35,944 nucleotides of DNA from Campylobacteraceae bacterium (GTDB lineage: Bacteria; Campylobacterota; Campylobacteria; Campylobacterales; Arcobacteraceae), in NCBI GenBank assembly GCA_018662405.1, contig JABJGE010000024.1, positions 1-35,944 on the forward strand. Reading direction: 5' to 3'. Made by a program: the position numbers and the translations under genes. The notes under the pieces are model-generated. The model made no database searches. It was not told where the DNA came from and saw only the letters and a program-made list of their open reading frames with translations. This document shows positions 1 to 35,944 of the stretch, piece after piece. The stretch's first letter is position 1. Every line of letters begins with the position of its first letter.

Positions 1-862
1 CAATTTGATTTTTTCCACTATTAGTATTTTCAAAATTAAATCCAAATCTACCTGCTCCACATAATGAAGCAAATTCAAATTCATTTTTAACTCTCATGAT
101 TTTTGTTTTCTGTTCACAATTTTCATCTCTAATAGTTTTTACATCATATGTTAAAGAACATCCAGAACTACAATGTGCACACGATGATGGAATTTGTGTA
201 GATTCCCACGCATTTGCACTATATTTATAATCAGTTGAAACTAATGCACCTACTGGACATACAGATATACAATCACCACATTGTTCACATCTACTCATCT
301 TAATATCTATTGTAGATTTATAACCACCTGGTTTAATATATAATGCAGCTGTACCTATTACTTCATTACAAGTATGTACACATTTTTCACACATTATACA
401 TAAAGATGGATCATACGAAAGTACTCCCCATTTTTTTTGTTTTCTTGCCATATCTTTAGTTGTAAATTCTTGAGAATTTACTTTAAATTCTAATGTTTTA
501 TTTTGAAGATCACATTCTCCACTTTTATCACATACACCACATTGTAATGGGTGATTTACATCATATAGTTTCATTATATTTTGTCTGTGCTGAAATAACT
601 CTTCATTATTTGTAGTAATTACGGCACCATCAACAGCTTTTTCTTGACAAGATAAAATCTCACCGTCAACACCTTCTACATCAACCACACACATTCTACA
701 TGAAGCAATTGGTGAAACTTTTGTTAGATAACACATTGTTGGAATATATATATCATTTTCTCTAGCTATTTCTAGAATTGTCTGACCATAGATACCACTA
801 CATGACTTACCATCAATAGTAACTGTTAAGGCTTTACCTCTGTGTATTATTCGTTCACTCAT
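1..862 (-). CDS. nuoG: NADH-quinone oxidoreductase subunit G, N-terminal part (cut by the window edge)
   Basis: Iron-sulfur subunit of the peripheral arm of respiratory complex I, carrying electrons from the input module towards NuoB. The gene starts at an ATG at 862-860 and runs off the left edge, so about 287 residues are visible. Clusters appear in the expected order: a plant-type [2Fe-2S] set C-x10-C-x2-C-x13-C near residues 42-70, a His-Cys3 set H-x3-C-x2-C-x5-C (N5), two ferredoxin-type sets C-x2-C-x2-C-x3-C (N6a/N6b-like positions), and the first three cysteines of an N7-like C-x2-C-x3-C set. The start overlaps the stop of the upstream fusion gene by 4 bases (ATGA), so translation is probably coupled. 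The molybdopterin-like remainder lies outside the window. Confidence 0.95.
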   Translation of the reverse strand, partial: MSERIIHRGKALTVTIDGKSCSGIYGQTILEIARENDIYIPTMCYLTKVSPIASCRMCVVDVEGVDGEILSCQEKAVDGAVITTNNEELFQHRQNIMKLYDVNHPLQCGVCDKSGECDLQNKTLEFKVNSQEFTTKDMARKQKKWGVLSYDPSLCIMCEKCVHTCNEVIGTAALYIKPGGYKSTIDIKMSRCEQCGDCISVCPVGALVSTDYKYSANAWESTQIPSSCAHCSSGCSLTYDVKTIRDENCEQKTKIMRVKNEFEFASLCGAGRFGFNFENTNSGKNQI

Positions 863-2871
863 ACTGACACCATCCCAATATAATAACATCTCATACATCT
901 TTCAGCTTCAGCTTGCGCTTCTTCTGCAGTAAATCCAAGATTAACTTCTTTATTATTGTATTTTCTTACCTCTGTATCCAGTTTTTCACTATGTTCCCTA
1001 GGAAGTCCTGGCATCCATCCAGTAATTTTTTCTTTCTTGTTATAAACCTTTAATCTATTAAAGTGATCTTCCATAATTTCATCATCAGTTAAAGAAATTT
1101 CACCAGAATATATATACCTAGATATTACAGAAGCTGCTCTTTTAGCCTGACCAACTGCATTTACAATTGTCATTGGACCATATTCACAATCTCCTGCAGC
1201 AAATAGTCCAGGTCTGTTTGTCATATAATCTTTACCATTTGTCATAATAGATGCCCATGATGTCATCTCTATATTCCATTCTTCTGGTAAGATCTGTAAA
1301 TCTAATGCTTGTGATACAGCTGGAATTAAATAATCACAATCTATTTCCATATCTCCGCCTTCTATTTTAACAAGCTGTGCTCTGCCACCATTTGGATCAG
1401 GAACAAGTTCAAAAGTATTTACTTTTAATTTTGTAATATTATTACCATCATCATATATTTCTTCTATTGCTGAGTGGAATATAAATTCTACTCCCTCTTC
1501 AACAGCTTCTGTATATTCTTCAAGAGTTGTATTTCTAATAATAGTCTTTTCATCTCTTCTATAAAGCATTACAACTTTTTTAGCGCCTTCTCTAATTGAA
1601 CATCTTACAACATCCATAGATGTAAATCCACCACCTACACAAACTACAGTCTTATCTTTAAGTTCATTTGATGCTGGTGATCCAATATCATACTTGTGCC
1701 ATAGATTTACTTTATCAAGCATTTCAATTGCACCCCAATATCCACCCATTTTAGTATTTTCATTATTTGCTCTAACTTTCTTAGAAAGTCTAGCTCCAAA
1801 TCCTAATAATGTTGCATCAAACTCTTGCTCAATCTCTTTTAATCTATCCGCTGATACTCTATGATTTGGAATTACTGTAACTGATTCTAAATCTGTAACT
1901 AGTTGGATATCTTTATTATACTTATCAATTGGCATTCTATATTCAGGTACACCTACTGCAACCTCTCCTCCAAGTACTGGTAACTCTTCAAAAATAGTTA
2001 CATCAATACCCTCTAATCCAAGATAATATGCAGCCGTTAATCCAGCTGGTCCAGCACCAATAATGGCTACCCTTTTACCATCATTTCTTGGTTTTTGAGG
2101 TTTAGTTGGATGGAACCAATCTAGTGCATGATCTGTTTCCCAGTCTGCACCTATTCTTTTTAATTCCATAATAGAAATTGATTCATCTAAATTTGTTCTT
2201 CTACATGCATCTTCACAAGGATGTGGACATACTCTACCACACGTATGTGCTAATGGCATAGTTTGTCTTGTAGAAACTAAAGAATCTTCATAATTTAAAT
2301 CTCTAACACCTTCAATATATGCAGGGATATCAACATGAGATGGACACATGTCTGTACATGGAGCAGTTACATTTGCTATGTATTTACTATCATCTATTCC
2401 ATACCATTTAGATTTTTGTTTCTTACTGATACATTCTATGAACTCATATTCAAAATATTCAATCATTTGCATAAGAGGAACAGGAACAGTTTTACCAATT
2501 TCACATTTACTTGTAACAGTCATAGTTGAGGCAATTTCCTTTAAATGATCTAAGTCAGATAATTCACCTTCACCACGACCTACCTTATCAAGTAAATCAT
2601 AAAGTATTCTACCACCCCATCTACCAGGAGCACATCTACCACATGCCTCAGAGTATTCTTGATATTGTCTAGCATAATTAACTGCAAGTTGAACAACATC
2701 TACATCATCATTAAATAATGCAAATCCATCCCAACCTACAAATGCTTTTGTATCACTACTCGAGTCAAAAGTGACAGGTAATTTATGAGAAGATTCAGCT
2801 AATTGATCATCGCTTACACCACGATTATCAATAACCTCATCATGCCATACTGAAAAATATATTTTTGACAT
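859..2871 (-). CDS. NuoF C-terminal fragment fused to a GltD-type FAD/NAD(P) oxidoreductase, in the nuo operon
   Basis: A 670-residue flavoprotein occupying the place of nuoF (nuoY in Campylobacter). Residues about 45-150 match the C-terminal helical N3-cluster domain of NuoF, but the ligand set is C77, C80, G83 and C123: the third cysteine of CxxCxxC is glycine. Residues about 170-245 are the double [4Fe-4S] domain of glutamate synthase small subunits, with cysteines at 172, 176, 211, 215, 219 and 223. From about 267 comes a Rossmann FAD motif (GAGPAG, 272-277), an NAD(P)-binding GGG segment near 415, and a late AGD FAD motif. C659 and C662 close the protein. The FMN/NADH-binding part of NuoF is absent. 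It probably feeds electrons into complex I from an unidentified donor (NAD(P)H, ferredoxin or flavodoxin). Four bases separate it from nuoX and it overlaps nuoG by 4. Confidence 0.85.
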   Translation of the reverse strand: MSKIYFSVWHDEVIDNRGVSDDQLAESSHKLPVTFDSSSDTKAFVGWDGFALFNDDVDVVQLAVNYARQYQEYSEACGRCAPGRWGGRILYDLLDKVGRGEGELSDLDHLKEIASTMTVTSKCEIGKTVPVPLMQMIEYFEYEFIECISKKQKSKWYGIDDSKYIANVTAPCTDMCPSHVDIPAYIEGVRDLNYEDSLVSTRQTMPLAHTCGRVCPHPCEDACRRTNLDESISIMELKRIGADWETDHALDWFHPTKPQKPRNDGKRVAIIGAGPAGLTAAYYLGLEGIDVTIFEELPVLGGEVAVGVPEYRMPIDKYNKDIQLVTDLESVTVIPNHRVSADRLKEIEQEFDATLLGFGARLSKKVRANNENTKMGGYWGAIEMLDKVNLWHKYDIGSPASNELKDKTVVCVGGGFTSMDVVRCSIREGAKKVVMLYRRDEKTIIRNTTLEEYTEAVEEGVEFIFHSAIEEIYDDGNNITKLKVNTFELVPDPNGGRAQLVKIEGGDMEIDCDYLIPAVSQALDLQILPEEWNIEMTSWASIMTNGKDYMTNRPGLFAAGDCEYGPMTIVNAVGQAKRAASVISRYIYSGEISLTDDEIMEDHFNRLKVYNKKEKITGWMPGLPREHSEKLDTEVRKYNNKEVNLGFTAEEAQAEAERCMRCYYIGMVSV

Positions 2872-2875
2872 ATTT

Positions 2876-3139
2876 TTACTCTTCTACTGCTTCAACTGCA
2901 GCCACTTGTGGCTTTGTTTTTTTAATTACTACAGTCCAGTCAACTTCATTAAATTTTAATGAATTCATTAATGTATATTCATTTTCTTTCATAAGGTCAG
3001 CTACATTTTGAATTGGTGAAAAATCACCAATTTCAAATAAAAATATTGCATTCTCATCTTCTTTAATATCCGTACTTAAAAGTTCAAGCATTCTATCGTA
3101 GAAATTATCTTTTAATGGTCTTAAGTCATATCTTTTCAT
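2876..3139 (-). CDS. nuoX: Small complex I accessory subunit, NuoX (HP1264/Cj1575c) type
   Basis: An 87-residue soluble protein in the place where other bacteria carry nuoE. It has no cysteine at all, so it cannot hold the [2Fe-2S] cluster of a true NuoE. Size, position and the pattern of an N-terminal [17 protein letters not shown] stretch followed by an FEIGDF segment fit the short epsilonproteobacterial subunit called NuoX in Campylobacter jejuni and HP1264 in Helicobacter pylori. That family is linked to flavin binding and to complex I fed by flavodoxin rather than NADH. Its start ATG shares one base with the nuoD stop (TAATG) and the fusion flavoprotein follows after 4 bases. Family assignment is by recognition. 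The electron donor in this organism is inference. Confidence 0.8.
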   Translation of the reverse strand: MKRYDLRPLKDNFYDRMLELLSTDIKEDENAIFLFEIGDFSPIQNVADLMKENEYTLMNSLKFNEVDWTVVIKKTKPQVAAVEAVEE

Positions 3140-4365
3140 TATCTATCAATCTCCCCAAATACAATATTTAAGTTACCAATAATTGTAACAACATCTGCTA
3201 ATTGGTGTCCTGGTAATAAGTCTTGTAATAATCCAGTATGCCAAAAACTTGGTGCTCTAAGCTTTAATTTATATGGATAAGGTGATCCATCAGAGTTAAT
3301 ATAGAAACCTAATTCACCTTTTGGAGATTCAGTAGCTACATAAATTTCACCAACAGGTGGTCTCATACCTTGTGTTACAAGTACAAAGTGTTGCATTAGA
3401 GAGTAATTCTGAGTCATCATCTCTTCTTTAGTACAAGAAATATACTCTGGAGAATTTGCCATTAACTGAGTATCACTTTCTTTATACATAGGTACAAGTT
3501 GCTTAAGAATTTTCATTGATTCTCTCATCTCTTGCATTGTACATAGGTATCTACCATATGAGTCACATTTATCAGATGTAGGAACATCAAAATCTAATTC
3601 AGGATATAACCCATAAGGCATTTCTCTTCTTAAATCCCATTTTACTCCACTACCTCTAAGAGCGATACCAGATACACCCCATTGTGCACACATTTCAGGA
3701 GACATTACACCAACATTTTCAAGTCTCATTCTCCAGATTCTATTTTTATTTAATAGTCCTTCATAAACTTCTAATTGTTCTGTAAGTATTACCATAAATT
3801 TTTCCATATTATATATGAAATCATTTGGTAAGTCTAATGGTACACCACCAATTCTAACTGCACTATGCGTAAGTCTAGCACCACAATAATCTTCCATAAG
3901 ATCCATTGCATATTCTCTTTCTCTAAATGCATATAAGAATACAGACATAGCACCAACATCTAGCGCATGTGTAGCAAGCCAGAATAAATGAGAAATAATT
4001 CTATTTATTTCAAGAAGCATTGTTCTAATAACTTCTGCACGTCTAGGAGCTTCAACACCAATTAACTTTTCAACGGCTAATGCATATCCATAGTTATTTG
4101 ATGTTGCTGCAATATAATCCATTCTATCAGTAGTAGGTAAGAATTCGTTATAAATCATATTCTCACCCATTTTTTCCATACCTCTATGTAAGTATCCTAC
4201 ATCTGGGTATGCTTTAGTAATCTCTTCACCTTGCAGTTCTAGTACTAATCTTAACTGACCATGAGCAGATGGATGTTGTGGTCCAAAGTTAACAACCATA
4301 GTGTTGTCATCTCTATCAAATGTAATATTTTCGAAAAATGGTTTTAATCTATTTATTTGTTGCAT
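3139..4365 (-). CDS. nuoD: NADH-quinone oxidoreductase subunit D
   Basis: The 49-kDa-type subunit of complex I (408 residues), which forms the quinone-binding pocket together with NuoB at the junction of peripheral and membrane arms. The conserved GPQHPSAHG segment near residues 28-36 and YLHRGMEK near 59-66 are family hallmarks of the quinone site, and the C-terminal [27 protein letters not shown]-type ending (given here only as [10 protein letters not shown], then GEIDR) is typical. It is not fused to NuoC, unlike in enterobacteria. Four bases separate it from nuoC, and its stop overlaps the nuoX start by one base. Full length for the family. Confidence 0.97.
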
Positions 4366-4369
4366 AGGA

Positions 4370-5188
4370 TTATTTTCTCTCTTCTAAATGTTTTGTCTCT
4401 ATCTCATCAAATGGAGTAACTAGTTTTTTACCAAATAATTGTACTCCACCTTCTTCTTGATATCTAATAGGTGTTTCTGGTTCATTTGTAGTAATATCAG
4501 TACCTTTTGGTACTTCGTGTCCTAATCTTGAGAATCTTTGAGTATCATATCTTTCTACTTGAGCTGCATCTCTTAATTCAGGTCCTACAATATCTCTAGC
4601 TTCTTTTCCAAATATTTTATCCACTTCATACCACTGTGCCGCTTCATCACCAATTAAAGGATAAGATTTCAATAATGGATGTCCTTGCCAATCATCTGGC
4701 ATAAGAATTCTTTTCATATATGGATGGTTTTTAATCGTAATTCCATACATGTCGTACATTTCTCTTTCAGACCAATCAGCCATTCTAAATAAAGGTTCAA
4801 CAGAAGCAATTGCATCATCACATCCAACAAAACACTTAACTCTAATTCTCTTATGCTTACTCACTGATAACATTTCATAAAATACTTCGAAACCATTTTG
4901 AGTAGATACATAATCAATTGCACTTAATTCCATCATAAAATTATATGCTCTAATTTCTTTTAAGTGCTTAATTGCCTTTACATTATCCTTCGAATCAACA
5001 TAAATTACTAAATGACCAGCTTGAATATAAGATTCTTTAATCTCTACTACATTAGCTAAACTTGAACAATCACTTGCAAATGTAGAATCATTTGATACTG
5101 GAGCTTTATCTAATGTAGGTGCAACATAAAATCTATCTGTATAGTACGATTTTTGTTGTACATCATTTTTTGGGCTATATTTTCTCAT
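4370..5188 (-). CDS. nuoC: NADH-quinone oxidoreductase subunit C
   Basis: The 30-kDa-type subunit of complex I (272 residues), a scaffold protein of the peripheral arm. The family signature lies at residues about 140-178: [11 protein letters not shown] followed by [13 protein letters not shown] and GHPLLKSYP. The N-terminal 45 residues are polar and probably variable, and a tail of about 90 residues follows the signature, which is long compared with many NuoC proteins. It overlaps nuoB by one base (TAATG) and precedes nuoD by 4 bases, so it is read in the same transcript. Confidence 0.96.
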
Positions 5189-5697
5189 TAAACTAACCTT
5201 TTTGCTTTTTGTCTCATATTTGCAGGATTTCTTCTAATCTTTTGTTGAAGTTGCATCACTGCATATTGAAGTGTTTCTGGTCTTGGGGCACAACCAGGAA
5301 GATAAATATCAACAGGGATAATTCTATCTACACCTTGAACTGTTGCATATGTATTAAACATACCACCTGTATTTGCACATGAACCCATTGAGATTACCCA
5401 TTTTGGATCTGGCATTTGGTCATAAAGTCTTCTCATGAATTCTGCATGTTTTTTTGTTAAAGTCCCTGCAACAATAATAAGATCTGCTTGTCTTGGTGAT
5501 GCTCTAAAAATCGTACCAAATCTATCAAAGTCAAATCTTGAAGCACCTGAAGCCATCATTTCAATAGCACAACATGCTAAACCATAGGTCATTGGCCAAA
5601 GAGAATTACTTCGTCCAAAGTTAACAATTTTATCAACTGTAGTTAGAACAATTGGTGCTCCACCGTCTTGTAAATAATTTACTTTATGCTGTGCCAT
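5188..5697 (-). CDS. nuoB: NADH-quinone oxidoreductase subunit B
   Basis: Carries cluster N2, the last iron-sulfur centre before quinone. With the start chosen here (169 residues) the four N2 ligands are the tandem C42-C43 (LACCAIEMM), C107 (MGSCANTGG) and C136 (LPGCAPRP), all present. A longer frame opens 7 codons upstream at 5718, but the ATG at 5697-5695 is preceded by AAAGGAG with a 7-base gap, and the protein from there begins [10 protein letters not shown] as usual for this family. The chosen start overlaps the end of nuoA by 19 bases. Confidence 0.96.
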
Positions 5698-6068
5698 TCT
5701 AGGGCTCCTTTTTTCCATGCATAGATAAATCCTATTGCAAGTAATAATATAAATAAGATCATCTCAACAAATCCAAACCAACCTAATACTTTAAAATCTA
5801 TTGCCCATGGAAACATAAATACAATTTCTACATCGAATAAAATAAATAATAATGCCATTAGGTAGAACTGTACCGAGATACTATTTGGTTGTTTTGTAAC
5901 CTCTGGTCCACATTCATATAGCGTACACTTAAGCTTCTCAGTATCAAGTCGCGCAAACTTTCTACTAACAATTCTTGCTAATGCTGTTGTTGCCATAAAT
6001 GCACCAAACGTAAGTACAAACATTACAAACACCCCAAAATACGGATGTGTCATAGCTGTTTCTGTCAT
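5679..6068 (-). CDS. nuoA: NADH-quinone oxidoreductase subunit A, first gene of the nuo operon
   Basis: Small membrane subunit of complex I (129 residues) with three predicted transmembrane helices, at about residues 10-30, 65-85 and 92-115. The loop between helices 1 and 2 holds the conserved YECGPE motif, whose cysteine moves with the active/deactive transition in homologues. The middle helix contains [14 protein letters not shown], a family hallmark. A good ribosome site (AAGGGG) lies 5 bases before the ATG at 6068. It is the first gene of the operon, with a promoter-like TATAAT about 65 bases upstream and its 3' end overlapping nuoB. Confidence 0.96.
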
Positions 6069-6133
6069 ATTTTCCCCTTGTTAAAACTGCCTAAAATAAC
6101 AGTTTTGTGATCATAGTTGACTAATAATATCTT

Positions 6134-6139
6134 ATTATA
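6134..6139 (-). promoter_or_regulatory. -10 box of the nuo operon promoter
   Basis: Read on the minus strand, a perfect TATAAT sits 65 bases before the nuoA start, following the nfo terminator. No TTGACA-like -35 box is visible at the usual spacing, as is common for the main sigma factor in this phylum, where AT-rich periodic upstream DNA replaces it. The transcription start would be near 6127. Confidence 0.6.
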
Positions 6140-6212
6140 AGTAAATACAAACTTATTTTGATATTAATATAGCACAAGAATAGCATGAGTGAGTCTTTTG
6201 TATCAAACTGTT

Positions 6213-6240
6213 ACAAAAAACAAGTAAGAATTACTTGTTT
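6213..6240 (-). terminator. Rho-independent terminator of nfo
   Basis: A perfect 10-bp inverted repeat (AAACAAGTAA at 6218-6227, TTACTTGTTT at 6231-6240, loop GAA) directly overlaps the nfo stop codon. Read on the minus strand the stem ends in a run of six T (three inside the stem, three after it). It separates the lipoprotein-nfo transcript from the nuo operon. Confidence 0.75.
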
Positions 6241-7126
6241 ATTTAATTAATGAATATAGGTTCTTAATCTCTTGATCCCAGATAGTATCATCTATTGTTT
6301 CAAGTACCATTGGAATGTCATCCATTCTATCATCATTCATCATATATGAAAATGCATCCCATCCAATTTCACCCTCACCTAAACTATGGTGTCTATCTAC
6401 ACGACTTCCTAATGGTGGCTTAGAATCATTTATATGCATCCCCATTAAAAATTCTCGACCAACTATTTTGTCAAAATCACCCCATGTCTTATCATAAGCT
6501 TCTCGTGTTCTAATATCATAACCAGCCGTAAACATATGACAAGTATCAATACATACACCAATTCTTGATTTATCTTCTACTTTTTCTATAATATGTGCTA
6601 AATGTTCAAATTTATATCCAAGATTTGTACCTTGGCCTGCAGTGTTTTCAATAACTGCTTTTACATTTTTTGTTTTATCTAATGCTATATTTATAGATTC
6701 AGCAATTACATCAAGACACTCTAGTTCAGCACCATAAATTAAATCATCATAGTCTTCAGCTCTTTTAGAAAATTTTTGTAAGTGGCTACCTGGATGAAAA
6801 TTTAATCTGTCTAGTCCTAAAATATCACAACGCTCTAATTCATCTATAAAAGCATTTCGACTTTTTATAAGTTTTTCTTCTTCATGATGACCAAGATTAA
6901 TTAAATAACTATCATGAGGTAAAATATGCTTTGGTAATATTCCACTATCACTTAAATTTTTAAACCATGCATCTAAAGTTTTTGTATCAAAAGGTTTTGC
7001 TTCCCATCTTTTTTGATTTTTAGTAAAAAGAGCAAATGCTTTTGCACCTATTGCCATAGCATTTAAAGGTCCATTTTGAACACCGCCACTTACACTTACA
7101 TGTGCACCTATAAATTTATTATTCAT
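6239..7126 (-). CDS. nfo: Endonuclease IV (AP endonuclease)
   Basis: Cleaves DNA at abasic sites and removes blocking 3' ends during base excision repair (295 residues). It is a TIM-barrel enzyme with a three-zinc site. The visible family motifs are GAHVSVSGG at the start (H9 is a metal ligand), FHPGSH near residue 111, ENTAGQG near 160, [13 protein letters not shown] near 192, and MHINDSK followed by DRHHSLGEG, a near-exact match to the three endonuclease IV signature patterns. It begins one base after the lipoprotein stop, so the two genes are probably cotranscribed. Confidence 0.97.
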
Positions 7127-7127
7127 T

Positions 7128-7523
7128 TTAATCCTTTGTAACTTTTATAAAAATATTATTTGTTTTATCTTTAAATCTTATATTATCTTTTAAAAATAGA
7201 TTATATAAGAATTTATCATCATAATCTTTAGCTAAATATTTTAAATTAAATTCTTTATTATTTAAACACTCAAAGCTACTCTTACAAACTTCATCTTCAT
7301 ATATTTTAAGATCTAATACCACCATTCCTATATTAAAAATTTGTAAATGTATATATTCATCATATCTTGTGACAAAACCTTTATCATAAAATTTCATTAC
7401 TGGTGTTTTAAATATTATAGTAGCACTTTGGGAGACTTTTGCTTGCTTAGTTGCACACCCTTGTATTAACAATGCATATACACTTATAATTAATAAATAT
7501 TTTTTTAATATTGATTTTAACAC
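7128..7523 (-). CDS. Putative outer-membrane or periplasmic lipoprotein
   Basis: A 131-residue protein with a lysine-rich N terminus, a hydrophobic stretch and a lipobox ending LIQGC near residue 23, so it should be cleaved and lipidated by the Lsp pathway. The start is GTG at 7523-7521, chosen because AAAGG lies 7 bases upstream and the signal sequence begins correctly. Two further cysteines in the mature part (in [10 protein letters not shown]) could form a disulfide. I do not recognise the family. Small lipoproteins of this kind are common in Campylobacterota. It is cotranscribed with nfo, without an evident functional link. Confidence 0.8.
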
Positions 7524-7550
7524 AACAAGGCCTTTAATATTTTATTAGTG

Positions 7551-7556
7551 TATAAT
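7551..7556 (+). promoter_or_regulatory. -10 box of the queH-lpxB promoter
   Basis: A perfect TATAAT 35 bases before the queH start, preceded by an AT-rich stretch with no clear -35 box. The transcription start would be near 7563. Confidence 0.6.
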
Positions 7557-7591
7557 AGCTAATATTATTTAAAATTGTTTAGGAGAATATT

Positions 7592-8665
7592 TTGTTAGTT
7601 CATATATGTTGTGCAGTTGATAGCCACTTTTTTTTAAAACAACTACAAAAAGATTTCCCAAATGAAAAGATAGAATGTTTCTTTTATGATCCTAATATTC
7701 ATCCTATCAGCGAATACAGGTTAAGACTTCTGGATGTTCAATACTCTTGTAATAAATTAAACATAAACTTAATTGAAGGACCATACGATCTAGATTCATG
7801 GCTTAAAAAAGTTAAAGGACTAGAATTAGAACCTGAAAAAGCTGATAGATGCACGGTTTGTTTTGATACAAGACTAGAAACTACAATTCTAAAAGCTAAA
7901 GAGTTAGGTCATGATAAATTTACTACTACACTACTTATTAGTCCAAAAAAGTCTCAAGAGAAATTATCGATTATAGGTAATAAATTAGCCTTAGAACACA
8001 ATATACAATTTATTTTCAAAGACTATAGATCTGGTCAAGGAATGCATCTGCAAGCTGCAGATGTAAAAGAAAATTCTTTGTATAGACAAAATTATTGTGG
8101 ATGTATGTTTGGACTAAATATGCAAAGAGATGGACAAAATAAACTATGTGATGAATTAATTAGTCCAATCAATAATCAAAATTTACCTGAGTCAATTGAA
8201 AGTAGATTAGAGGTATATACACAAAGAAATTATAACGAATCAAATAATATTAATTATAAAATAATTAAACAACGATTTTTAAATTATAGATTAATATCAG
8301 CATCCATATGTGTAGAAAAGGTTGTAATCCCATCTTATTTTTTATGTTATTCAACTCTTAATAATCAAAAGGCAAATGGACGAATAGAATATAGCAAAAA
8401 CAATATTCACTATTTAAATAGAGATGAAATTAAAATAATTGATATTAGTACTTTTAACCAACTAACTAACTCCAAATATAATAATACTCAAGAGCTTATG
8501 TACAATCCATTAACTTTTGAAAATGAAGAAAAACTAAGAGAAAAAATAATTCATGGAAAATATGATTTATCTTGTATTATTATATTGGATATTATTCCAA
8601 ATAGTAAAATAGAAATAACTTGTAACAGTAAAGTATTTGAAGATGTAAAAGAGGTATTAATATGA
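7592..8665 (+). CDS. queH: Epoxyqueuosine reductase QueH, with a C-terminal extension
   Basis: Last step of queuosine synthesis: reduction of epoxyqueuosine to queuosine in tRNA, by the DUF208-type enzyme that replaces QueG. The start is TTG at 7592, with AGGAGA 5 bases upstream. The first 195 residues hold the QueH motifs: HICCAVDS at 4-11, FYDPNIHP near 31, DRCTVCFDTRL near 89, TTLLISPKKS near 115 and YRQNYCGC near 166, giving the cysteine set for an iron-sulfur cluster. A tail of about 160 residues without recognised motifs follows. Single-domain QueH proteins are near 200 residues. queF of the same pathway lies at 32945. It overlaps lpxB by 4 bases (ATGA). Confidence 0.9.
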   Translation: MLVHICCAVDSHFFLKQLQKDFPNEKIECFFYDPNIHPISEYRLRLLDVQYSCNKLNINLIEGPYDLDSWLKKVKGLELEPEKADRCTVCFDTRLETTILKAKELGHDKFTTTLLISPKKSQEKLSIIGNKLALEHNIQFIFKDYRSGQGMHLQAADVKENSLYRQNYCGCMFGLNMQRDGQNKLCDELISPINNQNLPESIESRLEVYTQRNYNESNNINYKIIKQRFLNYRLISASICVEKVVIPSYFLCYSTLNNQKANGRIEYSKNNIHYLNRDEIKIIDISTFNQLTNSKYNNTQELMYNPLTFENEEKLREKIIHGKYDLSCIIILDIIPNSKIEITCNSKVFEDVKEVLI

Positions 8666-9702
8666 AATTATTAGTTTGCGCATTAGAAAGCTCATCAAAT
8701 CTACACCTAAAAGAATTACTTAAGTATCTTCCAGATGATATAGAACTAATAGGTATCTTTGATAAATCACTTGGTACTCCAAATTATGATATAAGTGATC
8801 TCGCTGTAATGGGATTTATAGATGCAATAAAACGGTTACCATTTTTCTTAAAATTGAATAATGAAATGGCTACTTTAGCTAAAGAGGCTGATAAAATACT
8901 TCTAATGGATAATTCAGCTTTTAACTTACCTTTAGCTAAAAAAATTAAAAAAAAATATCCAGATAAGGAAATTATATATTACATACTTCCACAAGCCTGG
9001 GCTTGGAAGAAAAAAAGAATTCCCATTATTGAAAAAACTTGTGATAAATTACTTTCAATTCTTCCATTTGAAAAAGACTTTTATTCAAAAAAAGAAAAAA
9101 TTACATATGTAGGGCATCCACTATTGGATGAAATTAACATTTTTAAAGATGAAGTATCTCATAATGGTAAAATTGCATTTATGCCAGGTAGTAGAAAAGG
9201 TGAGATAACTAAGTTAATGCCAATATATAGAGAACTTGTATCCAAAATAAACAGTAAAGCAATTCTTATTATTCCCCAACATTTTACAAGTAAATATATC
9301 AAAGAGGTATATGGAGATATTTCTAATTTTACAATCTCTACAAATACTCATAATACTTTAGAAGAAGTTGATTTTGCTTTCATATGTAGTGGTACAGCAA
9401 CTTTAGAAGCTGCCATTATTGGTACCCCTTTTGTATTAAATTATATAGCCAAACCACTAGATTATTTTATTGCTAAAAATTTAGTAAAAATTAAATATAT
9501 TGGTTTGGCTAATATATTCTTTGATAATATGGGGGAAGAAGCCATTCATAAAGAATTCATACAAGAAGATGTTACTGTACAGAACCTTCTTAAAGAATAT
9601 AAAACTATTAATAAAAATGATTTTTTAAAAAATTCTAAAAAGCTAAGAAAGTATCTACAGCATGGTAGCTCTGCTAATGTCGCATCTATAATTCAAAATT
9701 AA
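8662..9702 (+). CDS. lpxB: Lipid-A-disaccharide synthase
   Basis: Membrane-associated glycosyltransferase (family GT19) that joins UDP-diacylglucosamine and lipid X to form the lipid A disaccharide. At 346 residues it is somewhat shorter than the E. coli enzyme, as usual in this phylum. Visible motifs are YYILPQAWAWKKKR near residue 110, YVGHPLLDE near 150, MPGSRKGEI near 173 (nucleotide-sugar binding) and CSGTATLEAAIIGTPFVLNY near 240. The start overlaps queH by 4 bases. fabZ and lpxA of the same pathway follow after a new promoter, so the lipid A genes form a cluster. Confidence 0.95.
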   Translation: MKLLVCALESSSNLHLKELLKYLPDDIELIGIFDKSLGTPNYDISDLAVMGFIDAIKRLPFFLKLNNEMATLAKEADKILLMDNSAFNLPLAKKIKKKYPDKEIIYYILPQAWAWKKKRIPIIEKTCDKLLSILPFEKDFYSKKEKITYVGHPLLDEINIFKDEVSHNGKIAFMPGSRKGEITKLMPIYRELVSKINSKAILIIPQHFTSKYIKEVYGDISNFTISTNTHNTLEEVDFAFICSGTATLEAAIIGTPFVLNYIAKPLDYFIAKNLVKIKYIGLANIFFDNMGEEAIHKEFIQEDVTVQNLLKEYKTINKNDFLKNSKKLRKYLQHGSSANVASIIQN

Positions 9703-9717
9703 TTAAAAACTAGCTAA

Positions 9718-9723
9718 TATAAT
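9718..9723 (+). promoter_or_regulatory. -10 box before fabZ
   Basis: A perfect TATAAT, 50 bases before fabZ, in the only gap of the queH-mreC gene series. It would start a transcript near 9730 covering fabZ-lpxA-clpX-mreB-mreC. Confidence 0.55.
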
Positions 9724-9773
9724 ACCTATATAAATATGCAAAAAGCATAAAAATTATTATTAGGAAACAAATC

Positions 9774-10217
9774 ATGTTAGATGTAGTAGAAATTCAAGAA
9801 ATTCTTCCCCACAGGTACCCATTTTTACTTGTAGATAAAGTTACAAGTATGACAGAAAAAGAAGATATTGTTGCATATAAAAATGTTTCAATTAGTGAGC
9901 CTGTATTTCAAGGACACTTTCCTGGTCATCCAATATACCCTGGTGTAATGATACTTGAAGGAATGGCACAAGCAGGAGGAATTCTTGCTTTTAAAAGTGG
10001 TGGATTAACAAATGAAGAGATTAAGTCAAAAGTTATGTATTTTATGAGTATCGATGGTGCAAAATTTAGATCACCAGTTAAACCAGGTGATAAACTTGAA
10101 TACAGGATTTCTGTTAAAAAATTAAGAAAAACACTAATAGTACTTGATGGTAAAGCATATGTTGATGATAACTTAGTTGCTGAAGCTGAATTAAAAGCGA
10201 TGATTGTAGATAAATAA
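9774..10217 (+). CDS. fabZ: 3-hydroxyacyl-ACP dehydratase FabZ
   Basis: Dehydrates 3-hydroxyacyl-ACP in fatty acid elongation, competing with lipid A synthesis for 3-hydroxy-myristoyl-ACP (147 residues, hot-dog fold). The [10 protein letters not shown] segment at residues 12-21 and [12 protein letters not shown] with catalytic H48, then LEGMAQ with E62, are the family active-site motifs. AGGA lies 8 bases before the ATG. lpxA begins two bases after the stop, a pairing conserved in many Gram-negative bacteria. Confidence 0.97.
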
Positions 10218-10219
10218 GT

Positions 10220-10999
10220 ATGATAAATATTCACTCAACTGCTATTGTTGAAGATGGGGCACAAATTGCAGATAATGTAACTATTGGTGCTTTTACTACT
10301 ATAGGTTCAAAGGTAACTATAGGTTCTGGAACAGTTATCCAAAGTCATTGTGTAATTGATGGTTGTACTACTATTGGTGAAAATAATAGAATTTTTCCTC
10401 ATGCTGTTTTAGGTACTATTCCTCAGGATTTAAAATTTGATGGAGAAGAAACTAAACTAATTATTGGTAATGGAAATACTATTAGAGAACATACTTTAAT
10501 TAATACTGGTACTGCTGGTGGTGGTTATAAAACAATTATTGGTAATGGTTCTTTAATTATGGGGCATGTTCACATAGGTCATGATTGTATATTAGGTGAT
10601 AATATTGTTGTTGCAAACTCATGTGCAATTGCAGGACATGCCGAAATTGATAATAATTGTGTAATTGGTGGAATGAGTGCTATTCATCAATTTTCAAAAA
10701 TTGGAGAATATGCAATGATTGGTGGTGGATCAATTGTTGTTCAGGATATTCCTCCATTTTGTATATGTGAAGGAAATCGTGCAATCTTAAGAAGTCTAAA
10801 TATCAATGGATTAAGACGACACTTTGAAAGATCAGATATTGATGCAATCAAAAAAGCATATAAAGCTATATTTGATTCTGGTAAACCAATTTCTGATACA
10901 GCTAAAGAAATTTTAGAAGATAATGATAATAAGTTTGTAAAACAATTAGCAAACTTTGTATTAAATACAAAAAGGGGTATCCCCTTTGCAAGGAAATAA
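10220..10999 (+). CDS. lpxA: UDP-N-acetylglucosamine acyltransferase LpxA
   Basis: First step of lipid A synthesis: transfers 3-hydroxyacyl from ACP to UDP-GlcNAc. It is a 259-residue left-handed beta-helix built of hexapeptide repeats (I-x-D-x-x-x, V-T-I-G and similar) over residues 1-185, followed by a helical C-terminal part beginning near FCICEGNRA. The catalytic histidine lies in HVHIGHDC (second histidine before D). GGMSAIHQF and the downstream [11 protein letters not shown] are family hallmarks. The last codons form a strong hairpin just before the clpX ribosome site. Confidence 0.97.
10971..10987 (+). other. Strong hairpin at the lpxA-clpX junction
   Basis: Perfect inverted repeat AAAGGGG-TAT-CCCCTTT, 7 bp with four consecutive G-C pairs, in the last codons of lpxA and ending 3 bases before the AAGGAA ribosome site of clpX. 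No T run follows, so it is not a standard terminator. It may be a processing or stability element. Confidence 0.6.
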
Positions 11000-11004
11000 T
11001 TAAT

Positions 11005-12219
11005 ATGGATAAAGTTAAATGTGACTTTTGTGGAGCAATAGATGCTCAAGAAAATCCTGTAATATCTGGAGATAAAGCAACAATTTGTAAATCATGTGCA
11101 AAATCAGCTTATGATATTATACAAGGACATCAAGAAACTACAGATGATGAACAATCATTAACAAATACAATAGCAGAACAAAATCTTATGACACCTAAAG
11201 AATTAAAAGCTATCCTTGATCAATATATTGTAGGTCAAGATGAAGCAAAAAAAGTTTTAAGTGTTGCTGTTTATAATCACTATAAAAGAATATTTAAAAA
11301 TATTCCTGAAGATGATACACAAATTGTAAAATCAAATGTATTACTAATAGGACCAACAGGTAGTGGTAAAACACTATTAGCTCAAACCATTGCAAAATAT
11401 CTTGACGTACCTTTAGCAATTGCTGATGCAACAAGCTTAACAGAAGCTGGTTATGTTGGAGATGATGTAGAGAATGTAATTACAAGACTTTTACAGGCAG
11501 CTGATGGTGACGTACAAAAAGCTGAGCAAGGAATAATCTTTATAGATGAAATTGATAAAGTTGCGCGAATGGGTGAAAATAGATCGATTACAAGAGATGT
11601 ATCTGGTGAAGGTGTACAACAAGCTATGCTAAAAATCATTGAAGGAAGCAATGTAAATGTTCCACCAAAAGGTGGGAGGAAACATCCAGGGCAAGATGCA
11701 ATTTCAATTGATACAACGAATATTTTATTTGTTTGTGGTGGTGCATTTGATGGAATGGAAGATATTATTGCTAAAAGGCAAGGTGGTAATATTCTTGGAT
11801 TTAATCAAACTAAAATTACAAAAAAAGATGAAAAAAATCTATTGAGTCAAGTTGAACCAGATGATTTAACAAAATATGGATTAATTCCAGAATTAATAGG
11901 TCGACTTCATATGATAGCAACTCTAAAAGAGATTACAGAAGATGATATGGTACATATATTAACTCAGCCAAAAAGCTCTCTAACAAAACAATATCAAAAG
12001 TTATTTAAGATGGATGATGTAAACTTAGAATTTGAAACTGATGCACTTAAAGAAATAGCAGCAAAAGCAATCCAAAGGAAAACTGGTGCTCGTGGATTAA
12101 GATCTATCTTGGAAGATATCATGCTTGATATAATGTTTGAATTACCTGACTTCAAAGGTGATACTATAACTATAACAAAAGATATGGTTACTAAATCAGA
12201 AGCAATTGAAGTTGCATAA
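11005..12219 (+). CDS. clpX: ATP-dependent Clp protease ATP-binding subunit ClpX
   Basis: AAA+ unfoldase that recognises tagged substrates and feeds them into ClpP (404 residues). The N-terminal zinc-binding domain has C6, C9, C28 and C31. The AAA+ module shows Walker A GPTGSGKT near residue 116, the [15 protein letters not shown] segment, Walker [10 protein letters not shown] near 175, a sensor region ([10 protein letters not shown]) and the C-terminal [12 protein letters not shown] sensor-2 motif. AAGGAA precedes the ATG. clpP is not in the window. Placing clpX between lpxA and mreB is typical of this lineage rather than of enterobacteria. Confidence 0.97.
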
Positions 12220-12231
12220 AAAGGAGAAATA

Positions 12232-13263
12232 ATGTTTTTAGATAAGTTTGTAGGTCTATTTTCAAATGATATGGCAATTGATTTAGGTACTGCTAATACT
12301 CTTGTTTCAATTAGAGGTAAAGGTATTATTATCAATGAGCCATCTGTTGTTGCCGTGCAACATAATAGAAGTGGTAAAGATAAGATATTAGCTGTTGGAA
12401 ATGATGCTAAACGTATGATTGGTAAAACACCTATGAATATTGAAGCAGTAAGACCAATGAGAGATGGAGTAATTGCTGATTTTGAAATGACGGAAAGAAT
12501 GATAAGATACTTCATTGAAAAAGCTCATAACAGAAAATCATTTGTAAGACCTAGAATTATTATATGTATTCCACATGGTATTACTCAGGTTGAAAGAAAA
12601 GCAGTAAGAGAATCTGCAATAAGCGCAGGAGCAAGAGAAGTATTTTTAGTAGAAGAGCCAATGGCTGCTGCAATTGGTGCTGGAATTCCTGTAGATGCAC
12701 CAGACGGTAATGTTGTAGTTGATATTGGTGGTGGTACTACTGAAATAGGTGTTACATCTTTAGGTGGTCTAGTACTAAGCAAGTCTGTAAAAGTAGCTGG
12801 CGATAGATTTGATAGAGCTATTATTGATTATGTAAGACAAAATGCAAACCTTTATATAGGTGAAAGAACTGCAGAAAATATTAAATTTGCTATTGGTGCT
12901 GCCATAAGCTTAGAGGAAGAATTATCTATGCAAGTTAAAGGCCGAGATGCATCTGGATTTTTAACAACAATTGAACTTACAAGTAGTGAAGTTGAAGAAG
13001 CATTAAGAGAACCTCTAAAAGAAATTGCAATTGCTGTTAAAAATATTTTAGAAGAGATGCCACCTGATCTAGCTGGTGATATTGTAGATAATGGTATTGT
13101 TCTTACTGGTGGTGGAGCATTAATTAGAGGGCTAGATATTTACTTTAGAGATATTGTAAATTTACCAGTAAAAATTGCAGATGAACCACTATTAGCAGTT
13201 GCATATGGTACAGCTGCAGTACTAGATGATGATGGATTATTAAAATTAATTTCTAATGTATAA
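12232..13263 (+). CDS. mreB: Rod-shape-determining actin homologue MreB
   Basis: Bacterial actin that forms membrane-bound filaments and directs lateral wall synthesis with MreC (343 residues). Phosphate-1 motif IDLGTANTLV near residue 16, phosphate-2 VVDIGGGTTEIGV near 161, and the adenosine motif VLTGGGALIRGL near 287 are all visible, with the family segment MIGKTPMNIEAVRPM. AAGGAG lies just before the ATG. Its last 8 bases overlap mreC, as expected for partners made together. Confidence 0.98.
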   Translation: MFLDKFVGLFSNDMAIDLGTANTLVSIRGKGIIINEPSVVAVQHNRSGKDKILAVGNDAKRMIGKTPMNIEAVRPMRDGVIADFEMTERMIRYFIEKAHNRKSFVRPRIIICIPHGITQVERKAVRESAISAGAREVFLVEEPMAAAIGAGIPVDAPDGNVVVDIGGGTTEIGVTSLGGLVLSKSVKVAGDRFDRAIIDYVRQNANLYIGERTAENIKFAIGAAISLEEELSMQVKGRDASGFLTTIELTSSEVEEALREPLKEIAIAVKNILEEMPPDLAGDIVDNGIVLTGGGALIRGLDIYFRDIVNLPVKIADEPLLAVAYGTAAVLDDDGLLKLISNV

Positions 13264-14047
13264 AACATTATCTCTGTTTCTTTTTTCTATTCTTTTTATA
13301 GGATTTTATCTTTTAAATCTTAATAAGGATATAGAAAAGAAGCTCTTGGATATAAATCATAAATTTAAAGAAATTTATATCCAAAAACTACTATCAATTG
13401 AAAATACTTACACTCAATATACTAAGCAAGCACAAACTATAGAAAAACTACAAAAACAAGTTTTAATAAATAAAATGAATAGCATCCCTCTTTTTAATTT
13501 AGAGCAAGAAATTAAAAACTTAAATAATTTTAATGCAAATTATATATTGAAAGATAATATAAAGGTAGCAAGATCATTGCACTTCAAAAATTTAGATAAT
13601 TATTCAAGAATTTGGTTAGACTTAGAAAAAAATGATACGTCAATAAATGGTTTAATTTCACATGATATAGCAGCAGGAATAGTAAAATTAGAAAAAAACA
13701 AACCTTTAGCTATATTAAATCAAGATGAAAAATGTAATTATGGAGTATTTATTGGAGATACGAAAGCTATAGGAATAACTCATGGTATAAAGAATAGTCA
13801 AAATATACTAATAAAGTTTATCCCTTTATGGAATAATATTTCTATAGGGGATGAAGTAGTTACAAATGGATTAGATAATATCTTTTTTGAGGGATTAAAA
13901 GTAGGTAGAGTAATTGAAATAATTAAAAAAATTAATCATCTTGAAGCCATTATAAAACCATATAATATCTCAAATGTGAAAAAATACTATTCAGTATATC
14001 TTTCTCCTACCAAGCAGCCATCATTGAATCAACCTTTGACCAAGTAA
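13256..14047 (+). CDS. mreC: Rod-shape-determining protein MreC
   Basis: Bitopic inner-membrane protein linking MreB filaments to periplasmic wall synthases (263 residues). Residues 4-22 form one membrane helix, about 25-95 a coiled-coil-like segment rich in K, L, Q and N, and the rest the beta domain with IAAGIVKLEKN and the GDEVVTNGLDNIFFEGLKVGRV segment characteristic of MreC. It overlaps mreB by 8 bases and its last 13 codons overlap the 3' end of ribE on the other strand. No mreD follows here. Confidence 0.92.
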   Translation: MYKTLSLFLFSILFIGFYLLNLNKDIEKKLLDINHKFKEIYIQKLLSIENTYTQYTKQAQTIEKLQKQVLINKMNSIPLFNLEQEIKNLNNFNANYILKDNIKVARSLHFKNLDNYSRIWLDLEKNDTSINGLISHDIAAGIVKLEKNKPLAILNQDEKCNYGVFIGDTKAIGITHGIKNSQNILIKFIPLWNNISIGDEVVTNGLDNIFFEGLKVGRVIEIIKKINHLEAIIKPYNISNVKKYYSVYLSPTKQPSLNQPLTK

Positions 14048-14618
14048 GCTCATCCTTTTTTTTATTAAACATATTATATACATATCTAGCAAACATATCT
14101 GTCTCTATATTAACATTAGATCCAACTTTATAATTTAAAAATAATGTATTTTTTATTGTATGAGGAATAATTGTTAATCTAAAAGTATTCTTTTCAACAT
14201 CATTAACTGTAAGACTGATACCATCAATAGTAATTGATCCCTTAGGAATAACATATTTACTAAATTCTTCTGGTAGTGAAATATAAAAATCCGTTGAATT
14301 ACCATTATTTTTAATTGACTTAATAATTCCAACACAATCTACATGTCCTTGTACAATATGTCCTTCAAATCTATCGCCCATCATCATGGCAGGTTCCATA
14401 TGTACTTTATTTTTATAGTTTTCCATTGCAAGTGTTTTTGCAGATTCAGGCGATAATTCAACACTAAAGGTATCTTTACCTATAGATATTGCCGTTAAAC
14501 AAGCACCATTAAGTGCAATACTATCTCCAATTTTTGGCTTATATTTTGCCATAACTGTTAAAACACTATTTGAATAATTAACAACCGTAGCCATCTCTCG
14601 AATTAAACCTGTAAACAT
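14007..14618 (-). CDS. ribE: Riboflavin synthase, alpha chain
   Basis: Converts two 6,7-dimethyl-8-ribityllumazine molecules to riboflavin plus a pyrimidine (203 residues, functional trimer). It consists of two similar beta-barrel halves: MFTGLIREM and LNGACLTA in the first, HIVQGHVDCVG and IDGISLTVNDV in the second, which are the lumazine-binding repeats. AAGGG precedes the ATG. The 3' end overlaps mreC by 41 bases in the opposite direction. No other rib gene and no FMN riboswitch is visible next to it. Confidence 0.95.
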   Translation of the reverse strand: MFTGLIREMATVVNYSNSVLTVMAKYKPKIGDSIALNGACLTAISIGKDTFSVELSPESAKTLAMENYKNKVHMEPAMMMGDRFEGHIVQGHVDCVGIIKSIKNNGNSTDFYISLPEEFSKYVIPKGSITIDGISLTVNDVEKNTFRLTIIPHTIKNTLFLNYKVGSNVNIETDMFARYVYNMFNKKKDELTWSKVDSMMAAW

Positions 14619-14644
14619 CTATACCCTTGAATTTAAATTTATTA

Positions 14645-14650
14645 ATTATA
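14645..14650 (-). promoter_or_regulatory. -10 box of the ribE promoter
   Basis: TATAAT on the minus strand, 27 bases before the ribE start. It is one of a divergent pair in the 97-base gap. Confidence 0.5.
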
Positions 14651-14685
14651 TCCTAAATCATACTAAAATATTAGTTTAGATTAAA

Positions 14686-14691
14686 TATAAT
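14686..14691 (+). promoter_or_regulatory. -10 box for the small acidic protein gene
   Basis: TATAAT 25 bases before the start at 14716, with an AGGA ribosome site in between. It is the plus-strand partner of the divergent ribE promoter. Confidence 0.55.
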
Positions 14692-14715
14692 GTAAAAAAT
14701 AAATTAGGAAATACT

Positions 14716-15033
14716 ATGTTAATTTTAATACCTGTTGATTGTAATGATGAAGAAGAAGCAAAAATATCAGCAATAGACTCAGCAAAAAGTTGGGTTTTAC
14801 TAGATTTTGATGAAGGAAGAGTACATAATACATCTTTTTATAATACACATGAAGAAATAGATGACTTTATAGATGTTTTAATAGTAAAAGATACAAGCGA
14901 ACATGTATGGAATTTTGAAGAACAAGGTATTGCAATACTTATAGCTCCTATGCAGAGATATATTGAAGATATTATGGAAGCTTTTATCTTTAAAGAACTA
15001 CATGACTATAGTAACTCTGTAAATAAAGCTTAA
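14716..15033 (+). CDS. Small acidic protein, NifX/NifB C-terminal-like fold possible
   Basis: A 105-residue, strongly acidic soluble protein of no certain function. It begins with a strand ending in IPVD, and the later order (strand with FDEGRV, strand around IDVLIV, helix, EEQGIAILIAPM, then a final helix around IEDIMEAFI) resembles the dinitrogenase iron-molybdenum cofactor fold of NifX and NifB C-terminal domains. It lacks the HFG motif those proteins usually carry after strand one. It is transcribed alone from its own promoter and meets yaaA tail to tail with a 4-base overlap. The fold resemblance is inference from pattern only. Confidence 0.7.
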   Translation: MLILIPVDCNDEEEAKISAIDSAKSWVLLDFDEGRVHNTSFYNTHEEIDDFIDVLIVKDTSEHVWNFEEQGIAILIAPMQRYIEDIMEAFIFKELHDYSNSVNKA

Positions 15034-15767
15034 TCAATAATCTCCATAATTAAAGTTTTTATATTCTTCTTTTCTTGAATCTCTACTAATTTTAATTTTG
15101 GAATTTCTAAATTCATAAGCTCTGTAAAATTTTGAATGTTATTTTGTGCTATATGTTTTAAGAGCTCACCTCTATAATATTTAGCCCAATGGCTTACAAC
15201 TTTTCCATCTTTTAAAAATTTATAGGTAATTGTATTTGCTACTGGCTTATAGTATTTATCATAATATCCTGCTCGTATATCAATAACCTCATCACCTAAA
15301 AAATTATCTAATACATCTTTTAGATATTTCTTATAGTGCTTTTCTACATCAATTGTAGGTAGTTTTGAACCTTGTTTATATTTATAGTCAGGAATTAAAT
15401 CTGATGCTTTTATAGCTCCAAATATATTTGAAAATAATACCACATTTTCATCTACATATGCTTGTGTATTCTTATTTAACTTATTATAATCTAATGCTTC
15501 AAAAGCAACACCTGTATATCTTTGAATCGCTTTCATAGTTGGTTTATTTAAAATAGACTTTGAATATTTTACAACATCATCAGTTTTTTTAATACCAAAC
15601 CATTTAGATAATTCTTCTTGAGTTGATTTTTTGATAAATTCTTCATAATTGTTAATTACTTCAATTCTATTTTCATATATCTCTTTAAAAGAGAAATTAT
15701 CTCTACAAAGTGGTGGCTGGTCACCACCTTCTACTTTTATTTCTGCGGGTGCTAATAATATTTTCAT
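15030..15767 (-). CDS. yaaA: YaaA family peroxide-stress protein
   Basis: A UPF0246 protein (245 residues). The E. coli member limits intracellular iron and oxidative damage during peroxide stress and binds DNA. Visible family segments are the MKILLAPAE start, RYTGVAFEALDY near residue 83, LFSNIFGAIKASDLIPDYK near 110-128, and IDIRAGYYDK near 162. It is the last gene of a tight minus-strand string behind typA, one base after the ferritin-like gene, which suits a role in iron control. Its 3' end overlaps the small acidic gene by 4 bases. Confidence 0.88.
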   Translation of the reverse strand: MKILLAPAEIKVEGGDQPPLCRDNFSFKEIYENRIEVINNYEEFIKKSTQEELSKWFGIKKTDDVVKYSKSILNKPTMKAIQRYTGVAFEALDYNKLNKNTQAYVDENVVLFSNIFGAIKASDLIPDYKYKQGSKLPTIDVEKHYKKYLKDVLDNFLGDEVIDIRAGYYDKYYKPVANTITYKFLKDGKVVSHWAKYYRGELLKHIAQNNIQNFTELMNLEIPKLKLVEIQEKKNIKTLIMEIID

Positions 15768-15768
15768 A

Positions 15769-16602
15769 TTACTTTTCTTTTAAGACCTTAATTGCTTTTT
15801 GCATAAGTTCAATATGATAGTTTTCTTGATAATTAATATAATTAAAGAATTGTGATAAGTCTTCATCTTTTACAGCTTCAGCTAACTTTCTACATTCCTC
15901 TTTAGCAGCTTCTTCTTCTGCAATACCATCAACTAGAAATTGTTCTATATCTTCTCTTTGATAAATAGATTCTATTACAATTCGAGGAACTGATAATATA
16001 CCCATTTTACTTAACATATTTCCAAAACATTTCAAATGATATAAAGACTCATCAATTAAATCTTGATATACATTGTAAAGTAATGTTTCTTCCGTATAAT
16101 TTTGCATATAACTATATACTAAAATCAGTTCATATTCTTTATATGTTTCTTCGAAAAGAAAAATTGTAAATGCATCTGTTGAAGTTTTATCTAATTCTTT
16201 ATTTTCATAAATTCGCTCTTTATTAAAAGCTGTTATCTCTACTATTTGAGTTGAATTTTTTAATAAAGATTCAAGTCTTTGCATCATATAAAATTCATCA
16301 GAAATAATTCTAGCAAATAAAACATTTTCTTTATATTGTCTCATTGAAATTTTAATTTCATTTATTAGATATTGAAAATATTGAGCTTGAGTATCTTGCC
16401 TAATATCTATTTCAAATCTATTGTAATCATAGGCTATATTATTAGCTTTACATTCATTTGATAACCATTTTAAATGTCTAAATTGTATTTGTGAAAATTC
16501 ATATATTTCACTTTTTATTTTCTCATCTTTAATTGCAAAAGATGCAAAAAGAACTTTTAACCAAAGCTCATGTTTTACTTTATATATATTATTTAATTCC
16601 AT
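15769..16602 (-). CDS. Helical protein with two ferritin-like halves (putative)
   Basis: A 277-residue, all-helical, acidic protein without signal peptide. Two halves look related: a QFRHLKW segment at residues 40-46 corresponds to LYHLKCF at 187-193, each followed by a second long helix. The second half ends in QENYHIEL, an ExxH motif typical of diiron ferritin/rubrerythrin helices, while the matching place in the first half (DEFYMM) has no histidine. An iron- or oxygen-handling role is inferred from these motifs and from its place between an IscU-like gene (one-base overlap) and yaaA (one base apart). I do not recognise the exact family, and a purely structural role cannot be excluded. Confidence 0.6.
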   Translation of the reverse strand: MELNNIYKVKHELWLKVLFASFAIKDEKIKSEIYEFSQIQFRHLKWLSNECKANNIAYDYNRFEIDIRQDTQAQYFQYLINEIKISMRQYKENVLFARIISDEFYMMQRLESLLKNSTQIVEITAFNKERIYENKELDKTSTDAFTIFLFEETYKEYELILVYSYMQNYTEETLLYNVYQDLIDESLYHLKCFGNMLSKMGILSVPRIVIESIYQREDIEQFLVDGIAEEEAAKEECRKLAEAVKDEDLSQFFNYINYQENYHIELMQKAIKVLKEK

Positions 16603-17081
16603 TATTTTTCTACCTCATCTTCAATTTCACAACTCTGTACTAAATCAATTGTTGTCATCTCTTCATCTACACCATTATTATGATTATCTCTATTAATAAG
16701 TGCTGCATCAAATGCTCTTAGTACTAGTCTTGAACATGCTTGTTGTTTTTTAGGAGCACCTTCTAGTTTTTCATCCATAAGTTCTGCAGCTCTTATTGCA
16801 TTTTTAAGAGTATCACCTTTTACCATCTCTGTAAATAATGATCCTGCTACAATCGTATCTTGACAAGCATTTGCACCAAATTGAATTGTATTTACATTAT
16901 CATTAAGCACATTAATATATAGCATAACAAATTCACCCGTTTTCTTATCTACACACATACCTATACCTTGTGCTTCTTCAAGTTTTCCATAATTTCTAGG
17001 ATACATCATATGATCTAATATCTCTGCACTAACATCTTTTATTTGATCATTTTCTAGTTCTAATACATCTTTTTTATTCAT
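16602..17081 (-). CDS. Divergent IscU/NifU N-domain iron-sulfur scaffold
   Basis: A 159-residue protein related to iron-sulfur scaffold proteins. It starts at ATG 17081, chosen over a GTG four codons earlier because GGAG lies 6 bases before it. The family opening HMMYPRNYGKL and the three ligand positions are present: C43 in GMCVD, C73 in NACQDTIVAGS and C116 in QACSRLV, matching the ACGD, FGCGSAIA and HCSML sites of IscU in order. The surroundings are changed at each site, and a fourth cysteine lies in the acidic tail. It may be a specialised or regulatory scaffold rather than the main one. It overlaps the SEC-C gene by 8 bases and the ferritin-like gene by 1. Confidence 0.75.
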   Translation of the reverse strand: MNKKDVLELENDQIKDVSAEILDHMMYPRNYGKLEEAQGIGMCVDKKTGEFVMLYINVLNDNVNTIQFGANACQDTIVAGSLFTEMVKGDTLKNAIRAAELMDEKLEGAPKKQQACSRLVLRAFDAALINRDNHNNGVDEEMTTIDLVQSCEIEDEVEK

Positions 17082-17505
17082 AAAATTCTCCACTGTGATA
17101 TTGCCACATATTATTATTTTTTAAAAACTTACTCTTTTCAATAAAAGATTCATCTTTTCCATTAACTGTTAACTGTACTTTAAATTTCACAAAAGACTCT
17201 TCATCTCCATCAATAAAATCTAATATTTCTAATTTTTCAAAATTTGAATATTTACAAAAATCTAAAATATCATTTGACCATGATAAAGTTTCTGGTGTAA
17301 AATCTGGATTGTTTATATGTGTTGTTTTGATAATATAGTCACTATTAGAAATAATATATGCTACATATCTTGACCTCATAAGTTGCTCTGAGGTTTTAGG
17401 AAAAGTACCTTTATGGTAAGGCTGACAACATTTTTTGTATTTATCACCACTACCACAAGGACAAGGAGAATTAACTCCTATCTTTGTTTTATTATGCTTC
17501 TGCAT
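17074..17505 (-). CDS. SEC-C motif protein, YchJ family
   Basis: A 143-residue protein with a zinc-binding SEC-C motif at the N terminus ([13 protein letters not shown], residues 15-27), followed by an NTF2-like alpha/beta domain containing [15 protein letters not shown], the YchJ/UPF0225 hallmark. Function in the cell is not established for the family. The motif resembles the SecB-binding tail of SecA. The start overlaps the typA stop by 14 bases and no strong ribosome site is visible, so translation is probably coupled to typA. The next gene overlaps by 8 bases. Confidence 0.88.
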
Positions 17506-19312
17506 TCTTTTTTTGTTTTGCTGCTCTTCTTCTCATTGAAGGATCTAATTCTCTTTTTCTAATTCTAATAGAAATAGGAGTAATCTCAACAATCTCATCA
17601 TCTTCAATCCACTCTAAAGCTAATTCTAAAGACATGTCTCTTTTAGGAATAATCTTAATAGCTTCATCAGCTCCAGAAGATCTTACATTTGATTGCTGCT
17701 TAGCTTTTACAGGATTAACATCAAGATCATTTTCTCTTGCGTGCTCACCTACTACCATACCACCATAAACTTTATCTTGTGGAGATATAAACATTTGACC
17801 TCTGTCTTGTAAACTAAAGATTGAATAAGCAACACCTTCACCTTGCTCCATAGAAACTAATGCACCATTCATTCTTGATGTTACACTTCCAGAGTATGGT
17901 CTAAATTCTAAGAATGAATGATTCATAACACCTTCACCTTTTGTAGAAGTTAAGAATTCATTTCTATATCCAATTAATCCACGTGCAGGAATTTCAAATT
18001 CAACTCTAGTTTGACCATTACCCATTGGTACCATATTTGACATTACGGCTTTTCTTTTACCTAATGTTTCAATTACACCACCAGAAAATTCATCTGGAAT
18101 ATCACATACTAAATGCTCAAATGGCTCCATCTTAACACCATCAACTTCTTTTACAATAACTTCAGGTCTAGAAATAGAGAACTCGAAACCTTCTCTTCTC
18201 ATATTTTCAGCAAGAATTGTAATTTGTAATTCACCTCTACCATTTACCTCAAATGCTGCATCACCTTTTGGATTATAGTTCATTGCAATATTAGTATTCA
18301 TCTCAAAATCAAGTCTTTCTTGAATTTTATTAGAAGTAACAAATTTACCTTCAGTACCAGCTAATGGTGAGTTATTTACTGCAAATGTTACAGATAAAGT
18401 AGGCTCTTCAATATGTAAAGGATCAAGAGGCATTGGGTTTGCAGGATCACAAAGTGAATCCCCAACATCAATTGTTTCAAATCCAGCAATAGCAACAATA
18501 TCACCATGACCAGCTTTATCAATATCTAATCTTTCAAGTCCTTTAAATCCAATAAGCTTAGAAACTCTACCTTTAACTTTCTCACCATCAGCTTTTACTA
18601 ATGTTACAGTTTCACCCATAGAAATTGTACCATTAAAGATTCTAGCAATACCAATTTTACCAATAAATGAATCATGTGATAAGTTAAATACTTGTAATTG
18701 AAGACCATTATCATCAGATCCTGTTGGTGCTGGTACTTCTTCCACGATTAAATCTAATAATGGAATCATATTTTCATTTGGCTCATCTAAAGACATTTTT
18801 GCATATCCATTTTTTGCTGCTGCATATACAACTTGGAATTCTAATTGCTCTTCAGTAGCACCCATTTGATCAAATAGGTCAAATACTTCATCAACAACTC
18901 TATCTGGTTCACCAGCAGGTTTATCAATTTTATTTACAACAACGATTGGTCTAAGACCTAATTCTAATGCTTTTTTAACAACAAACTTAGTTTGAGGCAT
19001 TACACCCTCTTGTGCATCAACAAGTAATAAAACAGAATCAACCATTTTTAAAACTCTTTCAACTTCTCCACCAAAGTCAGCATGGCCTGGAGTATCAATA
19101 ATATTAATTCTAGTATCTTTATAATCAATAGCAGTATTTTTTGCTAAGATTGTAATTCCTCTTTCTTTTTCAATATCATTACTATCCATCATTCTTTCTT
19201 CAGTTTCATCTCTCTCATCGAAAGTTCCAGATTGTTTTAATAGTTCATCAACTAGTGTAGTTTTACCGTGATCAACGTGTGCAATAACGGCAATATTTCT
19301 AATATCTCTCAT
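17492..19312 (-). CDS. typA: Ribosome-associated GTPase TypA/BipA
   Basis: Translational GTPase of the elongation factor family, active in 50S assembly and growth at low temperature or under stress (606 residues). G1 [10 protein letters not shown] at residues 10-19, the switch segment [10 protein letters not shown] near 50, G3 DTPGHADFG near 74 and G4 NKID near 128 are intact. The C-terminal half has EF-G-like domains and the BipA-specific [12 protein letters not shown] and GEGVAYS segments. AAGGA precedes the ATG. It heads a five-gene minus-strand string ending in yaaA. Two overlapping inverted repeats lie in its 5' leader. Confidence 0.97.
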
Positions 19313-19328
19313 TTTTATTCCTTCTTTT

Positions 19329-19361
19329 GCAATCTAAATTGCGTAATATACGCGGATTGTA
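19329..19361 (-). promoter_or_regulatory. typA promoter -10 box and leader hairpins
   Basis: On the minus strand TACAAT (19356-19361) lies 44 bases before typA. Just downstream come two perfect short repeats sharing two bases: GCGTA-ATA-TACGC (19341-19353) and GCAAT-CTAA-ATTGC (19329-19342). Only one can form at a time, so the leader could switch between structures. This is visible in the sequence but untested. Confidence 0.45.
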
Positions 19362-19422
19362 TCTAAAAATATATTAATTTATCATACCAATATAAGTTTG
19401 TAGAATTTTATATATCTTGTAG

Positions 19423-19428
19423 TATAAT
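19423..19428 (+). promoter_or_regulatory. -10 box of the thyX promoter
   Basis: TATAAT, 31 bases before the thyX start, with TTAGGA as ribosome site in between. Confidence 0.55.
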
Positions 19429-19458
19429 AAATTAAAATATAACATTAGGACTAAAACC

Positions 19459-20133
19459 ATGAATATTACACTTATGCAACACTCTTCTTTAGAAGTTTGT
19501 GCTCACGCAATTCGTACTTGTTGGCAAAGTTTTGACAATAGTGATGATGGTGGAGAAAAAGATAAAGATCTAATAAATAGAGTTGGAAATAAGTTTAAGC
19601 ATGCATCTACTCTAGAGCACTTAACATATACATTTTATATTGCTGGTGTATCACGTGCACTATTACAAGAATTAGCTCGTCATAGAATGGCAAGTCCTAG
19701 TGTAAAATCTACTCGATATACTTTAAAAGAATTAAAAGATGAAATATCTTTTACTGATGGTATGAGTGCGGTTGAATTAACTGAAAAATATACAAATAAA
19801 GATGAAGTATACGCTGATAAGCATATGGTAAGAGCATCTAAATATCTTGTATGGACAGATGAACTTATTGTTGATTTCTCTTCTATTGTTGCATTAGAAA
19901 ATTTAAGATTAGCATTGGTATCTGGTATTTCAAATGATAAAGCAAAATTTTGTCTTCCAGAATCTTATAAAACAGAATTAACTTGGACAATAAATGCTAG
20001 AAGCTTACAAAATTTTATTGCACTAAGAAGTGCAAAAGCTGCATTATGGGAAATTAGAGATTTAGCAGATGCTTTATATCAAGCACTTCCTTCAGAACAT
20101 CAATATCTATTTAATGATTGTATAGCTAAATAA
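19459..20133 (+). CDS. thyX: Flavin-dependent thymidylate synthase ThyX
   Basis: Makes dTMP from dUMP using methylenetetrahydrofolate and FAD, an alternative to ThyA that spares dihydrofolate reductase (224 residues). The ThyX signature RHR-x7-S-x-RY is present as RHRMASPSVKSTRY at about residues 74-87, and SFDNSDD plus FKHASTLEHLTYTFYI form the upstream family segment. The ELTWTINARSLQNFIALR segment near residue 175 carries the NxRxLxNFxxLR pattern of the second FAD/dUMP region. The stop shares one base with the start of the next gene. Confidence 0.97.
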   Translation: MNITLMQHSSLEVCAHAIRTCWQSFDNSDDGGEKDKDLINRVGNKFKHASTLEHLTYTFYIAGVSRALLQELARHRMASPSVKSTRYTLKELKDEISFTDGMSAVELTEKYTNKDEVYADKHMVRASKYLVWTDELIVDFSSIVALENLRLALVSGISNDKAKFCLPESYKTELTWTINARSLQNFIALRSAKAALWEIRDLADALYQALPSEHQYLFNDCIAK

Positions 20134-21338
20134 TGTCAAATTTTGATAGTGCTATTTCTACACCAATAAGCTCTTCAGCTTCTTTTTCATATTCATCATC
20201 AAAAGAAGCTGAAGATATATTTTCTGGCAATTGTTCTAAACCACTTTATTCTAGAATGGGTAATCCTACAACAACTGTTTTAGAATCTAAAATGACAGAA
20301 TTAGAAAATGGAATTGGTGCTGTTGCTACAAGTTCAGGTATGGGTGCTATTACTATGTCTATTATGTCTTTATGTTCAAGTGGAGATGAAGTATTAGCTA
20401 TTGGTGGCCTATTTGGTGGTAGCTATGCTTTATTATCACAAACCCTACCCAGATACGATATTCAAACTAAATTTTTCGATGCTTCTGATTTAAAAAATTT
20501 AGAAAAAAATATTACAGATAAAACAAAAGTTATTTTTTGTGAATCTGTAGGAAATCCAAATCTTAGATTAGTTGACCTAGAAGCTATCGGTAAAATAGCA
20601 ACAAAATATAATATTGCTTTTATTGTTGATAATACAATTACACCTAAAATTATACAACCATTAAAAAGTGGTGCCGATATAGTTGTATATTCTACAACAA
20701 AAATTATAAGTGGAAATTCTTCAGCACTTGGTGGCATTGCAGTTTTTAGAGAAATAAAAGATAAAGATAAATTTAAAACTTCTAGATATAGTTTTTTAAA
20801 CCCTTTTATATCTAAGCTAGGTGCAAAAGCTTTAATTGGAGCATCTAAAAAAAGAATTTTAAGAGATTTTGGTATGAGTGCAAATGCAAATGCAAGTTAT
20901 CATACTTTACTTGGTCTTGAAACTTTAGACTTAAGAAATGAAAGAGTAAATAAATCTTGCGAAATTATAGCTTCAAATATTCAAAAAGCTGGATTAAATG
21001 TAAATCATCCATCATTAAGTGTTAACTGTGATAACACACTATATAAGACAAACTATAAAAATGGATGTGGAACTATTATAACTATAGATATGGGTACAAA
21101 AGAAAAAGCATTTAAATTTTTAGATAATACAAAATTACTTACATTAACTGCAAATATAGGTGATAGTAGAACACTTGCACTTCATATGGCAAGTACAATT
21201 TACAGTGATTTTAAATCTGAAGAAAAAGACTTTTTAGGTATTACTGATGGACTTATTAGATTATCTATTGGACTTGAAGATCCAAATGATATAAGTAAAG
21301 ATTTAATTACTTCATTTTTAAGCGTTGAGAGTGTGTAA
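20133..21338 (+). CDS. Cys/Met-metabolism PLP enzyme, probably O-acetylhomoserine sulfhydrylase-like
   Basis: A 401-residue fold-type I PLP enzyme of the Cys/Met metabolism family, acting in sulfur amino acid synthesis or breakdown. [13 protein letters not shown] near residue 39 supplies the neighbour-subunit phosphate contacts, ATSSGMGAI follows near 65, VDNTI near 169 holds the PLP aspartate, and STTKIISGN near 190 holds the lysine for the Schiff base. The usual GH after this lysine is [12 protein letters not shown] near 257 and [16 protein letters not shown] near the end are also typical. Whether it is MetY-, MetZ- or lyase-like cannot be told from motifs. It overlaps thyX by one base and ruvC by 32 bases tail to tail. 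Confidence 0.85.
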
Positions 21339-21789
21339 TAGCAACTGCTATTGCATCTGTAATATCTAAAGGCTTTATCTCTTTTTTTATACCTAAGAGT
21401 CTTTTTACCATAAAAGCCACTTGTTCTTTTGCTGCTTTACCATTTCCTGTTACTGCTTGCTTGACCTGAAGCGGTGTATACTCAGAAAAATTACCAAATT
21501 CTTGTAATATTTTTAAACTTAAAGCTCCTCTAAATTGAGCTAATTTAATTACAGATTTTGGATTATGTGCATAAAACATATCTTCAATAGAAACTTCATC
21601 TATTTTATGATTAGAAAAAATTATTTCTAATCCATCCATAAGTTCTAAAATTTGTTCCTGCAATACTCTAGATTTCATTTTTATTAATCCAGCTTCAACT
21701 AATTTTATTCCTAATCTATTCACATTTAAAATTGCATATCCACAATTAATTGTTCCTGGATCAATACCTAAAATCTTATATTCTTGCAA
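21307..21789 (-). CDS. ruvC: Crossover junction endodeoxyribonuclease RuvC
   Basis: Cuts Holliday junctions during recombination, working with RuvAB (160 residues, RNase H-like fold). The acidic residues of the active site are visible in GIDPG at 8-12, in the IED segment ([11 protein letters not shown], near residue 69) and in the C-terminal [12 protein letters not shown]. The start is TTG at 21789-21787, with AGGA upstream. A TACAAT -10 box on the minus strand at 21859-21864 places its promoter inside the origin region, so its leader passes over the DnaA boxes. Its 3' end overlaps the PLP gene by 32 bases. Confidence 0.95.
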
Positions 21790-21938
21790 GCTTATCCTTA
21801 TTTTTAAAAGTTATTCACGTTTTCACATATTTCACATAACATTTATTCACATAAAATAATTGTATCTTTAAGTAAAGTAATAACTAATTAAATATTAGAT
21901 AAAATAAAAGAAATTAATATAAAAGAGTTATAAATCAA
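21790..21938. other. oriC1: Upstream half of the replication origin: DnaA-box cluster and AT-rich stretch
   Basis: Four copies of the TTCAC core of epsilonproteobacterial DnaA boxes lie in the same direction within 42 bases: in TTATTCACG (21811-21819), TTTTCACAT (21820-21828), TATTTCACA (21828-21836) and TTATTCACA (21843-21851), the last a perfect E. coli-type box. From 21851 to 21938 the DNA is almost only A and T, fitting an unwinding element. Placement between ruvC and dnaA matches known origins of the phylum. Confidence 0.8.
21859..21864 (-). promoter_or_regulatory. -10 box of the ruvC promoter inside the origin
   Basis: TACAAT on the minus strand, 70 bases before the TTG start of ruvC. 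Transcription from here would cross all four upstream DnaA boxes, so bound DnaA could repress it. Confidence 0.4.
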
Positions 21939-23255
21939 TTGACAACACAAAAGTTTTTAAACCAAATAAAACTAGAATCAACTGAACAAGATTATACAAG
22001 ATACTTAAGTCAACTTGTATTTAAAAAAAATAGCTCCAATGAACAACTATCTGTATTTGAAGTACCAAATAAATATATTGCAAAATATATTAACACACGA
22101 TTCATCGATACTATAAAGAAAACTATCCTTAAAATTATAAATATATCAACAGAAGTTGAAATACGTATTATAGGGGAAAGAAAACAATCTAAAACACAAA
22201 TTAAAAAAAACCAAGAAGATGAAGTACAGAAAACAAACTCAATTTTAAATGCATCATATACTTTTGATTCTTTTATTGTTGGATCATCAAACCAAATGGC
22301 ATATAATGCAGCCTTAGCAGTAGCAAAAAAAGGTGCAATGCAATTTAATCCATTTTTTATATATGGTGGTACAGGATTAGGTAAAACACACTTAATTCAA
22401 GCTATAGGAAATTATTGTATTGATGATGGAAAAAAAGTTATTTATGTAACTAGTGAACAGTTTATGAATGATTTTACTTTTTCAATTAAAAATAATACTA
22501 TGCACCATTTTAGAGATAAGTATAGAAGCTGCGATGTTTTACTTATAGATGATGTACAATTTTTTTCTAATAAAGAACAAACTCAAGAAGAGTTTTTCCA
22601 TACATTTAATGAATTACATTCAGCAAATAAACAAATTATAATGACTTCAGATAGATTACCGTCACAAATACCTAGCTTAGTAGATAGATTAAAAACTAGA
22701 TTTGAATGGGGATTAATTGCTGATGTACAGATACCAGGACTTGAAACAAAAATAGCAATTGTAAAAAAGAAAAGTGAATTAAATGGATTTATTCTTGATA
22801 ACGATGTAATTAATTTTATTGCCACATCTCTAGATAGTTCAATTCGAGAAATCGAAGGTGTAATTATAAAAATAAATGCAAGTAGTAGTTTGCTTGGCCA
22901 AAGTATAAACTTAGAATTTGTAAAAAATTTACTTAAAGATCATATTAAAGATAAAAAAGAAAATATTAAACTACCAGATATAATTAATGTCGTAGCTAGT
23001 GAATTAAATATAAAACCTAGTGATTTAAAATCAACAAAAAGAACTGCAAATGTTGTAAATGCTAGACGAGTTACAATATATTTAGCAAGAGAATTAACAC
23101 TAAATTCTATGCAAGATATAGCAAAGTATTTAGGTATGAAAGATTATTCTTCAGTATCAAAAAACATAACTAAAGCAAATGAATTAATAGAAAAAGATGA
23201 TAATTTCAAATTGATAATTGATAATATTAAAAGTAAAATTATTAATAAGGAATAA
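21939..23255 (+). CDS. dnaA: Chromosomal replication initiator protein DnaA
   Basis: AAA+ initiator that binds DnaA boxes and opens the origin (438 residues). It begins at a TTG (21939) with only a weak ribosome site. No in-frame ATG lies near, and the protein from the TTG has a normal domain I. A short linker precedes domain III at about residue 105: Walker A GGTGLGKTH near 146 and Walker B LLIDDVQFF near 200. Domain IV ends in the DNA-binding helices, where the usual RDHTTV recognition segment reads KDYSSV (D402, Y403, S404). That histidine and threonine contact bases in E. coli DnaA, so box preference should differ. DnaA-box clusters flank the gene on both sides. Confidence 0.97.
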   Translation: MTTQKFLNQIKLESTEQDYTRYLSQLVFKKNSSNEQLSVFEVPNKYIAKYINTRFIDTIKKTILKIINISTEVEIRIIGERKQSKTQIKKNQEDEVQKTNSILNASYTFDSFIVGSSNQMAYNAALAVAKKGAMQFNPFFIYGGTGLGKTHLIQAIGNYCIDDGKKVIYVTSEQFMNDFTFSIKNNTMHHFRDKYRSCDVLLIDDVQFFSNKEQTQEEFFHTFNELHSANKQIIMTSDRLPSQIPSLVDRLKTRFEWGLIADVQIPGLETKIAIVKKKSELNGFILDNDVINFIATSLDSSIREIEGVIIKINASSSLLGQSINLEFVKNLLKDHIKDKKENIKLPDIINVVASELNIKPSDLKSTKRTANVVNARRVTIYLARELTLNSMQDIAKYLGMKDYSSVSKNITKANELIEKDDNFKLIIDNIKSKIINKE

Positions 23256-23418
23256 TAGGTATAAAATTAAGTTTATAAAATTATGTGAAAGCTAGTGAAT
23301 AAATGTTATACTTTTTTCACTAGCTACAAGTATTTAAAAATAGCTTCTAAAGATATATTTTCAACTTTTCACGTATACTACTATATCTACTACAATAATT
23401 TAAATATAAAGGGATAAA
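23256..23418. other. oriC2: Downstream half of the origin: second DnaA-box cluster
   Basis: Four more TTCAC cores lie in the dnaA-dnaN gap: two on the minus strand (23285-23289, 23295-23299) and two on the plus strand (23316-23320, 23368-23372). The middle two sit in a perfect 9-bp inverted repeat, GCTAGTGAA (23291-23299) and TTCACTAGC (23316-23324), separated by 16 bases. A TACAAT at 23391-23396 is a plausible dnaN -10 box, so DnaA may also control dnaN. The two-sided arrangement matches the bipartite origins described for Helicobacter and relatives. Confidence 0.7.
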
Positions 23419-24489
23419 ATGAAATTTAAAATTGAAAAAAACATATTTGATAATGTAATTACTTCTATGCAACCATTCTTAGAAAAAAAAGATGCAAGTA
23501 ATATAACATCACATATTTTTTTACAAGTAATTGATAATATTTTAATAATTAAATCAACAGATTTAGAAATGGGTTTAAAAATAGATATAAATTCTATTGA
23601 AGATTCTATTGATGGAAAAGCTACAATAAATGGATCTAATCTTTTAGGAATATTAAAAAGATTAAAAAATGATTCATTAATTATTGAAGTATTAGATAAT
23701 AATTTAATAATTAAACAAAATAGATCTAAATTTAAATTACCTATGTATGATGCAAATGAATATCCGTCTTTTCCAAATACTATTATGGATAATAAATTAA
23801 ATATTAACTCTATACATTTAATTAACTCTATAAAAAAGATAACTCCAGCTATTGATAATAATAATCCTAAATTTGAATTAAATGGAGCTTTAATTGATAT
23901 AAAAAGTTCTAAAATAAACTTTGTATCAACTGACACTAGAAGATTAGCAGTTTCTTATCTTGAAAATATATCAAATAAAGATGCTAAAATAATTATTCCT
24001 AAAAAAGCAATAATTGAAATTCAAAAAATATTCTTTGATGAAATTGAAATTAGTTATGATGAAACTTATTTGATAATCAATACAAAAAATAAACAATTTT
24101 TTACAAAACTTATAAATGGTAAATATCCTGATTATGAAAGAATTATTCCCAATTCACTTAAGCATAATATTGAAGTTTCTAAAGATACATTAATAGAATC
24201 AATTAAACTTGTAACATCATTATCTCCAAATCTTAGACTAACTTTCTCATCAAATTCTATCATATTTGAATCTATTGATGATGAAACAGAATCTAAAACA
24301 AAAATAGATATTGAATTACCTTTAGAACAAAGTTTTACAATAGCAGCAAATAATAAATATTTATTAGACTTTTTAAGTATGGCTAATAATGAAAAAATAA
24401 AAATTGGATTTAATGAATCAAATTTACCATTCTATTTAGAAGATAATAAATTCTTTACAATAGTAATGCCAATTATTTTAGAAAAATAG
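23419..24489 (+). CDS. dnaN: DNA polymerase III beta clamp
   Basis: Sliding clamp that tethers the replicative polymerase to DNA and serves as docking platform for repair enzymes (356 residues). Three similar clamp domains of about 120 residues can be followed. The family segments are FVSTDTRRLAVSYLE near residue 172 and FTKLINGKYPDYERIIP near 231, and the protein ends in TIVMPIIL, as clamps often do (VMPMRL-type). It is very rich in I, K and N, reflecting the AT-rich genome. gyrB follows after 9 bases. Confidence 0.97.
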   Translation: MKFKIEKNIFDNVITSMQPFLEKKDASNITSHIFLQVIDNILIIKSTDLEMGLKIDINSIEDSIDGKATINGSNLLGILKRLKNDSLIIEVLDNNLIIKQNRSKFKLPMYDANEYPSFPNTIMDNKLNINSIHLINSIKKITPAIDNNNPKFELNGALIDIKSSKINFVSTDTRRLAVSYLENISNKDAKIIIPKKAIIEIQKIFFDEIEISYDETYLIINTKNKQFFTKLINGKYPDYERIIPNSLKHNIEVSKDTLIESIKLVTSLSPNLRLTFSSNSIIFESIDDETESKTKIDIELPLEQSFTIAANNKYLLDFLSMANNEKIKIGFNESNLPFYLEDNKFFTIVMPIILEK

Positions 24490-26814
<2,325 letters not shown>

Positions 26815-26828
26815 AAGATAATTAATTT

Positions 26829-27227
26829 ATGTTATTAACAAAAAAAAGTGAATATGCATTATTAGCTTTGGTACTAATTTCAAATAGTCCAAAGCCAAAA
26901 AATGCAGAAACTATAGCAAATGAATTAAATATATCTAAATCTTTTCTTTCCAAAATATTACAAATTTTTACTAAAAAAGAGATATTAAAATCATATAAGG
27001 GTGTTAATGGTGGTTTTGTTTTAGCAATACCGGCATGTCAATTAACAATTTTAGATATAACTACAATTGCAGAAGATAAAATACCAACCGTATTTGAATG
27101 CTCACCATCTATGAATTTTTGTCCAAGTGCAAAAGCTAGTGGATGTAGTATATGGCCATTATTAAATAATTTACAAAATAAGATAGATGACTTTTTAAAA
27201 GAATTAACATTAAAGGATATTATGTAA
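26829..27227 (+). CDS. Rrf2-family transcription regulator with three cysteines
   Basis: A 132-residue winged-helix regulator of the Rrf2 family (IscR, NsrR, CymR relatives). The N-terminal MLLTKKSEYALLALVLI, the recognition helix around ISKSFLSKILQIF and the wing motif GVNGGFVLA are typical. C91, C98 and C106 lie where IscR and NsrR bind their iron-sulfur cluster, with slightly wider spacing (six and seven residues between). It may thus sense iron-sulfur status, oxygen or nitric oxide. Lying between gyrB and a DHH phosphoesterase (one-base overlap), it does not reveal its targets. Confidence 0.88.
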   Translation: MLLTKKSEYALLALVLISNSPKPKNAETIANELNISKSFLSKILQIFTKKEILKSYKGVNGGFVLAIPACQLTILDITTIAEDKIPTVFECSPSMNFCPSAKASGCSIWPLLNNLQNKIDDFLKELTLKDIM

Positions 27228-28270
27228 TGAAATTATATCATTTATCTCATACAGATCTTGATGGTTATGCATGTCAGTTAATATCTAAAAAAATATATAA
27301 AAATGGTTCTTTTTTTAACGCTAACTATGGTGTAGAAGTAAAAGTAAATTTAAATAATATATTAGAAGATATTAAATTAAATGATCAAAAAGATATATTT
27401 ATTTTAATTACGGATTTAAATCTTACGAATGATGAATCAAAAAAATTAAATAAAGATATAAATAATTTAAACAATAATGGTTATAAAATTAAATTACAAT
27501 TATTAGATCATCATGGTACTGGGCAAAATAGTGCTGATAAATATGATTGGTATTATTTAGATACTTCAAGAAGTGCTACTAAAATAACATATGAATATTT
27601 TAAAGAAAATTACGAAGAATTTAGTTCTCTTTGTGAAGAAAACTTCGATATTTTAATTGAATCAATTAATGCAGTTGATATTTGGTTGGAAGATAATAAA
27701 TACTTTGAATTTGGAAAAGTATGTATGACTATGGTAGCAAAAGCACAAGAAATTAATAATATACTATTCGCTAAGAATAATAGAGACTATAGATTAACTT
27801 TAATATCAAATGCTTTAGAGTATGTAGCAAAAGATGATGGTCATATATTACTAGATGAAAATATATATAGATTAAAAAAAGAATATTTAAAAGATAATAA
27901 GAATGATACTATGGATAATTTAAGTAGTAAATATCTTGTAAAAATGATAGAAGATCAAAAAGAATATTTAACAGTTACATATAAAAATCATAAAGGTTTA
28001 TTAACTTTTACACTAGGTAATATATCAATACCAGCAAATAGATTCTTAAAAGAAAATATTGATTATGATTTCTTTATTGACGTAGGTAGACGAGGACGAG
28101 CTAGTATGCGTGCAGATAATAAAGTTGATGTAGCTGTCTTAGCTAGTAAAATTGGTAAAGGTGGAGGTCACCCTAATGCTGCTGGTGTAGCTTTTCACGA
28201 CTGGAAAGATACAATAAATTATAGTGATGTAAAATCATATATTCAAAGTAAGCTAGACAATTCTAACTAG
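27227..28270 (+). CDS. DHH-family phosphoesterase
   Basis: A 347-residue member of the DHH/DHHA1 superfamily of manganese-dependent phosphodiesterases, which includes RecJ and the NrnA oligoribonucleases. The metal-binding motifs are H8-x-D10-x-D12 (SHTDLDG), a DLN segment near residue 66, LDHHGTG near 95 and AVDIW near 145. The C-terminal DHHA1 part ends in GKGGGHPNAAGVAFH, the substrate-binding motif. The size fits nanoRNase-type enzymes, but the actual substrate (short RNA, cyclic dinucleotide product or other) cannot be read from the sequence. It overlaps the Rrf2 gene by one base. Confidence 0.88.
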   Translation: MKLYHLSHTDLDGYACQLISKKIYKNGSFFNANYGVEVKVNLNNILEDIKLNDQKDIFILITDLNLTNDESKKLNKDINNLNNNGYKIKLQLLDHHGTGQNSADKYDWYYLDTSRSATKITYEYFKENYEEFSSLCEENFDILIESINAVDIWLEDNKYFEFGKVCMTMVAKAQEINNILFAKNNRDYRLTLISNALEYVAKDDGHILLDENIYRLKKEYLKDNKNDTMDNLSSKYLVKMIEDQKEYLTVTYKNHKGLLTFTLGNISIPANRFLKENIDYDFFIDVGRRGRASMRADNKVDVAVLASKIGKGGGHPNAAGVAFHDWKDTINYSDVKSYIQSKLDNSN

Positions 28271-28273
28271 CTT
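28250..28273 (+). terminator. Possible terminator hairpin after the DHH gene
   Basis: AAGCTAG (28250-28256) and CTAGCTT (28267-28273) form a 7-bp stem with a 10-base loop across the stop codon. The following T run is short and broken (AAATTTT), so termination here is only a guess. Confidence 0.35.
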
Positions 28274-28332
28274 GCAAATTTTCAAATATAATTAAATATA
28301 TACCCTTAAGTTAAGCTTTAATAAAATTTCGA

Positions 28333-28338
28333 TATAAT
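28333..28338 (+). promoter_or_regulatory. -10 box of the rpsB-tsf promoter
   Basis: Perfect TATAAT, about 154 bases before rpsB. The transcription start near 28345 leaves a leader of about 147 bases. Confidence 0.6.
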
Positions 28339-28343
28339 CCAAA

Positions 28344-28476
28344 TCCTTGTAAAAAAGGAAACTCACATGTATCAATTCTAAAAAGGGTTGTGTATTATAA
28401 ATACATGAATGGATGCAGAGGTAGATATTATGATTAATATCTAAATAAACCCAAAAATTATCTAGTCAAAAGACTA
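28344..28476 (+). promoter_or_regulatory. Structured 5' leader of rpsB, candidate ribosomal protein S2 control element
   Basis: The leader packs five perfect stems in 133 bases. A 5' hairpin TCCTT/AAGGA (28344-28348, 28355-28359). A closing stem GGGTT/AACCC (28385-28389, 28448-28452) enclosing two hairpins, TGTATT-ATA-AATACA (28391-28405) and a 9-bp stem TAGATATTA-TGAT-TAATATCTA (28422-28443). Last, TAGTC-AAAA-GACTA (28463-28476) just before the AAGG ribosome site. The middle part is a three-way junction with a 15-base purine-rich joint (28407-28421). Leaders of rpsB commonly mediate feedback by S2. No known motif is recognised here. Confidence 0.55.
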
Positions 28477-28491
28477 AAAGAAGGACATATT

Positions 28492-29268
28492 ATGGTTACT
28501 ATGAAAGACCTATTAGAATGTGGTGTACACTTTGGACACCAAACAAGAAGATGGAATCCAAAAATGAAAAAATACATTTTCGGAGTAAGAAAAAATATTT
28601 ATATTATTGATTTACAAAAAACATTAAGATACTTTAGATTTACGTATAATCTTGTAAGAGATGCTGCTGCTGAAGGTCAAACAATGATTTTTGTAGGAAC
28701 TAAAAAACAAGCAAGAGAAGCAATTAAAAAAGCTGCTGAAGATTGTGGTATGCCATATGTAAACAACAGATGGTTAGGTGGAATGTTAACAAACCACGAT
28801 ACAATCAAAAAAGGTCTAAGAAAATTAGAAATCATCAAAAAGATGAGAGAAGAAGGTCAAATGGATCTTTTAACTAAAAAAGAAGCATTAATGCTTACAA
28901 GAAAAGAAGCTAAATTAGAGTCTTACCTTGGTGGTATTAAAGAGATGAATAAAATGCCTGATATGATGTTTGTAATTGATGCAGTTAAAGAAAAAATTGC
29001 TATTTTAGAAGCTAGAAGATTAGGAATTAAAGTTTATGCTCCATTAGATACAAACTGTGATCCTGATTTAGTAGATTTCCCAATTCCAGGAAATGATGAT
29101 GCAATTAGATCTGTTCAATTATTCTGTAACGAAATGGCTGCAGCAATGAATGAAGGTAAAGCAGCAAGAGCTGAAGCTAATGGTGAAGAAGAAGTTGCTG
29201 TTGAAGTTTCTGCAGAAGAACAAGCTGAAGTAGTTGCGGAAGCTGTAGCAGAAGAAGAGTCTAAGTAA
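28492..29268 (+). CDS. rpsB: 30S ribosomal protein S2
   Basis: Ribosomal protein of the small-subunit head-body junction, needed for S1 binding (258 residues). The family start [25 protein letters not shown], given here as [15 protein letters not shown], is clear, as are [11 protein letters not shown] near residue 90 and the signature around [19 protein letters not shown] near 190. The last 35 residues are an acidic, alanine- and glutamate-rich tail beyond the conserved core. AAGG lies 7 bases before the ATG. It shares its last base with the tsf start, the usual S2-Ts gene pair. Confidence 0.98.
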
Positions 29269-30320
29269 TGGCTGGAGCAACTCCTAAATTAATTAAAGAA
29301 TTAAGAGGATTATCTGGAGCTGGACTTAGTGACTGTAAAAAAGCACTAAATGAATGTGAAGGTGATATTGAAAAATCAATGGCATTCTTAAGAGAATCAG
29401 GACTTGCTAAAGCTGCTAAAAAAGCTGGTAATGTTGCTGCTGAAGGTTTAGTTTCTATTTTAATTAATGAAGATTTTACAAAAGCTACGCTTGCTGAAAT
29501 TAATTCTCAAACAGATTTTGTTGCTAAGAATGATGATTTTATCAATCTTAAAAATGAAATTACTGCTCATGTTCAAGTAACAGGTTCTACTACTACTGAA
29601 GAACTTAATTCAACTACTATTAATGGTACTAACTTTGAAGAGTATTTAAATGGTAGAATTGCTATTATTGGTGAGAATATTGTTGCTAGAAGAATGGCTA
29701 CAGTTTCAACTGATACTGGTGTTGTAAATGGTTATGTTCATACAAATGGTAAAGTTGGTGTTATTTTATCTGCTACTTGTGCTCCTGAAGCAAAAGAAAA
29801 AGCAGCAGCACTTCTTAAATCATTAGGTATGCATGCAGCTGCTATGAAACCATCTGTAATCTCATATGAAGATTTAGATCCTGAGTTTGTAGAATCTGAA
29901 AATAAAGCAATTATTGCTGATATTGAAAAAGAGAATATTGAGTTACATAGACTTGGTAAACCTGAGAAAAATATCCCATTATTTGTATCAAAATCTCAAT
30001 TAACTGAAGAAGCATTAGATGCTGCTAAAGCTGACATGAGAACTGAATTACTTGCACAAGGTAAACCAGAAAAAATTATTGATAATATCTTAAAAGGTAA
30101 AATCGAAAGATTTATTGAAGATAATACTCAATTAGATGCAACTCATGCATTATTAACTCAAAAATTTGTAATGGATGACAGTAAAACTGTTGCTCAAGCA
30201 ATTGCTGATGTTGACGCTTCAATTAAATTAGTAGACTACATTAAGTTTGAACTTGGTGAAGGTATTGAAAAAGTTGAAGAAGACTTTGCTGCAGAAGTAG
30301 CAGCTCAAATGGGTAAATAA
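29268..30320 (+). CDS. tsf: Elongation factor Ts
   Basis: Nucleotide exchange factor that releases GDP from EF-Tu (350 residues, longer than the 283 of E. coli, as in relatives). The UBA-like N-terminal domain has LIKELRGLSGAGLSDCKKAL, and the core has EINSQTDFVAKND near residue 78, whose TDFV segment contacts the EF-Tu G domain. GKVGVILS near 161 and the coiled-coil region toward the C terminus are also visible. It is translated right after rpsB with a one-base overlap. Its stop codon lies inside a terminator hairpin. Confidence 0.97.
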   Translation: MAGATPKLIKELRGLSGAGLSDCKKALNECEGDIEKSMAFLRESGLAKAAKKAGNVAAEGLVSILINEDFTKATLAEINSQTDFVAKNDDFINLKNEITAHVQVTGSTTTEELNSTTINGTNFEEYLNGRIAIIGENIVARRMATVSTDTGVVNGYVHTNGKVGVILSATCAPEAKEKAAALLKSLGMHAAAMKPSVISYEDLDPEFVESENKAIIADIEKENIELHRLGKPEKNIPLFVSKSQLTEEALDAAKADMRTELLAQGKPEKIIDNILKGKIERFIEDNTQLDATHALLTQKFVMDDSKTVAQAIADVDASIKLVDYIKFELGEGIEKVEEDFAAEVAAQMGK

Positions 30321-30329
30321 TACCCTTTT
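30311..30329 (+). terminator. Terminator of the rpsB-tsf operon
   Basis: GGGTA-AATAA-TACCC followed by TTTT, with the tsf stop codon in the loop. The stem is short (5 bp), and the next gene starts 22 bases later, so read-through is likely. Confidence 0.55.
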
Positions 30330-30350
30330 GAATTTATAGGTTTGGTCAAA

Positions 30351-31028
30351 ATGGATACTATGATACAAAATTTAGACCAAACCAATTCTTTGCTTCAAGC
30401 AAAGAATATCTCACATAGTTTTGATTATCAACTTTTTGATAATATAAATCTTTCATTAAAAAATCATGAATCAATTGCAATTATTGGAATAAGTGGATGT
30501 GGTAAATCTACATTTTTAAATATACTCTCTTCATTATTAACTCCTGATAAGGGTGAAGTTATTTATGAAAATAAGAATATTTATAAGTGTAAAGAAAATG
30601 AACTTACAGAGATAAGACGAGATAAATTTGGTATAATATTCCAATCACATTATTTATTTAGAGGTTTTAATGCGCAAGAGAATTTAGAAATATCTTCTTT
30701 ATTGAGTGGTGAGCCTATAGATGATAATTTAATAAAAAGTCTTAATATTGATTTTGTAATGGATCAAAATATTGGTGAATTAAGTGGTGGACAGCAACAA
30801 AGATTATCAATTGCTAGAGTATTAACAAAAAAGCCCGCTATTATATTTGCAGATGAACCTACAGGTAATTTAGATAAAGAAACAGCGTTAGATGTTATGA
30901 ATGTGTTGTTTGAATATATAAATAATAATAATTCAGGTTTAATTATAGTTACACATGAAGATAAAATTGCTTATGAATGTGACCATGTATATAAATTTGA
31001 TGATAATAATTTAAAGAAGATAAAATAA
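30351..31028 (+). CDS. ABC transporter ATPase, LolD-like
   Basis: An ABC-type ATPase of the MacB/LolD/FtsE class (225 residues from the ATG at 30351). A TTG three codons earlier is in frame but only one base after the AGG, while the ATG has it 10 bases upstream. Walker A GISGCGKST lies near residue 48, the Q-loop is in IIFQSHYLFRGF, the signature is LSGGQQQRLSIAR and Walker B IIFADEPTGNLD, followed by the VTHED switch. LolD works with LolC/E to move lipoproteins to the outer membrane. No permease gene is adjacent, so the LolD call is by sequence class only. It overlaps the next gene by one base. Confidence 0.85.
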   Translation: MDTMIQNLDQTNSLLQAKNISHSFDYQLFDNINLSLKNHESIAIIGISGCGKSTFLNILSSLLTPDKGEVIYENKNIYKCKENELTEIRRDKFGIIFQSHYLFRGFNAQENLEISSLLSGEPIDDNLIKSLNIDFVMDQNIGELSGGQQQRLSIARVLTKKPAIIFADEPTGNLDKETALDVMNVLFEYINNNNSGLIIVTHEDKIAYECDHVYKFDDNNLKKIK

Positions 31029-31558
31029 TGAAAATATTACTATTAACAAACAGCGATATAGTATCTAAAATAATAAAATTATCATTAGATAGTTTAAATA
31101 TTGAATCTAAAATAGTTCATGATATTAATGATTTAGAATCTGCTGATATACTATTAGTGGATGATAAATTTAAAGATATAAATTTTAATATTATGAATAA
31201 TTTTAGTTCGTCTATTGGTATAATTACAGATGATACAACACTCAAATTAGATGCAAATCATTTTATAATAAATAGACCATTTTTACCATCATCATTCATA
31301 AAGATTATAAAAGAGAATATTAAGCTAATAAATAGAGAAAATTGTATAGTTACTAATAGTTTTGATGATGAAAGTATAGTAAAAATTGATTCACTTGATG
31401 CGCTTACAAGTCCACTTAATCAAGATGAAATTATTTCATTAAAAGATATATTAATAAAAGATCATGCTATAGATGAAGTTATTGAGGATGAGAATATTTC
31501 TGAACTTGATGAAATTATTGATAACGCAATTGCTCAATTGAAGGATGATAATGAATAA
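31028..31558 (+). CDS. Acidic protein with a degenerate receiver-like domain
   Basis: A 176-residue, strongly acidic protein. The first 100 residues follow the alternating strand-helix order of response regulator receivers: MKILLLTNS, then ADILLVDD at the usual phosphoacceptor strand, IGIITDD, and INRPFLPSSFIKIIKENI at the end. The N-terminal acidic pair is replaced by TNSD and the conserved Lys-Pro by Arg-Pro, so phosphorylation is doubtful. The remaining 75 residues are rich in D, E and I, probably helical. No output domain is seen. Overlaps with a LolD-like ATPase (1 base) and gmk (8 bases) show cotranscription, but suggest no clear function. Confidence 0.7.
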   Translation: MKILLLTNSDIVSKIIKLSLDSLNIESKIVHDINDLESADILLVDDKFKDINFNIMNNFSSSIGIITDDTTLKLDANHFIINRPFLPSSFIKIIKENIKLINRENCIVTNSFDDESIVKIDSLDALTSPLNQDEIISLKDILIKDHAIDEVIEDENISELDEIIDNAIAQLKDDNE

Positions 31559-32177
31559 TTTATTAAATAAGGGTTCTATAATAGTTATTTCTGGACCTAG
31601 CGGCTGCGGTAAAAGCTCTTTACTAAAAGAAGTATATAAATATATAGATAATTATTATTTTTCTATATCTACAACTACAAGACAAATTAGAGATGGTGAA
31701 TCAAATGGTATTGATTATCATTTTGTATCAAAAGAAGAATTTGAAAAAGATATTGAAGCAGGTAATTTTTTAGAATGGGCGCAAGTTCATGGAAACTACT
31801 ATGGTACATCGCTAAAATTAATTACAGAAGCATTAGAATTAAAAAAAATAGTTATATTTGATATTGATGTACAAGGACATGATATTGTTAGAGAGAAGTT
31901 AGATGCTATTACAACATCTGTATTTATCACAACACCATCTTTGGATGAATTAAGTAATAGACTTACATCAAGAGCAACGGATACTGATGAAGTAATTAAT
32001 AATCGAATTAAAAATTCAAAAATAGAAATACAAAAAATACAAAAATATGATTATTTTATTATTAATGATAATTTAGAATTAGCATCTAAACAGTTATTAA
32101 ATGTAATAGAGTGTTCAAAAATCAAAACTTCATTATTTGATAAAGATATGATTATAGAAAAATGGCTATCTAATTAA
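31551..32177 (+). CDS. gmk: Guanylate kinase
   Basis: Phosphorylates GMP to GDP with ATP (208 residues from ATG 31551). The start two codons earlier is directly against the AAGG ribosome site, so the later ATG, 6 bases away, is preferred. The P-loop GPSGCGKSSL lies near residue 14, the GMP-binding segment STTTRQIRDGESNGIDYHFV near 38 (quoted here as TTTRQIRDGE), GNFLEWAQVHGNYYGT near 71 and IFDIDVQG near 97. The lid region ITTPSLDELSNRL follows. It overlaps the acidic gene by 8 bases. Confidence 0.96.
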   Translation: MNNLLNKGSIIVISGPSGCGKSSLLKEVYKYIDNYYFSISTTTRQIRDGESNGIDYHFVSKEEFEKDIEAGNFLEWAQVHGNYYGTSLKLITEALELKKIVIFDIDVQGHDIVREKLDAITTSVFITTPSLDELSNRLTSRATDTDEVINNRIKNSKIEIQKIQKYDYFIINDNLELASKQLLNVIECSKIKTSLFDKDMIIEKWLSN

Positions 32178-32235
32178 TATAGCCTTAAATAACATTAAGT
32201 TAATATGCCATACTTTAAAAGATAAGCATTGAGAG

Positions 32236-32241
32236 TATAAT
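32236..32241 (+). promoter_or_regulatory. -10 box of the SRP RNA gene
   Basis: TATAAT about 16 bases before the inferred 5' end of the SRP RNA. Confidence 0.6.
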
Positions 32242-32256
32242 AAATTTATACTTTGA

Positions 32257-32364
32257 ATGCTTCTCTTTAGACCTTTGCAACTATATTTAAGAGCAACGCC
32301 CCAGGATGGGAACATAGCAAGGCACTTTTTTATATGGTGTGTTTAGGTATCTGGAGAGGAGTAC
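32257..32364 (+). ncRNA. ffs: Signal recognition particle 4.5S RNA
   Basis: Small SRP RNA that binds Ffh and targets nascent membrane proteins. The apical domain is diagnostic: CAGG-ATG-GGAA-CAT-AGCA at 32302-32319 gives the symmetric Ffh-binding loop under a GGAA tetraloop, closed by GCC/GGC (32298-32300 with 32321-32323). Further paired segments are CTATAT/ATATGG (32281-32286, 32332-32337) and a 12-bp terminal helix CTTCTCTTTAGA/TCTGGAGAGGAG (32260-32271, 32350-32361). The whole folds as one long hairpin of about 108 bases without an Alu domain. The exact ends are estimated from the terminal helix and promoter. Confidence 0.92.
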
Positions 32365-32386
32365 TTTTAGATTAAATCTAAAAAGT
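32363..32386. terminator. Inverted repeat between ffs and the HTH gene, possible bidirectional terminator
   Basis: ACTTTTAGAT (32363-32372) and ATCTAAAAAGT (32376-32386) pair around a TAA loop with one unpaired A. It spans the stop codon of the minus-strand HTH gene and the end of ffs. There is no clean T run on either strand. Confidence 0.35.
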
Positions 32387-32942
32387 CACTCTTATATATT
32401 ATAATACTCTTTGAACTTGAACTATATATAAATCTTTTATCCCCACTTTTTATTTTATCAAGAATAATAGATTTTATCTCTAAATCTGTTTTATTATACT
32501 TTCTCATCATTAAAAAAAAGTCTTTAATATCGATTAGATCCATTTTTGAACTATCATTATTATTTTTATGCTCAAGTGCATATATATTTTTCATTTCATT
32601 AAATGCTGATTGTAATAATGATATTTCTGATTTAAATACAGATATAATTTGTTCTTGATTCATCTCTAATCTTTTTATTTCATTTTCATATTGATGTTTC
32701 ATTTGTTTTAGATATTTTTTTAATAACTTTATGTGTATATCTTTTTGTTCACTAATATCATTATTTAGAGAATTGTTAGGAGTAGATATTGTATCTTGTT
32801 CATTTATATATACAAGAGTACGGCCATCTTTTTTAATTGCTTTTAATTGGCCATTTTTTATTCTATAGTGGACACCTTGAACTGAAAGGTTTAGTATTTG
32901 TGCAGCTTGTGCACTTGTTACTAATCTTTGTCCACTATTCAT
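32367..32942 (-). CDS. Putative DNA-binding protein: MerR/excisionase-type HTH with coiled coil
   Basis: A 191-residue protein. Residues 6-45 read as a winged HTH of the excisionase/MerR class (LVTSAQAAQILNLSVQGVHYRI, then KNGQLKAIKKDGRTLVY), quoted in parts. Residues about 65-125 form a long charged helix with heptad-like hydrophobic spacing, probably a coiled coil for dimerisation. The C-terminal 60 residues are rich in I, K, D and S, with no recognised motif. It is the last gene of the peb4-fba-queF string, two bases after queF. It may be a regulator or a chromosome-associated protein. I do not recognise a named family. Confidence 0.75.
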   Translation of the reverse strand: MNSGQRLVTSAQAAQILNLSVQGVHYRIKNGQLKAIKKDGRTLVYINEQDTISTPNNSLNNDISEQKDIHIKLLKKYLKQMKHQYENEIKRLEMNQEQIISVFKSEISLLQSAFNEMKNIYALEHKNNNDSSKMDLIDIKDFFLMMRKYNKTDLEIKSIILDKIKSGDKRFIYSSSSKSIIIYKSDFLDLI

Positions 32943-32944
32943 TT

Positions 32945-33343
32945 TTAGATATTATCTTCGCTATTAATTTCAATTATAGTATGTACATTCCCTCTAGGAT
33001 TATAGTCTGCTATAACTTTCATAGATTTTGGTTGTAGTTTTGTAAATAAACTATCATATATTTCATTTGCTGAATTCTCATGTGAAATATGTCTATTCAT
33101 AAAACTATTAATGTATAGTTTTAAAGCTTTTAACTCTATAACTTTGTTATTAGGTACATATGATAATTTTATTGTAGCAAAATCTGGATAACCACTTCTT
33201 GGACATTTACACATAAACTCTGGTAAATCTATATTTATTGTATAGTTCTTTTTATGTTCATTTGGCCAAAAATTTTCTTCTGAATTAATATCAAAGTTAT
33301 TAATTTCATCTTCACCATATTTACAATTAATTGTATCTGACAT
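32945..33343 (-). CDS. queF: NADPH-dependent preQ0 reductase QueF
   Basis: Reduces the nitrile of 7-cyano-7-deazaguanine (preQ0) to the aminomethyl group of preQ1 in queuosine synthesis (132 residues, single-domain type I enzyme with tunnel fold). The catalytic cysteine is in CKCPRSGYPDFA near residue 47, with the following aspartate as proton donor, and the NADPH-binding QueF motif appears as ELKALKLY near 71. RHISHENSANEI near 84 is also typical. It pairs functionally with queH at 7592. The fba gene ends 11 bases upstream and the HTH gene starts two bases after it. Confidence 0.96.
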   Translation of the reverse strand: MSDTINCKYGEDEINNFDINSEENFWPNEHKKNYTINIDLPEFMCKCPRSGYPDFATIKLSYVPNNKVIELKALKLYINSFMNRHISHENSANEIYDSLFTKLQPKSMKVIADYNPRGNVHTIIEINSEDNI

Positions 33344-33354
33344 TGTACTTCTAC

Positions 33355-34422
33355 CTAATTCTTATTAATTGAGCATAGATCACTATATGCTACTTCTAGT
33401 CTTGCAATTAAACTTTCCTGACCACTTCTTAACCATTTTCTAGGATCATAATAACCTTTATTAGGCTTCTCTTCTCCCTGTGGATTTCCAATTTGTCCTT
33501 GAAGGTAATCATTATTTTTTTCTACGAAACCTTTTACTCCATCCCAAAATGCCCATTGAGTATCAGTATCAATATTCATTTTAATTACACCATATGAAAT
33601 AGCTTCTCTAATCTCTTCTAATGTACTTCCTGATCCACCGTGAAAAACAAAATCAACAGGTTTTGAAGATGTATTGTATTTCTCTTCAATATACTTTTGA
33701 GAATTATCTAAAATTTTTGGAGTTAATACCACATTTCCTGGTTTATATACACCATGAACATTTCCAAAGCTTGCAGCAATAGTGAAGTTTTCATTAACTT
33801 CTTGAAGTTTTTCATATGCAAATGCAACTTCTTGGGGTTGAGTATATAATAATGCATTGTCTATATCTGTATTATCAACACCATCCTCTTCACCACCAGT
33901 AATACCAAGTTCAATTTCAATCATCATATCCATACTAGACATTCTTTTGAAATATTCTACACATGTACCAATATTTTCTTCAAGAGGTTCTTCACTTAAA
34001 TCTAACATATGAGAACTATAAAGTGGTCTACCAGTTGCTTTGTAATTTGCTTCACTTGCATCTAATAAACCATCAATCCAAGGTAATAGTTTTCTTGCTG
34101 CATGATCTGTATGCAGAACTACTGCTACACCATATGCTTGTGCCATAGTATGAATATGCTGTGCACCACTTATTGCTCCTAAGATTGCAGCATTGTTAGC
34201 TTTACAACCTTTCCCAGCAAAAAATTGTGCCCCACCATTACTAAATTGAATAATTATAGGTGAATTAACTTTTGCAGCAGCTTCTAATAGTGCATTTACA
34301 GATTCTGTATTTACAACATTTACAGCAGGAATTGCAAAATTATTCTCTTTTGCATATGCAAATAATTTTTTTGTTTCACTTCCTGTAAGTACTCCTGGTT
34401 TTACAATATTTAATATACTCAT
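33355..34422 (-). CDS. fba: Class II fructose-bisphosphate aldolase
   Basis: Zinc-dependent aldolase of glycolysis and gluconeogenesis, joining dihydroxyacetone phosphate and glyceraldehyde 3-phosphate (355 residues, class IIA). Zinc and active-site motifs are visible: HTDHAARKLLPW near residue 106, ELGITGGEEDGVDN near 178, FGNVHGVYKPG near 222, VFHGGSGS near 265 and MNIDTDTQWAF near 287. In many Campylobacterota, which lack a full glycolysis, it serves mainly gluconeogenesis. It follows peb4 by 8 bases, the same neighbour order as in Campylobacter and Helicobacter. Confidence 0.97.
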   Translation of the reverse strand: MSILNIVKPGVLTGSETKKLFAYAKENNFAIPAVNVVNTESVNALLEAAAKVNSPIIIQFSNGGAQFFAGKGCKANNAAILGAISGAQHIHTMAQAYGVAVVLHTDHAARKLLPWIDGLLDASEANYKATGRPLYSSHMLDLSEEPLEENIGTCVEYFKRMSSMDMMIEIELGITGGEEDGVDNTDIDNALLYTQPQEVAFAYEKLQEVNENFTIAASFGNVHGVYKPGNVVLTPKILDNSQKYIEEKYNTSSKPVDFVFHGGSGSTLEEIREAISYGVIKMNIDTDTQWAFWDGVKGFVEKNNDYLQGQIGNPQGEEKPNKGYYDPRKWLRSGQESLIARLEVAYSDLCSINKN

Positions 34423-34430
34423 TTTGTACC

Positions 34431-35240
34431 TTATTTACTTAATTTAATTGTAGCTTTAGCTTTTAGTTTTTCTACTGTATCTTTAACACTTTTTAGAAAT
34501 TTTTCTTGACCAACTACTTGATGTATTTTTGGTTTTGCATTTTCATAATTAGCAATACCTTCTGCTTTTTTATCTTCTAAATAGATAACGTGAAAACCGA
34601 ATTGTGTTTTTACAGGAGTAGATGTAATTGTGTCTTTTTTAAGTGCTGCAGCTGCCTTTGAAAATTCTGGTACCATTTGTTTTGATTCAAACCAACCAAG
34701 GTCACCACCATTTACTCCACTAGGACCAGTTGATTTTTCTTTAGCTAATTTAATAAATTCAGCCTTTAAATCTTTAGATTTATTTAGCTGAGTAATTAAT
34801 TCTTTTGCTACTTTTTCATCAGCTACTAAAATATGTCTAGCTTTTAATACAGCTTTTTGAGTAAATTTATCTTTATTAGCTTTGTAAAATGTTTTTAAAT
34901 CTTCTTCTGTAACATTAATTGATTTTGATTCTTTTTGCATCCAAAATTCTAATGCTAAATCATTTTTAAGTTTATTAAGCGCATCATTGAATGCAGGTTC
35001 TTTTGTGATACCAGATTTAAGTGCATTTTGTGCTAATAGTTTTGTATCCACTACTTGATTAATAACTTTTTCTTGTACATCTTTTGGTAATGAATCATAA
35101 TTAACTTTGTTATCTCTAATTACCATTTTTATATCTGCAGCCGTTATTGCTTCACCATTTACACTACCATAGTTTTGTACTGCTTGAATATTAGTTGTAA
35201 GAACTAATGATGCAACAGAAGCTAAAATAATTTTTTTCAT
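34431..35240 (-). CDS. peb4: Periplasmic peptidyl-prolyl isomerase, PEB4/Cbf2 type
   Basis: Parvulin-type foldase and chaperone for outer-membrane proteins, SurA-like in design (269 residues). A signal peptide of about 20 residues ends at NIQA. An N-terminal helical chaperone part follows, then the parvulin domain from about residue 135: LKARHILVADEKVAKEL, STGPSGVNGGDLGWF, MVPEFSKAA and TQFGFHVIYLE. The last 40 residues form a helix that rejoins the chaperone part in homologues. PEB4 of Campylobacter jejuni has the same length and fba neighbour. It is the first gene of the operon, with a 26-bp dyad upstream. Confidence 0.92.
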   Translation of the reverse strand: MKKIILASVASLVLTTNIQAVQNYGSVNGEAITAADIKMVIRDNKVNYDSLPKDVQEKVINQVVDTKLLAQNALKSGITKEPAFNDALNKLKNDLALEFWMQKESKSINVTEEDLKTFYKANKDKFTQKAVLKARHILVADEKVAKELITQLNKSKDLKAEFIKLAKEKSTGPSGVNGGDLGWFESKQMVPEFSKAAAALKKDTITSTPVKTQFGFHVIYLEDKKAEGIANYENAKPKIHQVVGQEKFLKSVKDTVEKLKAKATIKLSK

Positions 35241-35263
35241 TCTTTATGCCTTTTATTTTATAT

Positions 35264-35289
35264 ATATTTAGGATATATTATCTAAATAT
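35264..35289. promoter_or_regulatory. 26-bp dyad in the peb4/cosR intergenic region
   Basis: Perfect 8-bp arms ATATTTAG and CTAAATAT with a 10-base spacer, 24 bases before the peb4 start. The size and symmetry suit a dimeric regulator, and the region is very AT-rich. It would lie at or near the peb4 promoter core, so binding could block it. Confidence 0.4.
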
Positions 35290-35379
35290 TAGTAGTAAGT
35301 GGCTTAGGTTAATATAGTCAATTCTTAAAAAATTTTGAAATTTAGCTTAAGAATACTTTAAAATATCTCTTTTTTATGG

Positions 35380-35417
35380 TACAATTCGCGAATTATTAAA
35401 TAAGGCTTAATGCCTTA
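35380..35417 (+). promoter_or_regulatory. cosR promoter -10 box, palindrome and leader hairpin
   Basis: TACAAT at 35380-35385 lies 43 bases before the cosR start. It is overlapped by the perfect 12-base palindrome AATTCGCGAATT (35383-35394), at the likely transcription start. A 6-bp hairpin TAAGGC/GCCTTA (35401-35406, 35412-35417) follows, ending just before the GGAG ribosome site. Confidence 0.5.
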
Positions 35418-35428
35418 ATGGAGAAAAT

Positions 35429-35944
35429 ATGAGAATATTAATTGTAGAAGATGAAATTACATTAAATAGAACATTACTAGAAGGATTACTTGATGAAGGA
35501 TATCAAGTAGATAGTGTTGAAAGCTATAAAGATGCAGAATATTTTATCGATATTAGAAATTATGATTTAGTTATTACAGATTGGATGTTACCAGATGGTA
35601 ATGGAGTTGATTTTACAAAAATTGTTAAAAACAGAAATAGCAGAACATCTGTAATTCTTATGAGTGCTAGAGATGATAAAGAAAGTGAAATTAAAGCACT
35701 AGAAGTTGGAGCAGATGATTATATTAAGAAGCCTTTTGACTTCGATAATTTACTTGCAAGAATTGAGACAAGATTAAGATTTGGTGGTTCTACAACTATT
35801 GATATTGATAAGTTATCTATTAACCCAGATGAAGAAAAAATTATTTATGATGGAAATGAAGTTGAGCTTAAAGGTAAACCTTTTGAAGTTCTAACTCATT
35901 TAGCACGACATAGAGATCAAATTGTATCAAAAGAGCAATTATTA
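35429..35944 (+). CDS. cosR: OmpR-family response regulator, CosR/HsrA type (cut by the window edge)
   Basis: The first 172 residues of an OmpR-type regulator, start ATG 35429 with GGAG 5 bases upstream. The receiver has E7, D8, the phosphoacceptor D51 (ITDWMLPDG), the MSA switch and KKPFDFDNLLARIE near residue 100. The wing-helix part begins near 125 and runs off the edge at KEQLL. Segments such as EIKAL-VGADDYIKKP and ELKGKPFEVLTHLARH closely resemble the essential orphan regulators HsrA (HP1043) and CosR (Cj0355c), which control oxidative stress and energy genes. Those relatives have lost the aspartate that is kept here. No histidine kinase gene is visible upstream. Confidence 0.88.
   Translation, partial: MRILIVEDEITLNRTLLEGLLDEGYQVDSVESYKDAEYFIDIRNYDLVITDWMLPDGNGVDFTKIVKNRNSRTSVILMSARDDKESEIKALEVGADDYIKKPFDFDNLLARIETRLRFGGSTTIDIDKLSINPDEEKIIYDGNEVELKGKPFEVLTHLARHRDQIVSKEQLL

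Follow-up and report, generated by a model that had tools for sequence, protein, structure and literature searches.

The rpsB-tsf locus and the elements of its leader

The window, a 35,944-nt stretch of DNA from a Campylobacteraceae bacterium, carries the genes rpsB and tsf and belongs to a 1.31 Mb genome; the closest named relatives of this genome are Arcobacteraceae. The rpsB stop and the tsf start overlap as TAATG, and translation of the two genes is likely coupled because of this overlap. Immediately 5' of the gene pair lies a structured leader (Table 1). The transcript probably begins about 7 nt downstream of a TATAAT that is absent from the consensus promoter-scan listing and has no -35 box. 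A terminator-like site, as expected for transcription attenuation, was looked for in the rpsB leader and none was found.

Table 1. Features of the rpsB-tsf locus, in window coordinates
Feature	Position	Strand	Basis
TATAAT, probable -10 element	28333-28338	+	sequence; inference
P0, 5'-terminal hairpin UCCUU/AAGGA	28344-28359	+	relatives have hairpins of other sequence here
Conserved CUCACA immediately 5' of P1	28362-28367	+	alignment A1; C-C-A near invariant
P1 5' strand, UGUAUC	28368-28373	+	six of six pairs covary with 28412-28417; 100% of cells paired
J1, AAUUCUAAAAA	28374-28384	+	conserved among relatives
UUCU within J1 (UCCU in most relatives)	28376-28379	+	possible Shine-Dalgarno pairing, suggestive only
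Pseudoknot helix 5' strand, GGGUU	28385-28389	+	same helix covaries independently in the Sulfurimonas-type variant
P3 hairpin, 7 bp, loop AUA	28390-28406	+	P3 covariation in A1
P1 3' strand, GAUGCA, within the 15-base joint of the preliminary description	28412-28417	+	covariation with 28368-28373
GAGG after P1 (E. coli: GGAGG)	28418-28421	+	nearly invariant in alignment; E. coli comparison
P4, inserted 9-bp hairpin, between GAGG and AACCC	28422-28443	+	hairpins of relatives
Pseudoknot helix 3' strand, AACCC	28448-28452	+	homologous strands in relatives
P5, hairpin UAGUC/GACUA directly 5' of the Shine-Dalgarno	28463-28476	+	covaries within the window's clade
Shine-Dalgarno AAGGA	28481-28485	+	sequence; 6 nt 5' of the AUG at 28492
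rpsB, ribosomal protein S2	28492-29268	+	PF00318, E 1.7e-95
tsf, elongation factor Ts	29268-30320	+	PF00889, E 5.6e-57

A preliminary description of this DNA had drawn five stems between the promoter and rpsB, and P0, GGGUU/AACCC, P3, P4 and P5 are all present at about the places where it put them. P0 varies in sequence among relatives. P4 is present only in some Arcobacteraceae, and hairpins of differing sequence occupy its position in loci L024, L031, L048, L210 and L233. P5 covaries within the clade, where it reads GAGC/GCUC, GGCAA/UUGCC, GUC/GAC or GGGC/GCCC. P4 and P5 are lineage-specific, peripheral additions.

In some Arcobacteraceae (L013, L037, L221 and L227), up to about 90 nt of extra sequence is inserted between the Shine-Dalgarno and the 3' strand of the pseudoknot helix. 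The inserted sequence (GUUCUCUUUAGGUUUUUGCUUCUUUUUA...) is shared among these loci and resembles a small repeat element.

The leader folds more stably than dinucleotide shuffles, with z -3.0 for 28320-28500 (2 of 200 shuffles) and z -3.9 for 28344-28476. The claim that it pairs far more than other intergenic gaps holds only in part, as two gaps fold on par with the leader or more strongly: 19313-19458 (z -4.2) and 32178-32366 (z -3.8). The former lies between the divergent genes 17492-19312 (- strand) and 19459-20133 (+ strand) and folds strongly into nested AT-rich arms (z about -4). The latter holds a small bacterial SRP RNA (RF00169, 49.7 bits) at 32264-32360.

The pseudoknot core and its distribution

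When the leaders of relatives are aligned, the best-supported and most constant helix is P1, UGUAUC 28368-28373 with GAUGCA 28412-28417. It is also the helix that the single-sequence minimum free energy fold favours over GGGUU/AACCC. The core is an H-type pseudoknot that encloses a hairpin, and not a plain three-way junction, because P1 crosses the GGGUU/AACCC stem. The three-way junction first proposed for the leader was thus built of real stems in an incomplete topology, from which P1 was missing. The elements of the core follow the order CUCACA - P1 - AAUYCU - GGGUU - P3 hairpin - P1' - GAGG - AACCC.

Covariation was measured in A1, for which MAFFT aligned 51 diverse leaders, the window not among them. 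In A1 every cell of P1 is paired (100%), and each of its six pairs shows two-sided changes; P3, which also shows them, is paired in 94% of cells. For the pseudoknot helix the figure is only 78%, since in some rows MAFFT places its 3' strand one base out of register. The whole structure has a covariation score of 0.73; shuffles give 0.28, and slid versions no more than 0.22. A tree-based null modelled on R-scape was computed on 170 leaders. Under it, the six P1 pairs are the top six of 1711 column pairs (E about 0), and two pseudoknot pairs rank next (E 0.3 and 0.9). The pseudoknot helix varies little in the window's own group, where its covariation over all column pairs is marginal.

These figures depend in part on how the rows were obtained. 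The parser that cut the in-register rows has a preference for pairing, so the percentages paired in those rows are biased upward. The same parser picked the stretches given to MAFFT, which aligned the columns regardless of pairing, and it partly selected the pseudoknot strands. Together with the conservation of the joint 28407-28421, the strong covariation bears out the earlier proposal of a conserved, structured rpsB-tsf leader.

The distribution of the leader was followed with R1, a covariance model built without the window. R1 matches the window leader at 62.6 bits (E 1.2e-16), its sole match in the window, and finds no second copy in the whole genome (next hit E 3.7). In the order, 106 of 120 genomes and 49 of 55 genera have a match, nearly always one each, and match positions agree with rpsB positions where both were searched. 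Half of the misses (7/14) fall in family f16, several genomes of which carry a divergent variant. R1 was also run on loci from other phyla and E. coli, and 18 of the 32 matched directly 5' of rpsB, the E. coli t44 locus included. The known S2 leader is thereby extended from scattered mentions to almost an entire order within Campylobacterota, the one that includes Campylobacter and Helicobacter.

The Sulfurimonas-type variant, carried by Sulfurimonas and its relatives, keeps the topology of the leader with other letters: GUUAGU/ACUAAC, GUUGGU/ACCAAC, AUCAGU/ACUGAU, AUCGGU/ACCGAU and ACUGGU/ACCAGU. In a plain MAFFT alignment every cell of its pseudoknot helix is paired (100%) and 4/6 pairs show two-sided change, whereas slid controls reach at most 63%. 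The Campylobacterota leader makes a clean covariation case for the pseudoknot.

Loci of the Sulfurimonas type (L053, L056, L062, L129 and others) lie about 40-110 nt 5' of rpsB, and CAAAG or CGAAG replaces GAGG in them. Most genomes of family f16 have no match to the main model. Sulfuricurvum-type leaders (L066, L072, L074, L075, L078, L081, L084 and L202) have UUCUCGUGC ... AAACGAAGAAC in common, along with a bulged long-range pairing, and are possibly a third variant.

Probable function and a possible route to the ribosome binding site

In E. coli, repression of rpsB-tsf by S2 through the rpsB leader is already known (PMC10931766, PMC2704228). There the leader mediates translational repression of the two genes by S2 in excess, with help from S1 (PMC10931766). 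The leader in the window is very probably the Campylobacterota form of this autoregulatory leader. S2 present in excess of 16S rRNA would bind the leader and stabilise its fold, and fewer ribosomes would load on rpsB. Expression of tsf, the start of which overlaps the rpsB stop, would fall along with it.

Other accounts of the stems fare less well. It is barely conceivable that they are chance hairpins in AT-rich DNA. P0, P4 and P5 are lineage-specific, which would fit, but this account is refuted by P1 covariation and by conservation across the order, and the folding z-scores and the R1 match also speak against it. An mRNA stability element or a ribosome standby site in place of feedback, or a response to another ligand such as S1 or EF-Ts, is unlikely. 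Hairpins at the 5' terminus and near the Shine-Dalgarno are typical of stability elements, and S1 is needed together with S2 in E. coli (PMC10931766). Stability elements, however, need no conserved pseudoknot core, and the near-invariant loop bases of this core are common to leaders from E. coli through Arcobacteraceae.

A sub-hypothesis of S2 autoregulation, and compatible with it, concerns how the fold would reach the ribosome. The final step, which is not established, would be pairing of J1 (UCCU/UUCU) with the Shine-Dalgarno on the side of the pseudoknot helix, as an extension of the pseudoknot, so that the pseudoknot would act as an on-off switch for translation of rpsB. This is a tentative proposal and somewhat doubtful. 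In nearly all main-type leaders J1 contains UCCU or UUCU, and pairing of this element with AGGA is possible in 99.9% of cells. No column pair between leader and Shine-Dalgarno scores higher than the flanking pair K6/s-2, which stands above its own null (p about 0.01); shifted registers fail to do so. Two groups have changed both sides, from UCCUU/AAGGA to UCCUA/UAGGA. Against this, the idea is post hoc and was formed on the same data, and E is about 7 over all pairs. The test of total pairing gives p near 0.05 in the first and second sets but about 0.5 in the combined set. The flanking pair is broken in the large UCCUGG group and in several Campylobacter, the Sulfurimonas-type variant lacks UCCU, and four pairs at most are possible in the window. 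The pairing is left as suggestive because significance is lost in the combined test and on correction for all pairs. An extension of P1, pairing J2-J5 with the bases before the P1 3' strand, was also tested and was not significant.

How repression in E. coli acts on the ribosome binding site, which lies outside the operator, is called unclear (PMC10931766). If J1 does pair with the Shine-Dalgarno, S2 binding would close the ribosome binding site through J1, the pseudoknot would be wired directly to the site, and the step that is unclear in E. coli would be filled. The idea offers a testable route by which S2 could close the site.

Relation to known S2 leaders

The preliminary description held that the leader does not look like the enterobacterial one and may be an undescribed Campylobacterota class. 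A class specific to Campylobacterota and unrelated to the known S2 leader is quite improbable. Its sequence has diverged far from that of E. coli, and no related Rfam family matches the window leader even at E 10. Nevertheless, the order of elements and the pseudoknot are those of E. coli t44, R1 and the Rfam t44 model each recognise the other's loci, weakly but at the same position, and a 2009 publication already reported the motif, 'a few Epsilon-' members included (PMC2704228). In the window, the known rpsB (S2) leader is present in its Campylobacterota form, a new example and not a new class. Among the papers searched there was no study of a Campylobacterota-specific S2 leader. The ribosomal protein gene leaders of Eckert and Weinberg 2020, which show covariation, are of the same functional kind, and the table rows examined there include no S2 leader and no Epsilonproteobacteria (PMC7247131).

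Searches with Rfam leave the leader outside family RF00127 (t44/tff). At gathering and relaxed thresholds, the only match in the window is the SRP RNA elsewhere, with chance matches at the leader. Up to E 10, RF00127 matches nothing in the window, its 44-bit gathering score not being reached. Against four Campylobacterota leaders, RF00127 matches at full length with 22-28 bits, below the gathering score. It reaches the threshold in none of the Campylobacterota loci tested; the t44 model misses the Campylobacterota leader. By Rfam's own threshold the leader is not a member of RF00127, yet it is a member of the rpsB motif.

That motif was described by Meyer et al. 2009 as pseudoknotted and present in several phyla, 'a few Epsilon-' proteobacteria among them (PMC2704228). 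Like the window leader, it lies 5' of rpsB and has a P1 capped by a junction, which in the motif holds a variable P2 and P3 (PMC2704228). Here, P1 (100% of cells paired) closes a junction with P3 (94%), and the pseudoknot of the motif, between J2-3 and sequence 3' of P1, corresponds to GGGUU/AACCC in the window and to homologous strands in relatives. In contrast to the motif, P1 is short (6 bp), P2 is missing with the short conserved single strand AAUYCU in its place, and the window's group adds P4 and P5.

The E. coli leader 5' of rpsB reads CACACGUAUC ... GGGGU ... GGAUACGUGGAGGCAUAACCCC and is annotated as t44/tff, with an RF00127 match. Within it, CACACGUAUC..GGGGU..GGAUACGUGGAGG..AACCCC is equivalent to the core in the window. 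Both leaders have CACA followed by P1 (CGUAUC/GAUACG in E. coli), GGAGG (here GAGG) after P1, and the pseudoknot strands, GGGGU/ACCCC in E. coli. R1 scores the E. coli leader at 16 bits (E 0.046), a weak match. E. coli t44 differs by a long extra stem above P1, and the RF00127 model as printed is without the pseudoknot. The order of elements, together with the weak mutual matches of the two models, argues that the leader in the window and E. coli t44 are homologous.
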